This document shows, in pieces, positions 1 through 64,000 of a stretch of DNA of 64,000 nt; positions within the stretch are counted from its first letter, which is position 1; the number at the start of each line of letters is the position of its first letter. Under the pieces are notes generated by a model, which saw only the letters and a program-made list of their open reading frames with translations, had not been told where the DNA came from and did no database searches. Origin of the DNA: Halapricum salinum (lineage in GTDB: Archaea > Halobacteriota > Halobacteria > Halobacteriales > Haloarculaceae); contig NZ_CP031310.1 in NCBI RefSeq assembly GCF_004799665.1, positions 2,906,887-2,970,886 on the forward strand, read 5' to 3'. The position numbers and the translations under genes are program-made.

Positions 1-18
1 CCTCGAAAAAGCTGGACC

Positions 19-49
19 AAAAAGCCGCGAGTCGCTTCGCTCCTCGCGG
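19..49 (-). terminator. Hairpin plus T-tract downstream of dph6
   Basis: On the minus strand, just past the dph6 stop, a 7-bp perfect stem (CCGCGAG at 25-31 pairing with CTCGCGG at 43-49) encloses an 11-nt loop and is followed by five T residues (complement of 19-23). This is the form of an intrinsic terminator. Archaeal terminators often need only the T-tract, so the hairpin may be incidental. Short palindromes of this type are also common in haloarchaeal intergenic DNA. Confidence 0.45.
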
Positions 50-71
50 TCCTACTGCTGGCGATTCCGCA

Positions 72-791
72 TCACACTAGTCGGGCGTCGTCGATCCGCA
101 ACCGCCCGCGCGTTCCGTCCCACTCTGTCGTATAGTCGAGTTCGATCTTTCGATCCATGTGTGGGCCGTCCGTCACCAGCGTCTCGAATTCGCCGCCCTC
201 ACCCAGGATGTGGACGCCGTACTCGTCGTTAAGCGTCTCCAGCTCGGCGATCGTACCGGCGTCGAGCGTGCGACCCAGCCAGGATTCGTCGAGACCATGG
301 GCCGCGACCTGGATGATCCGGATCTCGAAGCCCGCGTCGAGCATCGCCTCGGCCAGCGTTCGGGGGTCGCGCTGCCAGAGCGGCGCGAACAGTTCGGCGT
401 CGAGCCGGTCGGCCATCGCCTGGATCCGGCTGGTCTGGTACTCGCTCTCGACCGCGCCTGCCGTTATTCCCGTGACACCACCGACGAGTTCTGAATCGAG
501 ATTCTCGAGTGCGGCCTCCAGCGGTTCGAGTTCCGCGTCGCCCTGCGCCCCCGAGTCGGTCGCAGACCCGGCCTCGAAGTCAGCGGGTTCGACTGCCACC
601 AACTCGATCCCGATACTCTCGGCGGCGAGTTCGGCGAGTCGCGTCGCCGGCACGTGGTACATGTACGAGTCGCCCTCTGGATGGACTGTCACCAGCCGTT
701 CGACCGGGTGGCCCGCCTCGAGCGCCCGGTAGAGCGCCCACGAGGAATCTTTACCGCCGGAGAAGAGACTTACCCACGCGCCGTCGTTCAT
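72..791 (-). CDS. dph6: Diphthine--ammonia ligase (Dph6-type ATP pyrophosphatase)
   Basis: Catalyses the last, ATP-dependent amidation step of diphthamide formation on elongation factor 2. The 239-aa product opens with the PP-loop motif SGGKDSS at residues 11-17. The family signature continues with GVTGITAG at 104-112, the YQ..R segment at 119-122 and GEGGEFET at 197-204. The length is usual for archaeal Dph6. The segment at residues 74-92 (GSATDSGAQGDAELEP) is an acidic, low-complexity insertion typical of halophilic adaptation. The gene is transcribed alone toward the left edge of the window, and a hairpin with a T-tract follows it. The start was chosen because the PP-loop must lie near the N-terminus. 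Confidence 0.9.
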   Translation of the reverse strand: MNDGAWVSLFSGGKDSSWALYRALEAGHPVERLVTVHPEGDSYMYHVPATRLAELAAESIGIELVAVEPADFEAGSATDSGAQGDAELEPLEAALENLDSELVGGVTGITAGAVESEYQTSRIQAMADRLDAELFAPLWQRDPRTLAEAMLDAGFEIRIIQVAAHGLDESWLGRTLDAGTIAELETLNDEYGVHILGEGGEFETLVTDGPHMDRKIELDYTTEWDGTRGRLRIDDARLV

Positions 792-1021
792 ACCCGCGGT
801 AGCGTCGCTGCTCGTTTACGTTGCTCGGTTCGACTGAGAGGTTCCGGGAATCGTTTTTCGACGGTCTGGTAGAAACCCTCGATCGGTGATGGGATACTCG
901 AGGACGCACCCGATCAATAATCGATTTCGGAAGTCGTACTGAATACAGCGCCTATTCAACACGAGACGCACGCGAAATATCGTGGACAAATTTTTCATTG
1001 GATCGTCAGCAATGCCTACAC

Positions 1022-1519
1022 ATGGTCCGCGTGACCCGCCGCCAGACCCTCCAGCTGAGCGCGAGCGCGATCCTCGGCGGCCTCACAGGGTGTAGCGCTC
1101 TGGGTGGTGATTCCGACCCCGATGCCAGGCTCGGTGAAATCGACGTGACGAATCTCGATTTCCGGGCACACACAGTGTCGGTGCTCATACTCGACGACGA
1201 GGAACCAGTGTACTCCGGGGAGATGACCGTCTCGGCAGCCGAACCGGAAGCAGACGATTCCACAGACGTAGCGACGGCCGGCGGTAGCTCTTTCGAGGGG
1301 GTCCCATCCTCCGTCGAGGGGTGCATTCTGTACGCCTGGCGCGACGACCAGTCTCCCTCGAAGTGGAGTGAATTCGACTTCCGGGAACAGAGCGCGTCGT
1401 GTCTGGGGTTGGACATCCGGGTCGGAGACATCCAGGATCCCCGCTCCGACGAGGTCACAATCTTGCACACGACGAATACCAGTGTCTGTGAAACGGCCGC
1501 CAATCACACTACTAGTTGA
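1022..1519 (+). CDS. Tat-exported lipoprotein of unknown function
   Basis: The 165-aa protein begins with a twin-arginine signal (RR at residues 6-7, hydrophobic stretch to about 20) followed by the lipobox LTGC with Cys24, so it should be exported folded and lipid-anchored outside the cell. The mature part resembles a compact beta domain and contains the pair CILYAW/CLGLDI, but I recognise no family. An in-frame ATG 24 nt upstream exists, but 1022 places the arginine pair at the usual distance from the start. It stands alone, with a 230-bp gap upstream that includes A/T-rich sequence just before the start. Function unknown. Confidence 0.75.
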   Translation: MVRVTRRQTLQLSASAILGGLTGCSALGGDSDPDARLGEIDVTNLDFRAHTVSVLILDDEEPVYSGEMTVSAAEPEADDSTDVATAGGSSFEGVPSSVEGCILYAWRDDQSPSKWSEFDFREQSASCLGLDIRVGDIQDPRSDEVTILHTTNTSVCETAANHTTS

Positions 1520-1656
1520 CTGATACTGGGGTGTGAGAGATCTCTACTGCAGTTCCGTCCGGAAGAGACGCGAAGAAGAACTCGCCTCACGTCGTCAGGG
1601 TGCCCGAAGACAGCACCACAGGCGACGACAACTGGTCGCGATGCAGTCTTTACCGC

Positions 1657-1809
1657 CTACCGCCGGACTGTGATCGTCACCGCGCCACAGTCACACTCGT
1701 AGACGTGTCGCGTCCCACCGTCAGTCTCGTAGACGATCCGGCGATTCTCGACGTCGAGTTCGCGATCACACCCCTCGCCAGCGCACGTGCAGGTCAGTTC
1801 GTTCAACAT
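1657..1809 (-). CDS. Small 50-aa zinc-finger-like protein
   Basis: A 50-codon frame on the minus strand reads MLNELTCTCAGEGC at its start and HVYECDCGAVTITVRR at its end. Four to five cysteines (7, 9, 14, 39, 41) form C-x-C-x4-C and C-x-C pairs, a likely zinc ribbon. Tiny zinc-finger proteins of this kind are common in haloarchaea and are often missed. The gene lies between the lipoprotein gene and the nucleotidyltransferase gene, on the same strand as the latter, 130 nt beyond its stop. No function can be assigned. Support comes from the regular cysteine spacing and acidic composition. Confidence 0.65.
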   Translation of the reverse strand: MLNELTCTCAGEGCDRELDVENRRIVYETDGGTRHVYECDCGAVTITVRR

Positions 1810-1939
1810 ATCTCAAACTATTGACCGAGGGGTACTCAAGGCGAGCCATCCGCGGAGTGAAAGTGAAAGTGGTCCGCTCGGCTGGTCGATGCGACGGAAT
1901 CAGTGGCCGCTGAGAGGTGTCAGTGGCCATTCGCGTACA

Positions 1940-2908
1940 TCAGTGCCCGTTGGCGATGTGAGTGTGCGCACCGATGAGCGCGCCCGCGAGGTCGAGGTTC
2001 TCGATGTGGGTGTCCTGATCGATGATCGACTCGCGGATCTCGCTGTCTCTGATCGTCGAGTCCGAGAAGATGATCGACTGATCTATCGTCGAGTCGACCA
2101 CTTCGGCGCCCGGGAGGATGTGGACGTTCTCGCCGATAGTCGAACTTTCGACCGTCGCCGACTCGGCGATGATGCTCTCGCCGTCGAGTTCCCAGGCGAC
2201 GGCGTCGAGGTAGCTCTCGGGCGTCCCGATGTCGAACCATGCCTCCTCGAAGGGGAACGCGTGGACGGCCTCGTTGTCGACGAGCCACTGGACGAACCAG
2301 CCCGGCTCGTCGGGGTTGTTCCCGTCTTCGAGGTACTCCTCGAACCGGACCGCGTCGGCCGGGAAGGCATAACAGGCGATCGAGACGAGCGTGCTCTTGG
2401 GATCCTCAGGCTTTTCCTGGAATTCGACCACGCGCTCGTCGTCGAGCTCGACGACGCCGTAGGCCGAGGCGCGGTCGTACGAGCCCACGTCGTAGGCCGC
2501 GATCGTCGTCGTTCCGTGTTCGTCGAAGTCGTCGAGGAAGTCACTGAGACCGAAACTGATGAGGTTGTCTCCGGCGACGACCAGGAGGTCCTCGCCGTCG
2601 AGACCCTCGCGTTCGACCAGCTGGGCGAGCGCGCCGACGACCCCGAACTTCTCGTCTTCTTCGGTCGTTTCCTCGATCGAGAGCGTCGGCTTCTCAAGGC
2701 CGGACTCGGCCATGTGGTCGCGGAAGTCCTCGGCGAAGCGTTCGTTGGTCGAGACGTAGACGCCGTCGATTCGATCGTCAGCCTCGAGTTCCGTGAGGAT
2801 CCGATCGATCACGGTCGTCTCGCCGACCGGGAGGAGCATCTTTGGTCGGTTCTTCGTCACGGGCCACAGCCGCGTCGCGTAGCCGCCGGCGAGTACGACA
2901 GCTTCCAT
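1940..2908 (-). CDS. Sugar-phosphate nucleotidyltransferase with beta-helix tail
   Basis: Should transfer a nucleotidyl group from an NTP to a sugar 1-phosphate to make an NDP-sugar for glycosylation or exopolysaccharide. The 322-aa product starts with the Rossmann-type motif LAGGYATRLWPVTKNRPK near residue 6. It continues with VVAGDN at about residue 110 and the EKPEDPKS segment, which are typical of the glucose-1-phosphate thymidylyl/uridylyltransferase family. The last 80 residues show isoleucine-rich hexapeptide periodicity (TIGENV, TIDQSI, TIRDSE, IIDQDT), a left-handed beta-helix. Start 2908 was chosen over an upstream in-frame ATG because the nucleotide-binding loop begins immediately. 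Substrate specificity cannot be read from sequence. Confidence 0.88.
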   Translation of the reverse strand: MEAVVLAGGYATRLWPVTKNRPKMLLPVGETTVIDRILTELEADDRIDGVYVSTNERFAEDFRDHMAESGLEKPTLSIEETTEEDEKFGVVGALAQLVEREGLDGEDLLVVAGDNLISFGLSDFLDDFDEHGTTTIAAYDVGSYDRASAYGVVELDDERVVEFQEKPEDPKSTLVSIACYAFPADAVRFEEYLEDGNNPDEPGWFVQWLVDNEAVHAFPFEEAWFDIGTPESYLDAVAWELDGESIIAESATVESSTIGENVHILPGAEVVDSTIDQSIIFSDSTIRDSEIRESIIDQDTHIENLDLAGALIGAHTHIANGH

Positions 2909-3006
2909 ACTCGAACTCTCAGAACGTGCGGCAAAGTCCTTTGTGTTTCCCCCACCCGCAAATCGCCCTCCCGAAGACGTATGTATGTTCACATGGAACA
3001 CACTGT

Positions 3007-3297
3007 ATGCGCGAGGCGAGTCGGACCACGCGACAGCGGATCGCCGATCGATTGCGCGACACACCTTTGGGGGCGAGCGAACTCGCGGCCGAGTTCGAGA
3101 TTCAGACCAGCGAGGCGCTGACACACGTCCAGCACATCGCACGCTCGCTGGATGGGACCGACGAGGAGCTACTGGTCGCGCCGCCGCAGTGTCGAGACTG
3201 CGGCTTCGAGGACTTCGACGACCTGCTCAATCGCCCGAGTCGCTGCCCCGAGTGCAAGAGCGAGAGTGTCGCGGAGCCGACCTTTACGATCGAGTAG
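3007..3297 (+). CDS. HTH plus zinc-ribbon transcriptional regulator (COG3357 type)
   Basis: The 96-aa protein has an ArsR-like winged helix in the first half (TRQRIADRLRDTPLGASELA and following helices). The second half is a zinc ribbon with C-x2-C at CRDC and C-x2-C at CPEC. This HTH-Zn-ribbon pairing is a known archaeal family of predicted regulators with no defined target. It is divergent from the nucleotidyltransferase gene, whose start lies 98 nt away; a shared promoter region is therefore likely. The chosen ATG is the first that gives only the conserved architecture; longer in-frame extensions are arginine-rich and unlike a protein. Confidence 0.85.
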   Translation: MREASRTTRQRIADRLRDTPLGASELAAEFEIQTSEALTHVQHIARSLDGTDEELLVAPPQCRDCGFEDFDDLLNRPSRCPECKSESVAEPTFTIE

Positions 3298-3313
3298 GGT
3301 TCGTGTCCGCTGC

Positions 3314-3739
3314 TCAGAACCCGAGGCGTTCACCCGGTGACGTCGAGCCGCTTCCGGCGGTGTGGGCGTCGGCCGGGCCCTGGTAGGCGAACGCGTACTC
3401 GTCGTCGGTCAGCAAGACCTCACCGTCCTGAACTGTGACGTCGATCTCGTTCAAGTACGCACCTTCGCAGGGGCCGAAGGTACACTCTCCCGACTCGCGG
3501 TCGAACGTCGCCGCGTGGCGACGACAGGCGATCTCACCCCCGCGCATGGGAGCGCCATCGCCCGTATCGAGGCGGATGTCAGTCCAGTGCTGACAGTAGT
3601 TGCGCCAGGCGACGACCGAGCCGTCGGCCAGTCGCGTCAGGATCGCTTCGCGTTCCTCGTCGTCGTGTTCGACCGTAAAGAGGAGTGTCCCGTCAGTTGG
3701 GACAGCATCGAGATCCGCGATTCGAGCCGACTCGCTCAT
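3314..3739 (-). CDS. Rieske [2Fe-2S] protein
   Basis: A stand-alone Rieske domain of 141 aa. Cluster ligands are visible as C-x-H (Cys49, His51) and C-x2-H (Cys72, His75), with 20 residues between the pairs, and GEIACRRHAATFD matches the second Rieske box. No signal peptide or membrane anchor is present, so it is soluble and cytoplasmic, as in ferredoxin-like partners of oxygenases or small-molecule reductases. No oxygenase gene is adjacent. A second copy with the same layout lies at 29923, and both share a Ser-Thr-Ser tail ending in Gly-Phe. The two may be paralogs serving different partners. Confidence 0.88.
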   Translation of the reverse strand: MSESARIADLDAVPTDGTLLFTVEHDDEEREAILTRLADGSVVAWRNYCQHWTDIRLDTGDGAPMRGGEIACRRHAATFDRESGECTFGPCEGAYLNEIDVTVQDGEVLLTDDEYAFAYQGPADAHTAGSGSTSPGERLGF

Positions 3740-3830
3740 GAGATCCGGTGGGTCGTCTGCGTGTTTGAATCACACGCTTCGATCCAGTATTGCAGCCACA
3801 GTTAAGTCGGCGGCACTCGCCTTGAAGGAC

Positions 3831-4898
3831 GTGACGGACGATAGATGGCTCATCTACGGCGCGTACGGCTACACCGGCGAGTTGATCGCCCGGGAGGCCG
3901 TCGATCGGGGGCTCGATCCGATCCTGGCCGGCCGAACTCGCGGCAAACTTGATCGACTGGCAGAGGACCTCGGCTGTGATTTCCGGGCGTTCGGTCTCTC
4001 GGACGAGGCCCTGCCCCAGTTGCTGGACGACGTCGCCATCGTGCTCAACTGCGCGGGGCCGTTCGCAGAGACCTACGAGCCGATGGTCGGCGCGTGTCTC
4101 GAAAGCGGGACGCACTATCTCGATATCACGGGCGAAATCGAAGTGTTCGAGGCGATCAAGGGCTACGACGAGCGCGCCCACGAAGCCGACGTCATGTTGC
4201 TGCCGGGCGTCGGCTTCGACGTTGTCCCCTCTGACTGTCTGGCCGCACATCTGGCCGAGCGACTTCCCGACGCGGAGTCGCTCGCACTCGGGTTCAAAGC
4301 AGAGGGTGGGTTCTCGCCGGGGACGATGAAGACGGCGATCGACGGGCTCGGAGAGGGCGGGATGATCCGCCGGGGCGGACAGCTCGAATCGGTGCCGGCC
4401 GCCTGGAAGACTCGCGAGATCGACTTCGGCGACGGGCCGGCGATGGCGACGACGTTCCCCTGGGGTGACGTCTCGACAGCACACCACACCACTGGAATCC
4501 CCGACATCGAGTTCTACCTCGCGTTCCCGCCGTCGACAATCGAGCGGATGAAGTACCAGCGCTATCTCGCGCCCGTGCTCTCACTGGGGCCAGTCAAGTC
4601 GCTGCTCAAGTCGCTGGTCGACCGCAAAGTCGACGGCCCCGACGCCGAGACGCGCGAAACGACCGACGCGCTGTTGTGGGGGGAGGTTAGCGACGGCGAG
4701 CAGACGCTGACGTCGCGATTGCGAACGCCCAACACCTACCGGCTCACGACGCTTTCGGCGCTCGAAATCCTCCAGCGCGTCCTGGATGGGGACGCCCCGG
4801 TCGGCTATCAGACCCCGGCGAGCGCGTACGGTCCCGACCTCGTGCTTTCGATCGAGGGCGTCGAGCGGACCGACGAGCCGGCCGAGACGCCGAACTGA
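3831..4898 (+). CDS. Saccharopine dehydrogenase-like oxidoreductase
   Basis: The 355-aa protein starts with a Rossmann nucleotide-binding loop, GAYGYTGELIA at residues 10-20. It carries the family's LLDDVAIVLNCAGPF and HYLDITGEIEVF segments, as in the saccharopine dehydrogenase / trans-acting enoyl reductase family. These are NAD(P)-dependent enzymes, and the family's substrates range from saccharopine to isoprenoid and lipid intermediates. The substrate here is unknown. A GTG start at 3831 is preferred because the nucleotide-binding strand begins six residues later; a TTG three codons upstream is possible. It is followed after 25 nt by a DUF1684 gene on the same strand, so the two are probably co-transcribed. 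Confidence 0.82.
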   Translation: MTDDRWLIYGAYGYTGELIAREAVDRGLDPILAGRTRGKLDRLAEDLGCDFRAFGLSDEALPQLLDDVAIVLNCAGPFAETYEPMVGACLESGTHYLDITGEIEVFEAIKGYDERAHEADVMLLPGVGFDVVPSDCLAAHLAERLPDAESLALGFKAEGGFSPGTMKTAIDGLGEGGMIRRGGQLESVPAAWKTREIDFGDGPAMATTFPWGDVSTAHHTTGIPDIEFYLAFPPSTIERMKYQRYLAPVLSLGPVKSLLKSLVDRKVDGPDAETRETTDALLWGEVSDGEQTLTSRLRTPNTYRLTTLSALEILQRVLDGDAPVGYQTPASAYGPDLVLSIEGVERTDEPAETPN

Positions 4899-4923
4899 TA
4901 CGCCTCGACGGCCAACCACCGGT

Positions 4924-5457
4924 ATGACCGACGACTACGTCGACGAACTCGAAGCCAATCGCGCCGAAAAAGACCGATTTCTCGCCGAGCATCGACAATC
5001 GCCCATCCCACCCGAAGAGCGCGAGGACTTCGACGGGCTGGACTACTTCGAGCCGAACCTCGACTACCGGGTCGAAGCGAGCGTGACCGTCCACGACGCT
5101 CCCGAGACGGTCGAGATGGATACCTCCGCCGGACGGTCAGTGGAGTACCAGCACGTGATCACGTTTGAATTCGACCTCGACGGCGAGAGCCACCATCTTC
5201 ACGGCTACCAACAGGCCGGCGACGACGCGATCTTCGTCCCGTTCCGGGACAAGACGACCGGCCAGCAGACCTACGAGGGCGGCCGCTACATGGAACTGGA
5301 GCCTGATCGCACGCTCGAAGACGGTGACACTGTGACGATCGATTTCAACCTCGCGTACAGCCCATTCTGTGCGTTCAGCGAGACGTTCGACTGCCCGCTC
5401 CCGCCGGAGGACAACTGGCTCGAAGTGGGAATAAAGGCGGGCGAGCAGTCGCGATAG
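4924..5457 (+). CDS. DUF1684-family protein
   Basis: A 177-aa soluble protein matching the DUF1684 pattern. It has an N-terminal helix with RAEKDRFLAEH and SPIPPEER, then a beta-rich body with LHGYQQAG, FVPFRDKTTGQQTYEGGRYMELE and DFNLAYSPFCAFSETFDCPLPP. The closing part, with its NLAYSP..A and CPLPP..N motifs, is the family hallmark. The biochemical role of DUF1684 is unknown. It follows the saccharopine dehydrogenase-like gene by 25 nt and probably shares its transcript. The start ATG directly precedes the conserved N-terminal helix. Confidence 0.85.
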   Translation: MTDDYVDELEANRAEKDRFLAEHRQSPIPPEEREDFDGLDYFEPNLDYRVEASVTVHDAPETVEMDTSAGRSVEYQHVITFEFDLDGESHHLHGYQQAGDDAIFVPFRDKTTGQQTYEGGRYMELEPDRTLEDGDTVTIDFNLAYSPFCAFSETFDCPLPPEDNWLEVGIKAGEQSR

Positions 5458-5544
5458 CGGCACGCGAGCAATCTCGATCGAGATCAGTGACCAGTCGGGA
5501 TAGAAACGGCTAACACCGTCGATCAGCTAGGCCCGTCAGACTCT

Positions 5545-7047
5545 GTGTCCCCCCGTTCGACCCGCTTCGTCCGTCACCTTCGACGGGTAGTGCTCGCGCT
5601 CGCTCGGTTCCTGAGCAATCCGATCAGCGGCGTCATCGTCGCTGTCGGGAGCTTGCTGGGTCGATTCGGCCTGGCCGACCGCGAGCGGACCGAGCGCACG
5701 GCCGAACTGGCCTGGCCCCGCATCGTCACCGGCATCGCCCGGATGTCGAAAAACGCCGTCGACGTCGCGATGGTCGGGATCGCCATCGGGCCGCTCGCGA
5801 TCGCTGGCGTCGGCTTCGCCGGCCCGTTCTGGGGGCTGGCCTTCTCGTTCGGCGGCGGCGTCGCCGCCGGCTCGATCGCGCTCGTCTCCCAGCGCTTCGG
5901 GGCCGATCGACTGGACGCCATCGGCGGCGCGGTCCGTTCTTCGGTCTTGCTCGCGGTCGTCCTGACGCTCCCGCTCACGGCCCTGTACTGGCTGTTCCCG
6001 GTCGAGTTGCTCTCGTTGCTCACGGACAATCCGCGGACGATCGAACTCGGGAGCGCCTACCTGCAGATCGTGGGGCTCGGCGTCCCGTTCGCGGCACTGA
6101 ACCTCGTCGGGAGTCGCGTCTACATCGGCGTCGACGACGCCTGGACGCCGATGGTCATCCGTTCGGCCGGTGCGATCACGAACGTCGCGCTCAACGCCGT
6201 GTTCATCTTCGTCCTCGACATGGGCGTCGTCGGCGCGGCGCTCGGGACGGTCCTCTCGAACGTGCTCGTGACCGCCACCTTCGCGTTCGGACTCGTCGTC
6301 CGGCAGATCCCGGGAACCAGACAGTTCCCCACGTGTATCTCGCCGCTGGGGACCTACGCCGATCGAGGGACGATCCGTGACATCGTCGAGATCGGCCTCC
6401 CCGTCGCCGGTCGCAACAGCGTCTGGACGGTCGCACAGTTCCCGATGCTGGCGATCGTCGCCCTCTACGGCGAGTTCGTCGTCGCTGCCTACGTCATCGC
6501 GCGTCGGATCTGGGGGCTGATGAACACGCCCGGCTGGGGTTTTGGACTCGCCGCGTCGAGTCTCGTCGGTCAGCAACTCGGAGCCGAAGACGAGGATCGG
6601 GCGGCCGCCTACGGCAAGGAGATCACCCGGCTGGCCATCGGGACCTATCTCGTCGGCGGGATTCTGACAGCGCTACTCGCCGAGCCGATCGTCCGGCTGT
6701 TCGTCGACGACCCCGCGAACACGTCGATCCCCATCGCGGTCGCGCTGGTCTACGCGGCCTGTCTCGCCATCGTCCCGCAGGCGATCAAGGCGACCATCGC
6801 CGGGGCGCTCGATGCGACAGGCGACACGCGCTGGCCGTTCTACAGCCAGGCGCTCGGGATGGTCGGGGTCGCGATCCCCCTGGTGTATCTCGGGGCCGTG
6901 ACGCCCCTCGGGATGTGGGGCCTGTACCTCTCCTTTGTCGCTGAGAGCACGATCCCCGCGGCGATCAACTACTACCGGTTCGCGACCGGGAAGTGGCGCG
7001 CGATCAGTCGGGAGTACCGGCCGGACGCCCAGGTCGGAGACGACTGA
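5545..7047 (+). CDS. MATE-family multidrug/cation antiporter
   Basis: An integral membrane exporter of 500 aa with about 12 hydrophobic segments arranged in two similar halves, as in NorM/DinF-type MATE proteins. Typical segments are GIGPLAIAGVGFAGPFWGLAF in the first half, LGVPFAALNLVGSRVYIGVDD at the end of that half and GFGLAASSLVGQQLGAED in the second. The family exports organic cations in exchange for H+ or Na+; in a haloarchaeon Na+ coupling is plausible but not shown. The start is GTG. Tandem structured repeats begin 3 nt after the stop codon. Confidence 0.9.
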   Translation: MSPRSTRFVRHLRRVVLALARFLSNPISGVIVAVGSLLGRFGLADRERTERTAELAWPRIVTGIARMSKNAVDVAMVGIAIGPLAIAGVGFAGPFWGLAFSFGGGVAAGSIALVSQRFGADRLDAIGGAVRSSVLLAVVLTLPLTALYWLFPVELLSLLTDNPRTIELGSAYLQIVGLGVPFAALNLVGSRVYIGVDDAWTPMVIRSAGAITNVALNAVFIFVLDMGVVGAALGTVLSNVLVTATFAFGLVVRQIPGTRQFPTCISPLGTYADRGTIRDIVEIGLPVAGRNSVWTVAQFPMLAIVALYGEFVVAAYVIARRIWGLMNTPGWGFGLAASSLVGQQLGAEDEDRAAAYGKEITRLAIGTYLVGGILTALLAEPIVRLFVDDPANTSIPIAVALVYAACLAIVPQAIKATIAGALDATGDTRWPFYSQALGMVGVAIPLVYLGAVTPLGMWGLYLSFVAESTIPAAINYYRFATGKWRAISREYRPDAQVGDD

Positions 7048-7272
7048 CGTGTCGACGGCCGGCACGGCCACGCGTTCATGCGTGGCCAGTCCAGCCGGGA
7101 GAACTGACGTGTCGACGGCCGGCACGGCCACGCGTTCATGCGTGGCCAGTCCAGCCGGGAGAGGATTGACGTGTCGACGGCGGCTCGCGAGCACGTTCAT
7201 GTGCGAGTAGTCCAGCCGGGAGACCTGAGTTGTCGACGGCGGCTCGCGAGCGCCCTCGTGCACGAGTAGTTC
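7048..7272 (+). repeat. Tandem ~60-bp structured repeat array I (4 units)
   Basis: Four head-to-tail units begin immediately after the MATE stop codon. The anchor GTCGAC occurs at 7051, 7111, 7173 and 7232 (periods 60, 62, 59). Each unit has GTCGACGGC-GGC, then a hairpin around a GTTCAT loop, then the box AGTCCAGCCGGGAGA. Units 1 and 2 have a perfect 8-bp stem (GGCCACGC / GCGTGGCC at 7066-7073 and 7080-7087). Unit 3 has a different stem (CTC..GCAC / GTGCGAG). The last unit is truncated and lacks the CCAGCCGG box. An outer helix CCGGC / GCCGG can enclose the hairpin. The array fills the gap between two convergent genes. Related arrays are at 24303-24422 and 39885-40035. Confidence 0.85.
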
Positions 7273-7290
7273 CCCCCAATCGACGCGTCG

Positions 7291-8169
7291 TCAGTAACAC
7301 AACTGTTCGACGCGTTCGTCGTAGAGTCGCGCGAGCAGGGTCGTCATCGGCCCGCGCCCGATCTCGATCCCATCGAGAGACGCGACGGGGCGGATCCCCC
7401 ACGTCGAGTTGGTGAGAAAGGCCTCGTCGGCGTTGCGGACGTCCTCGACGGTGTAGCGACCCTCGCGGACCTGGAAGTCCTCCTCCTGGGCGAGTTGGAT
7501 CACGATCGATCGGGTGACGCCGGGCAGGATCGACTGCTCGCGCGAGGGGGTCTTCAATACCCCGTTGTCGACGAAGAAGACGTTCGACGTCGCGCCCTCG
7601 GCGACGTGCCCCTCGGTATCTCGCATGAGCGCCTCGTCCGCTTGAAAGTCGTCGGTCGCCGCCCGTCGGAGTTCCAGCCGAGCGAGGATTCCGTTGAGGT
7701 AGTTGTGCGTCTTCGCGTCGGCCGGGATCGCCTCGTCCGGGACACGGCGAGTCTTCACGGACTGGAGGGTCGCGTAGTCGTCCCAGACCGACTCGCCCTC
7801 GACGCCGCCTCGGGGCAGCGAGTCGACCTGCACGACGACTGTGGGATCGACCGCTTCACCCGGCGTGAGTTTCCCGGGCTGGACCCCGCGGGAGATCGAG
7901 AGCTTGACGTAGGCGTCGTCGAGGTCGTTGCCGTCGAGTGTCGTGACGACCCGATCGTGAAGGTCCTCGCGCGAGGGGAGGGCGTCCACGAAGCCGAGGG
8001 TCTTCACAGTCCGTTCGAGACGGTCGGCGTGGGCGTCCCAGGCGAAGACCGTCCCGCCGTAGGCCCGCATCGTCTCGAAGGCCGCGTCGCCGTACATGAA
8101 TCCGCGGTCGCGGACGCTGACGGTCGCCTCCGAGGCCGGCACGAGGTCGCCGTCGACGTGATACTGCAT
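7291..8169 (-). CDS. pabC: Class IV aminotransferase fold PLP enzyme (aminodeoxychorismate lyase / BCAT-like)
   Basis: The 292-aa protein belongs to the fold-type IV PLP family. Lys153 in DAKTHNYLNG is the PLP-binding lysine, RGFMYGDAAFETMRAYGG near residues 22-39 is the substrate/PLP region, and EGHVAEGATSNVFFV carries the conserved glutamate. Members are 4-amino-4-deoxychorismate lyases (PabC, folate synthesis), branched-chain aminotransferases or D-amino acid transaminases. The short length and GDAAFET pattern favour a PabC-like role, but specificity is uncertain. The start was set at the first Met of MQYHVDG. It faces the MATE gene, with the repeat array between their 3' ends. Confidence 0.8.
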   Translation of the reverse strand: MQYHVDGDLVPASEATVSVRDRGFMYGDAAFETMRAYGGTVFAWDAHADRLERTVKTLGFVDALPSREDLHDRVVTTLDGNDLDDAYVKLSISRGVQPGKLTPGEAVDPTVVVQVDSLPRGGVEGESVWDDYATLQSVKTRRVPDEAIPADAKTHNYLNGILARLELRRAATDDFQADEALMRDTEGHVAEGATSNVFFVDNGVLKTPSREQSILPGVTRSIVIQLAQEEDFQVREGRYTVEDVRNADEAFLTNSTWGIRPVASLDGIEIGRGPMTTLLARLYDERVEQLCY

Positions 8170-8255
8170 CACCCGCTCGTAGGAACGGGGTGAGTTTGGG
8201 GTTTTGGATCCTGCTGTGACGCAAGTGCTAATGCGATCGAACACACAGTTGCGAT

Positions 8256-9056
8256 ATGGCCCTCCGCCGGCTTCTCCGCGGGCAGATCGACTGGGATCGC
8301 CTGGAGGCGCTCGCCCAGGAGATCGCCGACCGCTACGACCAGCCCGGGAGCCGCGTGGAGTTTCTGGACGCCGACAACTGGCTGTCGACGCCCTTTGTCG
8401 TCGACGACCGCTATTTCGTGAAAGCGATCTCTCGGCAGCATTCACTGGTGCACACGCTGTTGACGACGGGCCGTAACCTCGGTGCCTATTCGAGCGGCTC
8501 GGAGGGATTCTTCGAACACGTCGACACGCCGGTCGAGATGGCCGAACGGGAACTGGCGGCCACCCGGCGGATGCGCGAGTTAGGTATCAACGTCCCACGA
8601 CCGGTCGCAGCCTTCGAGTTCGACGGCCTGGGCGTGCTGGTGATGGAGTACATCCCCGAGTTCGAGACGCTGGACGACGCAGACCCCGACACCGTCGACG
8701 ACCACGCCGAGGAGCTGTTCGAGTGGCTCACCGAGATGCACGAGGCCGGCTTCGCCCACGGAGACCTCCGCGCCGAGAACGTCCTGCTCTCACGGGGTGA
8801 ACTCTACTTCATCGACGCGACCAGCGTCGACGAGGACAACATCCCCGACGCACGAGCCTACGACGTCGCCTGCGCGCTGGCCGTCCTCGAACCGATCGTC
8901 GGCGCGAACAGGGCCGTCGAGGCCGCTGGCGCGATCTGCGATCGCGAGACGCTCGTCACCGCCAGCGACTTCCTGGATTTCGTGAATATCCGCCCGGATC
9001 ACAGTTTCGACGTCCTCGCAGTCAAGGGCGAACTGGCGAAAGCGACGGCGGGCTAA
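8256..9056 (+). CDS. RIO/ABC1-like atypical protein kinase
   Basis: A 266-aa protein with the kinase core. Lys56 in YFVKAIS is the likely ATP-anchoring lysine. HGDLRAENVLL at residues 168-178 is the catalytic loop (Asp170, Asn175), and FIDAT at 185-189 replaces the DFG metal-binding motif. The short form without a full substrate lobe resembles RIO and lipopolysaccharide-type kinases. The substrate is not known. It is divergent from the pabC-like gene (86 nt), so the two could share a control region. Its stop overlaps that of the convergent EamA gene by 4 nt. Confidence 0.75.
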   Translation: MALRRLLRGQIDWDRLEALAQEIADRYDQPGSRVEFLDADNWLSTPFVVDDRYFVKAISRQHSLVHTLLTTGRNLGAYSSGSEGFFEHVDTPVEMAERELAATRRMRELGINVPRPVAAFEFDGLGVLVMEYIPEFETLDDADPDTVDDHAEELFEWLTEMHEAGFAHGDLRAENVLLSRGELYFIDATSVDEDNIPDARAYDVACALAVLEPIVGANRAVEAAGAICDRETLVTASDFLDFVNIRPDHSFDVLAVKGELAKATAG

Positions 9057-9952
9057 TCCGCTTTGGGCCGCGACCGCGCCGTCAGCACGATCCCGGCCAG
9101 GACCACGGCACCACCGACGACTGTCAACGCGGGTGGGACCTCTCCGAGCAAGACCAGCGCCAGCAGCGTGCTCCCGACGGGCTCGCCCACGAGCGTCACG
9201 CTGACCACACTCGATTCGACGTGGCCTAATGCCCAGTTGACGACTGTGTGCCCGAAAATTCCCGGCCCGACGGCCATCCCCAGGAACAGGAGCCACTCTC
9301 GCGGCGGATAGGGGCCGAGCGACGCACCCTGGCCGACCGTCCAGACGAGCAACCCCGCCGTACAGACCGAATAGACCACGACGACGTAGGGAACGAGCGG
9401 CATGTGCTGGCGCAGAGAGCGGCCGGCGAGCACGTAGCCGGCGGCCGCGACAGCACCCAGGAGTGCGAGCGCGTCGCCGTACAGTGGGTCGGCCCCGGCG
9501 AAGACACCCCCTGTGAGAAAATCACCGGCCGAGAGAAGCACGCTCCCGAGCAGTGCAATCGCGATTCCGACGGCCATCCGGCGGTTGAATCGCTCACCCA
9601 GGAGGAGAACGGCTCCGATGGCGACGAACACGGGCTGAGTCTGGACGAGCGTGACCGACGCCGCCACGCTCGTCCAGTCGAGACTCTCGAACCAGGCTGC
9701 GAAGTGGACGGCCAGCGCCAACCCCGACGCAGTCGCGACGAACCAGTCTCGGGTAGTGAGTCGCGCGAACGCCTCGCGGTAGCGCCAGGCTGCGACGGGT
9801 ACGAGCAACAGCGTCGTGAACAGGACGCGATAGAAGGCCGCGACCGACGACGGTGCGTGACTCCAGCGAATCAGGATGGCGCTGGTGCTGACCGCGACGA
9901 CGGCGACAGCGAGCGCCACCAGCGGTGGCACGGGTGGCTGATCGTCGACCAC
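9053..9952 (-). CDS. EamA/DMT-family transporter
   Basis: The 299-aa membrane protein has ten hydrophobic segments in two EamA repeats, the drug/metabolite transporter layout. Characteristic pieces are ILIRWSHAPSSVAAFYRVLF near the N-terminus and SVVSVTLVGEPVGSTLLALVLLGEVP near the end of the second repeat. These permeases export amino acids, nucleotides or other small metabolites; the substrate cannot be deduced. The stop codon overlaps that of the convergent kinase gene by 4 nt, leaving no room for separate terminators. Confidence 0.88.
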   Translation of the reverse strand: MVDDQPPVPPLVALAVAVVAVSTSAILIRWSHAPSSVAAFYRVLFTTLLLVPVAAWRYREAFARLTTRDWFVATASGLALAVHFAAWFESLDWTSVAASVTLVQTQPVFVAIGAVLLLGERFNRRMAVGIAIALLGSVLLSAGDFLTGGVFAGADPLYGDALALLGAVAAAGYVLAGRSLRQHMPLVPYVVVVYSVCTAGLLVWTVGQGASLGPYPPREWLLFLGMAVGPGIFGHTVVNWALGHVESSVVSVTLVGEPVGSTLLALVLLGEVPPALTVVGGAVVLAGIVLTARSRPKAD

Positions 9953-10067
9953 GGTCGAGTCTCGGAGGCCAGCGCCCTCACCGTTTCGGACCGGCCGCGA
10001 TCGGGGACCGCCGAGACCCGGACCGTCGCGGGATCGGACTTATTGTCTCCGGCGACGAATATCTATT

Positions 10068-10520
10068 ATGGATGTCCCTGAGATTGTGACAGTAGACGAT
10101 ACGGACCGGGATAGACTACTGGGCAACGGGGGTGTCGGAGTGCTGTCGTTCGCCGGTGACGGGGGCGATCCGCCGCACTCAATCCCGGTTTCGTACGGCT
10201 ACGACGTGAGCGAGGCGACGTTCTACTTCCGGCTTGCCGTCGACGAAGACTCGGCAAAGGGAGAGATCGCGGACCACTCTGTGACGTTCGTCGTCCACGG
10301 AACCGACGACGACCTCGGATACTGGAGCGTCGTCGCGAGTGGGCACCTCGAGACCCTCGAAAAAGCGGACGTGACTACCGACGCGCTGGACGGACTCGAC
10401 TCGGTCCAGATTCCGCTCGTCGACATCTTCGGGACCTCGACGCGGAACGTCACGTTCGAGTTCGCCAGACTCATCTCCGAGAGCTTCACTGCACGCACCG
10501 ATTCGCCGACCACCGAGTGA
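10068..10520 (+). CDS. Pyridoxamine 5'-phosphate oxidase-like FMN-binding split barrel protein
   Basis: A 150-aa split-barrel protein of the flavin-binding PNPOx-like superfamily. It has GVGVLSFAGDGGDPPHSIPVSYGY at the N-terminal strand pair, FRLAVDEDSAKGEIADHSVTFVVHG in the middle and WSVVASGHLE as the core strand. Such short members bind FMN, F420 or haem and often act as flavin reductases. The actual cofactor is unknown. It is separated by only 9 nt from a downstream UspA gene, so the two form an operon. The start lies right after an A/T-rich stretch, compatible with a leaderless transcript. Confidence 0.82.
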   Translation: MDVPEIVTVDDTDRDRLLGNGGVGVLSFAGDGGDPPHSIPVSYGYDVSEATFYFRLAVDEDSAKGEIADHSVTFVVHGTDDDLGYWSVVASGHLETLEKADVTTDALDGLDSVQIPLVDIFGTSTRNVTFEFARLISESFTARTDSPTTE

Positions 10521-10529
10521 CGACGATCC

Positions 10530-11414
10530 ATGTACGACACAATCCTCGTTCCGACCGACGGGAGCGAACACGCACAGCGTGCAGCGGCTCACGCTCGCCA
10601 GCTTGCGATTGCTTTCGACGCCGACGTGCACGTCCTCGCAGTGGTCGACGTCTCGGACGCGGCCGGGCCGTTCAATGCGGGCGGCGTCGACAAAGCGTAC
10701 GTCGAACAGCTCGAAACCCGGTACCGTGAGGGCGTCGACGACGTCGAAACGGTACTCGGGCCCGACGTGACCGTCCAGACGGCCCTCCGCCGTGGGCAGG
10801 CCGCCGAAGAGATACTGGAATACGCAGCCGAGGTCGACGCCGACGCCCTGGCGATGGGGACGCACGGTCGAACCGGGATCAAGCGATTCGTCGCGGGCAG
10901 TGTCACCGAGACTGTCCTCCGGAAGTCACCCGTACCAGTGTTGACGGTTCGGGCGACCGAACGGAGCGACGTTACCGGCGGCTACGACGATATCCTGTTG
11001 CCGACCGACGGTAGCCAGGCCGCAAGCGTGGCGTTCGAGCACGGGATCGCGCTCGCAACGGCTTTCGACGCTCGTATCCACGCGGTGAACGTCGTCGATA
11101 TCGCCGCGTTGAGCAGCGAGGAACCGCTCCCCTCGAACGTCCTCGATATTCGCCGCGACGCGGGTCAGAAAGCCGTCGAGACAGTCGCAGCTGAGGCCCG
11201 CGAGTCGGGGCTGGAGGCCGTCACGGCGGTTCGGGACGGCTACCCGGCGAGTGATCTGCTGGAGTACGCAGAAGCAAACGAGATCGACCTCATCGCGATG
11301 GGGACGGCCGGTCAGACCGGCCTCTCGCGATTCCTGCTGGGGAGCACGACCGAGCGAATCGTCCGCCACGCCGAAATCCCGGTGCTCGCGGTCAACGCTC
11401 GCCGCGAGGAGTGA
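10530..11414 (+). CDS. Double-domain universal stress protein (UspA)
   Basis: The 294-aa cytoplasmic protein consists of two Usp domains in tandem. Each starts with a ILVPTDGS-type strand (residues 4-11 and about 152-160). Each ends with the ATP-binding signature G-x2-G-x9-G-S/T: AMGTHGRTGIKRFVAGSVTE in the first domain and AMGTAGQTGLSRFLLGSTTE in the second. Both sites keep the residues needed for ATP binding. It is likely co-transcribed with the upstream split-barrel flavoprotein gene. A second double Usp lies at 51741 inside the sulfur cluster. Confidence 0.92.
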   Translation: MYDTILVPTDGSEHAQRAAAHARQLAIAFDADVHVLAVVDVSDAAGPFNAGGVDKAYVEQLETRYREGVDDVETVLGPDVTVQTALRRGQAAEEILEYAAEVDADALAMGTHGRTGIKRFVAGSVTETVLRKSPVPVLTVRATERSDVTGGYDDILLPTDGSQAASVAFEHGIALATAFDARIHAVNVVDIAALSSEEPLPSNVLDIRRDAGQKAVETVAAEARESGLEAVTAVRDGYPASDLLEYAEANEIDLIAMGTAGQTGLSRFLLGSTTERIVRHAEIPVLAVNARREE

Positions 11415-11427
11415 CACCCCCGCAGAC

Positions 11428-11916
11428 TCACCGTCGCGGTTCGAGCAGTTCTTTGGTCTTCCGGTGCCGATAGCGGAACATCGGCTCGAAGCCCACCCAG
11501 GCCAGTGGACTCGCTGCCCGACCGAGTCCACCGCCGGGGAGTTCGTACTCGACGAAGTCCCGGACGACCGTTTCGTCGCCGTCCCCGTAGAAGGAGTGTG
11601 TGTGGACCCAGTGTGGGAACGGTCCCTCGACCATCTCGTCGCGGAACACCGCGTAGTCGTCGTCGCGCTCGCGCTCGACGATCGCCGACACCCAGCGCTG
11701 GCGCGGCCCGACGCCGAACGGTCGGACCGTCGAGACGATCTGCGAACCAGTTTCGAGGATATCGGGGTCGGGCTCACCATCGGGCCCAGTCTCCGATTCG
11801 ATCTCCAGGTTCATCCACCCGGGCGTGAGCGCGACGAGACCGTCGCCACTCGAATGAAACTCCCAGACACGGTCCAGCGGCGCGTCGACGCGGACCGATC
11901 GCTTGTACGTGGCCAT
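11428..11916 (-). CDS. SRPBCC-family (START-like) ligand-binding protein
   Basis: A 162-aa protein with the helix-grip pattern of the polyketide cyclase/SRPBCC superfamily. It opens with KRSVRVDAPLDRVWEFHSSGDGLVALTPGW, has the middle strand VSAIVERERDDDYAVFRDEMVEGPFPHWVHTHSF and ends with a long C-terminal helix (LAWVGFEPMFRYRHRKTKELL). The family binds hydrophobic ligands or catalyses ring closures. No partner genes indicate a pathway. The stop faces the UspA gene at a distance of 13 nt, and the start lies 43 nt from the end of the first amylase gene. Confidence 0.8.
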   Translation of the reverse strand: MATYKRSVRVDAPLDRVWEFHSSGDGLVALTPGWMNLEIESETGPDGEPDPDILETGSQIVSTVRPFGVGPRQRWVSAIVERERDDDYAVFRDEMVEGPFPHWVHTHSFYGDGDETVVRDFVEYELPGGGLGRAASPLAWVGFEPMFRYRHRKTKELLEPRR

Positions 11917-11959
11917 ACCTCCCGTTCGAACTCGACAAAAATAGGCGGACGGGTCCAGA

Positions 11960-13771
11960 TTAGACCTGCTCGAAGTACCACCGCTGATTCGAATTGCCGT
12001 ACCACTCCCACTGATGGACGTCCCCGCCGTCGGCGTTCGACCAGCCCGCGACGTCCAGACACTTCCCGCTGTGGCGTGAGGACACCCGATAACCGTCCCC
12101 GACAGACTGGATGTCCCAGCGCTGATTGTCGCCGCCGTGCCAGCGCCACTGATGGACGTTCGTGCCGTTGTCGGTCGACGGACCGGACACGTCGAGCGCC
12201 TTCCCGCTGTGAGCTGGCGTCAGTCGATACGAGCCGTCGTCCAGCGCTTCGGCCGTCCAGCGTTGATTCGAACCGCCGTGGTAGGACCACTGGTGGACGT
12301 CCGCCCCGTCGGCGCTCGACCAGCCCGCGACGTCCAGGTACTTGCCGCTGTAGGCGTTGCGGATCTCGTAGGTCGCACCGTCCTGAATGCCCGTTTCGGA
12401 CTCACCAGTCGGTGCGTAGTACGTCCAGCCGCCGGCCGGGACCGTGACGTACGCCCAGCCCTCCGAATCGGTCGCGATCGGCTCGCCAGTCCCGGAGTAG
12501 TCCTGAAGTATCTGGTCGCTCCAGGAGGTCTGGACCCACTGGCTAATCGTGGTCGAACCGTTGTTCAGGCCGACCAGTAGGTGGCTCTCGCGCTCGAAGA
12601 TCGCGAGGTTCGCGTCGGTGTGTCGCCATATCGTCGAACCGCCCGCGAGGTTCTTTTTCACCCAGATCATGTTCCGGAAGTCGGCGTCGCCCAGGATCTC
12701 GTCGGGGTAGAGATTGTACAGCATGGGATATCCCGCCGCGCCCAGGACGAACGCGTGGGCGAGTTTGTACTGGTCGGGATGTTGCGTATCGTGGTTCTCC
12801 ACGATCGGCATCGCCCGTGCGGAATCCTGGGCGATCAGTCCGGCCCCTTCCAACACGCGCATGTCGCCGTGATTGAACGCGTCCTCGATGGCGAAGTACA
12901 GCGGGTAGTCGAAGACGTGCATCCCGGTGTCGGCGTACTGCTGGGCGAGTTCGACCGAGGTGGTGAACACTTCCCCGACGCGGAACATCCCGCCGAAGTC
13001 GTTCTCGGCCCACGGGTTGGCGTGCTGGCGGAAGAACCACTCCGGCATGTTCTTGGCGGCGTCGAAGCGGTAGCCGTCTGCACCCGTGTTCGCGATCTTC
13101 TGCATGTAGTTGTACAGCTTCGTGCGGACGTACTCCGAGGACTGCTTGAGATCCGGCAGATTCTCGATCGATCCCTTCTCGACCAGCTCGGGATCGCATT
13201 CGATGCGGTCGGGATCTCTGGGTTCGCCGTTCTCGAAACAGCGATCGTCTTCGGGATCGAAGCCGTACGCCCAGGTCGGAATCCCACCCTGATGGTGGAA
13301 GTCGTTCCAGCTGAACTGCGGGAAGTTGTCGAAGTTCATCCCCGCCGCCATGTGGTTCATGACGGTGTCGACGTACACTTCGACACCCTCACGGTGGGCG
13401 GTGTCGATGAGAGTCTGTAGCTCCGCTTCGGTTCCCATCACGCTCTCGAAGTCCAGCAGGTCGACCGGCTGGTAGCCGAACGGTGGCTCCCCACGGCCGT
13501 CCCGAACCTCGTGGCCGGGCGTGAGCCGCGATTTCTGTGGCGGCTGGATCCAGATGGCGTCGATCCCGACCTCGGAAACACGACTCAGATCGTCGGTGAT
13601 CGTCGGCCAGTCCTCGTGGAAGTACTGTAACGCGACCGGCTCACCTGCGCCGTGGTCCGCCGCCGTCGTCCCCGCGCTGGAGACGCCAGCGACGCCTGCT
13701 GCGGCCGCGCCCGTGAGCCCTTTGAGTATCTGTCTGCGCGATACGTCCGTAGCGATGTCTCTCGATACCAT
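11960..13771 (-). CDS. Secreted alpha-amylase (GH13) with C-terminal ricin-type lectin domain
   Basis: Hydrolyses internal alpha-1,4 bonds of starch outside the cell. The 603-aa preprotein has a Tat signal (SRRQILKG at 11-18). The GH13 barrel carries region I DTVMNH (135-140), region II YRFDAAKN with nucleophile Asp237, region III GEVF with acid/base Glu267 and region IV ENHD with Asp328. Residues 463-603 form a three-lobed ricin B-type domain whose QRW triads are near 503, 550 and 595, which should bind glycans and hold the enzyme to its substrate. It is the most diverged of the four amylases here (region II ends in KN, not KH). It has its own A+T-rich promoter. Confidence 0.92.
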   Translation of the reverse strand: MVSRDIATDVSRRQILKGLTGAAAAGVAGVSSAGTTAADHGAGEPVALQYFHEDWPTITDDLSRVSEVGIDAIWIQPPQKSRLTPGHEVRDGRGEPPFGYQPVDLLDFESVMGTEAELQTLIDTAHREGVEVYVDTVMNHMAAGMNFDNFPQFSWNDFHHQGGIPTWAYGFDPEDDRCFENGEPRDPDRIECDPELVEKGSIENLPDLKQSSEYVRTKLYNYMQKIANTGADGYRFDAAKNMPEWFFRQHANPWAENDFGGMFRVGEVFTTSVELAQQYADTGMHVFDYPLYFAIEDAFNHGDMRVLEGAGLIAQDSARAMPIVENHDTQHPDQYKLAHAFVLGAAGYPMLYNLYPDEILGDADFRNMIWVKKNLAGGSTIWRHTDANLAIFERESHLLVGLNNGSTTISQWVQTSWSDQILQDYSGTGEPIATDSEGWAYVTVPAGGWTYYAPTGESETGIQDGATYEIRNAYSGKYLDVAGWSSADGADVHQWSYHGGSNQRWTAEALDDGSYRLTPAHSGKALDVSGPSTDNGTNVHQWRWHGGDNQRWDIQSVGDGYRVSSRHSGKCLDVAGWSNADGGDVHQWEWYGNSNQRWYFEQV

Positions 13772-13825
13772 GTGTGCCCCTGGAGAGAGGGCTGTTCCCC
13801 CTTCCCCAGACCATTCTCCAAGTAC

Positions 13826-13845
13826 AGATATTATAAATATTTTCT
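13826..13845 (-). promoter_or_regulatory. Putative TATA promoter of the first amylase gene
   Basis: An A+T-rich block (GATATTATAAATATTTTC on the plus strand) lies 55-75 nt upstream of the amylase start at 13771. Read on the minus strand it offers TTTATAAT-type TATA boxes. It sits in a 123-bp gap between two amylase genes on the same strand, so each gene can be transcribed separately. No inverted repeat stands out apart from the A/T symmetry. Confidence 0.4.
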
Positions 13846-13894
13846 AGATCAATTGAATAAAGAATGTAGTTTCGACAAGAGGACGATCAGCGGG

Positions 13895-15676
13895 TCAGAC
13901 CTGTTCGAACGTCCAGCGCTGGTTGTCGCCGCCGTGCCAGTCCCACTGGTGGACGGTCGCGCCGTTGTCGGTCGAGTAGCCGCTCACGTCGAGATATCTT
14001 CCGCTGTGGCGGGCTTTGATCGCGTACTCGCCACCGCCGAGGCCTTCGATCGCCCACTGCTGATTCGAATTGCCGAAGTAGTCCCACTGATGGACGTTCG
14101 CGCCGTCCTGGGTCGCGCTCGTGCCACCGGAGACGTCCAGACACTTGCCGCTGTGGGTGGGCGTGAGACGGTAGTAGCCGTCGCCCGTCGCCTCTGCGGT
14201 CCAGTGCTGGTTGGCGTTGCCGAGGTAGTCCCACTGGTGGACGTCCTCGCCGTTGCCAGTCGCGCCCGTGCCACCCTCGACGTCGAGGGCTTTGCCGCTG
14301 TTGACGTTCGTGATCCGATAGGTCCCCCCGTCCTGGATTCCCGAGCCGCCGCCACCGCCGCCGTCGTGGCAGGCTGTCGAGTAGACGACGTACTCCTGGG
14401 CAGGAATCGTGAGCTGGACCCACGAGTCGCCGTTGGTGTCGACGTAGCCCATCGTCCCGGTACAGTCCGACAGCGACTGGTTCGCGCCGATATCGGTGTA
14501 GACCCACTTGCTGCGCTGGCTGCTGCCGCGATTGATGGCAACAAGCGCGTCCCCGCGGTCGAAGATGTACAGGTCGGTGTCGACGTGACGGACGGCCGCG
14601 CCGCCACTCAGGAGGTTGTTCCGGATCCACAGCAGATTCCGAATCTCGCCGTCGTTGACCCCGATCCGATGGCTGTAGACGCGCGGATAGCCCTCGTACG
14701 TGAGGATGAACGCGTACGCGAGGCGTTCGTACTGCGGTGGCCGACTGTCGTGGTTCGAGACGAACGTCATCGACCGATAGGAGTTCCAGTTGACGTACCC
14801 CGCGCCGTCGAGGGCGTTCATATCGCCGTTCTGGTGGAAGACGTCCTCTTTCATCGTGTAGTACAGTGGGTAGTCCGTCACCGACTGGCCGGTCTGGGCG
14901 TAGCTATCGCAGACGTTCGGGTCGCCGTTGAGTACTTCCCCGACCTTGTAGAGACCGCGGTCGTCGGCCCACTGGTTGGCGTGGTCCCGGAAGAACCACT
15001 CCGGCATGTGCTTGGCCGCGTCGAAGCGGACGCCGTCGACGTCAAGGTCGGCGTACTTGTTCAGATAGTCCTGCAGTTGCCCGCGGACGTAACTCGACTC
15101 CTGTTTGAGGTCGGGCAGCCCCGAGAGGTCACCCTTCTCGACTGACTCGGGGTCGTCGTAGTTAATCTCACCCCAGTGGTGGAAATCGTTGTAGCTGAAG
15201 TACGGGAACTGATCGAACGGGACGCCGTAGGCCATGTGGTTCATGACCGCGTCGGCGATGACATCGAGGCCCTGGTTGTGGGCCTCGTCGACCATCTGCT
15301 GGTACTCCCATTCGGTCCCGAACTCGCTGTCGAAGTTCTTGTGATTGACGGGCTGGTATCCCAGCGGCGTGTGGAAGATCTCGCTGTCGTAATCGCGTTC
15401 GTTCCACGACAGTTTGCTCTCCTGGGCCGGTGGGACCTGGATCGCGTCGTACCCCTGATCCGCGATCGTCGGGAGATTCGCGCGAATGTCGTTCCACCGC
15501 GTGTGGTAATACTGATACACCGCGCTGTCGCCGATCGCTGCCGACGCAGAGCCGGTAAAGCTCGCTCCTGCTGCTGTGGCTGCGCCTGCTGCGCCGATAC
15601 TCTTCAATACGTCTCGTCGAGAGAAGTCTTCACTTCCCCCCGTGATGTTCCCCAACATCCATCTGGCGTTATTCAC
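13895..15676 (-). CDS. Secreted alpha-amylase (GH13) with ricin-type lectin domain, second paralog
   Basis: The 593-aa preprotein has a Tat signal (SRRDVLKS at 19-26, then an Ala/Gly-rich hydrophobic stretch to about 46). The GH13 barrel shows DAVMNH (142-147), VRFDAAKH with nucleophile Asp219, GEVL with Glu247 and SNHD with Asp310. A glycine linker (about 439-446) leads to a ricin B-type domain (447-593) with QHW, QQW and QRW triads. The catalytic part is close to the paralog at 18090, whereas the lectin DNA is nearly identical over a long stretch to that of the gene at 15810, so the modules have different histories. Starch degradation outside the cell is the expected role. Confidence 0.92.
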   Translation of the reverse strand: MNNARWMLGNITGGSEDFSRRDVLKSIGAAGAATAAGASFTGSASAAIGDSAVYQYYHTRWNDIRANLPTIADQGYDAIQVPPAQESKLSWNERDYDSEIFHTPLGYQPVNHKNFDSEFGTEWEYQQMVDEAHNQGLDVIADAVMNHMAYGVPFDQFPYFSYNDFHHWGEINYDDPESVEKGDLSGLPDLKQESSYVRGQLQDYLNKYADLDVDGVRFDAAKHMPEWFFRDHANQWADDRGLYKVGEVLNGDPNVCDSYAQTGQSVTDYPLYYTMKEDVFHQNGDMNALDGAGYVNWNSYRSMTFVSNHDSRPPQYERLAYAFILTYEGYPRVYSHRIGVNDGEIRNLLWIRNNLLSGGAAVRHVDTDLYIFDRGDALVAINRGSSQRSKWVYTDIGANQSLSDCTGTMGYVDTNGDSWVQLTIPAQEYVVYSTACHDGGGGGGSGIQDGGTYRITNVNSGKALDVEGGTGATGNGEDVHQWDYLGNANQHWTAEATGDGYYRLTPTHSGKCLDVSGGTSATQDGANVHQWDYFGNSNQQWAIEGLGGGEYAIKARHSGRYLDVSGYSTDNGATVHQWDWHGGDNQRWTFEQV

Positions 15677-15697
15677 CCCCGTGGTAAAACATTATCT

Positions 15698-15713
15698 TAT
15701 ACTATATAGTATA
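15698..15713. promoter_or_regulatory. Perfect 16-bp palindrome in the promoter of the second amylase gene
   Basis: TATACTATATAGTATA is a perfect palindrome centred 29 nt upstream of the start at 15676, exactly where a TATA box is expected for a leaderless haloarchaeal transcript. It may be both the TATA element and an operator. It contains TACT and AGTA half sites separated by 4 nt. The published Halobacterium TrmB site is TACT-N7/8-GAGTA, so a TrmB-like regulator is conceivable but the spacing differs. Confidence 0.45.
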
Positions 15714-15809
15714 TTTAGTGAGAAGAAAATATAAGAAGTATTATACGAAATGGTCTAGTAGAGTGAAAGCTGCTCGAAAAATCGATGCTGAGAGGCGGTG
15801 ACGAGGCAG

Positions 15810-17951
15810 TTAGATCTGTGTGAGCGTCCAGACCTGACTGTCGCCGCCGTGTTCGGATTGCTGTTGGACGGTGTCGCCGTTAGCAGTGCCCATCGCTTCT
15901 GCGACCTTGTCGCTGTGTCGTGCTCGAAGGAGGAAGCCACCGTCGACCGACTCGATCGACCACTGCTGGTTGGCGTTGCCGAAGTAGTCCCACTGGTGGA
16001 CGTTCGCACCGTCCTGGGTCGCGCTCGTGCCACCGGAGACGTCCAGACACTTGCCGCTGGTGTGGTTCGGCGTCAGGCGGTAGTAGCCGTCGCCCGTCGC
16101 CTCCGCGGTCCAGTGCTGATTGTCGCCTTCGAGGTAATCCCAGACGTGGACGTTCGCGCCGTTGTCCGTCGAGACCCCCGAGACGTCGAGGGCTTTCCCG
16201 CTGGCGACGTTCTGGATGGCGTAGGTCGCGCCGTCCTGGACGGTCGTGCCACCGCCGCTGTCGCCGCCGCTGTCGCCGCCGTCGTCGCCGCCACTGCCGC
16301 CAGTAAAGCCGTCGGACCAGCCGTTGAACGACGGCGAGGGGTTGTCGCTGGTGTGGTTGTCACCGGACTCCCAGACCTCACCGGCGCCGCCCGAGGGACC
16401 GCGTCGGACCTTCCACTCGAACGACCCCGTATCGGCGAGGCTCACTTCCCAGGTGTCGCCGCTCGGGTTGGTCCCCTCGATTCCGCCGCCCCAGTTGGTG
16501 AGGGTACTCGTGCTACCGGTGAAGTACACCGACTCGCCGCTTCCGGTCGGAGCCTGGATCTGCAGCGTCGTCCCAGTGGTGTCGTCGCCGCCGCTGCCGT
16601 CGTCACCACCGCTGCCGTCGTCGCCGCCGCCACCGTCGACGCAGGCCGTCGAGAGGACGACGTACTCCTGTGCCGGGACCGAGACCTGGACGTATCCGTC
16701 GCCGTTGGTGGTGGCGTTGCCGACGGTGCCCGTACAGTCGGCCAGTTCGGTGTTCGCGCCGAAGCCGGTCTGGACCCACTGGCTGCGCGAGCTGGAGCCG
16801 ATGTTGATCGCGACGAGTCCGTCACCGCGCTCGAAGACGTACAGATCGCTGTCGACGTGTCGAGTCGTCGCCGTCCCCGAGAGGACGTTCCGGCGGATCC
16901 ACAGCAGATTCGAGATGTCGCTGTCGTCGATCGCGCGCCGGTGGTTGTAGACTCTGGGGTAGCCCTCGTATGTGAGGATGTACGCGTACGCGAGGCGTTC
17001 GTACTCCGGCGGGCCCTGGTCGTGGTTGGAGACGAACGTCATCGCCTGGGTGGCCGACTGATTGACCATGCCCGCCCCTTCCAGGGCGTTCATGTCGCCG
17101 CCGCTGTGGAAGACGTTCTCGCGCATCGTGAAGTACAGCGCGTAGTCGGTGACGGACATGCCCGTGTTGGCGTAGCTCTGATTGACCGAGAGGTCTCCGT
17201 CGAGCACTTCGCCGACCTTGTAGAGGCCGAACTCGTCGGCCCACTGGTTGGCGTAATCCCGGAAGAACCACTCGGGCATGTGCTTGGCCGCGTCGAAGCG
17301 GACCCCGTCGACGCCCAGGTTGGCGTACTTCGCGAGGTAGTTGTACAGTTCCCCGCGGACGTACGACGAGGACTGATCGAGGTCACGCAGGCCGACGAGC
17401 CAGCAGTCCTCGACCGATTCGGGATCGTTGTAGTTGATCGAACAGCTCGGGTGGAGGTCCTGGCTGCTAAAGCGTGGGATGTCGTCCATCGACACCTGCC
17501 GATCGAAGTAATCCCCACCCGCTGCGAGGTGGTTCATAACGGCGTCGGCGATGACGTCGAGGCCCTGATTGTGGGCCTCGTCCACCATCGCCTGGTATTC
17601 GGCTTCGGTGCCGAACACGCTGTCGAAGTTCGTGAAGTCGATGGGCTGATAGCCCAGCGGCTGGTGATAGACGAACTGGTCGCTGTCGCGTTCGTACTCG
17701 TACAGGCGGCTGAACTGGGCGGGCGGGACCTGGATCGCGTCGTAGCCCGCGTCCGCGACTGCAGAGAGGTTGTTTGTGATGGTACTCCAGTCGGTGTGAT
17801 AGTACTGGTAGACGGCGCTGTCACCGATCGCTGCTGACGCAGATCCGCTGAGCGAACTGCTGCCAACCGCAACGGCGCCGAGTGCCCCCAGCCCCTTCAA
17901 CACGTTCCGACGAGTCTGCGATTTACTACTGATGTGGTCTTTCCCCGACAT
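15810..17951 (-). CDS. Secreted alpha-amylase (GH13) with CBM20-like and ricin-type lectin domains
   Basis: The largest of the four amylases (713 aa). A Tat signal (QTRRNVLKG at 12-20) is followed by the GH13 barrel with DAVMNH (136-141), VRFDAAKH with nucleophile Asp220, GEVL with Glu248 and SNHD with Asp311. An Asp/Gly-rich linker (about 440-460) leads to a roughly 90-residue domain whose pattern of NWGG, W-E-V, FEWKV and VWESGDNHT fits a CBM20-type starch-binding module. A second Asp/Gly linker (about 551-570) leads to a ricin B-type domain (571-713) whose last lobe is degenerate (QVW). Two carbohydrate-binding modules suggest an enzyme for raw or particulate starch. Confidence 0.9.
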   Translation of the reverse strand: MSGKDHISSKSQTRRNVLKGLGALGAVAVGSSSLSGSASAAIGDSAVYQYYHTDWSTITNNLSAVADAGYDAIQVPPAQFSRLYEYERDSDQFVYHQPLGYQPIDFTNFDSVFGTEAEYQAMVDEAHNQGLDVIADAVMNHLAAGGDYFDRQVSMDDIPRFSSQDLHPSCSINYNDPESVEDCWLVGLRDLDQSSSYVRGELYNYLAKYANLGVDGVRFDAAKHMPEWFFRDYANQWADEFGLYKVGEVLDGDLSVNQSYANTGMSVTDYALYFTMRENVFHSGGDMNALEGAGMVNQSATQAMTFVSNHDQGPPEYERLAYAYILTYEGYPRVYNHRRAIDDSDISNLLWIRRNVLSGTATTRHVDSDLYVFERGDGLVAINIGSSSRSQWVQTGFGANTELADCTGTVGNATTNGDGYVQVSVPAQEYVVLSTACVDGGGGDDGSGGDDGSGGDDTTGTTLQIQAPTGSGESVYFTGSTSTLTNWGGGIEGTNPSGDTWEVSLADTGSFEWKVRRGPSGGAGEVWESGDNHTSDNPSPSFNGWSDGFTGGSGGDDGGDSGGDSGGGTTVQDGATYAIQNVASGKALDVSGVSTDNGANVHVWDYLEGDNQHWTAEATGDGYYRLTPNHTSGKCLDVSGGTSATQDGANVHQWDYFGNANQQWSIESVDGGFLLRARHSDKVAEAMGTANGDTVQQQSEHGGDSQVWTLTQI

Positions 17952-17975
17952 CGAGTAAACGAAAGAGAGGGGGGC

Positions 17976-17999
17976 CTATAAACTATTTTGAATATTCAA
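17976..17999 (-). promoter_or_regulatory. Putative promoter with 12-bp palindrome upstream of third amylase gene
   Basis: Reading toward the amylase start at 17951, the block contains the perfect palindrome TTGAATATTCAA (17988-17999). It is followed by GTTTATAGG (complement of 17976-17984), a good TATA box 25-33 nt before the start codon. The palindrome lies where a BRE or an activator/operator site would be. It is not the same sequence as the palindrome upstream of the second amylase gene. Confidence 0.45.
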
Positions 18000-18089
18000 T
18001 ATCATATTCTAACATATACAAAGCTAATTAAATACAATTTAGAAGAGTAGTGAAAGAATAACAGCCGAACAGCGACGAGTCGGTCGGCC

Positions 18090-19385
18090 TCAGGGAGCGT
18101 AACAGACCCAGCCAGTCGGCGGAATCCAGAGTTTGACCCAGGAGTCGCTGTTGGTCGTCACGTCACCCGCGTTGCCCGAATAGTCGTTGAGCGTCCGGTT
18201 CGCGCCGATGCCGGTGTAGACCCACTTGGACTTCCAGCTGTTGGTGCGGTTGAGCCCAACGAGGAGGTTGCCCTGACGCTCGAAGACGTACAGGTCACGT
18301 CCCGAGTGGCGCGTCACGGCCGAGCCGTTCGCGAGGTTCCGGCGAATCCACAGCAGGTTCGTGATGTCGCTGTCGTAGATGCCGATCCGGTGGTTGTACA
18401 CGCGTGGATACCCCTCGTAGGTGAGAATGTAGGCGTAGGCCAGCTTCTCGTACTGGGGCGGCCGGCTGTCGTGATTCGAGACGAAGGTCATCGCCCCGAA
18501 GGGATTCTGATCGACGTAGCCGCCGTTGTCCAGTGCCGAGAGGTCGCCGTTCTGGTGGAAGGCGTCCTCTTTCATCGTGTAGTACAGCGGGTAGTCCGTC
18601 ACCGACTGGCCGGTCTGGGCGTAGCCGTCACAGACACTCGTTGCGCCGTTGAGGACTTCCCCCACCTTGTAGAGACCGTGGTTGTCCGCCCACTGGTTGG
18701 CGAAGTCGCTGAAGAACCACTCGGGCATGTGCTTTGCCGCGTCGAAGCGAATCCCGTCGACGCCGAGCCCGGCGTACTTGTCGACGTAGTCTTTGAGTTG
18801 CCCGCGAACGTAACTGGACTCCTGTTCGAGGTCCGGCAATCCGACGAGGTCACCGTTCTCGACCGACCACGGATCGGAATAGTCGATCGCCCCGTTGTGA
18901 TGGAAGTCCGGATAACTAAAGTACGGGAAATCGTAGCCGACGCCCGCCGCCATGTGGTTCATGACGGCGTCGGCGATGACGTCCAGGCCCTGATTGTGAG
19001 CCTCGTCGACCATCTGCTGGTACTCCCACTCGGTGCCGAACTCGCTGTCGAAGTTCTTGTGGTTGATCGGCTGGTATCCCAGCGGCGTCTGGAACTTCTC
19101 ACTGTCGTACTGCCGCTCTGACCACGAGAGCTTACTCTCCTGGGCCGGCGGGACCTGAATCGCGTCGTAGCCCGCACTGGCTACGTCCGAGAGGCTGTTC
19201 CGAACGTCGTTCCATCGGGTGTGATAGAACTGGTAGACGGCGCTATCACCGATCGCTGCGCTGGCCGTCCCGCTCGCCATCGCCCCGGTCGCTGTGGCCG
19301 CACCTGCTGCTCCGATGCCTTTCAATACGTCTCGACGAGAGAACTTTCCGTTCCCCCGAATGTTGTGCCCCAACATCCACGTCAA
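18090..19385 (-). CDS. Secreted alpha-amylase (GH13) without binding domain, fourth paralog
   Basis: A 431-aa preprotein limited to a Tat signal (SRRDVLKG at 16-23), the GH13 barrel and a short C-terminal beta domain. Catalytic regions are ADAVMNH (138-144), IRFDAAKH with nucleophile Asp215, GEVL with Glu243 and SNHD with Asp306. Large parts of the barrel match the paralog at 13895 almost residue for residue. It ends at WVCYAP, where the other three go on into linkers and lectin domains. Either it represents the ancestral single-domain form or it lost the lectin. It is the first gene of the cluster in the direction of transcription, and it has its own promoter. Confidence 0.92.
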   Translation of the reverse strand: MTWMLGHNIRGNGKFSRRDVLKGIGAAGAATATGAMASGTASAAIGDSAVYQFYHTRWNDVRNSLSDVASAGYDAIQVPPAQESKLSWSERQYDSEKFQTPLGYQPINHKNFDSEFGTEWEYQQMVDEAHNQGLDVIADAVMNHMAAGVGYDFPYFSYPDFHHNGAIDYSDPWSVENGDLVGLPDLEQESSYVRGQLKDYVDKYAGLGVDGIRFDAAKHMPEWFFSDFANQWADNHGLYKVGEVLNGATSVCDGYAQTGQSVTDYPLYYTMKEDAFHQNGDLSALDNGGYVDQNPFGAMTFVSNHDSRPPQYEKLAYAYILTYEGYPRVYNHRIGIYDSDITNLLWIRRNLANGSAVTRHSGRDLYVFERQGNLLVGLNRTNSWKSKWVYTGIGANRTLNDYSGNAGDVTTNSDSWVKLWIPPTGWVCYAP

Positions 19386-19397
19386 TCATAATTCGTG

Positions 19398-19422
19398 GGG
19401 GTATATATCACTATTTTACCCC
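19398..19422 (-). promoter_or_regulatory. Inverted repeat around the TATA region of the fourth amylase gene
   Basis: GGGGTA (19398-19403) and TACCCC (19417-19422) form a 6-bp inverted repeat with a 13-nt A/T-rich centre that includes TATATA. It is placed 13-37 nt upstream of the start at 19385. This is a plausible operator overlapping the core promoter. The other amylase promoters do not carry the same repeat, so common regulation through this site is not indicated. Confidence 0.35.
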
Positions 19423-19521
19423 ATCCTATAATTTTGATTAGTCAATACAATTGTAATCTTGTGACTGACAAAGTATCAACAGCCACAGTGGGGAATTTTT
19501 GATCGAACGGCCAGATTTCAG

Positions 19522-20778
19522 TCAGGGGAAGACGCCGGCTTCCTCGGCGGCGTCGAGAACGCGTTGGATCGAGACGACGTACATCGCCGTCCGGAAGTTC
19601 GGCGTCTCACGGTCTTCGTAGGCACTCGTCAGGTCGTCGAAGGCCTCGGTGATTATTCGTTCAAGTTCCTCGTTGACGCGCTCTTCCGTCCACGCAAACC
19701 GCTGGCGATTCTGGACCCACTCGAAGTACGAGACAGTGACGCCGCCGGCGTTGGCGAGGATGTCGGGGAAGACGTGGACGTCACGCTCGGCCAGGACGTC
19801 GTCGGCGTTCGGCGTCAGTGGGCCGTTGGCCGCTTCGACGACGATATCGGCGCTGACGTCCTCTGCGAGATCGGCGTCGATCGCGTTCTCCAATGCCGCC
19901 GGGATCAGGACGTCGACGTCCAGTGTCAGTAGTTCCTCGTTGGTCAGTTCCCGGTTCGCGCCGTCGTATCCAGTGACGCTGCCCGTCTCGTTCTTGAACT
20001 GCTTGACGGCCCCGACGTCCAACCCGTCGGGGTCGTAGACCGCGCCGCTGGAGTCGCTGACGGCGACCACGTCAGCGCCCTGGCCGTCGAGGAGTCGCGC
20101 TGCGACCGAGCCGGCGTTACCGTAGCCCTGCACGGCAACGGTCGCATCTTCGATGTCTCGGTCGAGATACCCGAAGGCTTCCCGTGTGACGATACTGACC
20201 GACCGTCCCGTGGCCTCGACCCGACCGGCGCTGCCGCCGCTCTCGATGGCCTTGCCCGTGACGACGCCCGGTTCGGTCGTGTTTTCGAGCGTCTCGTAGG
20301 TGTCTTTGATCCAGTTCATCTCCCGCTGGCCGGTGTTGACGTCCGGCGCGGGGATGTCCCGGTCCTCACCGATGATCGGCCGGAGTTCCTCGGCGAAGGC
20401 CCGAGTGATCCGCTCCAGTTCCGAGTCGCTGTACTGGTCGGGATCGATCTCGATGCCGCCTTTGCCGCCGCCGTAGGGGATATTGACGGCTGCACACTTG
20501 TAGACCATCCACCCCGAGAGGGCCTTGACTTCGGCCCGGGAGACGTGGGGGTGGTACCTTATTCCACCCTTATAGGGGCCGCGATCGCCGTTGAACTGCG
20601 ACCGGTAGGCCCTGAACGTCTCGATCGATCCGTCGTCCATCTCGACCGATAACGTCGTTTCGAGGACACGCTCGGGTTGTTTGAGCCGTTCGAGCATGCC
20701 GGGATCGACGTCGAGGTAGGCCGCCGCGTCGTCGATCTGTTCCTGCAGACTCTCGAACGGGTTGACCTCGTCTGCCAT
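19522..20778 (-). CDS. Glu/Leu/Phe/Val dehydrogenase, probably glutamate dehydrogenase
   Basis: Interconverts glutamate with 2-oxoglutarate and ammonia using NAD(P). The 418-aa length is standard for the hexameric class I enzymes. The signature [12 protein letters not shown] contains the catalytic lysine, and [17 protein letters not shown] is the coenzyme-binding Rossmann loop. The [11 protein letters not shown]-type segment ([18 protein letters not shown]) matches the family. Cofactor preference cannot be settled by eye. The neighbouring gene encodes a CitE-type C-C lyase. In haloarchaea both enzyme types take part in the methylaspartate route for acetyl-CoA assimilation, but here this is only a contextual hint. 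Confidence 0.92.
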
Positions 20779-20848
20779 ACCCCCAACTGACAGCCAGGAC
20801 GGGCAAAAGAATGTCGACGTGAGTGTCTACTGGGATCGTCTCCCCAGG

Positions 20849-21697
20849 TCAGGCCAGCTCCCAGGCGTCGCCGGCCTGCGCCCGCGCCCGGATTCGTTCT
20901 GCCTGCCGGATCTGGGGTGCGTCGATCATCTCGCCGTCGAGGACGAACACCGCCCGATCTGGGTGGTCGCCTGCAGCGTCGAGAATTCGGCGCGCCCACT
21001 CGATTCGCTCTCGTGAGGGCGTGAACGCCTCGTTTATTACGGTAACCTGATCAGGGTGCAGCGCCATCTTCCCGTCGTAGCCCAGTTGCAGGGCGAATTC
21101 GGCGTCCTCCCGAAGTCCTTCTAGATCTCCATAGTCGGGGTAGTGCGTGTCGATCGCGTCGATTCCGGCCGCACTGGCCGCGAGGACCGCCTGTGAGCGG
21201 GCGGCGAGCACCTCTGTCCCTTCGTCGGTCCGCAACGCGCCGATATCACCGGCCAGGTCCTCGGCGCCAAACAGGAGCGCGTCAGTCGACTCGACAGCGG
21301 CGATCTCCTCGGCGTGGAGGACGCCCGCCGCGGACTCGATCAGCGCGAGGATCGGCAACTCGATGTCGTGTTCGCACACCTGTGCCGCCAGTGTCTCGAC
21401 GGCTTGTGCGCCGTCGACTTTCGGGAGCATGACGCTATCCGGGCGCGAATCGGGACCGAGTACGCCGTCGAGGTCCGCCTCGGCCGTCTCTGGATCGGCG
21501 TTTACCCGCAGGCAGACTTCACAGTCTGGATCGATCGACCGGAGCGTCTGCCGCGCCGTCTCTCGGGCCTCCTTTTTGGCGTCTGGGGCGACTCCGTCTT
21601 CGAGGTCGAAGACGACCACGTCGGCGTCCATCTCGACGGCTTTGCGCTGCATCTCGGCTCGGTCGCCGGGCGTGAATAGAACGCTCCGTCTGACCAT
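20849..21697 (-). CDS. HpcH/HpaI-CitE family lyase ((beta-methyl)malyl-CoA lyase-like)
   Basis: A 282-aa TIM-barrel lyase of the CitE branch. It has RRSVLFTPGDRAEM at the start, VVVFDLEDGVAP at 27-38, Arg64 in CLRVNA, the metal-binding Glu121 in LIESAAG and Asp147 in FGAEDLAGDIG. Mg2+-dependent enzymes of this type cleave malyl-CoA, beta-methylmalyl-CoA or citramalyl-CoA. Haloarchaea use such lyases in the methylaspartate cycle, and the adjacent glutamate dehydrogenase fits that setting. Start 21697 was chosen because the beta-1 strand motif follows directly; an upstream in-frame Met adds 16 residues unlike the family. Confidence 0.85.
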   Translation of the reverse strand: MVRRSVLFTPGDRAEMQRKAVEMDADVVVFDLEDGVAPDAKKEARETARQTLRSIDPDCEVCLRVNADPETAEADLDGVLGPDSRPDSVMLPKVDGAQAVETLAAQVCEHDIELPILALIESAAGVLHAEEIAAVESTDALLFGAEDLAGDIGALRTDEGTEVLAARSQAVLAASAAGIDAIDTHYPDYGDLEGLREDAEFALQLGYDGKMALHPDQVTVINEAFTPSRERIEWARRILDAAGDHPDRAVFVLDGEMIDAPQIRQAERIRARAQAGDAWELA

Positions 21698-21780
21698 GCC
21701 GCTCGTAGGCAGGCCGGCGGTAAAGGGATTCGCGTGGACCCCCACAAGAGGTTTCCCGGCATGTAGCGTACCACCAGTCG

Positions 21781-22998
21781 ATGAACGACGACGACATCGT
21801 CGTCGCCGAGGACGGGACCGCCCTCCCGGCGGTCGACGTCCTGACCGGCCGGGGCTTCATCACGGGCAAGTCCGGCAGCGGCAAATCCAACACGGCAAAC
21901 GTCGTCGTCGAAGGCTTGCTGGAAGCCGATCACTCGCTGTTGATCGTCGACATCGATGGCGAGTACTGGGGCCTGAAAGAGCGCTACAGCATCCTCCACG
22001 CCGGCGGTGGCGGGAGATGCGACGTCACTGTCGACGAGCGCGACGCCGAGACGCTCGTCGACATCGCGCTCGACGGCCAGCCCGTGATCCTCGACCTCTC
22101 GGGCTATCTCCGTGCAGAGGAGTCGGCGGCCGTTCTCGAAGCCGTCCTCGAACGGCTGTTCAGACGCGAGACGGAAGTTCGAAAGCCGTTTCTGCTCGTC
22201 GTCGAGGAAATCCACGAGTTCGTCCCCCAGAAGGGGAGCCGCGACGACGTCGGCGACGTCCTCTTGCAGATCGCCAAACGCGGCCGCAAACACGGCCTCG
22301 GGCTGCTCGGCCTCTCACAGCGGCCCGCAGCCGTCGACAAGGACTTCGTGACCCAGTGTGACTGGATGGTCTGGCACAAGCTCACCTGGGACAACGATAC
22401 GGACGTCGTCCGGCGGCTGCTCGGCACGGACGCCGCAGAGACGATCACGGACTTCGAGCCCGGCGAGGCGTACCTGCGAACCGACTGGACCGACGAGACT
22501 CGCCGGATACACTTCCGCGAGAAGCGCACCTACGACGCCGGGACGACCCCGGGGATGAGCGATTCTGATCCCCCGTCGCTGGTCGACGTGGACAAAGCGA
22601 TTCTGAAACGATTCGACCGTGAGGACCCGGAACCAGCGAACGAGTCCGGGGACGACTCGGCGGAGCCGACAGCGCCGGGAGCGACAGCGACCCAGCCGAC
22701 GGCGAGTACGTCGACGACCTCCGACGGCGGGACGGCCAGCGCGACTCCTCGATCACGAACCAGCGCCGAGGAGACTGCTGTGGACATGCTCGTGGAGTTC
22801 GCGTTCATGCTGGCCCATCTCGCGGTCCGGGCGGTCCAGGCGAGCGTCCGTGGCCTCCGCCGGGCCGAAGATCGGGCCGTCGACGCCGTCACACAGCGGC
22901 TCGACGACAGGGGATGGTCCTCTCTCCCCGTTCGGTTGGTACTCCGCGTGGTCCTCGTGCTCGCAGTAATAGTGGCAATCGTTTTCACCACGGCCTGA
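21781..22998 (+). CDS. HerA/DUF87-like ATPase with C-terminal membrane segment
   Basis: The 405-aa protein has a Walker A motif GKSGSGKS (29-36), a Walker B FLLVVEEIHEF and a sensor region AKRGRKHGLGLLGLSQRPAAVDKDFV, as in HerA/FtsK-related DUF87 ATPases. The ATPase core of about 270 residues is followed by a disordered Glu/Thr/Ser-rich linker (about 270-325), an amphipathic helix region and one hydrophobic segment at the very C-terminus (about 383-402). That tail should anchor it to the membrane, so it may act as a DNA or protein translocase at the membrane. It is divergent from the lyase gene and followed after 12 nt by a small membrane protein gene. Confidence 0.8.
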   Translation: MNDDDIVVAEDGTALPAVDVLTGRGFITGKSGSGKSNTANVVVEGLLEADHSLLIVDIDGEYWGLKERYSILHAGGGGRCDVTVDERDAETLVDIALDGQPVILDLSGYLRAEESAAVLEAVLERLFRRETEVRKPFLLVVEEIHEFVPQKGSRDDVGDVLLQIAKRGRKHGLGLLGLSQRPAAVDKDFVTQCDWMVWHKLTWDNDTDVVRRLLGTDAAETITDFEPGEAYLRTDWTDETRRIHFREKRTYDAGTTPGMSDSDPPSLVDVDKAILKRFDREDPEPANESGDDSAEPTAPGATATQPTASTSTTSDGGTASATPRSRTSAEETAVDMLVEFAFMLAHLAVRAVQASVRGLRRAEDRAVDAVTQRLDDRGWSSLPVRLVLRVVLVLAVIVAIVFTTA

Positions 22999-23010
22999 GC
23001 ACCCAGAGCC

Positions 23011-23421
23011 ATGAGCAAGCGAGAGGCGGTCGTCCGCGGAGCCGGGCTGGTCGCGGCCTCGACGGTGATCGTGACGGTCGCGTTCGTCGGGCTGCTCGCG
23101 GTCGTCTCCGGCGAAACGTCGGGACTGGCCGATCGGTTTCCCTTCTACGTCGTCGTGTTGAGTAGCGCGTTCACCGCGCTGATCCTCACGCTCGAACGCT
23201 ATCTCGCCGACGGGCGGAACATCCTCCTGACGGCGGTCGTGCTCTCGATCACGATCGCAATCGTCGTCGGACTCGACGTCGAAGGAATCCTGTTCGCGAT
23301 CGAAAATCCGGATCAACTGGTGGCCTCGCGACTGCTCCTCTATCTGCTCGCGGCCGGCTGTCTCTGTACGGGACTGGTCTACTGGAGCGTCCACCACTGG
23401 CGGGAATTTACGGCGTCCTGA
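23011..23421 (+). CDS. Small membrane protein with four predicted helices
   Basis: The 136-aa protein has four hydrophobic stretches (about residues 8-30, 42-60, 67-88 and 105-127) and few charged loops. I do not recognise a family. Because it begins 12 nt after the HerA-like ATPase gene and that ATPase has a membrane tail, the two are probably co-transcribed and might work together. Nothing in the sequence suggests a substrate or channel motif. Confidence 0.7.
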   Translation: MSKREAVVRGAGLVAASTVIVTVAFVGLLAVVSGETSGLADRFPFYVVVLSSAFTALILTLERYLADGRNILLTAVVLSITIAIVVGLDVEGILFAIENPDQLVASRLLLYLLAAGCLCTGLVYWSVHHWREFTAS

Positions 23422-23460
23422 CCAGGGTTTTTATCTTCGCGAACCCGTAGTGTCAGATCG

Positions 23461-23622
23461 ATGCCGTTCATGTCGGACTCGGACTTTTCGGTCCACGACG
23501 ACGACTGTGAGAAACAGGCGAGCGGGTGGATGCCGATCTCTTCGCTCCCGGACGAGGTCTCCGACATCGACGACCTCGACTGTGAGTGCTGGGACGACTA
23601 CGACTCGCTGGCCGAGATCTGA
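23461..23622 (+). CDS. Small acidic 53-aa protein with cysteine pair
   Basis: A 53-codon frame encoding a protein with about one third Asp/Glu and a CEC motif (residues 41-43) plus Cys16. The upstream sequence GGGTTTTTATCTTCGC places a TATA-like box about 30 nt before the ATG, as expected for a leaderless transcript. The stop codon directly abuts the stop of the convergent DsbA-type gene. The composition is that of a real halophilic protein, and its position between two well-defined genes supports it. Function unknown; metal binding by the cysteines is possible. Confidence 0.65.
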   Translation: MPFMSDSDFSVHDDDCEKQASGWMPISSLPDEVSDIDDLDCECWDDYDSLAEI

Positions 23623-24258
23623 TCACTCGCCGACGAGCCGCGCCAGGTGCTCGGGTGGCACCGCGCCGCGGGCGGCGTGCTCACCGTAGACGAACGTCGG
23701 CACGCCTGAGATTCCGAGTTGCTGGCCCTCGGCGAATCGCTCGCGGAGTTCGGCTTCGAGCTGCTCGTCGGTGATCGCGTCCCGGACTGGCTCGGGGTCG
23801 ACGCCGACGTCCTCGGACAGTTCGGCGATGACCTCGGGATTCTCGATGTTCCGCCCGTCGCGCCAGTAGGCCGCGAACAGCCCCTCGTAGAACGCGCGTG
23901 ACGTCTCGGCTGACTCCGTCTGCTCGACGAACAGCGACGCCTGCTGGGCGTCCCAGGAGTCGACGTCGGGGACGTCCTCGAAGTCGCGCATCTCGACGTC
24001 GTACTTCTCGCGCAGCCGCTGGACGTTCTGTTTGGCCTGCTCGAAGTACGCCTCGTCCTTGCCGTCGTCGACGTCCTCGCGGATGCGTCCATCCGGCGCG
24101 CGCTTGTACCCACGAAGATCGAACTGCCGCCACTGGACCTCCGGTGGGTTCTCGGCCGATTCGAGGTACTCTTGGAGTGACGCCCTGCCGAGATAGCAGA
24201 ACGAGCAGACGGGATCGGCGTAGACTGTAAGTGTCGCTGTCGTCTTCGTGGTCGCCAT
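23623..24258 (-). CDS. DsbA-family (FrnE-like) thiol oxidoreductase
   Basis: A 211-aa thioredoxin-fold protein with the active-site C-x2-C in DPVCSFCYLG (Cys18, Cys21), a helical insertion and the cis-Pro loop GISGVPTFVYG. This fits the DsbA/FrnE/2-hydroxychromene-2-carboxylate isomerase family. No signal peptide is present, so it should act in the cytoplasm as a dithiol-disulfide oxidoreductase or isomerase. Start 24258 was chosen because the longer in-frame extension runs into the repeat array upstream. The gene lies downstream of mqo on the same strand, with that array between them. Confidence 0.85.
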   Translation of the reverse strand: MATTKTTATLTVYADPVCSFCYLGRASLQEYLESAENPPEVQWRQFDLRGYKRAPDGRIREDVDDGKDEAYFEQAKQNVQRLREKYDVEMRDFEDVPDVDSWDAQQASLFVEQTESAETSRAFYEGLFAAYWRDGRNIENPEVIAELSEDVGVDPEPVRDAITDEQLEAELRERFAEGQQLGISGVPTFVYGEHAARGAVPPEHLARLVGE

Positions 24259-24302
24259 GTCTCCACGAACGGACTCGACGGCCAAAAGTTGGCTGCTGTG
24301 TG

Positions 24303-24422
24303 CAGCGTCGCTCGACTGAACCCTTCGCACATAAACGTGCTCACGAGCCGGCCGTCGACAAGTCAGGTCTCCCGGCTGGGCTGGCTGCGCATGAACGCGC
24401 AGTCGTGCCGGCCGTCGACAAT
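24303..24422 (-). repeat. Tandem ~60-bp structured repeat array II (2 units)
   Basis: On the minus strand two units begin 3 nt after the stop codon of mqo. The GTCGAC anchors at 24414-24419 and 24354-24359 are 60 nt apart. The first unit has the hairpin CTGCGC-GTTCAT-GCGCAG followed by AGCCCAGCCGGGAGA. The second has CTCGTGAGCAC-GTTTAT-GTGCGAA and a decayed tail (GTTCAGTCGAGCGA). Sequence and layout are those of the array at 7048, in the same orientation relative to the preceding gene. The array ends 44 nt upstream of the DsbA-type gene and so lies between two genes of the same direction. Confidence 0.8.
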
Positions 24423-25793
24423 TTAGTCGTCCGCAGCGATCTTCTTCGGCTCTTCTTCGCGCGGGAAGTTACCGATCGTCGCCTCGCGGAACGATTCCTC
24501 GTCGAAGCCGTAGTCGGCATCGAGGAAGTCGACCAGCGTCCGAGTGTCGCGCATCGCGTTCTTCAGACAGGTCGAGGCCCCCGGCGACGGCGTGATGTTG
24601 AAGATGATCCCGTGGCCGTGGATCTTGGCCTCACCCATGTCCAGGGTCTTGTTGGCGGTGTCGACGATCTGCGGGCGGACGCCACCGTAACCCTTCGCGC
24701 GCTTGATGTCGTCTTCCTCGACGGACGGAACGACCTTCTGAACGTGGGGCAGGAACGCTTTCTTGCCGACTTTCGGCACGTCGTAGAAGAGGTTCTTCAC
24801 GACGTACGGGAAGAGCACGCGGTCGGCGAGGATGTTCGCGTAGCTCAGGAACGACGACGCGTTCAGCCCGAAGACGTCGAAGAAGTCCGGTACCGTGTTC
24901 AGACGGCCGCGTTCGAGCGCCGGGACGAGCTTCGCGGTCGGACCGAACCGCGTGGTGCCCTGATCGTGGACGTCGGCGTCGCCGTGGACCGCCGCGAAGG
25001 GCAGTTTCTTCATCTGGAGGGTGTAGACCTTGCCGTTGAGCAGTCCCTCTTCGGCGAGGAAGAAACTCCCCGCGACCGGCAGCAGCGACTTGTTCTTGCC
25101 GTAGCCCATCTCCTTTGCGACCTGGAGGCTGTGAGAGCCTGCCGCGACGACCGTCGCGTCGGACTCGAAGGTCCGCTCTGCGGTCTCGACGGTGAACCCG
25201 TCCATCGTCTCGGCGATGTCGGTCACTTTCGTGCCGGTGAAGACGTCGACGCCCTCGCTGTCGGCGACCGTCTCGACGAAGTCTTTGGAGATCTCGCCGT
25301 AGTCGACGGTGTAGCCGTCGGGCGTCTGCAGCGCGAGCAGGTCCTTTCGCGGGTCGCGGCCCTCGACGACCTTCGGTTCGAGTTCGGCGATCCGATCACG
25401 GCCGATCGCGTCGAGTTTCGGGAACAGGTCGCCGAATCCTTCGTCGTGATAGCGCGTCTCGAGTTTGTCGACTTCCTCGTCGCCGACCGCCAGCACCATC
25501 TTCGAGCGCTTGCTGTGGATCTCACGCTCCGGATCGTTGGCTTCGAGGTAGCCAGCGACCATCTCTGCACCCTCTTTGACTTCCTCGGCCTTTTCGAGGG
25601 TGTAGTTCGTCTCGATATCCCCGAAGTGCAGCGTCTGGGAGTTGTTGGTATGGTGGGAGTTGATCGCCGCGATCTCGTCTTCTTTCTCGATGAGTGCGAC
25701 GCGTTCGATGTCGGTGAACTCGGCCACCGTATACAGGAGTGATGCTCCGCTGATACCGCCGCCGACGATAATGAGGTCGTATTCTTCTGTCAT
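24423..25793 (-). CDS. mqo: Malate:quinone oxidoreductase-type FAD enzyme
   Basis: Membrane-associated flavoenzyme that oxidises malate to oxaloacetate with quinone as acceptor, bypassing NAD-dependent malate dehydrogenase. The 456-aa product begins with the FAD-binding motif IIVGGGISGASLL (8-20). It shows the Mqo family blocks NNSQTLHFGDIETNYT, KGYGGVRPQIVD and ITPSPGASTCLKNAMRD. No signal or membrane helix is present, consistent with a peripheral protein. It is transcribed singly with an A+T-rich promoter (a TTTATAAT-like element near 25890). Structured repeats follow its stop codon. Confidence 0.85.
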   Translation of the reverse strand: MTEEYDLIIVGGGISGASLLYTVAEFTDIERVALIEKEDEIAAINSHHTNNSQTLHFGDIETNYTLEKAEEVKEGAEMVAGYLEANDPEREIHSKRSKMVLAVGDEEVDKLETRYHDEGFGDLFPKLDAIGRDRIAELEPKVVEGRDPRKDLLALQTPDGYTVDYGEISKDFVETVADSEGVDVFTGTKVTDIAETMDGFTVETAERTFESDATVVAAGSHSLQVAKEMGYGKNKSLLPVAGSFFLAEEGLLNGKVYTLQMKKLPFAAVHGDADVHDQGTTRFGPTAKLVPALERGRLNTVPDFFDVFGLNASSFLSYANILADRVLFPYVVKNLFYDVPKVGKKAFLPHVQKVVPSVEEDDIKRAKGYGGVRPQIVDTANKTLDMGEAKIHGHGIIFNITPSPGASTCLKNAMRDTRTLVDFLDADYGFDEESFREATIGNFPREEEPKKIAADD

Positions 25794-25958
25794 GCGTTGA
25801 TACCCGTCCGCGCGCGTGTCGCTATCACAAACCGATGGCTGGATCTACAAAACCTCTGCTATCGAGACTGACACTCTTCACGATTTATAATCCGAGATTG
25901 CGCACTTCGTCCGCTGATTGCCCAAACAGCGCAAACGTTTATTCAATTTGTCCAATAG

Positions 25959-26249
25959 TCAGGGCGACCACGTCTCGATACGCCCGTCACGGATGTCTTC
26001 GAAACAGCCCTCACAGTCCGGGTGGCCGGCCTCGTAACACCCCGGCCGCCCCTCGGCGTCGACCCCGATCGCACGCTGTTCGGCGTAGCGTCGACAGACG
26101 ATACGGGCGTTCCCGTCGTCGTCGGTGGGAAGGTCGACGGCGGCCGCGTATTTGGCCCGTCGATAGGCGTCCTGGGCCTGGGCGACTTGCTCGCCCGCAG
26201 ATCGAAGTTTCGCCCGCAGGAAGCGCTCGACGCGCCCGTCCTCGTCCAT
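25959..26249 (-). CDS. Small haloarchaeal protein with cysteine motifs
   Basis: A 96-aa soluble protein with a helical N-terminal half (RVERFLRAKLRSAGEQVAQAQDAYRRAK pattern) and a cysteine-containing C-terminal half (CRRY, CYEAGHPDCEGC). The three closely spaced cysteines of CYEAGHPDCEGC could hold a metal. I recognise the type as a widespread haloarchaeal hypothetical but no function. A longer start nine codons upstream is possible; 26249 is preferred because the conserved helix begins there. It is divergent from the RPA operon, with a 150-bp shared promoter region. Confidence 0.7.
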   Translation of the reverse strand: MDEDGRVERFLRAKLRSAGEQVAQAQDAYRRAKYAAAVDLPTDDDGNARIVCRRYAEQRAIGVDAEGRPGCYEAGHPDCEGCFEDIRDGRIETWSP

Positions 26250-26331
26250 GACTGGCGTTCCGAACTGGATACACATAGGCCTTCTCCGACCAGGCGAATC
26301 GCTGCTTCACTTTCACCGAGGTCGCCGAGAG

Positions 26332-26338
26332 TTTATAA
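26332..26338 (+). promoter_or_regulatory. TATA box of the RPA operon
   Basis: TTTATAA at 26332-26338 is a close match to the haloarchaeal TATA box. Initiation about 25-28 nt downstream would fall at or near the ATG at 26360, giving a leaderless transcript. That transcript would begin with a 15-codon frame overlapping the RPA start codon. An ATG at 26342 is too close to the TATA box to be in the message. Confidence 0.6.
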
Positions 26339-26359
26339 GCCATGCCGACCAACCGTCGA

Positions 26360-26407
26360 ATGTCTCCCATCGAAAACCAAGGCGGAGACAGTGAGACCAA
26401 TGAGTGA
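26360..26407 (+). CDS. Possible 15-aa leader peptide overlapping the RPA start
   Basis: From the predicted transcription start, ATG at 26360 opens a frame of 15 codons (MSPIENQGGDSETNE) ending at TGA 26405-26407, five bases inside the RPA gene. The RPA ATG at 26400 thus lies within the end of this frame. Such an arrangement can couple translation of the main gene to the leader. It could also be chance: an uninterrupted 15-codon frame in G+C-rich DNA is not rare. There is no separate ribosome-binding site for RPA that would make coupling unnecessary. Confidence 0.35.
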   Translation: MSPIENQGGDSETNE

Positions 26408-27332
26408 TTTGCGTACCCATGCGGAAGAGATACACGAGCAGTTCGCCGACCAGCTAGACGTCGACGTCGAGACCGTCGAGGAGCGCCTCGACACGCTGGT
26501 CAACGAGTACAAGGTCCCAGTCGAGGAGGCGCGTCGCAGCGTCACCAACAGTTACCTCGACGAGGCCGGGATGGACCGCGACGAGCTGGGTGGTGGAGGT
26601 GGCAACGAACACGTCGAGCTCGCGAGCATCGACACGGCCGAGCAGTGGGTCGACGTGACCGCCAAAGTCGTCGAGCTGTGGGAGCCCCGGAGCGACGCCG
26701 TCGGGCAGGTCGGTCTGCTCGGCGACGAGTCCGGGACGATCAAGTTCACCAAGTGGGCCAAGTCCGACCTCCCCGCGCTGGAGGAGGGCACGGTCTACAA
26801 CCTGGGCAACGTCGTCACCGACGAGTACCAGGGCAACTACTCGATCAAGCTCAACCGAACGACCACCATCGAGGCGGTCGACGAGGACATCGAAGTCGGC
26901 GACAATAGCGTCACCGTCGAAGGCGCGCTAGTCGACATTCAGTCGGGCAGCGGCCTGATCAAGCGCTGTCCCGAGGAAGACTGCACCCGCGTCCTCCAGA
27001 ACGGCCGCTGCAGCGAGCACGGCGAGGTCGAGGGCGAGTTCGACCTGCGGATCAAAGGCGTACTCGACGATGGTAACGATGTCCACGAGGTCATCTTCGA
27101 TCAAGAGGCTACGGAAGCGCTGACCGGGATCGAACTCGAAGAGGCCAAAGAGATGGCCATGGACGCGCTGGACACGACCGTCGTCGCAGACGAGATGCGG
27201 GGTGACACGCTCGGACAGTACTACCGCGTCACGGGGCCGACCCTGGGTCGATACGTCCTCGTCAACGACCTGGAAGTCCTCTCCGGGCCGGTCGACGCAG
27301 AGAGCGTGCTGATCAAAGCGAGGTCGATCTAG
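26400..27332 (+). CDS. Replication protein A (single-stranded DNA-binding protein) with zinc finger
   Basis: The 310-aa protein binds single-stranded DNA during replication and repair. A helical N-terminal part (residues 1-60) precedes at least two OB folds (about 70-165 and 167-270). The second contains a zinc finger CPEEDCTRVLQNGRCSEHG with Cys/Cys/Cys/His ligands, the haloarchaeal RPA layout. The C-terminal end YRVTGPTLGRYVLVNDLEVL is also typical. The next gene begins 2 nt after the stop and encodes the RPA-associated protein, as in the known Haloferax rpa operons. The start was chosen at the MSDLRTHAEEIHEQF helix. Confidence 0.9.
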   Translation: MSDLRTHAEEIHEQFADQLDVDVETVEERLDTLVNEYKVPVEEARRSVTNSYLDEAGMDRDELGGGGGNEHVELASIDTAEQWVDVTAKVVELWEPRSDAVGQVGLLGDESGTIKFTKWAKSDLPALEEGTVYNLGNVVTDEYQGNYSIKLNRTTTIEAVDEDIEVGDNSVTVEGALVDIQSGSGLIKRCPEEDCTRVLQNGRCSEHGEVEGEFDLRIKGVLDDGNDVHEVIFDQEATEALTGIELEEAKEMAMDALDTTVVADEMRGDTLGQYYRVTGPTLGRYVLVNDLEVLSGPVDAESVLIKARSI

Positions 27333-27333
27333 T

Positions 27334-27933
27334 ATGAGTCAGGCACCCACCCGCGAAGTCGCACGACGCGTCTTCGCACGCGAGTTCAACGACGCGACGT
27401 ACACCTTCAAGGAGAGCGACGACGAGCGAGCGCCGGTCTACGCGCTGTTGCCCACGGGAGAACGCGCGAACCGAATCTTCATCGTTGGCACGCTGACCGA
27501 GACCGAAGACGTCGGCGAAGACAGCGAGTACTGGCAGGGGCGCGTCGTCGACCCCAACGGCGGGACGTTCTTCGTCTACGCCGGTCAGTACCAGCCCGAC
27601 GCCGCGAGCATGCTCCGGGAACTCGAACCCCCGGCCTACGTCGCGATCGTCGGCAAGCCCCGGACCTACGAGACCGACGAGGGTGACGTCAACGTCTCCG
27701 TCCGACCCGAATCGATCACCCGCGTCGACGAATCGGTCCGTGATCGCTGGGTCGTCGAGACCGCCGAGCGGACCATTGAGCGTATCCAGGCCTTCGAGAG
27801 CGACACTCCGAGCGAGTACGTCGAGATGGCCCGCGAGCACTACGACCTCCCCGTCGAGAACTACCGACGGGCGACGGTCGAAGCACTGGAGAGCCTCGAA
27901 GAGCCGGAGACGGCCGCCGAACCGAGTCCCTGA
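27334..27933 (+). CDS. RPA-associated protein (COG3390 type)
   Basis: The 199-aa partner of the RPA encoded immediately upstream. It starts with TREVARRVFAREFNDATYTF and has an OB-fold core (RIFIVGTLTETEDVG, YWQGRVVDPNGGTFFVYAGQYQPDA, YVAIVGKPRTYETDEGDVNVSVRPESI). This is the family that in Haloferax forms a specific complex with its cognate RPA and is needed for DNA repair. The 1-nt spacing to the RPA stop shows co-transcription and probably translational coupling. Confidence 0.88.
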   Translation: MSQAPTREVARRVFAREFNDATYTFKESDDERAPVYALLPTGERANRIFIVGTLTETEDVGEDSEYWQGRVVDPNGGTFFVYAGQYQPDAASMLRELEPPAYVAIVGKPRTYETDEGDVNVSVRPESITRVDESVRDRWVVETAERTIERIQAFESDTPSEYVEMAREHYDLPVENYRRATVEALESLEEPETAAEPSP

Positions 27934-27948
27934 GATCGACCGCCGATT

Positions 27949-28365
27949 TCAGATCTCCAGCAGTTCGACGAGGTTGTTTTCGGGATCGCGGACGAAACAG
28001 ATCTTCGTCCCGCTTTCGGTCGTCTGTGGCTCGCTGAGTGTGTCGACGCCATTTGGTAGCGCGTCGTAGACCGCGTCGAGGTCCTCGACTTCGAGGCCGA
28101 CGTGAGTCGCACCGGGTTCGTGCAGCGACGGCTCGTTTCTGGTATCGCCCTCGGGATCGTAGCTGACCAGCTCGATCCGTGCGTCGCCAGCGTCGAGATG
28201 GGCGAATTCGGCGCTCGCACCGTCGACGTCGACCCCGGTCGCGAAGGCGTCGCCGCCGACGGAGAATTCAGCAATCACTTCCAGTCCGAGGACGTCACGG
28301 TAGAATTCGACGGCACGATCGAGGTCAGAGACGGTTATGCCGTAGTGGTGTGCAGTGAGATTCAT
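27949..28365 (-). CDS. VOC-superfamily (glyoxalase-like) protein
   Basis: A 138-aa protein with two beta-alpha-beta-beta-beta modules of the vicinal oxygen chelate fold. It starts LTAHHYGITVSDLDRAVEFYRDVLGL, has HVGLEVEDLDAVYDAL in the second module and ends with ICFVRDPENNLVELLEI. Metal ligand candidates are His6, Glu67-type residues in the first module, His98-type and Glu135. Members include glyoxalase I, methylmalonyl-CoA epimerase and dioxygenases. The closing segment DPENNLVELLE fits glyoxalase or epimerase forms. Specific function unknown. It converges with the RPA operon. Confidence 0.8.
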   Translation of the reverse strand: MNLTAHHYGITVSDLDRAVEFYRDVLGLEVIAEFSVGGDAFATGVDVDGASAEFAHLDAGDARIELVSYDPEGDTRNEPSLHEPGATHVGLEVEDLDAVYDALPNGVDTLSEPQTTESGTKICFVRDPENNLVELLEI

Positions 28366-28413
28366 ATCAGATTCGGCGCTCGCCGGTCGCTAAACAGCTT
28401 CGACATCCGCTGC

Positions 28414-28818
28414 TCAAAGACGCGTCAGACTCGCGACAGAGACGGCTGCGACGACAACGTGCATGACCATCAGTACGACAACTGCACCCAGTGTCGCGGC
28501 CTCGTCGAAAACGAGAATCGCCAGATCGGGCACGAGCGAGACGACGAGGACGACGGCAGCGAGTCGCTGGAAGGTCCGGTTGGGGTCGGAGACACGCCGG
28601 GTCAATAGGCCGTAGACAAGAGTCGCCCCGACTGCACTGGCTACTGTGAGAAAGAGCACTGGCGGATACGAGAGTGCCATGAACGGTTCGACGAGGTCGG
28701 TTTCGAGGACGGCCCATAGCAAGGCAGCGTTGGCCAGCGCCGACAGCACGGCCGCGACGCTGCCTCTGATCGCGAGCGTCTGGACGTCGATCGGTGTCTG
28801 TGTGGCAGTCGACGACAT
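28414..28818 (-). CDS. Four-helix membrane protein, unknown function
   Basis: The 134-aa protein has four hydrophobic helices (about 18-36, 46-70, 82-100 and 108-130) and a short polar N-terminus. Its pattern (SVAAVLSALANAALLW, PPVLFLTVASAVGATLVYGLL, LVPDLAILVF) resembles the DUF6069 type of small membrane proteins, but this is from memory and not certain. It may share a transcript with the VOC gene that follows 48 nt downstream. No catalytic residues are evident. Confidence 0.65.
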   Translation of the reverse strand: MSSTATQTPIDVQTLAIRGSVAAVLSALANAALLWAVLETDLVEPFMALSYPPVLFLTVASAVGATLVYGLLTRRVSDPNRTFQRLAAVVLVVSLVPDLAILVFDEAATLGAVVVLMVMHVVVAAVSVASLTRL

Positions 28819-28926
28819 GTTGAACGCCCATTCACTTCGAAAGAATACATAATTTCCGCCCGGGAACGGATCGTGTGATCGTCTGACGAAAGGTTAAGTG
28901 TGATGCGTGACGACCATAACGCAACG

Positions 28927-29355
28927 ATGGGCAACAAGAACAAGACGATCTCCTTTCGCGTAAGCGAGGAGAAGTTCGAAACTCTCCGGGAGATCGCCGA
29001 AGAACGCGATATCTCGCTGTCGGCAGTCTTCCGGGACTACGTCGATTTGCTCGTCGCCCACGACGGTAAAGTCGAGGTCGTCCCCGAACACGAGCTCAAC
29101 CAGGGCAGCGGGAGCGACGAGAAGAGCTTCCCGCCCAAAGTCGAGGTTCCCAAGAGCTTCATCCGGGAGCACGAGCGCCTCGAACTCGAAGCCGACCACC
29201 TCCGCGAACAACTGGAAGAGTACAAGCGCTACGCGACGGAGCTCCACGAGCGCGTCGACCAGAAAGACGAGGACGAGGTCATCCAACTGGAGGACCTCGA
29301 CGGCGAGGAAGAGGAGGAGAAACCCTATCGGATCGGCGACTTCGACGACATCTAG
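28927..29355 (+). CDS. Ribbon-helix-helix domain protein with coiled coil and acidic tail
   Basis: The 142-aa protein opens with a ribbon-helix-helix motif (KTISFRVSEEKFETLREIAEE, then ISLSAVFRDYVDLLV). A linker and a predicted coiled coil (about 88-120, EHERLELEADHLREQLEEYKR) follow. The C-terminal tail is rich in Asp and Glu. The N-terminal domain should dimerise and bind DNA. The coiled coil suggests higher assembly. It is a conserved haloarchaeal type with unknown target. The ATG at 28927 is preferred over one nine codons upstream because the beta strand of the RHH starts there. Its stop overlaps that of the next, convergent gene in the palindrome CTAG. Confidence 0.75.
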   Translation: MGNKNKTISFRVSEEKFETLREIAEERDISLSAVFRDYVDLLVAHDGKVEVVPEHELNQGSGSDEKSFPPKVEVPKSFIREHERLELEADHLREQLEEYKRYATELHERVDQKDEDEVIQLEDLDGEEEEEKPYRIGDFDDI

Positions 29356-29804
29356 CTGAGGTCTTTTCGCGCCTGGTGGGCCGCCTCGCGGGCGGCCTGT
29401 TGCCCATCGACATCGGCCAGCGTCTCGATCGCCTCGAGCCGCCGGATCGAATCGTCCAGGAACGACCGAACGTCACCCGGATAGGCGTAGACCATGTAGT
29501 CGTCGCCCATGACGTCGACGATGGCCTGTGGGCCGAGCCCACCCTCCCGCAGTTCGAGTAGGTAGGAGATGAATTTGCGTTGGGGACACCCACAGTGGGG
29601 CGCACCCTCGCAGTCGCAGTCCATGAAGTCCTGTGCGAAATCGAGGATGCGATCCTGCGTCGTGTCGTCGAGCTTCGCCAGGTTCTCGCCCTGGAAGAGC
29701 AGATCCAGCGTCGCGCCGGAGAACGCCCCCTTCGGGAAGTTCGTCTCCATCTGGGAGGCGAGCTGGCGATGGTTTTTGACGTAGATCTTGTCCGTGATAG
29801 CCAC
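29352..29804 (-). CDS. Haloarchaeal conserved protein with Cys cluster (DUF5814-like)
   Basis: A 150-aa soluble protein starting from a GTG. It begins AITDKIYVKNHRQLASQ and has a metal-binding type cluster CDCEGAPHCGCPQRKF near residues 63-78 and a helical C-terminus. The sequence resembles the DUF5814 domain that is also found fused to archaeal DEAD-box helicases. That resemblance is from memory and only moderately sure. A role with nucleic acids would follow if it is right. The 3' end overlaps the convergent ribbon-helix-helix gene by 4 nt. Confidence 0.65.
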   Translation of the reverse strand: MAITDKIYVKNHRQLASQMETNFPKGAFSGATLDLLFQGENLAKLDDTTQDRILDFAQDFMDCDCEGAPHCGCPQRKFISYLLELREGGLGPQAIVDVMGDDYMVYAYPGDVRSFLDDSIRRLEAIETLADVDGQQAAREAAHQARKDLS

Positions 29805-29922
29805 GCGTATCTGCGAAGAGAGGCTGGACGGCGAAAAAGACCGCGATCGACACTCACGTCGTCGATCCGGAGCGTCTCGCTCGACCCCGAAATTTTAGGC
29901 CGAGCGTATCCCGAGTCGGAGT

Positions 29923-30327
29923 ATGCCGACCCAGTTGACTACTGTCGAGACCGTCCACGAAGCGGGATCGTGGCTGTTCACCGCGACCGACGCCTACGGC
30001 TCTGACGAGGAGATCCTACTGGTACCTTGTGAGGACGGCGTCCAGGCGTGGATCAACCGCTGCACCCACGAGGCCCAGCGGTTCGACACTGGCAGGGGTG
30101 CGCCGATGCGCGAGGGCCAACTCATCTGCCCGAAACACGGCTCGCTGTTCGACGCCTGCTCGGGCGAGTGTGACAACGGTGAAGCCGCGGGGACGACCCT
30201 CCCGGACGTCTCTGTGGCCGTCACGAACGGCCAGGTTTATCTTACGGACGACGACTTCACCTTCCAGCACGAGGGCGGTCTCGACGAAGACGACGGCCCG
30301 AGTTCGACCTCACATATCGGATTCTGA
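29923..30327 (+). CDS. Rieske [2Fe-2S] protein, second copy
   Basis: A 134-aa stand-alone Rieske domain with ligands Cys47/His49 (CTH) and Cys69/His72 (CPKH). It has the GAPMREGQLICPKHGSLFD block that closely follows the order of the copy at 3314. As there, no membrane anchor is present. The shared tail (SSTSHIGF here, STSPGERLGF there) points to common ancestry. A probable soluble electron carrier for an unidentified oxygenase or reductase. It is followed after 68 nt by a DUF998-like membrane protein gene, with no clear functional link. Confidence 0.88.
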   Translation: MPTQLTTVETVHEAGSWLFTATDAYGSDEEILLVPCEDGVQAWINRCTHEAQRFDTGRGAPMREGQLICPKHGSLFDACSGECDNGEAAGTTLPDVSVAVTNGQVYLTDDDFTFQHEGGLDEDDGPSSTSHIGF

Positions 30328-30395
30328 CGCCTCCGGCAGCGATGCGATCTGCCGAGAGCCGAACAACTTTACTATCGTGGTGAGTGGTCGTCGAT

Positions 30396-30989
30396 ATGGG
30401 CCAGTTCGAAACCGACCGGGTGGGGCAACTGCTCGGCGTGGCAGCGATCGTCGTCACGTTCGTCGGGATCTTCGGCGCGGTCGCGCTATCTCCGTCGTTC
30501 GCCTGGAGCGAGAACGCCCTCTCGAATCTCGGTGTGGCCAGTCACGCTGCCGGAACCGGAACGACCGTCCTGCTGTTCAACGGTGGTCTGCTACTCGGTG
30601 GCGTGCTCGGAATCGGCTTTGCAGTCGCGCTCGCCCTCCGGGAGGCACGTCTGCTCGGCCGACTCGGGGCCGCCCTCTTCGGCGTGGCGATGGCTTCGAT
30701 GGCCGGTGTCGGCGTCTTTCCGCAAGGCCACTCACTCCACTTCGGGGTCGCCTCGGGACTGTATCTGCTGTTCTCGGTCGCGACGATCGTCTACGCTGGC
30801 GGACTGGTGATCGACGGCGACCGACGGGCAGGGGCCCTCTCGGCTGGACTCGGCGTCGTGAACCTCGGGATCTGGATCGGCTGGGTCGGGGCTGTCGGGA
30901 TCGAGGCCCCGGGGCTGGCGATCCCGGAGATTCTGGGCGCAGGCTGCGTTGGGGCGTGGGCGCTCTGGCAGGCCCGAGAACTCGGATAG
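30396..30989 (+). CDS. DUF998-family membrane protein
   Basis: The 197-aa protein has six hydrophobic helices. It carries the DUF998 pattern FAWSENALSNLGVASHAAGT after the first helix, FPQGHSLHFGVASGLYLLFSV in the middle and a Gly/Trp-rich final pair of helices. Function of the family is unknown. The start was set at MGQFETD, whose upstream ACTTTACTATCG gives a promoter-like A/T stretch. It is followed by the potassium channel gene after 57 nt on the same strand. Confidence 0.8.
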   Translation: MGQFETDRVGQLLGVAAIVVTFVGIFGAVALSPSFAWSENALSNLGVASHAAGTGTTVLLFNGGLLLGGVLGIGFAVALALREARLLGRLGAALFGVAMASMAGVGVFPQGHSLHFGVASGLYLLFSVATIVYAGGLVIDGDRRAGALSAGLGVVNLGIWIGWVGAVGIEAPGLAIPEILGAGCVGAWALWQARELG

Positions 30990-31046
30990 AGCGCGACCGC
31001 GGAGAGACCGAACTGTTTACTCTCCGGGGGCGAAACCCTCGGTCGA

Positions 31047-32678
31047 ATGAACCAGTGGTATCGGCGGACACTCTACTATCTCGTGACGCTGTTCGTCGTC
31101 ATCATCGCGTACGCAGGTGCCTACGATTACGGGATGACCGCCTTCGAGGGGCGGTCCCAGAATTTCCTGCACTCGTTGCAGATTGTCGTCGAAACCTTCA
31201 CCACGACCGGATTCGGTTCGGACGCTCCCTGGTCGTCCTGGCAGATGAACGTCCTCGTCATCGTGATGGACCTGACCGGGGTCTTCCTCATCTTCCTCGC
31301 ACTCCCGGTGCTCGTGTTCCCGCTGTTCGAGGAGGCCCTGTCGACGACCGTCCCGACCAGCGTCACCGGCTACGAAGACCACGTCGTCATCTGTTCGTAT
31401 ACCGCGCGTGCCGACGCACTGATCGACGAACTGGACTCCTGGGACGTCGAGCACGTTCTGATCGAGCCGGATCGTGATACAGCAACCGACCTCTACGAGA
31501 ACGACTACGACGTCATCCACGAGGATCCCACGTCGGTGTCCGGGCTCGAAAATGCCGACCTCGGGTCGGCACGCGCGGTCGTCGCCGATCTCTCCGACGA
31601 GGTCGACACGAGCATCGTCCTGACGGCACAGGAGGTCAGCGAGGACGTCCGGATCGTCAGCGTCGTCGAGGAACCGAGCCACCGCCGGTATCACGAACTC
31701 GCGGGTGCCGACGTGGTCCTCTCGCCGCGGCCGTTGCTGGGAGCGAGCCTCGCGTCGAAGGTGACGACCAGTTTCCGGACGGACGTCAGCGACGCGGTCG
31801 ACATCAGTTCCGACCTCCAGATCGCCGAGATTCCGATCCGCTCTAACAGCCCGCTCGAAGGGACGACGCTGCTGGACAGCGACCTCCGTGAGGAGACCGG
31901 CGTCAACGTCATCGGGGCCTGGATGCAGGGCACCTTCGAGAGCCCGCCCGATCCGACGGCGACACTCCGACGGGGATCGGTCCTGCTGGTCGCGGGCCGG
32001 CCCGACCAGCTCGCAGCCCTCCGCGATCTCACGCTCTCGGAGATCCGGCGCTACGACGGCGGACACGTCCTCCTGGCCGGGCACGGCGAAGTCGGGAAAC
32101 GCGTGGCCGAGCGTCTCGACGATGAGGAGATTCCCTACACCGTCGTCGACATCGTGGACAAGGAGGGCGTCGACGTCGTGGGCGACGTGACCGATCCCGC
32201 GACACTCGAGGCGGCCGAAGTCCACGGCATTCGGACCGTCCTGCTCGCGATCCCGGACGACACCGCCGCGGAGTTTGCCACGCTCGTCGTCAGAGATCTG
32301 AGTCCCGAGACGGAGATCATCGCCCGGACCGAGGAAGCCGAAAGCGTCCAGAAGATGTACCGCGCCGGGGCAGACTACGTCCTCTCGCTCGAAACTGTCA
32401 CCGGCCGGATGATCGCCTCGGCAATCCTCGAAGACGAGGAAGTGATGTCCGTCGACACGCAGGTCGACGTCGTCCGGACGACCGCCCCGGAACTGGTCGG
32501 ACAGTCAGTGGGCAGCGCCGACGTGCGCGCCCGAACCGGTTGCACGATCGTCGCCGTCGAACGCGACGGCGAGACTCACACCGATCTCGATGTAAACTTC
32601 CGAATCCGCGAGGGCGACGAACTGGTCATCGCAGGGACCGACGAGGGCACCAACCGCTTCATGGACGCCTTCCGGTAA
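31047..32678 (+). CDS. RCK-gated potassium channel (TrkA-N/TrkA-C domains)
   Basis: A 543-aa cation channel subunit. Two membrane helices (about 9-29 and 67-92) flank a pore loop with TTTGFGSD at 52-59, a variant of the K+ selectivity filter TVGYG. Two RCK units follow, each made of a Rossmann TrkA-N domain (HVVICSYTARADALIDEL at about 112; HVLLAGHGEVGKRVAERL at about 342) and a TrkA-C domain. Intracellular nucleotide or Ca2+ gating is the usual mode in this family. Only the second Rossmann domain keeps the GxGxxG loop (GHGEVG). In halophiles K+ uptake is central for osmotic balance. Confidence 0.88.
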   Translation: MNQWYRRTLYYLVTLFVVIIAYAGAYDYGMTAFEGRSQNFLHSLQIVVETFTTTGFGSDAPWSSWQMNVLVIVMDLTGVFLIFLALPVLVFPLFEEALSTTVPTSVTGYEDHVVICSYTARADALIDELDSWDVEHVLIEPDRDTATDLYENDYDVIHEDPTSVSGLENADLGSARAVVADLSDEVDTSIVLTAQEVSEDVRIVSVVEEPSHRRYHELAGADVVLSPRPLLGASLASKVTTSFRTDVSDAVDISSDLQIAEIPIRSNSPLEGTTLLDSDLREETGVNVIGAWMQGTFESPPDPTATLRRGSVLLVAGRPDQLAALRDLTLSEIRRYDGGHVLLAGHGEVGKRVAERLDDEEIPYTVVDIVDKEGVDVVGDVTDPATLEAAEVHGIRTVLLAIPDDTAAEFATLVVRDLSPETEIIARTEEAESVQKMYRAGADYVLSLETVTGRMIASAILEDEEVMSVDTQVDVVRTTAPELVGQSVGSADVRARTGCTIVAVERDGETHTDLDVNFRIREGDELVIAGTDEGTNRFMDAFR

Positions 32679-32786
32679 CGCGGACCCGCCGAGACGAGCC
32701 CAGGGGCCGAACTTTCAAGAGAACCGCCGGGAATTGTCGAACGTGACACGCGTTGTCGTTCCCGGCCACGGAGACAGGAGGCGACG

Positions 32787-33515
32787 ATGACCGCCATCGA
32801 GACAGAGGGGCTCACCAGACGCTACGGCGAGGTGACGGCGCTCGAAGATCTCTCGCTCACGGTCGACGAAGGAGAGTTGTTCGGGTTGCTTGGCCCAAAC
32901 GGGTCTGGCAAGACTACCACTATCGAGATTTTGACTGGCCAACTCACCCCGACGTCAGGGTCGGCCACGGTTCTGGGCCACGACCCCGTCGCGGAGCCGC
33001 TGGCAGTCCGAGAGGCTATCGGGATCCTCCCAGAGCGCGAGGATCCGCCGAGTTTCCTCACGCCACGGGAGTACCTCCAGTTCGTCGGTGACGTCCGGGA
33101 TCTCGCCGACGTCGCGGGGCGGATCGAGACGTGGGCCGACCGACTCTCCTTTTCGCACAAACTCGACACGCTGGCGACCGATCTCTCGGAGGGTGAGCGC
33201 CAGCGAGTCATGCTCGCTCAGGCGTTCCTCCACGAGCCCTCGCTCGTGTTCATCGACGAGCCGCTGGTGAACCTCGATCCGATTCTCCAGGAGGAGGTCA
33301 AAGACCACCTGCAGGAGTACTGCGACGCCGGCAACACGCTCTTTCTGTCGACGCACTTCGTCGACGTCGCCGAGGAACTGTGCACCGACGTGGCGATCCT
33401 CCGGGAGGGTGAGTTGCTGGCGACACGGGACCCACGAGAGCTGGCCGGCGAGGAGACGCTTCTGGAGTACTTCATCTCCACAGTCGGGGCCGATCCGGCG
33501 GAGGTGACCCGGTAG
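32787..33515 (+). CDS. ABC transporter ATP-binding protein
   Basis: The 242-aa nucleotide-binding subunit has Walker A GPNGSGKT (36-43) and a signature loop LSEGERQR in place of LSGGQ. Walker B is VFIDEPLVNLD, and the switch histidine is in STHFVD. The CcmA-like type serves exporters. The next gene, 40 nt downstream on the same strand, encodes the membrane subunit, so this is a two-gene ABC export system. Substrate unknown. Confidence 0.92.
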   Translation: MTAIETEGLTRRYGEVTALEDLSLTVDEGELFGLLGPNGSGKTTTIEILTGQLTPTSGSATVLGHDPVAEPLAVREAIGILPEREDPPSFLTPREYLQFVGDVRDLADVAGRIETWADRLSFSHKLDTLATDLSEGERQRVMLAQAFLHEPSLVFIDEPLVNLDPILQEEVKDHLQEYCDAGNTLFLSTHFVDVAEELCTDVAILREGELLATRDPRELAGEETLLEYFISTVGADPAEVTR

Positions 33516-33555
33516 TGATCGTCGCGAAACGTCGGGTCCAGGGAGTGACCGACGG

Positions 33556-34974
33556 ATGAGCACGCCGACGCGGACCATCTTCGTCGCGATGCTCAAAGAA
33601 GAGTGGCGACTGCAATCGACGCTGTTCGGCGGCCGCCGGTTCGCCGCCTTCCCGCTGGCCGTGCTCGCACTCGCCGTCGGTGGGTTCGTCCTGCTCTCGG
33701 AGGCAGGGACTGGCCAGGAAGCGATCGTCGCTGGCCTGCACGCGCTGGTCGTCTTCTTCGGGCTGCAGGTCGGGACGATCGGGCTCGTCGGCCGTGACGC
33801 GATGCGCGACGTCCTCGGGGACATGACGTTGCTCGTGTTCAGCTCCCGGACGCTGCCGATCACCTGGCGACGCCTGCTCGCGATCTTTCTGGTCAAGGAT
33901 CTGCTGTACTACTCGATCCTGTTCGTCGGGCCGGTCGCGCTGGCGTACACACCAATCGCCATCGCCGGCGGACAGCCACCGCTCGAAGTGGGCCTGCTGT
34001 GGCTCACCCTCTCTGGCGCGTTCGCACTCGGGGTCGGATCGAGCCTGACGCTGATCGGACTCGGCAGCCACCACCGCCTCGTCGGTCTCGGCGCAGTGGC
34101 TCTCGTCACTGCAGGCGTCGTTCTCGGTGGCGTCGATCCCGTCACGCTGACGCCCTACGGCACCTACACCGACGCGACGCTCGCCAACGCCGTGGCCGGA
34201 TTCGCGCCGGTCGTGGTCCTCGGTGTGTTCGGCGTCCTCCTGTTCGAGCCTGGGGAGCGCTCACAGGGGCGCAAGCGCTTCGCACTCGTCGACCGTCTCG
34301 TCCGTGCCGTGCCGGACGACCGCGGAATCACACACAAGGCGTTGTTCTCGGTCGTCCGCTCCAGCGGCTCGGTCTGGAAGGTGCTGTTCTCGATGGGGGT
34401 GTTGTTCGGCGTGGCCGCACTCCTGCTCTCGGAACTGTCGAGGGCGACGGCGATCGAGCCCCATCGAGGGATCGCATTCGGCGCATTGCTCGGACTCGGC
34501 GGGTTCACGACCTACGCCTGGCTCACCCAGTTCGAGGACGAGGGCGCGACGCTACGCTATCCAGTCACGACTGCCGCCGTGTTCGCGGGGATCCGGCGGG
34601 CGTATCTCGCGCTGGTCCTTCCGACTGGGCTGGTCTACTTCGCAATCGCGACGGTGTGGGTCCCCATCTCGGAGTTGCTCGTCGGCGTCGTCGTCTTTCC
34701 ACTCGTCGCAGTGTACGTCTACGGGCTGACGGCCTACGTGGCCGGCTTCTCGCCCACGGAACTGCTGTTCGACACGCCGCTGTTCCTGGCGTTCGGGTCG
34801 GGATTGTCGCTGATGGCACTGCCAGTGCTGATCGCGTCGCTGGCGAGTTCGGCCGCGCCGACGATTGCGATGGGCGTCGCCGTCGGTGTCTCGACAGTGG
34901 CAGCGGCGATCGGCATCGTACTCGGTCGACTGGCTGGGCCTCGGTGGGAGTCGCGGCTGCGGACGTCGTCATGA
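33556..34974 (+). CDS. ABC transporter permease
   Basis: The 472-aa polytopic membrane protein has about 11-12 hydrophobic segments. A cytoplasmic region with RKRFALVDRLVRAVPDDRGITHKALF lies in the middle. Its position directly after the ATPase gene shows it to be the transport channel of the same exporter. It resembles ABC-2-type permeases only in general layout, with no conserved motif I can name. The start ATG is at STPTRTIFVAMLKEEWRLQST, the usual amphipathic lead-in of such subunits. Confidence 0.8.
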   Translation: MSTPTRTIFVAMLKEEWRLQSTLFGGRRFAAFPLAVLALAVGGFVLLSEAGTGQEAIVAGLHALVVFFGLQVGTIGLVGRDAMRDVLGDMTLLVFSSRTLPITWRRLLAIFLVKDLLYYSILFVGPVALAYTPIAIAGGQPPLEVGLLWLTLSGAFALGVGSSLTLIGLGSHHRLVGLGAVALVTAGVVLGGVDPVTLTPYGTYTDATLANAVAGFAPVVVLGVFGVLLFEPGERSQGRKRFALVDRLVRAVPDDRGITHKALFSVVRSSGSVWKVLFSMGVLFGVAALLLSELSRATAIEPHRGIAFGALLGLGGFTTYAWLTQFEDEGATLRYPVTTAAVFAGIRRAYLALVLPTGLVYFAIATVWVPISELLVGVVVFPLVAVYVYGLTAYVAGFSPTELLFDTPLFLAFGSGLSLMALPVLIASLASSAAPTIAMGVAVGVSTVAAAIGIVLGRLAGPRWESRLRTSS

Positions 34975-35018
34975 CGAAAATACTTTCGTCAGTGCCGCCG
35001 ATGCGATAGACGACTGAC

Positions 35019-36422
35019 GTGGCTACCGAGACACCGCCGGACGAGAGCGCTCCGGGCTCGAACGCGATTCACGTACTCGTCGTCGACGACAGCGAGTTCT
35101 TCGCCGAGATGACCGCCGAGACGCTGGCCAACGAGCACGAAATGGTCACCCACGACGTCAACGACGTCGACGAGGCCAAAGCGTACCTCTCCGACACGCG
35201 AGTCGACTGTATCGTCAGCGACTACGAGATGCCTGGCGAGGACGGCCTGGCGTTTCTGGAGTGGGTCCACGACAACTTCGACGCGCTCCCGTTCATTCTC
35301 TTGACTGGGCGCGGCGACGAGGAGATCGCCAGCGAAGCGATCGCCGGCGGCGTCGCCGACTACCTGCTCAAACTGGAGGTCGTCGAAGACAATCAGTACG
35401 GTCGACTCGCCAATCGAATCCGGAGTGTCGTCGACCAGCAGCGAACCGAACAGAAGTATCAACATCTGGTCGAGAACACCCCGGATGCGGTCGCGCACGT
35501 CGGGGAGAGCGGCGAGATTCTCTCGGCCAACGACGCGCTCGCCGATCTCGCAGGCACGTCGTCGGACGCGCTCGCCGGGGCGAATCTCCAGTCGGTTCTC
35601 GGAGAGGACGTCGGCCAGGAGTGGATCGAGACGGGCCGGAAAGCGATCGAACACGGTGAAGCGACGAAAGCCGAGACCGTCTATCGCGGCCGACACGTCC
35701 ACAACATCTTCGTTCCGATGGACGACCGGAGTCCGCTAGAGTCGTTTCAGCTCATCTCGCGGGACATCACCGCCCAGAAAGAGCGCGAGCGAGAACTCCG
35801 ACGGCAGAACGAACGGCTGGAGACGTTCGCCAGCGTCGTGACGCACGACCTGCGCAACCCGCTGAACGTCGCTGCCAGTTCGCTCGAACTGCTCGAACCG
35901 GAGGTTGGGGACACCGAAGAGTACGACCGGATCACGCGCTCGCTGGAACGGATGGACGACCTCATCGACGACGTCCTCATGCTGGCGCGACACGGCGAGC
36001 ACGCCCACGACCCCGAAGACGTTTCCCTGCAGGCAGTCGCCGAGGACGCCTGGGCGAACGTCGACGGCGAGGTGGCGACGGTGGAGGTCGTCTCGACGGC
36101 GACGATCCACGCAGACAGGGGACAACTCCAGGAGCTGCTTGAGAACCTGGTCGCCAACGCTATCGAACACGCGGGTCCCGACATCACCGTCGAGGTCGGC
36201 GTCCTCGACGGCGGATTCTACGTCGCCGACGACGGTCCCGGGATCGATCCGAGTGCCCGCGAGACGGTCTTCGAACTCGGCTACTCGACGAACGCGGCGG
36301 GGACGGGGATGGGTCTGGCGATCGTCGAGCAGATCGCCGACGCCCACGACTGGTCGGCCACCGTGACCGACAGCGAGTCCGGCGGTGCGCGGTTCGAGTT
36401 CACCGACGTCGATTCCTCCTGA
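35019..36422 (+). CDS. Hybrid receiver-PAS-histidine kinase
   Basis: The 467-aa soluble signalling protein has an N-terminal receiver domain (residues 16-130) with phospho-acceptor Asp68 in VSDYEMPGEDG. A PAS domain (about 145-255) follows, then a HisKA helix with phospho-His276 in THDLRNPLN. The C-terminal HATPase domain has N box ENLVANAIEH and G boxes DDGPGID and GTGMGLAIV. No membrane segment is present, so the signal is cytoplasmic or arrives by phosphotransfer to the receiver. The output is unclear because no DNA-binding domain or partner regulator lies nearby. GTG start. Confidence 0.93.
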   Translation: MATETPPDESAPGSNAIHVLVVDDSEFFAEMTAETLANEHEMVTHDVNDVDEAKAYLSDTRVDCIVSDYEMPGEDGLAFLEWVHDNFDALPFILLTGRGDEEIASEAIAGGVADYLLKLEVVEDNQYGRLANRIRSVVDQQRTEQKYQHLVENTPDAVAHVGESGEILSANDALADLAGTSSDALAGANLQSVLGEDVGQEWIETGRKAIEHGEATKAETVYRGRHVHNIFVPMDDRSPLESFQLISRDITAQKERERELRRQNERLETFASVVTHDLRNPLNVAASSLELLEPEVGDTEEYDRITRSLERMDDLIDDVLMLARHGEHAHDPEDVSLQAVAEDAWANVDGEVATVEVVSTATIHADRGQLQELLENLVANAIEHAGPDITVEVGVLDGGFYVADDGPGIDPSARETVFELGYSTNAAGTGMGLAIVEQIADAHDWSATVTDSESGGARFEFTDVDSS

Positions 36423-36459
36423 CGGTAGCTTTTTGATCGGGTCGCCCGCCTGTAGAGAT

Positions 36460-38868
36460 ATGGCAACGTGGGGCACGCGCCTGTTCGCGGTCGGCTGCGT
36501 CGCGGTGCTGGTCGTCGCGAGTGTCTTCGGGAGCGGGCTGCTCGCGCTGACGGCACCCTTCAGTGGGACCGCCTGGGAGACGGTCGATCGCGGCGAGCGA
36601 ACTGTCGAGACGCCGTACGGGCCGGCGACGGTGACCTACGTTCGTCACGGCGTCCCGCACGTCGAGGCGGATTCGACCGAGGCACTGTACTTCGCGATCG
36701 GGTATACGCAGGCCCGGGATCGGCTCTTCCAGATGGACCTGTTCAGGCGACAGATGGCGGGAAACCTCTCGACAGTCGCTGGCGAGGCCACCGTCGAGAG
36801 CGACCGTTTCCACCGGCAGATGGACTTCGAGAGCGCGGCCGAGACACAGTGGGAGCGCCTGCAGGGGACCGAAGTCGAAGAGCCACTGCAAGCCTATACC
36901 GCAGGCGTCAACACGTACATGGATCGCGGAACACTCCCACTGGAGTTCCGGTTGAACGACTACCGACCCACGGAGTGGACGCCGGCGGACACGCTGCTTG
37001 TCGGCAAGCGCGCGACCTGGGGACTCTCCGGGGAGTTCTCTGACCTCCGGCGGGCAACGGTTCGAAACCGGGTTCCTAATGCGTCCGAGCTGTATCCCGA
37101 TCAGCTCGATCATAATTCGAGCATTTTCGAACTCGCACGCGAGGGGCGGACGGACAGTCCGGCGACGAATCGGCCCACCGGAGCGACTACCGACCGTGAG
37201 AGTGCAGCCGACTACGGCGCGCTCTACGACTCGCTGGCCCGCTACGAGCGGGGACAGGGAATCGGATCGAACAACTGGGTCGTCTCTGGAAACCGATCGG
37301 CGACGGGCGAGCCGATGCTGGCGAACGATCCCCACCTTCAGTTGTTCGCGCCGCCCGTGTGGTACGAGATGCAGCTGTCGGGTCCCGAGACGGAGATTCG
37401 CGGCGTCGCCTTCCCGGGCGTCCCGATGCCGTTGATCGGCCAGACCGACGAGGTCGCCTGGGGGATCACCAACGTCGGCGCGGACGTGACCGACCTCTAT
37501 CGCTACGAGTGGCGCGGCCAGCAGTACTACCACGATGGGGAGTGGCAGAACGCGACCGTCGAGACCGAGACCATCGACGTTCGAGACGGGCCGGACGAGA
37601 CGGTCGAGATCCGCAAGACGGTCCACGGGCCGGTGCTCGAACGCGAGGACCAGACGGTCGCCGTCTCCTGGCTCGGGCTGACCGGCACGCGCGAGCCACT
37701 GGCGTTCTACGGGTTCGGTCAGGCCGACGGGATGGACGAGTTCCGCGACTCGCTGCGGAACTTCGATATTCCCGCTTCCAGTATCGTCGCCATGAGCGAC
37801 GACGGTCAGACCTTCTATCGACCGTCGGGGACGTATCCCATTCGCCGGACGAACGGGACGGTCGTCCGGGGTGATCGGGTCTTCAACGGCTCGGCCGACG
37901 AGGGGACCTGGCGCGGGTTCGAGCCCTACGACACCTCGAATCTCACTGGCACGGGCTTCGTCGACTACGAGCGGGTGCCCCGCATCGAGAACCCGGAGGC
38001 CATGGGCACGGCCAACCAGCGGGTGGCGGACGATCTCGACTTCTATCTGGGGACGAGTAGCCACTTCGCCGACTCCTACCGCGGCCAGCGCGTCGACGAG
38101 ATGCTCGAATCGAGTCTGGAGGACGGCGAGATCACCCGCGAAGAGATGCGAGCCATGCAACGGGACACCCGCTCGCTGGCGGCCGAGCAGTTTGTCCCGA
38201 TCGCGCTGAACGCCACGGACGAGATGTCCGACGAGGCTCGTCGGGCCACCCAGCAACTCGACTCGTGGGACTACGAGATGCGCAAAGGGTCCCGGGCGGC
38301 GCTGGTGTACGATCGCTGGCTCACCCACTACCGGAACGAGACCTTCAGTGACGAGTTCTATCCCAACGGCCTCGACGAAAGTTACTATCCCCACGACTGG
38401 ACACTCGGGAGGTTGCCCGCCGACAGCCGGTGGTTCGACGATCGCTCGACCATCCCCGTCGAAACGCGGGTCGACATCGCGGCGCGAGCGATGAACGCCA
38501 CGGTCGAGGAAATCGATCGAGAGGGCTGGGACGACTACGGCGATGTCAATCAGTTGCGGATCAATCACCCGTTCGGCGGGACCGACGCCGCAGCGTTCCT
38601 GAACTACCCCCGCCAGCCGATGGACGGCGGGCCGTACACGCTGTTCAACTTCCGAGCATCGTCGAATCCGCAGGCCGGTAGTTCCTGGCGAATGATCGTC
38701 GGGCCAGACTTCGGAATCGGCGTCCGCCCGGGCGGCAACATCGGGCATTACTGGTCGGACCACTACGTCGGCGATGATCTCCGGCGATGGCGACTCGGGG
38801 AGTATCGCCAACTCTGGACCAACCCAGGCGGCGAGCCCGACATCAGGTTCGTGGAGGGATCGGGATGA
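36460..38868 (+). CDS. Penicillin acylase-family Ntn hydrolase
   Basis: The 802-aa precursor has an N-terminal hydrophobic segment (about 6-34), so it is membrane-anchored or exported. Family members cleave themselves to expose a serine nucleophile. Here the site is GIGSNNWVVSG with Ser270, followed by LANDPHL, the hallmark of the beta subunit. Family roles include hydrolysis of N-acyl amides such as penicillins and acyl-homoserine lactones; the natural substrate in haloarchaea is unknown. The final part GVRPGGNIG and SDHY matches the family end. The stop overlaps the start of the next gene (ATGA). Confidence 0.9.
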   Translation: MATWGTRLFAVGCVAVLVVASVFGSGLLALTAPFSGTAWETVDRGERTVETPYGPATVTYVRHGVPHVEADSTEALYFAIGYTQARDRLFQMDLFRRQMAGNLSTVAGEATVESDRFHRQMDFESAAETQWERLQGTEVEEPLQAYTAGVNTYMDRGTLPLEFRLNDYRPTEWTPADTLLVGKRATWGLSGEFSDLRRATVRNRVPNASELYPDQLDHNSSIFELAREGRTDSPATNRPTGATTDRESAADYGALYDSLARYERGQGIGSNNWVVSGNRSATGEPMLANDPHLQLFAPPVWYEMQLSGPETEIRGVAFPGVPMPLIGQTDEVAWGITNVGADVTDLYRYEWRGQQYYHDGEWQNATVETETIDVRDGPDETVEIRKTVHGPVLEREDQTVAVSWLGLTGTREPLAFYGFGQADGMDEFRDSLRNFDIPASSIVAMSDDGQTFYRPSGTYPIRRTNGTVVRGDRVFNGSADEGTWRGFEPYDTSNLTGTGFVDYERVPRIENPEAMGTANQRVADDLDFYLGTSSHFADSYRGQRVDEMLESSLEDGEITREEMRAMQRDTRSLAAEQFVPIALNATDEMSDEARRATQQLDSWDYEMRKGSRAALVYDRWLTHYRNETFSDEFYPNGLDESYYPHDWTLGRLPADSRWFDDRSTIPVETRVDIAARAMNATVEEIDREGWDDYGDVNQLRINHPFGGTDAAAFLNYPRQPMDGGPYTLFNFRASSNPQAGSSWRMIVGPDFGIGVRPGGNIGHYWSDHYVGDDLRRWRLGEYRQLWTNPGGEPDIRFVEGSG

Positions 38869-39200
38869 CGCCACGTGAGCGAATCGGGTGGGCGCGGACC
38901 GGACCGCGGTCGGAACTCGTGACGCTGGTCGTGTTCCTCGTGGCGGTTCCGCTCGGGACTGTTCACTGGCTGGGGCTGGCCGCTGGCGGCGCGCTCGTGG
39001 GCCTGACGGCCGCCTCGACGCGGCGTGCGCTCGTGCTCGGCGTGTATCTCGGGGCCGCAGCAGTCCTCGTGTTCGTGGGCTGGTTGTGGCTCGCAGGCGT
39101 TCTGGGGAAGGCGATCGCGACAGGGCAACTGTTCGGTGCCTCGCTGGCAATCGCGTTCGTCTTTCCGATTCTGGGGGCCGCTGTCCGCGGGTTCGGGTGA
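38865..39200 (+). CDS. Small membrane protein coupled to penicillin acylase
   Basis: The 111-aa protein has three to four hydrophobic helices (about 20-34, 36-50, 53-75 and 84-107) and a polar N-terminus. Its start codon overlaps the acylase stop as ATGA, so translation is coupled and both proteins probably act together at the membrane. No family is recognised. Gly- and Ala-rich helices without charged residues give no clue to a transport function. Confidence 0.7.
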   Translation: MTPRERIGWARTGPRSELVTLVVFLVAVPLGTVHWLGLAAGGALVGLTAASTRRALVLGVYLGAAAVLVFVGWLWLAGVLGKAIATGQLFGASLAIAFVFPILGAAVRGFG

Positions 39201-39293
39201 CGATCGCGCACCGTCTCTCGCGAAGTCACATTCCTGTCAGCTTGGCAAGCGAATAAGTAGTCTCCAGACGGAGTTTTAGATGGTGTGTTACCG

Positions 39294-39884
39294 ATGTCCA
39301 AACAGATCCTGATGATCGTCGGCGATTTCGGGGAAGACTACGAGATCATGGTGCCGTTCCAGGCGCTGCAGGCAGTCGGCCACGAGGTCCACGCGGTTTG
39401 TCCGGAGAAAGAGGAGGGCGAGACAGTCAAGACAGCCATCCACGACTTCCGCGGGGATCAGACGTATCTGGAAGAGCGCGGTCACGACTTCCAGGTGACG
39501 GCGACGATGGCAGACGTGGAACCGAGCGACTACGACGCGCTCGTGGTTCCGGGCGGACGTGCCCCCGAGTATCTCCGGGGCTACGAGGAAGTACTCGACG
39601 CGGTTCGACACTTCTTCGAGGCTGACAAGCCTGTGGCGGCTATCTGTCACGGCCCGCAGATCCTCGCTGCGGCGGGCGTGCTGGATGGCTACGAGATGAC
39701 AGCCTATCCCGCGGTCCAGCCCGAGGTCGAGGCCGCCGGATGTTCGTGGGTCGACGAGGTGACGACCGACGGGAATCTCGTGACGGCCCAGGCCTGGCCG
39801 GACCACCCCGAGTGGATCGCCCAGTTCCTCGACGTGCTGGGGACCGAGATCGAGCACGGTGCAGTTGCTGCCGCAGATGACTAG
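39294..39884 (+). CDS. DJ-1/PfpI-family protein
   Basis: The 196-aa protein shows the nucleophile elbow AAICHGPQ with Cys118-His119 and a conserved acidic residue near the N-terminus (Glu15 region, DFGEDYE). This matches PfpI-type proteases/deglycases. Family members repair glycated amino groups or act as glyoxalase III or peptidase; which applies is unclear. An in-frame GTG nine bases upstream exists, but 39294 gives the normal start of the first beta strand. Structured tandem repeats begin 4 nt after the stop codon. Confidence 0.88.
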   Translation: MSKQILMIVGDFGEDYEIMVPFQALQAVGHEVHAVCPEKEEGETVKTAIHDFRGDQTYLEERGHDFQVTATMADVEPSDYDALVVPGGRAPEYLRGYEEVLDAVRHFFEADKPVAAICHGPQILAAAGVLDGYEMTAYPAVQPEVEAAGCSWVDEVTTDGNLVTAQAWPDHPEWIAQFLDVLGTEIEHGAVAAADD

Positions 39885-40035
39885 CTTTGTCGACGGCGGC
39901 ACGGCTGCGCGTTGATGCGCAGCCAGTCCAGCCGGGAGAAGTGCGTTGTCGACGGCCGACACGGCCGCGCTTTCATGGGCGAACAGTCCAGCCGGGAGAC
40001 ATGCCCTGTCGACGGCCGGCTCGTAAACACGACCA
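39885..40035 (+). repeat. Tandem ~60-bp structured repeat array III (3 units)
   Basis: Units begin 4 nt after the PfpI stop codon. GTCGAC anchors stand at 39889, 39948 and 40008 (periods 59 and 60). Unit 1 has a perfect 8-bp hairpin, GGCTGCGC / GCGCAGCC around GTTGAT (39903-39924). Unit 2 has a damaged stem (GGCCGCGC against GGGCGAAC). Unit 3 is cut short after a small hairpin (TCGT-AAAC-ACGA). The box AGTCCAGCCGGGAGA follows units 1 and 2. The family is the same as at 7048 and 24303. The array fills the space between two convergent genes. Confidence 0.82.
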
Positions 40036-40043
40036 CCAACTGT

Positions 40044-41369
40044 TCAGGCGACGATCCGGTAGACGGCACCTGAATCGCCGCTCGGCCCGGACCGGTTCGT
40101 GGTACAGATGACGAGTTCCCCGTTGTGCATTCGCCCGAGTGCAAGTGCGTTCTGGGGCACGTCGCCGCCGTCGCGCTGGAGGTCCACGACCGAGGTGTTC
40201 CAGAGACCATCCTCTCGTTCCTCGGCGGCGTAGAGCTGCCCGTTGAGTATCCAGTCTGCGAAGACGAACGTCCCGTCGAGATCGGGGAACAACGCGCCAC
40301 GATAGCGATAACCGCCGATGACGGCCGCGCCGTTGGGTGGGTCGCCGCCGTGGTCGTACTCGACGATCGGATCACGCAGACGGGTTCCATCGGGCGTCTC
40401 GCGCGGACAGTTCTGCGCGTCGTAGCAGTGGGTCGCCTCGCGGACGTTCCAGCCGTAGTTGCCGCCCGCCTCGACGAGATTGACTTCCTCGTACTGATTC
40501 TGGCCGACGTCAGCGGCGTACAGGTCTTCGCCGTCGAAAGACATTCGCCAGGGGTTGCGCAGACCCCACGCGTAGTGTTCGTCCAGGCCTGCCTGCCCGA
40601 CGAGCGGATTGCCCGGCGGAATCGCGTAGGGTAGTTCATCGTCGCGATCGTCGACGTTGATCCGGAGGATACTCCCCAGGAGGTTCGACTCGACGTCCTG
40701 GCCGTTGCCGCCCTGGTTCGCGTCGTACCAGTCGCTGACGTGGCCCCTACCCCTGTCGCCAGCGCCGCCGCCGTCGCCGACGGCGACGTAACAGTAGCCG
40801 TCGGGGCCGAACGCGACTGCACCGGCGTTGTGATTCGATTGGGGCTGCGGGATTTCGAGGAGCGTGCGCTCGGAGTCGAGCGGGACGGTCGTCCCGGCAG
40901 GATCCATCGTGAACTCAGAGAGGACGAAAGTGTGGCTGTAGTTCGACGGCGTCCCAGGGCGGGAGGGCGCGCTGTAGCGGACGTAGAGTTGTCCGTTCGC
41001 CGGGAAATCGGGATGAAACGCCAGTCCGAGCAGGCCGCGCTCGTCGTACCCTTGATTGAGGTCGACCATTCGATCACGGACGTCCAGCAGCGGCGTCTCT
41101 CGAAGACCGGATTCCTCGTGCAGCCAGACCCGCCCGTCCTGGTCGACGATGGCGGCCTCGTCTGTCCGGCCAGGGATCGGCTCGAATCCAACTGGTGCGG
41201 CGAAGCCGCTGGCGAGCTGGCGGAGCTGTACGGAGTCGGGGATCGAATCCGGAGGCGGCGTGTGCGTCGCGATGTCCGTGGTCGAGGGCGGCTGTTCCTC
41301 GCTACACCCCGCGACCCCGAGCGCGAGACACCCACCGCCCAGGCGAAGGAACCGTCGGCGTGATAGCAT
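40044..41369 (-). CDS. PQQ-type soluble sugar dehydrogenase, Tat lipoprotein
   Basis: A 441-aa exported protein with a Tat signal (SRRRFLRLGG at 3-12) and lipobox VAGC (Cys22), hence lipid-anchored outside the cell. The six-bladed beta-propeller shows the glucose/sorbosone dehydrogenase blocks: LLGLAFHPDFPANGQLYVRYS, NHNAGAVAFGPDGYCYVAVGDGG, HYAWGLRNPWRMSFD and YAADVGQNQYEEVN. The NHNAG histidine and the WGLRNPWR arginines are the PQQ and catalytic positions in characterised aldose sugar dehydrogenases. Whether this haloarchaeon supplies PQQ is not visible here. It converges with the PfpI gene. Confidence 0.88.
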   Translation of the reverse strand: MLSRRRFLRLGGGCLALGVAGCSEEQPPSTTDIATHTPPPDSIPDSVQLRQLASGFAAPVGFEPIPGRTDEAAIVDQDGRVWLHEESGLRETPLLDVRDRMVDLNQGYDERGLLGLAFHPDFPANGQLYVRYSAPSRPGTPSNYSHTFVLSEFTMDPAGTTVPLDSERTLLEIPQPQSNHNAGAVAFGPDGYCYVAVGDGGGAGDRGRGHVSDWYDANQGGNGQDVESNLLGSILRINVDDRDDELPYAIPPGNPLVGQAGLDEHYAWGLRNPWRMSFDGEDLYAADVGQNQYEEVNLVEAGGNYGWNVREATHCYDAQNCPRETPDGTRLRDPIVEYDHGGDPPNGAAVIGGYRYRGALFPDLDGTFVFADWILNGQLYAAEEREDGLWNTSVVDLQRDGGDVPQNALALGRMHNGELVICTTNRSGPSGDSGAVYRIVA

Positions 41370-41410
41370 ATCCCTACTCGGGGTCGGAACAACCCAAAGC
41401 GTTTCGCCGG

Positions 41411-43156
41411 TCAGAGGTCGCTCGACTCGACCGGCGCGTACCGGACGATGGCGTCGAAGTGGTCGTCGGCAGGCGTCTCGCCGCTGGTGATTCCCCTATC
41501 GGTCTCGAACCGCTCGCGGACGAACGACCGGGCGACGAGCGCCATCCGGCCGTCGTGACCCTCGTCGAGTCGCGACTGGGCGGCCTCCAGCAGGTGCGTC
41601 CCGGCGACGACGTCGAACACGAGGTCCGCGAGGCGCTTGGCTTCGTACTGGGCTTCGCGCCGCTCGGCTGTGGCGAGATGTGCGAGTGCCGTCTGCAGAT
41701 CGGCGAACGCGCTCTCGACGGTACCGGCAGTCGGAAGCAACGCCTCACGCTCGATCTCGTTCAGGCGCGTTCGGACGTGCGGGAGGAGCGCCTCGTGAGC
41801 GTCCTCCCGATCGAGCGCCCTGAGGACATCCAGCGAGAGAATGTTCGAGGTCCCCTCCCAGATCGGCAGGACCTGGGCGTCTCGGAGCATGCGCTCGGTG
41901 ACGAATCCCTCGACGTAGCCGTTTCCTCCCAGGACCTCGCAGGCATACGACGCCGTCTCGACGGCCTGTCGGGCCGTGCGATACTTCGCAATCGGCGTCA
42001 GCAAGCGCACCAGTTGGTAGGCTCGCCGTTGCTCGTCGCTGCCGTCGGGCGCTGCTCGCCGGTCGTCGAGCGCCCCGGCGGCGGCGAAGACGAACGCGAT
42101 GGCGGCCTCGTGATCGACGGCCATCTCGATCAGATCCCGACGCATGAGCGGGTACTGGTCGATCGTTTCGCCGAAGGCTTCCCTGTTGGCGGCGTGGATC
42201 TTGCTCTCCAGCAGGCAGCGACCGACGATCCCGATCGAGGCGAAGGCGTTGTGGAGGCGCTCGAGATTGAGCATCTCGGTCATGTATTTGAACCCGCGTT
42301 CGGGTTCGCCGACGAGATACCCCGTCGCGCCCTCGAAGACCACCTCGCCCGTGGGGACGCTGATCGTCCCGAGTTTGTCCTTCAGGCGGCGATAGGTCTG
42401 ATCGTTGAGCGAGTCGTCGTCGAGCGTGTGCGGAACCAGAAAGAGCGAGAGTCCGCTGGTCCCCTTGGGTGCGTCGGGACGGCGAGCCAGCGCGAGCGTG
42501 CCCTGGGCGTCGATGTTCGAGCAGAACCACTTCTCGCCGGAGAGTCGATACGTGCCGTCGTCGGCCTGTTCGGCGACGGTTTCGTTCGCGCCGACGTCAC
42601 TGCCACCTTGCTTTTCGGTGAGGAACATCGCGCCTTCGATCACGTTCTCGTAGTCCCGGGCAGTGAGGCCGTGGAAGTACGAGTCGAGATCACCATCGTC
42701 GAACCGATCGAGGACGAGTGCGACGCCACCGGTCATCGCAACGGGACAGGCAAAGCCCGGGTCGGCGTACGACAGCAGGCCGTTCATCAGGAGATGATGG
42801 GTGAGTCCGAGACGCTCGTTCCGGTCGGGCGGTGGCCGAAAGGAGTCGGCGACGATCCCGTGTTCGTAGGCCAGCCGTTCGTTCTCGAACTGTTTCGGGT
42901 GGTACTCGACGTCGTTGGCCCGGTCGCCGTGTCTGTCGTAGGTGTGCAGTTGCGGGCCGTGGCGGTCGATCACGTCGGCGTTGTCGGCGATCGTGGTCCC
43001 GACGATCTCGCCCCACTCGTCCAGACGCCCCCGTGCCCACTCGAAGTCCGCGTCGGAGTACGTGCGTTCGGCCGCGAACCTGAGCGAGCGATCCAGTCGC
43101 CAGTAGTTGCACTCCCGAGCGGCCTCGAACTGACTGTAGTCGATCGGTGTCTCCAT
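41411..43156 (-). CDS. AidB-like acyl-CoA dehydrogenase
   Basis: The 581-aa flavoprotein of the acyl-CoA dehydrogenase superfamily. Its N-terminal extension and LTEKQGGSDVGANET block are as in AidB/isovaleryl-CoA-like enzymes, with the FAD/substrate loops CSNIDAQGTLALARRPD and YACEVLGGNGYVEGF, and the catalytic region LPIWEGTSNILSLD. AidB binds DNA and protects from alkylation in bacteria; whether this relative does so or oxidises acyl-CoA is open. Start 43156 was chosen at METPIDYSQFEAARECNYW, the conserved AidB beginning. It is divergent from the MTH865 gene with a 191-bp A/T-rich control region. Confidence 0.88.
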   Translation of the reverse strand: METPIDYSQFEAARECNYWRLDRSLRFAAERTYSDADFEWARGRLDEWGEIVGTTIADNADVIDRHGPQLHTYDRHGDRANDVEYHPKQFENERLAYEHGIVADSFRPPPDRNERLGLTHHLLMNGLLSYADPGFACPVAMTGGVALVLDRFDDGDLDSYFHGLTARDYENVIEGAMFLTEKQGGSDVGANETVAEQADDGTYRLSGEKWFCSNIDAQGTLALARRPDAPKGTSGLSLFLVPHTLDDDSLNDQTYRRLKDKLGTISVPTGEVVFEGATGYLVGEPERGFKYMTEMLNLERLHNAFASIGIVGRCLLESKIHAANREAFGETIDQYPLMRRDLIEMAVDHEAAIAFVFAAAGALDDRRAAPDGSDEQRRAYQLVRLLTPIAKYRTARQAVETASYACEVLGGNGYVEGFVTERMLRDAQVLPIWEGTSNILSLDVLRALDREDAHEALLPHVRTRLNEIEREALLPTAGTVESAFADLQTALAHLATAERREAQYEAKRLADLVFDVVAGTHLLEAAQSRLDEGHDGRMALVARSFVRERFETDRGITSGETPADDHFDAIVRYAPVESSDL

Positions 43157-43347
43157 CGGTAGACGTGTCCTGTGATATCTGTTGACAGGCCGGCCTCGAT
43201 AATAAACGCTCGCCAAGATGACACAGCCGGAATCGCAAGACGTGATTTAAACAGCTGAAAACAAAACTATCGTTCAAACACCCAACAACAGGTAAGTTTC
43301 TAAACGCGAATAGTTTTTTAGGGTGGTATCCGAACGTATGTGACGTC

Positions 43348-43599
43348 ATGGTAGACAAAGCCGACCTTCGCGAACAGTTCGAGGACGCGTTCGGTGGCGC
43401 AGACTATCCGATCTCGAGTCCGATGGACCTCGTGCCGGCGCTGCCCAACGGTCCGGGCACGAAGTTCGAGTCGGGCGAGTTCTCGATGACGGCGATGGAA
43501 CTGAACACGAAACTCGGGAGCGGCAACTTCCCCTACGAGGACGTCGAGTCGTTCGTCGACGACGTGATAGCCCAGCTCGAAGACCAGGACCTGATCTAA
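43348..43599 (+). CDS. MTH865-family small protein
   Basis: An 83-aa protein matching the MTH865-like family, an EF-hand-like helical fold from methanogens and haloarchaea. It has DLREQFEDAFGGADYPISSPMDLVPALPNGPGTKFESGEFSMTAME, then a helix ending DDVIAQLEDQDLI. Function unknown. It precedes the DtxR-type gene by 40 nt on the same strand. A T-rich run (TAGTTTTTTAGG) about 30 nt before the start is a probable TATA element. Confidence 0.88.
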   Translation: MVDKADLREQFEDAFGGADYPISSPMDLVPALPNGPGTKFESGEFSMTAMELNTKLGSGNFPYEDVESFVDDVIAQLEDQDLI

Positions 43600-43639
43600 C
43601 GACAGCCTTTATTTTACCGGTCCTCCGAATTCCGGGTAG

Positions 43640-44302
43640 ATGCTCAGCCCCGAGATGGAGGACTATCTGAAGACGATCTACGAGCACCAGCGCGAGACCG
43701 AGGGGCCAGTCTCCACGTCTGCGATCGCCGAGAGCATGGACGTGACGCCGCCGACGGCCACGAGCATGATGGAGAAGCTCGAAGACCGCGGCTTCGTCGA
43801 GCGCGAGAAGTACAAGGGCGTTCGACTTAGCGACGAAGGCCAGACCATCGCGATCGAGGTGATTCGCCACCACCGACTGCTCGAAACCTATCTGACCGAG
43901 AAACTGGGCTTCGACTGGGCGGAGGTCCACGACGAGGCCGACCGGCTCGAACACCACATCTCCGAGGAGTTCGAACGCCGCGTCGCCGCGAAGCTGGGCG
44001 AGCCGGATGTCGACCCGCACGGCGACCCTATCCCGAGCGACGCGCTCGAACCCGTCAACGAGGCCGCTGGTACAGTGCTGAGCGAGTGCGAGGAGGGAGA
44101 CGTCGTCGAGGTCAATCGTGTCAGAGACCGCGACCCGGACGAACTCGAATATCTGGACAAGGTCGGAATCGTCCCGGGGACGACGCTCACTGTCGTCGAG
44201 ATAGCCCCGATCGGGATGGTGGAGATCGAACTCGACGACGGCTCGACGGTCTCGTTACCCGAGCACGTCGCCGCGACGATCCGCGTGGTCGGGTCGTCCT
44301 GA
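43640..44302 (+). CDS. DtxR/MntR-family metal-dependent transcriptional regulator
   Basis: The 220-aa repressor has a winged helix (PEMEDYLKTIYEHQRETEGPVSTSAIAESM, recognition helix TPPTATSMMEKLEDRGFVERE). A dimerisation/metal domain follows with RHHRLLETYL, HDEADRLEHHISEEFE and DPHGDPIP. The C-terminal FeoA-like SH3 domain is about residues 145-217. Fe2+ or Mn2+ binding at the HH/E sites activates DNA binding in this family. It heads a block with DUF211, a VIT/CCC1-like transporter and CopA, fitting control of metal uptake and storage. TTTATTTTACC 25-33 nt before the ATG is a likely TATA box. Confidence 0.92.
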   Translation: MLSPEMEDYLKTIYEHQRETEGPVSTSAIAESMDVTPPTATSMMEKLEDRGFVEREKYKGVRLSDEGQTIAIEVIRHHRLLETYLTEKLGFDWAEVHDEADRLEHHISEEFERRVAAKLGEPDVDPHGDPIPSDALEPVNEAAGTVLSECEEGDVVEVNRVRDRDPDELEYLDKVGIVPGTTLTVVEIAPIGMVEIELDDGSTVSLPEHVAATIRVVGSS

Positions 44303-44334
44303 ACGCTTTTCAGGGAGAGGCGTGACCACGAAGT

Positions 44335-44622
44335 ATGGCACCGATTCGCCGCCTCGTCCTCGACGTGTTGAAACCCCACGAGCCATCGCTGACTGATCTG
44401 GGCCGCCGGATCGCCGACGTCGACGGCGTCCGCGGCTGTAACTGTGGACTCGTCGAGATCGACAAGAAAGTGATCAACGTCAAACTCACTGTCGAAGGCG
44501 ACGGCATCGACGAGGATGGGGTCGTCGAGGTGATCGAGAGCCACGGCGGGACGATCCACTCTGTCGACGAAGTCGCCACTGGCGAGGAACTGATCGAGGC
44601 CAGTCAGACGCCCCAGGACTGA
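44335..44622 (+). CDS. DUF211 protein
   Basis: The 95-aa protein has the ferredoxin-like DUF211 fold: IRRLVLDVLKPHEPSLTDLGRRIADVDGVRGCNCGLVEIDKKV, then VKLTVEGDGIDEDGVVEVIESHGGTIHSVDEVATGE. Archaeal members form rings that can bind metals, but their role is unsettled. Here it lies between the DtxR-type regulator and the VIT-like gene, 2 nt before the latter, so the pair is an operon and DUF211 is probably an accessory of the transporter. Confidence 0.9.
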   Translation: MAPIRRLVLDVLKPHEPSLTDLGRRIADVDGVRGCNCGLVEIDKKVINVKLTVEGDGIDEDGVVEVIESHGGTIHSVDEVATGEELIEASQTPQD

Positions 44623-44624
44623 TC

Positions 44625-45197
44625 ATGGGACTCATCGAGCGGTTGAAGACGACGCTGGCGGGCGATGACGCGATGTCCAGACGCTACTTCGTCTCCAACG
44701 GCTTCGACGGGACGCTGACCGGAATCGGCGTCGCCGTCGGCGCGTATCTCTCGGGCGTACCGACGGGACTGATCGCGATCAAGATCGGTCTCGGCGCAGC
44801 CGTCGGTCTCGGTACCTCCGGCGTCTGGAGCGTCTGGGAGATCGAGCGCGCCGAGCGCCGGATCGAACGCATGGAACTCGAAGAGCACATGCTCGAATCC
44901 CTCGACGGCACCTGGATCGCAGACCAGCACGTCGAGACCAGGCGGATCAACGCTGTGCTCAGCGGACTCGGGCCGATCATCGGCGTCCTCGTCCCGATGT
45001 CGGCGTATCTGCTGGAGGCGGCGTTCCTCACGATGCTGGAAGCGACGCTGCTGGCGATTGCCCTCGGCGTCGCGTTGCTGTTCGTCTTCGGGGCGTTCCT
45101 CGGTGATCTCTCCGAGCAACGCTGGTACGTCGCCGGATTACGAATGGGCGTGGCCGGAATCGTCGTCGCCGCGATCAACCTGCTGTTGCCTGGATAA
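44625..45197 (+). CDS. VIT1/CCC1-like membrane transporter
   Basis: A 190-aa membrane protein beginning with a short polar segment, then the block RRYFVSNGFDGTLTGIGVAVGAYLSG. This corresponds to the first helix of the vacuolar iron transporter VIT1/CCC1 family (consensus reg-ivGGNDGLvt). A charged helical insertion (WEIERAERRIERMELEEHMLE) follows and resembles the cytoplasmic metal-binding domain, and three further helices are present. Iron or manganese export would fit its place after DtxR and DUF211. The family call is good; the metal is inference. Confidence 0.8.
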   Translation: MGLIERLKTTLAGDDAMSRRYFVSNGFDGTLTGIGVAVGAYLSGVPTGLIAIKIGLGAAVGLGTSGVWSVWEIERAERRIERMELEEHMLESLDGTWIADQHVETRRINAVLSGLGPIIGVLVPMSAYLLEAAFLTMLEATLLAIALGVALLFVFGAFLGDLSEQRWYVAGLRMGVAGIVVAAINLLLPG

Positions 45198-45303
45198 CCA
45201 AAATCTGGTCCGGTTTCGAGTTTGGATTCGAAGATTTCTGTGGATGTCTACGAGGGGGTCAAAGGGACAAACCGCATGAACAGGGACCCCGTAGTATGAA
45301 GTA

Positions 45304-47871
45304 ATGAGTTCACGGACCACCCAACTGCAGCTAGAGGGGATGAGCTGTGCGAACTGCGCAGCGACGATCGAAGACGCCGTGGGCGACCTGAACGGCGTGT
45401 CCTCGGTGTCAGCCAACTACGCGACCGACGAGGGCACGGTCGAGTACGAACCCAACGTGGTCTCGCTCGGCCGGATCTTCGCTGCGATCGAGGACGCGGG
45501 CTACGAGGTGGCAAGCGAGACGGTGACGATCGCGATTACGGACATGTCCTGTGCGAACTGTGCGGAGACCAGTGAGTCGTCGCTCGAACGCACACCTGGT
45601 GTGGTCGAGGCCGACGTCAACTTCGCGACCGACGAGGCGCAGGTCCGGTACAACCCCGCAGACGTCGGGATGGCGGATCTCTACGAAGCGATCGAGAACG
45701 CCGGCTACACGCCGGTCCGGGAGGACGACGGTGACGAGGAACTATCGAGTCAGGAGCGCCAGGACATCGCGCGGACGGCGGAGATCCGCCACCAGCGCAA
45801 CCTCACACTGTTCGGGGCGGTACTGTCGCTGCCGTTGCTGCTCTTTATGGCCGACCACCTGTTCGAACTCGGTGTCGTCCCCGAGACAGTCGCGGGCGTC
45901 TCGGTCGGCTGGGTCGCGTTCGCGCTCGCGACGCCCGTGCAGGTCCTCCTCGGGCGGCAGTTCTACGAGAACTCCTACAACGCACTGGTGAACAACCGCA
46001 GGGCCAACATGGACGTCCTGATCGCGATGGGGTCGTCGACGGCCTACCTCTACTCCGTCGCCGTCCTCGTCGGGCTGATCGCCAGCGAGGGACTGTACTT
46101 CGACACTGCAGCGCTGATCCTGGTGTTCATCACGCTCGGGAACTACCTGGAGGCTCGCTCGAAGGGCCAGGCCAGCGACGCGCTCCGGGAGTTACTCGAA
46201 CTGGAGGCCGACACGGCGACGGTGGTTCGTGAGGACGGCTCGGAAGCAGAGATCCCCCTCGAAGACGTCGAGGTGGGCGACCGCCTGAAGGTCCGGCCGG
46301 GCGAGCAGATCCCGACCGACGGCGAGGTCGTCGACGGCGAGAGCGCGGTCGACGAGTCGATGGTCACCGGCGAGTCCGTCCCCGTCGAGAAGAGCGAGGG
46401 CGACGAAGTGATCGGCTCGACCATCAACGAGAACGGCGTGCTCGTCGTCGAGGCGACGAAGGTCGGCTCGGAGACGGCGATCCAGCAGATCGTCCAGCGC
46501 GTCAAGGAGGCCCAGTCGCGCCAGCCGGAGATCCAGAACGTCGCCGATCGGATCTCGGCGTACTTCGTACCCGCAGTGATCGTCAACGCGCTCCTGTGGG
46601 GGACGCTCTGGTACACCTTCCCCGAGACGCTGGGCGGGTTCGTCGACGCGCTCCCGCTCTGGGGACTCGTCGCCGGTGGGCCGACGATCCTGGGCGGGGC
46701 GATCCCGCTCTTCGAGTTCTCGGTGATCGTCTTCGCCTCGGCGGTCCTGATCGCCTGTCCGTGTGCCCTCGGGCTCGCGACGCCGGCGGCGACCATGGTC
46801 GGAACGTCGATCGGCGCGCGGAACGGCGTCCTGTTCAAGGGCGGGGACATCCTCGAACGCGTCCGCGACGTCGATACCGTCGTCTTCGACAAGACGGGGA
46901 CGCTGACCGAAGGCGAGATGCAGTTGACCGACGTGGTCGCGCTCCCGCAGGCCGACGGTGGGGAACTGGTAGCCGGCCACGAGGTCGACGAGTCGTTCGT
47001 ACTCGAAGTCGCCGCCAGCGCCGAGCGCGGCAGCGAACACCCGCTCGCGAAGGCGATCGTCGAAGGCGCACGCGAGCGCGGGATCGATCCCGAAGAACCC
47101 GACTCCTTCGAGAACGTGCCCGGCCACGGCGTGAGAGCGACGACCAGCGACGGCGAGGTGCTGGTCGGCAACCGAAAACTGCTCGAAGACGAGGGCGTCG
47201 ATCCTTCGCCCGCGGACGACGCGATGGAGCGCCTCGAATCGGAGGGCAAGACCGCGATGCTCGTCAGTCTGGACGGCGACCTGATCGGCGTGCTCGCCGA
47301 CGCCGACACCGTCAAAGAGAGCGCGAAGCAGGCCGTCTCGGATCTCCGGGCGCGGGGCGTCGACGTCTGGATGCTCACCGGCGACAACGAGCGGACGGCC
47401 CGCGCGGTCGCCGAGCAAGTGGGAATCGACCCCGAGAACGTGATGGCCGAAGTCTTGCCCGACGAGAAGGCCGACGCTGTCGAGGAGATCCAGGACGACG
47501 GATCCAGGGCGATGATGGTCGGCGACGGCGTCAACGACGCGCCCGCGCTGGCTGCCGCCTACGTCGGGACCGCCATCGGCAGCGGGACCGACGTGGCAAT
47601 CGAGGCCGCCGACGTCACGCTGATGCGCGACGACCCCGCGGACGTGCTCAAGTCGATCCGAATTTCGGAGGCCACCCTCCAGAAGATCAAGCAGAACCTC
47701 TTCTGGGCGCTGGGATACAACACCGTGATGATCCCGCTGGCGAGTCTTGGTCTGCTCCAGCCCGTGCTCGCGGCGGCCGCGATGGCCGCCTCTAGCGTCT
47801 CGGTGCTGACGAACAGTTTGCTGTTTCGCGGGTACGAACCCGACGAGGACTACTCGTTGCTAGGGCTGTAA
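45304..47871 (+). CDS. copA: Copper-exporting P1B-type ATPase
   Basis: Pumps Cu+ (or Ag+) out of the cytoplasm. The 855-aa protein has two N-terminal heavy-metal-associated domains, each with CANC (Cys15-Cys18 and Cys83-Cys86). About eight membrane helices include the CPC metal site in ACPCALGLATPAA. The actuator loop has MVTGES, the phosphorylation motif is DKTGTLTEGE, the P1B-specific HP motif is in SEHPLAK, and the hinge is GDGVNDAP. No separate copper chaperone or regulator gene is adjacent. A 106-bp gap with its own promoter separates it from the VIT-like gene. Confidence 0.95.
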   Translation: MSSRTTQLQLEGMSCANCAATIEDAVGDLNGVSSVSANYATDEGTVEYEPNVVSLGRIFAAIEDAGYEVASETVTIAITDMSCANCAETSESSLERTPGVVEADVNFATDEAQVRYNPADVGMADLYEAIENAGYTPVREDDGDEELSSQERQDIARTAEIRHQRNLTLFGAVLSLPLLLFMADHLFELGVVPETVAGVSVGWVAFALATPVQVLLGRQFYENSYNALVNNRRANMDVLIAMGSSTAYLYSVAVLVGLIASEGLYFDTAALILVFITLGNYLEARSKGQASDALRELLELEADTATVVREDGSEAEIPLEDVEVGDRLKVRPGEQIPTDGEVVDGESAVDESMVTGESVPVEKSEGDEVIGSTINENGVLVVEATKVGSETAIQQIVQRVKEAQSRQPEIQNVADRISAYFVPAVIVNALLWGTLWYTFPETLGGFVDALPLWGLVAGGPTILGGAIPLFEFSVIVFASAVLIACPCALGLATPAATMVGTSIGARNGVLFKGGDILERVRDVDTVVFDKTGTLTEGEMQLTDVVALPQADGGELVAGHEVDESFVLEVAASAERGSEHPLAKAIVEGARERGIDPEEPDSFENVPGHGVRATTSDGEVLVGNRKLLEDEGVDPSPADDAMERLESEGKTAMLVSLDGDLIGVLADADTVKESAKQAVSDLRARGVDVWMLTGDNERTARAVAEQVGIDPENVMAEVLPDEKADAVEEIQDDGSRAMMVGDGVNDAPALAAAYVGTAIGSGTDVAIEAADVTLMRDDPADVLKSIRISEATLQKIKQNLFWALGYNTVMIPLASLGLLQPVLAAAAMAASSVSVLTNSLLFRGYEPDEDYSLLGL

Positions 47872-48552
47872 CCGCTGCGCGGAACGTAGGGCCACCCCTC
47901 GGCGAGTCGACATCGCTTCGCGCGGTGGTGTCGTTAAAGCGGTAGCGGGTGAGGCGGTGGAACGGAACCGGTGGATCCCCCGGAGCCTGTCCAGAGCGTC
48001 CCCCAACGACCGTCGAGGCGTCCTCTGAGGAAATCGCGGTCCGTTCCGAGTCATGTCGTCGCTACCGGACCGAGTTCAGTGAATTTGCTTGTCAGAGGCG
48101 ATGTTCACCGAATCCGGCATCTGACGATAGGAGCATCTGCATGATAAGTTGTAACTATTTTAACGAGATTCGAACGTTTGAGGAACTGAGTGACAGCGCT
48201 TGCGGTGGCACGAGATCGATTGAGAATAGTCGTCATCTGGCAAGTGCGGGTCGCCACGACACTTCGAAGGCTACCGTCTCGGTAGCCCCAGCACGCGGAA
48301 CCAGTGAGGTTGGGACCATCCCTGAATCGCGTGCCATCTGGTACTCTGACTGCGTCCCTCTTAATGCTGTTGTGATTATTTGAGTTAACATCTAGAACAA
48401 ACGTCGCGTCTGGGGTACGACGGGGCGATCGAATACCGAAGAATTAGAATCCGAATAGAAACGAGTCTGGATAATCCAGCAGAAACCCATTTCCGTCTGC
48501 CAGAGAAACCTCTCATTGCTACTGGAGAATCCGGTAGCGAGGTTGGGACCCT
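47872..48552. other. 681-bp interval without a recognisable gene; possible decayed mobile-element tail
   Basis: No frame here looks like a convincing halophilic protein. A 144-codon plus-strand frame (47949-48383) exists but its composition is Ser/Arg/Cys rich. Around 48088-48127 a hairpin can form (GTCA..GATG with CATC..TGAC). From about 48100 on the DNA is visibly richer in A+T than the genes around it. The left part has phrases (for example NRWIPRSLSRASPNDRRG in one frame) that look like a remnant of a protein C-terminus, perhaps of a transposase, but I cannot identify one. The right end holds the TrmB gene's leader. Confidence 0.35.
48507..48544 (+). promoter_or_regulatory. Nested inverted repeat in the leader of the TrmB gene
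   Basis: GCTACTGGA (48518-48526) and TCCGGTAGC (48530-48538) form a 9-bp stem with one G-T pair around a 3-nt loop. It is enclosed by AACCTC (48507-48512) and GAGGTT (48539-48544). The structure ends 8 nt before the ATG at 48553. It may be an autoregulatory operator of the TrmB-type protein or a structured leader. The right arm belongs to a 12-nt sequence, GAGGTTGGGACC, that also occurs at 48306. Confidence 0.45.
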
Positions 48553-49374
48553 ATGCACGACCTATCAACAGATCCGCAGCCGGTCGAATTACTACAACAG
48601 CTCGGCTTGAAAGAGTACGAGGCGAAATCCTTCGTCGCGCTCTCGCGAGTCGAACATGGCACTGCGAAAGATATCAGTGACCTCTCTGAGGTTCCGCGAA
48701 CGCGCGTCTACGACGCAGTCCGCGTTCTGGAATCGAAAGGGCTCGTCGAAGTCCAACACTCGAGCCCACAGGTGTTTCGTGCTGTCCCAGTCGACGAGGC
48801 CGTCGAGACGCTCGAAGCCGAATACCGTGAGCGCTTCGAGTCACTCCGAACCGAGCTGAGAGGACTCGAGCCGGCAGACCACACTGACGGTGAGCAGATC
48901 GCCCACGAGGTCTGGTCACTCAGCGGGACAGCAGCCATCGCCAATCGAGTCACCGCGAGCATCGAAGCGGCGACCGACGAGATTCTGATGATCATCGGTA
49001 ACGAGGAAATCTTCACCGAGGAGCTGTCCGCAGCACTCGAACAGGCCCAGAAAAGCGGTGTCGAGATCATCCTCGGAGCGATTACTCCCGAACTGCAAAC
49101 GACGATTCGGTCTCGACTCCCGCAGGCCGAAGTCTTCGTGACGGGACTGGAGTGGTTGCGTGGGTTGCCCGAAGTCGAGGATACGACGGAGATCGGTCGT
49201 CTGCTCCTGATCGACCGATCGAAGATCCTCGTGAGCACGTACTACGAAAATCATGACGAGGCACCAGCGAGAGAGGTCGCTGTCTTCGGAACCGGGTTTC
49301 ACAACGGTGTCGTCACGATCGTGCGGCGGATCCTCGCTATCGGATTCTCCCAACAACCTCTCAGCGGAGAGTAG
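48553..49374 (+). CDS. TrmB-family transcriptional regulator
   Basis: The 273-aa protein has an N-terminal winged helix (LLQQLGLKEYEAKSFVALSRVEHGTAKDISDLSEVPRTRVYDAVRVLESKGLVEV), the TrmB signature. A helix (about 88-105) and a C-terminal effector domain of about 160 residues follow. Sugar-responsive TrmB proteins bind maltose or glucose in the C-terminal domain; this one is shorter and lacks a visible sugar-binding loop, so the ligand is open. It is neighboured by the sulfur cluster on one side and the copper ATPase on the other, in convergent orientation with the DsrE gene. Confidence 0.88.
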   Translation: MHDLSTDPQPVELLQQLGLKEYEAKSFVALSRVEHGTAKDISDLSEVPRTRVYDAVRVLESKGLVEVQHSSPQVFRAVPVDEAVETLEAEYRERFESLRTELRGLEPADHTDGEQIAHEVWSLSGTAAIANRVTASIEAATDEILMIIGNEEIFTEELSAALEQAQKSGVEIILGAITPELQTTIRSRLPQAEVFVTGLEWLRGLPEVEDTTEIGRLLLIDRSKILVSTYYENHDEAPAREVAVFGTGFHNGVVTIVRRILAIGFSQQPLSGE

Positions 49375-49442
49375 GGCTCGTCAACGGCGTATCCATCGGT
49401 TACACTCGCTCGCGGTGGGAGAGACGATGTCCGGAATGCCGG

Positions 49443-50024
49443 TCAGACCAGTAGCTGAATGTCTGCCTCGGCCATGTCCTGAATCGCCGTCGCCGCGCCG
49501 ACGCCGGTTCTGACGCCGTCGTAGAAGTCGTCCTCGTCGTAGTCCAGCAGGTCGATCGTCATCTGGCAGGCCTGGAATTCGACACCCATATCCAGCGAGG
49601 TTTCGATCAGTTCCTCGATGGTCGCGGTGTCGTTGCCGTCGATTTTCCGTTCCATCATCGAGGTCGTCACGCGGTCCATCCCCGGCAACGCGGCGACGAC
49701 GTTCGGGACGGGCATGTTCGGATTGCCGACCGAACTCAGTTTGAGGTTCTTCGAGTGCTCCTCGTGGAGGATATCGAGTCCCCAGAAGGTGTGAAAGACC
49801 GTCACGTCGTACCCGAACGCGGCGGCCGTGCTCGCGAGGATCAACGGCGGGTAGGCCATGTCGAGGGTGCCTTTCGTCGCGATGATGGACATCTTCTGTC
49901 CGTCGTCGCCCGTCTCGGCTTCGACGTCGCTCAACCGCGATTCGAGTTCCTCGACGCGGGCTTGCAGTTCCGCACGCGACAGCTGTTCCGTCTCGTCCTC
50001 GACAGGCGGTGTATCAGTACTCAT
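49443..50024 (-). CDS. DsrE/DrsH-family sulfur carrier protein
   Basis: A 193-aa protein with an N-terminal coiled coil (about 13-37, LSRAELQARVEELESRLSDVE). The DsrE-like domain follows: MSIIATKGTLDMAYPPLILASTAAAFGYDVTVFHTFWG, ending with VEFQACQMTIDLL, whose Cys153 is the persulfide-carrying position. DsrE3-type proteins hand sulfur to TusA. The tusA gene lies just 2 nt upstream on the same strand, so the two form an operon. The start at MSTDTPPVEDE leaves a 2-nt gap to tusA; a longer start would overlap it. Confidence 0.9.
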   Translation of the reverse strand: MSTDTPPVEDETEQLSRAELQARVEELESRLSDVEAETGDDGQKMSIIATKGTLDMAYPPLILASTAAAFGYDVTVFHTFWGLDILHEEHSKNLKLSSVGNPNMPVPNVVAALPGMDRVTTSMMERKIDGNDTATIEELIETSLDMGVEFQACQMTIDLLDYDEDDFYDGVRTGVGAATAIQDMAEADIQLLV

Positions 50025-50026
50025 CG

Positions 50027-50281
50027 TCACTCGACGCGGACGTAGTGAGTGTAGACCGTCTCGCCGTCCATCTCGGTCTGGTCCTGTTCGAGTAGCGCGA
50101 CGCCGTCGGTCGAGTCGGCCCAGCCACCGAGGTCGCTCTCGCTCCCGGGATCGGTCGCCAGCACCTCCAGCACGTCGCCGCTCTCGAGGTCGTCGACCGA
50201 CTGCTTGGTCTTGACGACCGGCATCGGGCAGTTCTGTCCGCGCACGTCCAGCGTCTCAGTCGTTGTGAACTCCTGTGTCAT
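50027..50281 (-). CDS. tusA: TusA-family sulfurtransferase
   Basis: The 84-aa sulfur carrier has the SirA/TusA motif GQNCPMPVVKTK with the active Cys18. The fold ends VYTHYVRVE. TusA accepts sulfane sulfur as a persulfide and passes it on. In bacteria a TusA-like protein (TsuB) works with the YeeE-type transporter TsuA in thiosulfate uptake. Here the YeeE pair starts about 370 nt away in the other direction, so tusA-dsrE and the yeeE genes share one divergent control region. Confidence 0.93.
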   Translation of the reverse strand: MTQEFTTTETLDVRGQNCPMPVVKTKQSVDDLESGDVLEVLATDPGSESDLGGWADSTDGVALLEQDQTEMDGETVYTHYVRVE

Positions 50282-50510
50282 GGTTCTATTTTGGGCGTGG
50301 TGCACAATATTGCGGGCGTATACAAAAGTTTGTTGCTTGGTGGATATCGCGAATTACTATAGCTACTAATCAATCAATATCCTCGCGATTAAGGGCTTTT
50401 ATACCATGGTATGCGCTGTAAGCGAGAATTCCACAGACATTGGTATTGCGTTATAGATGAATTACTATCCAAACGTTTTAGTAGTCAGATCGGGTACGCA
50501 CGAGTAAGAC
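50282..50510. promoter_or_regulatory. Divergent promoter region of tusA-dsrE and the yeeE genes
   Basis: This 229-bp A+T-rich gap contains a perfect 12-bp palindrome ATACCATGGTAT (50401-50412). It also holds a 10-nt direct repeat GAATTACTAT (50351-50360 and 50459-50468) and GCACAATATT (50302-50311) 21-30 nt before tusA. GCACAATA recurs upstream of the TauE unit (54699-54706). TTTTAGTA near 50477-50484 is a plausible TATA box for the small CDS at 50511. The palindrome is the best operator candidate. Confidence 0.5.
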
Positions 50511-50651
50511 ATGACGAAGCCGTTCGCACTGGACGAAGACGGAGGTATCACAGTGGTCGGTCTCCCGATGCTGGAGTGCTTTCTCGAGGGTGACGAACGA
50601 CGGACCGATCAGCAGGCAGCGCGAGTGACTGACCAAACGGACGACCGATGA
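50511..50651 (+). CDS. Small 46-aa protein at the head of the yeeE operon
   Basis: A 46-codon frame beginning MTKPFALDEDGGITVVGLPM and ending with a charged tail. Its stop overlaps the start of the first yeeE gene as ATGA, so it is translationally coupled to it, which supports a real gene. It carries one Cys (Cys23). No family recognised. Size, coupling and position suggest an accessory subunit or assembly factor of the transporter, but this is inference only. Confidence 0.6.
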   Translation: MTKPFALDEDGGITVVGLPMLECFLEGDERRTDQQAARVTDQTDDR

Positions 50652-51139
50652 TCGAGCCACTGCAACTCACGATCGACGCGTTGTTTCCGAACGGCGTCGG
50701 CCACTACGCGGCCGGCGGGCTGTTAATCGGCCTGGGCGTCGCAGTCATCTACGCCGGGACGGGGATCATCGCGGGCGCGAGCACGTTCCTCGAGTCGACG
50801 TGGTCGTACGTCTCCTCGGTCCCGCGACTCAACAGGCCGAGTTACGTCGCCACTCGCGACTGGCGCGTGGTCTTCACCCTCGGTATCGTCGGCGGGGCGG
50901 CGATTTACGCGCTGACGCTCGGTCCCGGCGGCTGGACGACCGACGTCCAGTGGTGGCGACTGCTCGTCGGCGGGATTCTCGTCGGCATCGGGACCCGCCT
51001 GGGCAAGGGCTGTACCTCCGGCCACGGCGTCTGTGGCGTCGGCTCGGGGTCGAACACTTCCATCCTGAACGTCGCGACGTTCATGGCGTTCGCCATCGGG
51101 ACGGCACAGCTGGTCTCCGCTCTGGGGGTGGCACCGTGA
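50648..51139 (+). CDS. YeeE/YedE-family sulfur transporter, N-terminal half
   Basis: The 163-aa membrane protein has four to five helices. It corresponds to the first half of the YeeE/YedE (TsuA) fold and contains the motif GKGCTSGHGVCG (Cys122, Cys129). In the thiosulfate transporter TsuA, cysteines in such loops relay thiosulfate through the membrane. The second half is encoded by the next gene, which overlaps it as GTGA. Thiosulfate uptake together with TusA is the best-supported idea; other sulfur compounds are possible. Confidence 0.88.
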   Translation: MIEPLQLTIDALFPNGVGHYAAGGLLIGLGVAVIYAGTGIIAGASTFLESTWSYVSSVPRLNRPSYVATRDWRVVFTLGIVGGAAIYALTLGPGGWTTDVQWWRLLVGGILVGIGTRLGKGCTSGHGVCGVGSGSNTSILNVATFMAFAIGTAQLVSALGVAP

Positions 51140-51594
51140 GCGACCGCTCGCCCGCCTTCTACGGCGTGATCCTCGTCGGCGGCCTGATCTTCGGTTTCGG
51201 CCTCGGACTGAGCCAGATGGCCCGACCGGAGGTCGTGCTGGACTTCCTGCAGTTCGAGGACTTCGGGCTGCTGTTCGTGATGGGCGGCGGTGCGATCACG
51301 AGCGCGATCGCCTTCGCGGTCGTCCCGCGGCTGTTCGGACGCGCCCCGCTCACCGGCGAGATCTTCAGCAGACGGGACAAGTCCATGGACAAGAACGTGA
51401 TCGTCGGCGGCTCGATCTTCGGCGTCGGCTGGGGGCTGTCGGGCATCTGTCCCGGCGCGGCCTACGCCAGCGTCGGCGTCGGTAACTACCCCATCCTGAT
51501 CGCCATCGGCGGCATGTTCCTCGGGGCGTACGTCCACGGGCGCTGGCGGTCCTCGCGCCAGGGGACCGACGTCGGTGCCGCCACCGCCGACTGA
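51136..51594 (+). CDS. YeeE/YedE-family sulfur transporter, C-terminal half
   Basis: A 152-aa membrane protein from a GTG start that overlaps the stop of the first half. It shows ILVGGLIFGFGLGLSQMARPEVVLDFL, the conserved loop GICPGAAYAS with Cys105, and a final helix ending in GAYVHGRW. Together the pair equals one full YeeE/YedE protein with two pseudo-symmetric halves, so they should assemble in the membrane as a heterodimer. The split is also known from other haloarchaea. Confidence 0.87.
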   Translation: MSDRSPAFYGVILVGGLIFGFGLGLSQMARPEVVLDFLQFEDFGLLFVMGGGAITSAIAFAVVPRLFGRAPLTGEIFSRRDKSMDKNVIVGGSIFGVGWGLSGICPGAAYASVGVGNYPILIAIGGMFLGAYVHGRWRSSRQGTDVGAATAD

Positions 51595-51687
51595 TCGGGG
51601 CGGTTCGGAATCCGCGGCTCCGCGTTTTTCGTCTGCGTTCGCTTTCCACGCGTTCGGCCAGCCGGTGCTGTTCGCCGCTGTTTTGCG

Positions 51688-51717
51688 TAGTATTGGATGA
51701 AATCAACAATACTATAT
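51688..51717 (+). promoter_or_regulatory. Inverted repeat and TATA element upstream of the UspA gene
   Basis: TAGTATTG (51688-51695) and CAATACTA (51707-51714) are perfect 8-bp arms with an 11-nt spacer. They end 26 nt before the ATG at 51741, so the right arm overlaps the presumed TATA box. The 12-mer ACAATACTATAT (51706-51717) is found again at 54701-54712 upstream of the TauE unit. This could be an operator shared within the sulfur cluster. Confidence 0.5.
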
Positions 51718-51740
51718 TGGGCCGGTTCGTATGGATGCGT

Positions 51741-52589
51741 ATGCGAGCAGTGTACGCGACCGACCTGTCTTCGGCCATCGACACGGCGATCGAGTCCCGG
51801 ATCTGTCTGGAGTGTCTGGGCCGGTACGGGATCGACGAGATCGACCTCATCACCGTCACGAGCCCGAACGTCACGACCGGGATGCCCGGCAGCGACGTCG
51901 GGGAACGAACCCGCAAGGGACTAAATCGCCAGCGAGAGCACCTGGAGGCCGAGGGGTTCACCGTCAACACGCACGTCGTCCGGGGGACGCCTCACCGGCG
52001 GATCAACGGCCTGGCCGAGCAGGTGAACGCCGACCTGCTCATCGCCGGCTCGCGGGGACAGAGCCCGTTGAAACAGCGGTTCGTCGGCGGCACGATCAAG
52101 AACCTGGCGCGGACGGCAGTCAGACCCCTGCTGGTCCAGCGGATCGTCGACGGCGAGAACGGGCTGGAGGTCGCGAACCGTCACCTGTTTCAGCGGATGT
52201 TGTACGCGACGGACTTCTCGGAGAACGCCGAGCGCGCGTTCGAGCAGTTCCACCGGACGAAGAAAGCGACCCAGGAGGCGACGCTGTTGCACGTCCAGCC
52301 CCCGGAACGCCGGTCGAGCGGGGAGGTCGTCGAGGACGCCGAGCAGCGCCTCGAAGCACTCGCCGACCAGCTCCGCGAGATGGGCATCGAGACCGAGACG
52401 ATCGTTCGCGACGGGGCGGCCGTCGACGAGATTCTGGCCACCGAACGCGAGGTCGACCCGACGTCGGTTCTCATCGGCGGGCGCGGCCGCAGTCGTCTCC
52501 GGCGGCTCCTGCTCGGGAGCACCTCGGAGGACGTGATCGCGCGGGCCGAGAGTAACGTCTTGCTGGTGCCGCCGGCCCGCGTGCGGTAA
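51741..52589 (+). CDS. Double-domain universal stress protein in the sulfur cluster
   Basis: A 282-aa protein with two Usp domains. The first (1-145) has the ATP-site remnant AGSRGQSPLKQRFVGGTIKN. The second (about 150-282) begins FQRMLYATDFSENAERAF and ends GGRGRSRLRRLLLGSTSEDVIARAESNVLLVPP with the complete G-x2-G-x9-GS motif. Usp genes beside sulfur transporters are frequent in haloarchaea, but the link is not understood. Start 51741 fits a leaderless transcript from the TATA element at about 51710; an ATG two codons upstream is equally open. Confidence 0.88.
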   Translation: MRAVYATDLSSAIDTAIESRICLECLGRYGIDEIDLITVTSPNVTTGMPGSDVGERTRKGLNRQREHLEAEGFTVNTHVVRGTPHRRINGLAEQVNADLLIAGSRGQSPLKQRFVGGTIKNLARTAVRPLLVQRIVDGENGLEVANRHLFQRMLYATDFSENAERAFEQFHRTKKATQEATLLHVQPPERRSSGEVVEDAEQRLEALADQLREMGIETETIVRDGAAVDEILATEREVDPTSVLIGGRGRSRLRRLLLGSTSEDVIARAESNVLLVPPARVR

Positions 52590-52600
52590 CTGATTGGGGT

Positions 52601-52685
52601 CATAGTGATTACTGTCGGTCTGTTCCACATCGACCGCCCGGAGTCGGGTGGTCGTAATGGGAACTCGCTACAGTAATTACTATCA
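52601..52685. repeat. 85-bp imperfect palindromic element, copy A
   Basis: Starts CATAGTGATTACTGTCGG and ends GCTACAGTAATTACTATC. The outer arms pair over about 14 bp with one G-T pair. Inside, TTCC pairs with GGAA, and GACCGCCCG pairs with CGGGTGGTC (one G-T pair). Copy B at 52891 has the same length and outer arms but other inner arms, which still pair. The element is close to fully folded as a single hairpin. It could be a MITE-like insertion or a structured RNA; no transposase is near. Confidence 0.75.
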
Positions 52686-52818
52686 GCCCGACGCCCTCGG
52701 ATCTGTTGTGTCTTTCGACCGTCCCGATACTGTTACTCCGGACCGAAGGAGGACGTCCTTGTCTGGCTCGGCTTCTGAGAGGCTACTGATTGAGACCACA
52801 AGCCGCGAAAGCCCTCCC

Positions 52819-52879
52819 CTCGCTGGCGGTCGCTCTGCCGGATAGAGCCGGTCAGAGCGACTATATAAACGCCAGCGAG
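52819..52879. repeat. 61-nt stacked hairpin between the two palindromic elements
   Basis: Three perfect stems are nested: CTCGCTGGCG (52819-52828) with CGCCAGCGAG (52870-52879), GTCGCTCTG (52829-52837) with CAGAGCGAC (52853-52861), and CCGG (52838-52841) with CCGG (52848-52851). The only large bulge is TATATAAA (52862-52869) on the 3' side, itself a good TATA box. It lies 11 nt before copy B. A hairpin with 23 paired positions is unlikely by chance at this length. Role unknown. Confidence 0.7.
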
Positions 52880-52890
52880 TCTCGCCCTTT

Positions 52891-52975
52891 CATAGTGATT
52901 ACTGTAGGTCTGTTCCGCATTGACCGCACGAAGGCGTGCGGTCATAGCGGTAAATCGCTACAGTAATCACTATCA
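52891..52975. repeat. 85-bp imperfect palindromic element, copy B
   Basis: Starts CATAGTGATTACTGTAGG and ends GCTACAGTAATCACTATC. The outer arms pair perfectly over 16 bp. The inner stem GACCGCACG / CGTGCGGTC is perfect around a 4-nt loop, and CCGC / GCGG pair between the two. Compared with copy A (52601) the inner arms have changed together, keeping the pairing. A TATATAAA box lies 22 nt before its left end. It may be transcribed as a short structured RNA, or both copies may be non-autonomous insertions. Confidence 0.75.
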
Positions 52976-53030
52976 GTCCCCCAGGAACCGCGACCACAAC
53001 CGCACCAGCAGACCTGCCCTTCCCCGAGTT

Positions 53031-53239
53031 CCTGCGGCTGCGCCGCAGGGTACGGGAGACGGGGTCTCCCGGCACACTCGGTCGCGGCAGATGCCGCGAC
53101 ATTCGCTCCCTCGGGAAGACGGTCCCGCTCGCTTCGCTCCCGGGCGCCGGCGCCGCGGGCGCCGGCTGCCAGCGGGACCTTCGGTCCCGCCCTGCTCACG
53201 AGAACGGCCACGGCGGGGCGGTCAGGAAGCGCTGCTTCC
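53031..53239. repeat. Cluster of short G+C hairpins in gene-free DNA
   Basis: Within about 210 bp there are five perfect hairpins with 2-3-nt loops: CCTGCGGC/GCCGCAGG (53031-53049), CGGGAGAC/GTCTCCCG (53053-53071), GTCGCGGCA/TGCCGCGAC (53081-53100), GCGGGACC/GGTCCCGC (53172-53190) and GGAAGC/GCTTCC (53225-53239). Further palindromes such as GGCGCCGGCGCC lie near 53145. No gene is credible on either strand between 52976 and 53429. Such palindrome-rich spacers occur in other haloarchaea, but this density is striking. Confidence 0.6.
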
Positions 53240-53429
53240 GCTGGTCACGATTCCTAACGAGCGTGATAAAAGCGTTCGAGAGGAGTCGAGGATAGCGTTC
53301 CTCTGGCTGTCGGTTGTGACGGTTCACACACAGCTCGAACACTCGCGAACGAGATCGCGACCGGCTGACTCAGCTCGGCACGTCCAGCGAACGACGAGCC
53401 CGAAAACAGGGCGACGACAGCGATCACTA

Positions 53430-54455
53430 TCAGTCGGCCGGCGTGGCTCTCGTCGACGACTCCGAGCGAAGTTCCCGGATCGAACTGACGACGACGGCCC
53501 CGCTGACCAGCGTCGCCGCACCGAGGATGATCACCAGACTCACGATGTCCAGCACCGGCATCTCGAGGATGCCACCGACCTCTCGGACGGCGACCGCGAC
53601 CGCGCCGAGCAACAGCATTACGCCGAAGTAGACCTTGATGTCGTCCTCGTCGACGATGCTCGTCGCCGCCGCGCCCAGGCGTGCGCCGAAGGCAGAGCCG
53701 GCCAGCAGCGGGATCACGATTCCGAGGTTGACCGCGCCGTCCATCGCGTAGAGGAAGCTCCCGATTCCGCCCGAGAAGACAATCTCGAACAGGTCGGTCC
53801 CCACCGCGACGGGGACGGGAACGCCCACCAGATAGAACAGCGCGGGCATGCGGATGAACCCGCCGCCGACGCCCAGCAGTCCCGACAGCAGGCCGGTGGC
53901 GAACGCCACCAGAAGGATCATCCACAGCGACACCTTGATGCCCCCGCGCAGGGACATCATCGGCGGGATATCGTACGACTGGATCGTCTTGGCGATCTCG
54001 GGGATGTCGTCGGCGTCGACGTCCTCGTCGACGTCGTGGCTGATCCCGCCGCCGTCGTCGCCCATCGCGCGGTAGGTGACGAACATACCGATCCCGCCCA
54101 GCAGGGCGACGTACGTGACGCTGACGAACGTGTTTGCGACGCCCAGGTCCTGCATCCAGTGGAGGCCGATCCGTCCCACCTCGATTCCCGCGGTGGTCCC
54201 GGCGATCATCAACACGCCGAGCTTGTAGTCGACCTGCCCCAGGTCACGGTGTTTCAGCGTCGCGATCACCGACGTTCCGAAGACGAACGCCAGGCCCGAG
54301 GCGACAGCAACGTCGGTCTTGTAGCCCATCACGATGAGCGCGGGCGTGACGAGGAAGGAGCCACCCATCCCGAAGAAACCGAACAGGAGGCCGATCAGCA
54401 CGCCGAAGCCCACGAACAATCCGAGCATGCTCACGGCGACGCCCAGAAACTCCAC
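53430..54455 (-). CDS. TauE/SafE-family sulfite exporter
   Basis: The 341-aa membrane permease has about eight helices. It carries the family's paired glycine motifs GFFGMGGSFLVTPAL in the first half and GLLGVGGGFIRMPALFYLVG in the second. An acidic cytoplasmic loop (GDDGGGISHDVDEDVDADD) separates the halves. TauE/SafE proteins export sulfite or organosulfonates; in this cluster sulfite made by persulfide oxidation is the likely cargo. GTG start, 2 nt after the stop of a small membrane protein gene, so the two are one operon. Its stop codon lies inside a sequence resembling the end of the 85-bp palindromic elements. Confidence 0.9.
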   Translation of the reverse strand: MEFLGVAVSMLGLFVGFGVLIGLLFGFFGMGGSFLVTPALIVMGYKTDVAVASGLAFVFGTSVIATLKHRDLGQVDYKLGVLMIAGTTAGIEVGRIGLHWMQDLGVANTFVSVTYVALLGGIGMFVTYRAMGDDGGGISHDVDEDVDADDIPEIAKTIQSYDIPPMMSLRGGIKVSLWMILLVAFATGLLSGLLGVGGGFIRMPALFYLVGVPVPVAVGTDLFEIVFSGGIGSFLYAMDGAVNLGIVIPLLAGSAFGARLGAAATSIVDEDDIKVYFGVMLLLGAVAVAVREVGGILEMPVLDIVSLVIILGAATLVSGAVVVSSIRELRSESSTRATPAD

Positions 54456-54457
54456 GG

Positions 54458-54607
54458 TCAGTCACCCCGCAACATGCGGGCGATGCGTGGCCCCAGGAGT
54501 TTCTCGAGAGCGCCGTAACCGACGTACAGCACCAGCGCCTCAACCAGGACGATCCCGATCAACACTGCGGCCCCCGTCGGGCCGGTCAGCGATTCAACAC
54601 CGAACAT
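54458..54607 (-). CDS. Small single-pass membrane protein upstream of TauE
   Basis: A 49-aa protein with one long hydrophobic helix (about 12-32, GAAVLIGIVLVEALVLYVGY) and a basic C-terminal tail (RIARMLRGD). Its stop lies 2 nt before the GTG start of the TauE gene, so both are co-transcribed and probably coupled. Small proteins of this type accompany TauE/SafE permeases in other haloarchaea. It may stabilise or regulate the permease, but this is inference. Confidence 0.75.
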   Translation of the reverse strand: MFGVESLTGPTGAAVLIGIVLVEALVLYVGYGALEKLLGPRIARMLRGD

Positions 54608-54933
54608 CGTCGTCCACCTCTGCAAGTCTTGTACACATCATGGGTTTCTGCTCGAATGGTCGTATCCGGCGACGGGTAATAACGGTTTTGGAAGTACCGC
54701 ACAATACTATATCTCCCTACCCCACACATGGATATACATAAGTTATGGATATCGTATCGATATACGGGCGCCCGTTGATGTACATTTCCCCCACAGTCAG
54801 GGGTGTTTTTATTGATTCGAAGCTCTCCCGGATGGCCCAACCTGACGTAAGAAGGTGTGTAGTCTGGAACGGAATTGTGACTTTCATACAAAACTCTTTT
54901 ACCATTCCCCCCAGTACGAGGTGATGAGTACCG
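54608..54933. promoter_or_regulatory. Divergent control region between the TauE unit and the rhodanese-MBL gene
   Basis: This 326-bp A+T-rich gap has no credible gene. GCACAATACTATAT (54699-54712) shares 12 nt with the UspA promoter (51706) and eight nt with the tusA promoter (50302). It lies about 92-106 nt upstream of the small membrane protein start. TTTTTATTG near 54810 and ATACAAAACTCTTTTACC near 54896 are candidate core promoter elements for the rhodanese-MBL gene. Several short A/T palindromes (for example TATCGATA near 54753) are present without clear function. Confidence 0.45.
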
Positions 54934-56127
54934 ATGAATCCAGACGATTTCCCCACCCCGGACGAACCGGTCGACGAAATCACCCCGGACGCGCTTCGCG
55001 ATCAGATCGAGGCTGGCGAAGACGTGACCATCCTCGACGCCCGCGCGAGCGGGGACTTCGAGGAATGGCACATCGACGGCGAGACCGTCGAGATCGAGAA
55101 CGTGCCCTACTTCCACTTCCTGGACGACGACCTCGACGCGGACGTGCTCGCGGACGTTCCCGAGGGCGACCCGCTGGTCGTCCTGTGTGCGAAAGGCGGT
55201 GCCAGCGAGTACGTCGCGGGCACACTCGCCGAAGAGGGCCGTGACGTCGTCCACCTCGAGGAGGGCATGAACGGCTGGGCGAGCATCTACGACGCCGTCG
55301 AGGTCGAGCGCTACGACGGCCCCGGCACCGTGCTGCAGTACCAGCGCCCCTCCAGCGGCTGTCTCGGCTACCTCGTCTACGACGACGAGGAGGCCGCCGT
55401 GATCGACCCGCTGCAGGCCTTTACCGACCGCTACCTCGACGACGCCGAAGAACGTGGCGTCGAGCTGACCTACGCCTTCGACACGCACATCCACGCCGAC
55501 CACGTCAGCGGCGTTCGCGCGCTCGACGAGGAAGGCGTCACCGGCGTCATCCCCGAGGAAGCAGTCGACCGCGGGGTCACCTACGCCGAGGAGATGGAGA
55601 CCGCTGCCGACGGCGACACCTTCGCGGTCGGCGACGTGGAAATCGAGACCGTCTACACGCCCGGGCACACCTCCGGGATGACCTCCTACCTGGTCGGCGA
55701 CAGTCTCCTGACGACCGGCGACGGGCTGTTCGTCGAGAGCGTCGCCCGCCCCGATCTCGAAGAAGGTGACGACGGCGCGCCCGACGCGGCCCGCCAGCTC
55801 TACGAGACCCTCCAGGAGCGCGTCCTGGACCTGGACGACGATGTGCTCGTCGGCGGCGCACACTTCAGCGACGCCGCCGAAGCCGCCGAAGACGGCACCT
55901 ACACGGCGCCGATCGGCGACCTCCGCGAGGAGATGGACCCACTGGAGTACGACCGCGAGGAGTTCGTCGAGACCGTGCTGGCGGACATGCCCCCGCGCCC
56001 GGCCAACTACGAGCAGATCATCGCGACCAACCTCGGCCAGCGCGACACCGACGAAGACGAAGCTTTCACCCTGGAACTGGGCCCGAACAACTGCGCGGCC
56101 AGTTCCGAGTCGATGACCAGCGACTGA
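54934..56127 (+). CDS. Rhodanese-metallo-beta-lactamase fusion (persulfide dioxygenase-like)
   Basis: The 397-aa cytoplasmic protein joins an N-terminal rhodanese domain (about 13-125), with active Cys85 in VLCAKGGAS, to an MBL-fold domain (about 130-395). The MBL domain has the metal motif THIHADH (H185, H187, D189, H190), GHTSGM and GDGLFVES. Persulfide dioxygenases oxidise glutathione- or other persulfides to sulfite, and rhodanese domains supply sulfane sulfur. The MBL-rhodanese order known from bacteria is reversed here. The product sulfite could leave by the TauE protein next door. A PiT-type permease follows after 30 nt, likely in the same operon. Confidence 0.88.
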   Translation: MNPDDFPTPDEPVDEITPDALRDQIEAGEDVTILDARASGDFEEWHIDGETVEIENVPYFHFLDDDLDADVLADVPEGDPLVVLCAKGGASEYVAGTLAEEGRDVVHLEEGMNGWASIYDAVEVERYDGPGTVLQYQRPSSGCLGYLVYDDEEAAVIDPLQAFTDRYLDDAEERGVELTYAFDTHIHADHVSGVRALDEEGVTGVIPEEAVDRGVTYAEEMETAADGDTFAVGDVEIETVYTPGHTSGMTSYLVGDSLLTTGDGLFVESVARPDLEEGDDGAPDAARQLYETLQERVLDLDDDVLVGGAHFSDAAEAAEDGTYTAPIGDLREEMDPLEYDREEFVETVLADMPPRPANYEQIIATNLGQRDTDEDEAFTLELGPNNCAASSESMTSD

Positions 56128-56157
56128 TCGGCATCTGCACTGTCTTTTCATTCTCTC

Positions 56158-57327
56158 ATGGACGCTGCTACACTCGGAGTGTTCTTGCTCGCCGGCGGCG
56201 CGAGCCTGTTCATGGCGTGGGTCATCGGCGCCGGCTCCAGCGGCGCGACCCCCTTCGCGCCCGCGGTCGGGGCCAACGCCATCTCGACGATGCAGGCCGC
56301 CTTCGTCGTCGGCATCCTCGGCTTCCTCGGGGCCGTCCTCCAGGGCGGCAGCGTCACCGAAGCCGTCGGGTCGGGACTGATCCGTGGGACTGCGCTCACC
56401 CCCACGGCCGTGATCCTCGCACTTCTCACGGCAGCGGGCCTGATGGCCGTCGGCATCGCTACCGGCTACCCGATCGCGACCGCCTTCACCGTCACCGGCG
56501 CGATCGTCGGCGCCGGCCTCGCGCTTGGCGGCCTCCCGGCCTGGGAAAAGTACGCCGAGATCGGCGCGATGTGGACGCTCGCGCCGCTGGTCAACGCCGG
56601 TCTGGCCTACGGCCTGGCCAGCGTCCTCCCCCGCGAGGACGTCCCCGAGTCCCGGTCGGTCCCGGTGCTCGCGGCCCTCACCGGCGGGGCGGTCACGCTG
56701 ATCCAGTTCGCCATGCTCGCGCCCGGCGACGCCAGCCGCTCGGTGGCCGAGACCGTCGCCAGTGTCGGGCCCGTCGGCGGTGTCACCGGCCGTGCGGCGG
56801 TAGTCCTGGTCGTCGCGGTCGCCTCGGCACTGCTCGTCCGGCGGGCGATCCGCACCGACGAGGAACGCGGTCTCCGGCGGTTCCTCCTCGTGCTGGGGTC
56901 GCTCGTGGCGTTCTCGGCGGGTGGGAGCCAGGTCGGGCTGGCCGTCGGGCCGCTCGTGCCGCTGCTCGCCGACGTCGACGTCTCGCTGCTGGCGGTGCTG
57001 ACCGGCGGCGCAGTCGGGATGCTCGTCGGCTCCTGGACTGGCGCGCCCCGCATGATCAAGTCCCTCTCCCAGGACTACGCGTCACTGGGGCCGCGACGGT
57101 CGATCTCGGCACTGTTGCCCACGTTTCTGTTCGCCCAGGTCGCGGTCGCGCTCGGGACGCCCATCTCGTTCAACCAGGCGATCGTCACGGCGATCATCGG
57201 CAGCGGCGCGGCCGTCGCTGGCGGCGATGGGATCAGTCGCGCAAAGATCGGCCGGACGATCGGCGCGTGGGCCGGCTCGTTCGCGCTGGCGTTCGTGATC
57301 GGCTTCGGCGTCCTCACCTTCGTCTGA
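56158..57327 (+). CDS. PiT-family permease, probably for sulfate or a related anion
   Basis: The 389-aa membrane protein has about ten helices. Its two PiT signature regions are FMAWVIGAGSSGATPFAPAVGANAIST near the N-terminus and GTPISFNQAIVTAIIGSGAAVAGG in the second half. Classic PiT phosphate transporters carry GANDVANA in the first region; here it reads GAGSSGATPFAP, so the substrate site differs. The Bacillus sulfate permease CysP is also a PiT relative. Its place 30 nt after the rhodanese-MBL gene speaks for sulfate, sulfite or thiosulfate, not phosphate. This assignment rests on context. Confidence 0.75.
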   Translation: MDAATLGVFLLAGGASLFMAWVIGAGSSGATPFAPAVGANAISTMQAAFVVGILGFLGAVLQGGSVTEAVGSGLIRGTALTPTAVILALLTAAGLMAVGIATGYPIATAFTVTGAIVGAGLALGGLPAWEKYAEIGAMWTLAPLVNAGLAYGLASVLPREDVPESRSVPVLAALTGGAVTLIQFAMLAPGDASRSVAETVASVGPVGGVTGRAAVVLVVAVASALLVRRAIRTDEERGLRRFLLVLGSLVAFSAGGSQVGLAVGPLVPLLADVDVSLLAVLTGGAVGMLVGSWTGAPRMIKSLSQDYASLGPRRSISALLPTFLFAQVAVALGTPISFNQAIVTAIIGSGAAVAGGDGISRAKIGRTIGAWAGSFALAFVIGFGVLTFV

Positions 57328-57425
57328 GGTCCCAGTCGGTCATTAAAATCAGGATTTGAGTCTCGAACAGGCCTATAATACTGCCTCGTGTACGGACGAG
57401 TGTCGACGAGAGTCGACGTGGTCCC

Positions 57426-57530
57426 ATGGACGCTGACGCCGACACCGACAAAGACGTCGCAGACAGTATCGCCGCCCAACGGTCCCGCCAGCGCCGCGCT
57501 GCCGAACCCGAACGCGAACGCGAAGCGTAG
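57426..57530 (+). CDS. Possible 34-aa small protein
   Basis: A 34-codon frame encoding an Asp-rich start (MDADADTDKDVADSIAAQ) and an Arg/Glu-rich end. The upstream CCTATAATACTGCC places a TATA-like element about 55 nt before the ATG. The composition has the acidic bias of haloarchaeal proteins at the front but not the back. It lies alone in the 288-bp gap between the PiT gene and bax1. It could be chance. Confidence 0.3.
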   Translation: MDADADTDKDVADSIAAQRSRQRRAAEPEREREA

Positions 57531-57615
57531 TTCGGTGTGTGGTGGGGCAGACGACCATTCGGTCCGGGTCTGGACCGTCCGTTTCCTTCGCTGAGCGATC
57601 ATTTCGCCGCCGAGG

Positions 57616-59184
57616 CTACCCCTCTCGCCGAGCGAGCGTTCCGCCACCGAGGCCCTGCCACTCGACCCGGAAGTCGAGACGTGCGAGCACCGCGCTCGCG
57701 TCGTCGATCCCGCGGTCGTCGAGGAGCGCTTCGGCGTCCGACAGCGCCATCCCCGACTCGATCTCGCCTGCCAGTTCCTCCAGCACCGCGGGCCGGACGA
57801 GCGTCCGTCCGACGCGCTCGTGGTCGGGGAAGGACTTGTCCTCGATCGCGTCCTCGCTGACGCCGTGGGCAGCCGCGACGGCCGCGATGGTCGTCACATC
57901 TCCGTCCGGGGCTAATTCTTCGGGCAGGTCGGCCGCGCTCGCGGCCACGAGCGTATCCTCGTAGCGCCTGAGCGCGTCCCGGACGTCTTTCATTCTGACC
58001 GTCCCCGAGTAGGGAATTGCTCGATGGCCCCGTGCCTCGATCTCCGCGTCCGCAGCCCCGGATTCGCTCAGTACGTCGACGTCGTCTGCCTCGCCGACGC
58101 CGAGCGTCTCGTCTACTGCGACGAGCATCTCGACATCCTCCAGGTCGGCCAGCCTGTCGAGTTTCTTCGCGACGTACGCCGGCGTCCAGAAGCCCATGAT
58201 CTCGAAATAGACACGAAAATCGGCGTGCTCGTAGTCGAACGCGAAGTCGGGGATGACGACGTGTGCCCCCGAGGCGAGAGGGTCAGGCTCGCGAACGAGT
58301 TCCCAGTCGAGACCCAGCGACTCGAACCGGGTGGCGAAGTCGGCCTCGACACCGCTGTCGAAGGTCACCTCGGTCACTGGCTCGTGGTCGGGGACCGAGA
58401 CGTCTTCGTCGGTGAGCAGCAGGCGGCGCTCGGTCCCGTCGTCGTCGATGGTCGCTTCGAGCCGCCACGTTGCGGTCTTCGCGACGCTTCGCAGGAGGCG
58501 TGCAAAGCCCGTCCCGTACCGGCGCGTCCGCCGGAACAGCGTCGTCGGCCCCGTGACGACGACCTCACGGTTCGCGATCGCTCCCTCACTCGTCTCCGTC
58601 CGTTCGATCTCGTACATGAGTCGCAGTCGTTTGACCGCCGAGATCACTGCTTTTGGATCGTCGCTGCGGATCCGAACCTCGGTCGCGTCGAACAGGGCGG
58701 TCTGGGCAAGCGAGAGATCGTACTGCCGACAGAGGGACTCCGGATCGTAGCGCGTCGAGACGTCTGTCAGGATCTGCCGATCTTCGAGGTCGGCGTACAG
58801 CGACGTTTCGACGGCCGTGGAGTCAGTCGCGAGCCGATCAGCTGCTTGCGAGAGTGCGCGCTCGCGGTCTGTCTCGCTCACGACACCGACCTCCTCTGCG
58901 GCCTCGAAGGCGGCGCGGCGGGCGCGCTCCGGGGGCAGTGGTGATCGCGTCTCGACGGTCGCCTCCCGATCGAGGAGTTTCGCGAATCCGCGCACGAGCT
59001 TGAAGTCGGGCGCGTCACGTTCGAGATCGGTCAGCGCCGACTCAAGATCCGCGCGGGACTCGCCGACGTGACCCTGATAGGTTCCGATGACCTGTGCGGT
59101 CAGTTCGCGGTGGGCCTCGCCGACGAACTGCGGGTGGTAGCCACCACCAGCTCTGGAGACGCGAAGCAGGTCCTTCGTCAGCAC
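57616..59184 (-). CDS. bax1: Bax1-type nuclease (DUF790), partner of XPB
   Basis: The 522-aa protein begins MLTKDLLRVSRAGGGYHPQF, the conserved DUF790 start, and contains the PD-(D/E)xK-type nuclease block VVIPDFAFDYEHADFRVYFEIMGFWTPAYVAKKL. Bax1 binds archaeal XPB and cuts DNA next to a repair bubble in nucleotide excision repair. In many archaea bax1 follows xpb directly. Here xpb lies on the same strand but 874 bp away, with a toxin-antitoxin module between them in opposite orientation. bax1 thus needs its own promoter, in the 134-bp gap shared with vapB. Confidence 0.9.
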   Translation of the reverse strand: MLTKDLLRVSRAGGGYHPQFVGEAHRELTAQVIGTYQGHVGESRADLESALTDLERDAPDFKLVRGFAKLLDREATVETRSPLPPERARRAAFEAAEEVGVVSETDRERALSQAADRLATDSTAVETSLYADLEDRQILTDVSTRYDPESLCRQYDLSLAQTALFDATEVRIRSDDPKAVISAVKRLRLMYEIERTETSEGAIANREVVVTGPTTLFRRTRRYGTGFARLLRSVAKTATWRLEATIDDDGTERRLLLTDEDVSVPDHEPVTEVTFDSGVEADFATRFESLGLDWELVREPDPLASGAHVVIPDFAFDYEHADFRVYFEIMGFWTPAYVAKKLDRLADLEDVEMLVAVDETLGVGEADDVDVLSESGAADAEIEARGHRAIPYSGTVRMKDVRDALRRYEDTLVAASAADLPEELAPDGDVTTIAAVAAAHGVSEDAIEDKSFPDHERVGRTLVRPAVLEELAGEIESGMALSDAEALLDDRGIDDASAVLARLDFRVEWQGLGGGTLARREG

Positions 59185-59275
59185 ACGAGAGGATGTGCCT
59201 GCCGGCCGCTTAAACCGCCCGGTGGGGGTTCGACACCGCCACCAGAGACAGAAGTTCGTCCAGCAGGCCCTGTGA

Positions 59276-59301
59276 AGTATTACTAATATTGAAGTAATAC
59301 T
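59276..59301 (+). promoter_or_regulatory. Inverted repeat operator at the vapBC promoter
   Basis: AGTATTACT (59276-59284) and AGTAATACT (59293-59301) are perfect 9-bp arms separated by 8 nt (AATATTGA). They lie 18-43 nt upstream of the vapB ATG at 59319 and cover the TATA region. Toxin-antitoxin operons are usually repressed by their own complex at such repeats, so this is the probable VapB binding site. Because bax1 starts on the other side, the complex could also affect bax1. Confidence 0.65.
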
Positions 59302-59318
59302 GTCGCGTACACTTACCT

Positions 59319-59615
59319 ATGAGCGAGTCAGAAGACGGGCGGACCGTCACCGTCACGAGCAAGGGACAGGCGACGATCCCCAAGGAGTTTCGAGACAAAC
59401 TCCACATCGACACGCCGGGTCGCGTCCGATTCGTCGAAACAGCGGCCGGGGAGATCGTGATCCGGCCGGTCGAGCGCCCGTCTGAACTCCGTGGCGCGCT
59501 GGCATCTGACGAGGATGACACAGACAGCGAGAAGTCGGCCACGGAACTGCTCCGCGAGGAGCGAGAACGAGACGAGATCGGCCACGAGCACGGTCCCTCG
59601 GAGCAGACGGAATGA
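59319..59615 (+). CDS. vapB: AbrB/VapB-type antitoxin
   Basis: The 98-aa protein has an N-terminal swapped-hairpin AbrB/SpoVT domain (VTVTSKGQATIPKEFRDKLHIDTPGRVRFVE, ending IVIRPVE) for DNA binding. An acidic helical C-terminal part would wrap the toxin. The toxin gene overlaps its stop as ATGA. The pair sits between xpb and bax1 in opposite orientation. It likely represses its own promoter through the inverted repeat just upstream. Confidence 0.88.
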   Translation: MSESEDGRTVTVTSKGQATIPKEFRDKLHIDTPGRVRFVETAAGEIVIRPVERPSELRGALASDEDDTDSEKSATELLREERERDEIGHEHGPSEQTE

Positions 59616-60049
59616 CGGTCGTCTTCGACGCCGAGCCGCTGCTGGCGTTCTCGTTCGACGAACCGGGGGCTAGCGACGTAGAACGCTGGCTCGATCTGGT
59701 GTACGACGGGGATCGGGACGGCTACATCGCCACGATCAACCTCGCAGAGTTTCGGTACGTCGCGGCCCGGTTGACGTCCATCGAACGGGCCGACGCTCAC
59801 ATCGACGCGCTCCGAGATATCGGCGTCACCACCTACGATGTCGACGGACTCTGGAGACAAGCCTCGGATCTGAAGACTACCTACAGCCCGGCGCTCGGGG
59901 ACGCATACGCCCTCGCCGCTGCCAGAGACCTCGACGAGGACAGGCAAGGTGTGACGCTACTCGTCGGTGCAGACGACGACTACGACGTCCTCGAAACTGA
60001 CGCTGGATTCGACCACCTCATCGAACGCTTCCGAACCGAGCCAGGCTGA
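59612..60049 (+). CDS. vapC: PIN-domain ribonuclease toxin
   Basis: A 145-aa PIN-domain protein with the acidic metal site formed by Asp6 in VVFDAEPLL, a glutamate in TINLAEFRYV, an aspartate in LGDAYALAAA and another in VGADDDYDVL. VapC toxins are Mg2+-dependent endoribonucleases that cut tRNA or rRNA. The start overlaps the antitoxin stop, and the stop lies 9 nt from the end of the convergent xpb gene. All four acidic positions are kept, so the toxin should be active. Confidence 0.88.
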   Translation: MTVVFDAEPLLAFSFDEPGASDVERWLDLVYDGDRDGYIATINLAEFRYVAARLTSIERADAHIDALRDIGVTTYDVDGLWRQASDLKTTYSPALGDAYALAAARDLDEDRQGVTLLVGADDDYDVLETDAGFDHLIERFRTEPG

Positions 60050-60058
60050 AGGGCACCT

Positions 60059-61393
60059 TCACCGCCGCCGGCGCGCGACCCGTTCTTCGGCCGTCTCCTC
60101 GGTGACGACCTCGTACAGCAGGGCTCGTGAGCCGTCGTCGGTCGGTCGCAAGATGCGACCGAGCCGCTGGGTGAACTCCCGTTCGCTGCCGCTTCCGGAG
60201 AGGACGATCGCCACGTTCGCGTCCGGGACGTCGACGCCCTCGTCGAGGACGTTCGCGGTCACGATACGCGAATAGCTTCCGTTTCGAAAGGCCCGGAGAA
60301 TCTCTTTGCGCTCGGCCGCGCCCGTCTCGTGAGTGATCGCCGGCAACAGGAAGCGCTCGGAGAGGCGATAGACGAGGTCGGTGAAGGCGGTGAAGACGAT
60401 GATCCGGTCGGCGGCGTGACGATCTAGCAGGTCGGCCAGGACCTCGACCTTTCGGTCGGCGTTCATCATCACCTCACGGGCTCGCTGTTTGGCCAGCAGC
60501 GCCTCTCTGGCTGCGGGATCGGTCCCCGAGCGCATGACGAGCTTGCGGTAGTCAGCGCCGCTCCGTAGCTGGAGGTTCGACCGGGCGAGATAGTCCGTAA
60601 ATGTTCCCTGAAACTCCTCGTAGCGCTCGCGCTCGTCGGGGGTCAACGCCACCTCGATCCGTTTGATGTCGTAGTCGGCCAGGTGCTCGCCGGCCAGCTC
60701 CTCGGGGTCGATCTGGACGACGCGGGGGCCGACGAGGTCGGTGATCGTCTCGTGTGCGCCGTCCGGCCGTTCGAACGTCGCCGTCAGCCCCATCCGAGCG
60801 GGGGCGGCGAGAAGGCGCGCGATCTCCTGGTAGCCCTCACCGCCGAGATGGTGGACCTCGTCGAAGACCACGAATCCGAATCGATCCCCGAGTTCGTCGG
60901 CCCGGAGATACGCTGAATCGTAGGTCGCGACGGTCAGCGCCTCGACGCGCTGGGTGCCGCCGCCGAGCTGGCCGATGGGAACGTCGAACTCCCGCTGAAG
61001 CTCCTCGCGCCACTGCTCGAGCAGATCGATCGTGGGCACGACGACCAGCGTCGGCACGCCCAGCTGGGCGATGGCGGCGATGGCGATCACCGTCTTGCCG
61101 CTCCCCGTGGGTAGTTCGAGGACGCCGCGGTCGCCGGCCGCGCGCCAGGAATCGAGCGCGCCCTGCTGGTACTCGCGGAGTTCGTACGCGGTTTCGAGAT
61201 CCAGCGTCGTTCCGTAGTGAACCTCGTCAGTGTAGGCGATACCGGCGTCGTCGAGTGCGGCCAGTAGCTCGGCGTACTGGAACGCAGGGGCACGTCCCGT
61301 CTGACTCCGGGGATCGCTTTCGACGTATGGGAGGTCGGGAACATCGCCGTCGATTCGGATCGTCCCCTCCTCGAAGCGTAGCCGCGTCGGCAT
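60059..61393 (-). CDS. xpb: XPB (Rad25)-type DNA helicase
   Basis: The 444-aa SF2 helicase has a damage-recognition-like N-terminal part (about 1-70), Walker A LPTGSGKT (94-101), DEVH box (178-181) and motif VI QRLGRILRP. The segment VFTAFTDLVYRLSERFLLP belongs to the second RecA fold. It unwinds DNA around damage together with Bax1. The expected bax1 is downstream on the same strand but is cut off by vapBC. Start 61393 was chosen because MPTRLRFEEGTIRI is the conserved beginning; the longer frame adds 30 residues without family likeness. Confidence 0.92.
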   Translation of the reverse strand: MPTRLRFEEGTIRIDGDVPDLPYVESDPRSQTGRAPAFQYAELLAALDDAGIAYTDEVHYGTTLDLETAYELREYQQGALDSWRAAGDRGVLELPTGSGKTVIAIAAIAQLGVPTLVVVPTIDLLEQWREELQREFDVPIGQLGGGTQRVEALTVATYDSAYLRADELGDRFGFVVFDEVHHLGGEGYQEIARLLAAPARMGLTATFERPDGAHETITDLVGPRVVQIDPEELAGEHLADYDIKRIEVALTPDERERYEEFQGTFTDYLARSNLQLRSGADYRKLVMRSGTDPAAREALLAKQRAREVMMNADRKVEVLADLLDRHAADRIIVFTAFTDLVYRLSERFLLPAITHETGAAERKEILRAFRNGSYSRIVTANVLDEGVDVPDANVAIVLSGSGSEREFTQRLGRILRPTDDGSRALLYEVVTEETAEERVARRRR

Positions 61394-61481
61394 CACTCGT
61401 GGTTGGCGGATCGGCGGGAAAACACTGCCGGCTGCCAGCGGCCAGCCAAACGGTAAGAGAGTGGGGACCGAACACGGTGGC

Positions 61482-61988
61482 ATGGACCTCCAGGACGTCT
61501 TCGGCTCGCTTCCGGACCCCCAGTCGTACTCGCTCCCCGACTACTCACTGCCGAAGGGCGAGCCGGTCCTGCCCATCGCGCTCACCGCCGAGGAACTGGA
61601 GACCCTGCTGGCGCTGTACGACCAGTTCGCGAGCGTCGATCCGACCGGCATCGAGTCCAATCCGTTTCTCCAGGCCACCGTCGAGTCGTTCCAGCAGGTG
61701 TTCGGGTCGGCTGCCGCGCGGCCGGATCAGCAACTGCTGGACGACGTCGGCGACATGCTCAACGACTTCGCGTCCGATCTCGGCGGCTCCGAACTTGGCG
61801 TCGTCGACGCGACGCCGGCCCACCACCGGACGCTCTATCTGTTCTTGACGACGTGCAAGGGCTACCACCTCGCGCCGCACATCACGTTCTCGCCACCGCC
61901 GGCGGCCGTCGAGACGCTCTACGAGGTGTTCCAGCGCGTCGTCGACCAGGAGGTCTATCTCAAGCGACCACAGAGCGTCCTGGAATGA
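61482..61988 (+). CDS. Conserved haloarchaeal protein, unknown function
   Basis: The 168-aa soluble, mostly helical protein begins MDLQDVFGSLPDPQSYSLPDYSLPKGEPVLPIALTAEE. It includes one Cys (in TCKGYH) and ends with FQRVVDQEVYLKRPQSVLE. No motif of a known family is visible. It is divergent from xpb with an 88-bp gap. An in-frame Met seven codons upstream is possible, but the start at 61482 gives the better N-terminus. Confidence 0.7.
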   Translation: MDLQDVFGSLPDPQSYSLPDYSLPKGEPVLPIALTAEELETLLALYDQFASVDPTGIESNPFLQATVESFQQVFGSAAARPDQQLLDDVGDMLNDFASDLGGSELGVVDATPAHHRTLYLFLTTCKGYHLAPHITFSPPPAAVETLYEVFQRVVDQEVYLKRPQSVLE

Positions 61989-62068
61989 AGCGGCCGGCAG
62001 TACGAGACGTGGGTCGGCTGCCTCGACCGTCCCCACTGGTTTTTACGCGGGCGTTCCTCGATTCGAGT

Positions 62069-62953
62069 ATGGAGACGCGTCCACTCGGCACGACGGGACA
62101 GGAGAGCACGATCTGTACGTTCGGTGCGATTGCACTCAACTGGCTCGAACAGGAGGGAGCCGATCAGTTGGTCGAACTGGTCCTCGATCACGGCGTCAAT
62201 CACTTCGACGTGGCGCCCGCGTACGGGGACGCCGAACGCAAACTCGCCCCGAAACTCGGGCAGCACCGCGAGGAGATCTTTCTCGGCTGCAAGACCATGG
62301 AACGGGACTACGAGGGCGCTCGCGAGAAACTCGAACGCTCGCTCGACAGGCTCGACGTCGAGACGATCGATCTCTACCAGGTCCACGGGCTGGAGTACGA
62401 GCACGAACTCGACGAGATCACCGGGCCCGACGGTGCTCTCGCCGCGTTCCGCGACGCACAGGAGGAGGGCCTGATCGACCACATCGGGCTGACCAGCCAC
62501 GGCGAGCCCGACCTGATCCTCGACGCGATCGACCGGATCGACGATCTGGAGAGTCTCATGTTCCCGATGAACCCGGTCGTCGCCGGGGCGGGCGAGGACG
62601 AGGTGGGCTACGACGACGTTCTGGAACGCGCCCAGGCCGAGGACATCGGCACACTCGGTATCAAGGCGTTCGCGAAGGGGCCGTGGCCCGGGACCGACGA
62701 ACTCCCCGAGGAGGACCGTCCGTACGCGAACTGGTATCAGCCCGTCGACACGCAGGCCGAGATCGACGAACGGTTCGCGTTCGCGGCGTCACGCGGTCTG
62801 ACAAGCGTCGTCTCGCTCGGCGATCCGAAACTGGTCCGGATGGTCCTCGACGCCGCCCAGCGATTCGAACCGCTGTCCGACGCCGAACAGCGGGCACAGA
62901 TCGAACGATCACGCCACGAGGAGAGTCCTGTCCCGACGCAGCTGCACCACTGA
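62069..62953 (+). CDS. Aldo/keto reductase
   Basis: A 294-aa TIM-barrel oxidoreductase with the AKR start RPLGTTGQESTICTFG, the NHFDVAPAYGDAERKL block containing the catalytic Asp and Tyr (DVAPAYG), LGCKTMERDYEGAREKLERSL and the HGLEYEHE region. These enzymes reduce carbonyls with NADPH; the substrate is unknown. The start codon of the next gene overlaps its stop (TGATG), so the two form an operon with the methyltransferase. Confidence 0.9.
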   Translation: METRPLGTTGQESTICTFGAIALNWLEQEGADQLVELVLDHGVNHFDVAPAYGDAERKLAPKLGQHREEIFLGCKTMERDYEGAREKLERSLDRLDVETIDLYQVHGLEYEHELDEITGPDGALAAFRDAQEEGLIDHIGLTSHGEPDLILDAIDRIDDLESLMFPMNPVVAGAGEDEVGYDDVLERAQAEDIGTLGIKAFAKGPWPGTDELPEEDRPYANWYQPVDTQAEIDERFAFAASRGLTSVVSLGDPKLVRMVLDAAQRFEPLSDAEQRAQIERSRHEESPVPTQLHH

Positions 62954-63657
62954 TGAGCGTCCCCGAAACCGTCCGAACCGCGCTCTCCGATCAGCCTGTC
63001 GAGGGCCGCGTCTGCCTCGAAGCCGGTGCTGGCGTCGGGAACGCGACTGCCGCCCTCGGTGAGGCCGGTGCAGCGGCCGTCTACGCGATCACCGACGATC
63101 GTTCTCACGCCCGGACGGTCCGTGACCGCGTCTCGCACGAGGGCGTCGACGTCCTCCGGGCCGACCTCCGTGCGATCCCGCTTCCGAGCGACGCCGTCGA
63201 CTTCGTCACCGCGCACGCGCTGTTCAACGTCGTCCCACCGCCCGACGCCGACCCTATCGTGTCGGCACTCTCGCGCGTCGCCAGCCCCGGCGCGAAGCTG
63301 GTGGTCGACGACTATACGCCGATCCCCGACGCCGAGATTCGGGAGTTGTTCGCTCTCGAGAACGCCGCGGCCGAGCTGGCGACCGGTCGGCCGGCACTCG
63401 CGTTCTATCCGGCGTCACATCTCAGTGCCCTGTTCGAGGACCGCGGGTGGACGTTCGAGCGCCGGCGATCACTGCTGGACCCGGTTCCCTGGACCGCATC
63501 GCACGTCGAGGCACATCTCGACGTCACGCGTGAGTACGCAGACGCACTCCCGGACGCGGTCGCTCGCCCGCTCGTCGATCGTGCCGAGCGACTGGCGGCT
63601 GACATCGAAACCGATCAGGCCGGCGAAATGTACAGTCTCGCCTTCACGCGGGACTAG
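62953..63657 (+). CDS. SAM-dependent class I methyltransferase
   Basis: The 234-aa protein has motif I VCLEAGAGVGNATAALGEAG (residues 20-39), an acidic loop after beta-2 (YAITDDRSHA) and a motif IV-like DAVDFVTAHALFNVVPPPDADP. The fold is that of class I methyltransferases. The target is unknown. It is coupled to the aldo/keto reductase by a 1-nt overlap. Its stop overlaps the stop of the convergent cupin gene in the palindrome CTAG. Confidence 0.82.
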   Translation: MSVPETVRTALSDQPVEGRVCLEAGAGVGNATAALGEAGAAAVYAITDDRSHARTVRDRVSHEGVDVLRADLRAIPLPSDAVDFVTAHALFNVVPPPDADPIVSALSRVASPGAKLVVDDYTPIPDAEIRELFALENAAAELATGRPALAFYPASHLSALFEDRGWTFERRRSLLDPVPWTASHVEAHLDVTREYADALPDAVARPLVDRAERLAADIETDQAGEMYSLAFTRD

Positions 63658-63974
63658 GGCGCGCCGACGAGCACGAACGTACTCTCGACGCCGCGATTCT
63701 GGATCTGGCGCTGACTCTCGGGATCGATTCGCAAGGCGTCGCCCTCGTTCATCGAGACCTCCTCGCCGTCGACGACGACAGTCGCGCGACCCTCGACCAG
63801 CAGGTACACCTCCTCGTGCTCGTTCTCGGCGTGGTCGTGGGGCTTGCCTTCCCAGTGCGGCTCGCACTCGACGATAGTGAGTCCCAGCTGCTCGCACCCC
63901 AGCGGGTCCCGCAGGAAGTGCATCGCGTCTGCGACCGGTTCGACGTCCTCGTAATTGATTTTCGTGTACGCCAT
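63654..63974 (-). CDS. Cupin-domain protein
   Basis: A 106-aa single-domain cupin. Motif 1 is seen as PHDHAENEHEEVYLLVEG with His46, His48 and Glu54-type metal ligands. In motif 2 (GDALRIDPESQRQIQNRG) the usual histidine is replaced by Gln, so metal binding may be weak or lost. Small cupins act in sugar, dioxygenase or regulatory roles, and none can be singled out. The coding sequence begins about 26 nt from the window edge and seems complete. Confidence 0.85.
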   Translation of the reverse strand: MAYTKINYEDVEPVADAMHFLRDPLGCEQLGLTIVECEPHWEGKPHDHAENEHEEVYLLVEGRATVVVDGEEVSMNEGDALRIDPESQRQIQNRGVESTFVLVGAP

Positions 63975-64000
63975 GTCGCGACGTTCGGCGGCGTCACTGA

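Follow-up and report, generated by a model that had tools for sequence, protein, structure and literature searches.

Tandem hairpin units past Asp-Asp-stop gene ends in Halapricum: a candidate site-selective hairpin element of the REP/BIME or PATE kind

The short hairpin repeats of the REP/BIME type are well studied in bacteria, where their hairpins are imperfect, conserve a mismatch and often lie no more than 15 nt from stop codons (PMC8266576, PMC12306157), and this frequent post-stop position has been read as a sign of translational function. Translation is reported to be reduced by E. coli REPs that lie within 15 nt of a stop (PMC12306157), and the E. coli enzyme TnpA-REP recognises one strand of the repeat and needs the conserved stem mismatch (PMC8266576). 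Among haloarchaea, PATEs are IS605-derived elements that have a short 5' targeting word and occur in forms down to 52 bp, and the SMRs of Haloquadratum are transposase-free sequences of 80-110 bp with a strong target preference and an unknown mobiliser; in Haloquadratum both PATEs and SMRs moved without a visible intact transposase (PMC3119063).

The window analysed here is a stretch of 64,000 nucleotides from the Halapricum salinum genome (G000; 3.45 Mb, single contig). The original prediction described dispersed tandem repeats at window positions 7048, 24303 and 39885, each following a stop codon in the direction of the upstream gene, and all three arrays were found there: at 7050-7283 on the plus strand (three full units and one degenerate), at 24308-24420 on the minus strand (two units) and from 39888 to ~40063 on the plus strand (two units and one truncated). 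In 3/3 cases the GTCGAC start lies 3-4 nt past the stop of the MATE, Mqo or PfpI gene. The compensated arm changes, GGCCACGC/GCGTGGCC against GGCTGCGC/GCGCAGCC, are present as well; the hairpin around the reportedly conserved GTTCAT loop is kept, but the loop itself varies, with many units carrying TCTCGT, TTTTAT or others. Gene positions come from a custom, heuristic codon-usage gene caller, Pfam/NCBIfam supplied the MATE, Mqo, PfpI, ThiC, MsrB and other assignments, and unit scores are those of a covariance model, R1, built from 52 units. The features of the window are as follows.

5590-7047, plus strand: MATE gene (MatE PF01554)
7039-7047, plus strand: GACGACTGA, the two final Asp codons of the MATE gene with its stop, putative target word (from sequence and Asp-Asp-stop enrichment)
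7050-7102, plus strand: array 1 unit 1, type A hairpin, stem ~7056-7097, 2 nt past the stop (R1, 77.4 bits)
7110-7162, plus strand: array 1 unit 2, type A, core identical to that of unit 1 (R1, 77.4 bits)
7172-7223, plus strand: array 1 unit 3, type B hairpin with the GA/GA stem mismatch (R1, 73.8 bits)
7231-7283, plus strand: array 1 unit 4, degenerate 3'-most copy, diverging after AGTTC (R1, 30.2 bits)
24423-25793, minus strand: Mqo gene (Pfam)
24423-24431, minus strand: GACGACTAA, end of the Mqo gene, putative target word (sequence, Pfam)
24368-24420, minus strand: array 2 unit 1, type A (R1, 74.9 bits)
24308-24360, minus strand: array 2 unit 2, type B, 3' end degenerate (R1, 53.5 bits)
39294-39884, plus strand: PfpI gene (Pfam)
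39876-39884, plus strand: GATGACTAG, end of the PfpI gene, target-like word (sequence, Pfam)
39888-39939, plus strand: array 3 unit 1, type A (R1, 72.6 bits)
39947-39999, plus strand: array 3 unit 2, A/B hybrid hairpin (R1, 66 bits)
40007-40063, plus strand: array 3 unit 3, truncated 3'-most copy (R1, 16.4 bits, weak)

The linker ACTGACG of array 1 unit 2 is a copy of the bases preceding unit 1. Stops of convergent genes lie at 7291, past array 1 unit 4, and at ~40044, at array 3 unit 3. The 138-bp repeats at 11978-12357 are ordinary in-frame C-terminal repeats of an alpha-amylase-like gene, lectin-like by eye.

A search of the full genome and of related genomes, as the original prediction had proposed, resolved these arrays into one dispersed family confined to the genus. 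The R1 census returned ~60 units in ~21 arrays of 1-5 units in H. salinum (E down to 3e-17). The unit core measures 52-53 nt, is composed of TGTCGACGGCCGGC, the hairpin and AGTCCAGCCGGGAGA, and is followed by a linker of 5-10 nt; its left end is TGTCGACGG or TGACGACGG. No exact copies of the left end occur outside known arrays in this genome, and an autonomous parent element sharing that end was rejected because ends with one mismatch elsewhere looked on inspection like coding sequence. Weak matches to the model at 1186k, 1423k, 1909k, 2650k and 737k were judged by sequence inspection to be chance. At ~5001-5033 of locus L036 (G000:C1:1148124-1148156, minus), a gene ends in codons that match the unit right end, GAGTCCAGCCGGGAGA followed by ATAG, possibly as the remnant of a unit inside the C-terminus, or possibly by chance.

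Among the congeners, which include H. hydrolyticum and Halapricum sp. CBA1109 (G003), three arrays were found in G001, one each in G002, G003 and G005, and none in G004. No strong match appeared in 140 other genomes of the family, of which eight gave weak single matches of 26-32 bits, nor did 392 genomes of the order yield a match in other genera at E <= 1e-4, showing that the repeats are restricted to Halapricum. An array upstream of hemL, 32-33 nt from its start, is common to five species and is therefore the oldest site, and the other H. salinum arrays are absent from the array loci of the congeners and thus reflect expansion in this species. Beside the hemL array, at L090:5073-5429, the 3' end of a tRNA-Ser(GGA) gene recurs as partial copies in tandem with a period of 126-127 bp, which look as though left by repeated integrations. 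At locus L086, immediately 5' of an array (G001:C1 ~691.9 kb), AGGGGCTGAAGCCGTAGGCTTCCGCGC stands between two copies of TGTGAACAGT at the array edge, and presumably resembles the end of an IS1341-type element.

The fold of the units is supported by covariation. Across 45 distinct units, 95.6% of the cells of the named structure are paired against 87.9% in shuffles, and 49 cells have changes in both partners, where shuffles give 12.7; these counts are non-independent as units share ancestry. The covariation score was reached by 0 of 500 shuffles and collapsed when the partner was slid by 1-3 columns. A separate alignment, of 19 units from other species with the H. salinum hemL unit (20 in all), gave the same result, again with 0 of 500 shuffles, and compensated changes recur in four other Halapricum species. 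This covariance analysis, also proposed in the original prediction, bears out its claim of a folded single strand under constraint; the copies neither lie at random relative to genes nor lack compensated changes. On the sense strand G.U wobbles outnumber A.C by 58 to 4, and the tandem G.A mismatch would become C.T if the other strand folded, from which it follows that one strand is the folded one. That strand may be RNA or single-stranded DNA, between which the asymmetry does not discriminate.

Such wobble and G.A asymmetry is not expected of duplex sites, and it bears on the idea that the units are protein-binding DNA sites for chromosome organisation or recombination, their hairpins extruded as cruciforms. 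Most units do contain the GTCGAC palindrome, and 18/21 H. salinum arrays lie within one arc covering 40% of the chromosome (P = 0.0008, post hoc); yet the family is absent from G004 and nearly so from G002 and G003, and we hold this explanation to be very improbable.

The hairpins fall into two types distinguished at columns 19-20/35-36, where type B has a G-A/G-A tandem mismatch and type A is fully paired, as C-U/A-G or C-C/G-G, both sides switching together. Exactly one type A unit, beside type B, is present in 16 of 18 multi-unit arrays (expected 7.6, P = 5e-5), with typing by eye and two hybrids scored both ways to the same result. This one-type-A composition is new here, and common descent of a composite array could be its source. 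A shorter type C unit, TGTCGACGGTCGGC-loop-GCCGACCGTC, has the left end of the family and is located within the same arrays (L089:4920-4953 and ~5070-5100; L200, G000:C1:551409-551436); it occurs in two Halapricum genomes, and two genomes from other genera each have a single exact match.

The layout had originally been thought to match no described family. The whole window indeed gave no Rfam match at gathering thresholds, but the REP/BIME and PATE/SMR families are close analogues (PMC8266576, PMC12306157, PMC3119063). Like REP/BIME sequences, which are moved by TnpA-REP/RAYT, the Halapricum units are short, dispersed, intergenic, imperfectly palindromic hairpins of two types mixed in arrays, with a conserved stem mismatch (AA-GC in E. 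coli REP, GA/GA here), single-strand asymmetry and many copies near stops. Unlike them, they have no GTAG/GTRG 5' of the palindrome, keep to one orientation and strand per array instead of alternating, number ~60 against the usual >100 and are associated with the target word GACGACT. A further difference is that the H. salinum genome has no Y1/RAYT gene: the Y1 transposase domain PF01797, found in four congeners, is absent from G000 and G003, and mobilisation by a Y1/RAYT enzyme of the host's own was rejected for that reason. Unit-like ends at 12 Y1 loci of congeners, TnpB-only elements left out, did not exceed chance (R1, blastn). With PATEs the units share small size, a palindrome and the lack of coding capacity; they differ in having no similarity to the ends of Halapricum Y1-type elements, in their tandem arrays and in their single central hairpin. 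SMRs, likewise free of a transposase and selective in their targets, are bounded by terminal inverted repeats and insert into other mobile elements, whereas the Halapricum units have weakly complementary ends and occupy gene ends and intergenic sites. Integron attC core sites R'/R'' (GTTRRRY, RYYYAAC) were absent by inspection of the 52-unit alignment, and no genes lie between units as they would in integron-type cassettes.

A position fixed relative to stops, always in the direction of the gene, had been claimed from the three window arrays. Genome-wide it describes 13 of 21 arrays, which start 2-3 nt past a same-strand stop, against 0.6% for a random intergenic position (P ~4e-24). Two further arrays lie in sense 9 and 14 nt past a stop, and the remaining six have on their 5' side the start of a gene that reads away, and so lie upstream of it (L034, between rpoL and the 3' end of an opposite-strand gene; L041; L043; L044; the minus array of L045; and L090). 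The exact 2-3 nt spacing, the sense orientation in 7 of 8 tandem gene pairs, the many convergent neighbours and the sense-strand fold with its G.U and G.A pairs would all suit a functional mRNA 3'-end element, protecting from 3' exonucleases, slowing the terminating ribosome or separating convergent genes, with selection keeping structure and position, and the down-regulation of translation by stop-proximal E. coli REPs (reported in PMC12306157) points the same way. The six arrays upstream of gene starts nevertheless have equally good hairpins: in the four divergent loci counted, 161/162 cells (99.4%) are paired, against 494/502 (98.4%) in the other arrays, so that a 3'-UTR role is not the general reason for the kept fold; hairpin integrity would, however, be evened out too if cores had recently been exchanged among loci. 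No function common to the host genes emerged from Pfam/NCBIfam, which also disposed of a host-gene regulon, and congener orthologues occur without arrays. Together with a target word whose Asp-Asp-stop enrichment is not expected from RNA function, these observations oppose selection as a 3'-UTR element, originally proposed, as the main cause, and we consider an mRNA 3'-end function unlikely as the explanation of the family.

That word shows in the protein ends of the host genes. Seven of 14 end in Asp-Asp-stop (GACGAC-TGA/TAG/TAA), against 1/185 other H. salinum genes and 35/791 in other haloarchaea (about 1-4%), an enrichment with P = 9e-7 against the larger background; as TGA, TAG and TAA are all used, it is not a matter of TGA alone. 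The non-coding array at L041 is preceded by GACGACTG in the same register without a gene end, and at many loci GACGACT(G/A) is found ~4 nt 5' of the unit, the 3-4 nt preceding the unit being repeated in linkers. A clear GACGACT word is missing at several arrays, those upstream of hemL and rpoL among them. Array-free orthologues of PfpI (G003), ThiC (G004) and MATE (G003) already end in Asp-Asp-stop, and an element-supplied stop codon is thereby ruled out, relatives without arrays having the same protein end. The single partly syntenic empty site, ThiC in G004, is too diverged for an insertion junction to be read. Because GACGACT(G/A) coincides with Asp-Asp-stop gene ends, units would come to lie 2-3 nt past stops, and the post-stop position seems largely accounted for by the target word. 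In Halapricum sp. CBA1109 the MATE orthologue has a different tandem repeat of 34 bp, in 4.2 copies starting at the stop (L188:91-233, G003:C172), each unit of which contains GACGACTGA together with a hairpin of 7 bp, one pair being a wobble; this repeat and the unit family may share a mechanism.

The 3-nt sequence ahead of the first unit reappears as the last bases of 17 of 43 linkers, where 2.6 were expected from shuffles, whose maximum was 8; of the 60 cores, 40 have their closest relative outside their own array. With linkers local and cores shared among loci, the cores have arrived by insertion or exchange. Where the stop is TAG or TAA, the flank is not repeated in the linkers, and 3' flanks show no clean target duplications. 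The weakest unit is the 3'-most in 15 of 17 arrays, and several arrays end at AGT(T)C, as if the founding insert had been a core of ~41 nt. The unit right end with its linker (GGGAGACCTGACC, GGGAGACGTGAGT) resembles the target, GACGACTGACG. The local sequence copied in linkers could also be had without dedicated mobility, by minisatellite-like duplication at gene ends and gene conversion in a polyploid, highly recombining archaeon, with template switching maintaining palindromy, and unrelated tandem repeats over stops do exist elsewhere (the 34-bp MATE repeat of G003 and several in other haloarchaea). Gene conversion, however, cannot account for the initial copy at each of 21 unlinked sites, template switching would have repaired the conserved GA/GA mismatch and not preserved it, and the target-word enrichment also stands against this account, which we judge quite improbable.

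We therefore lean, with some reserve, towards the arrays being copies of a short, non-autonomous, site-selective hairpin element resembling REP/BIME sequences or PATEs. A core of ~41-57 nt (TGTCGACGG... hairpin ...AGT(CCAGCCGGGAGACGTG)) would be placed one-way, ~4 nt 3' of GACGACT(G/A), the word presumably setting the orientation. Where the word falls on the stop of an Asp-Asp-stop gene, the unit would lie 2-3 nt past the stop, in sense, doing little harm, and selection would remove insertions at the same word inside genes. Insertion and not gene conversion would bring the first copy to each locus, and the target-like right end and linker (GGGAGACCTGACC) would let further units join on the 5', stop-proximal side, building tandem arrays whose 3' copies are the older, decayed ones. 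Spread would depend on recognition of the folded single DNA strand by some protein or process, with the GACGACTGANN junction as a candidate cleavage region; the mobiliser might be an enzyme since lost, an enzyme of another kind, or recombination. The hairpin might later have been put to use at mRNA 3' ends: an effect on the message is plausible because the stem starts ~8 nt past the stop and E. coli REPs near stops reduce translation. More tentatively still, and with considerable doubt, a mobile single-strand hairpin element that lands at GACGAC-stop in an archaeon without a Y1 transposase, its arrays carrying exactly one type A and at least one type B unit, might constitute a new site-selective class, perhaps serving also as an mRNA 3'-end cap.

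Read as an inserted element, the Halapricum family would be an archaeal REP-like family in a host without the expected transposase, and would define the substrate of its mobiliser. The position after stops, explicable here by a word that encodes Asp-Asp-stop, makes the choice between 'selected for mRNA function' and 'inserted there' directly testable.
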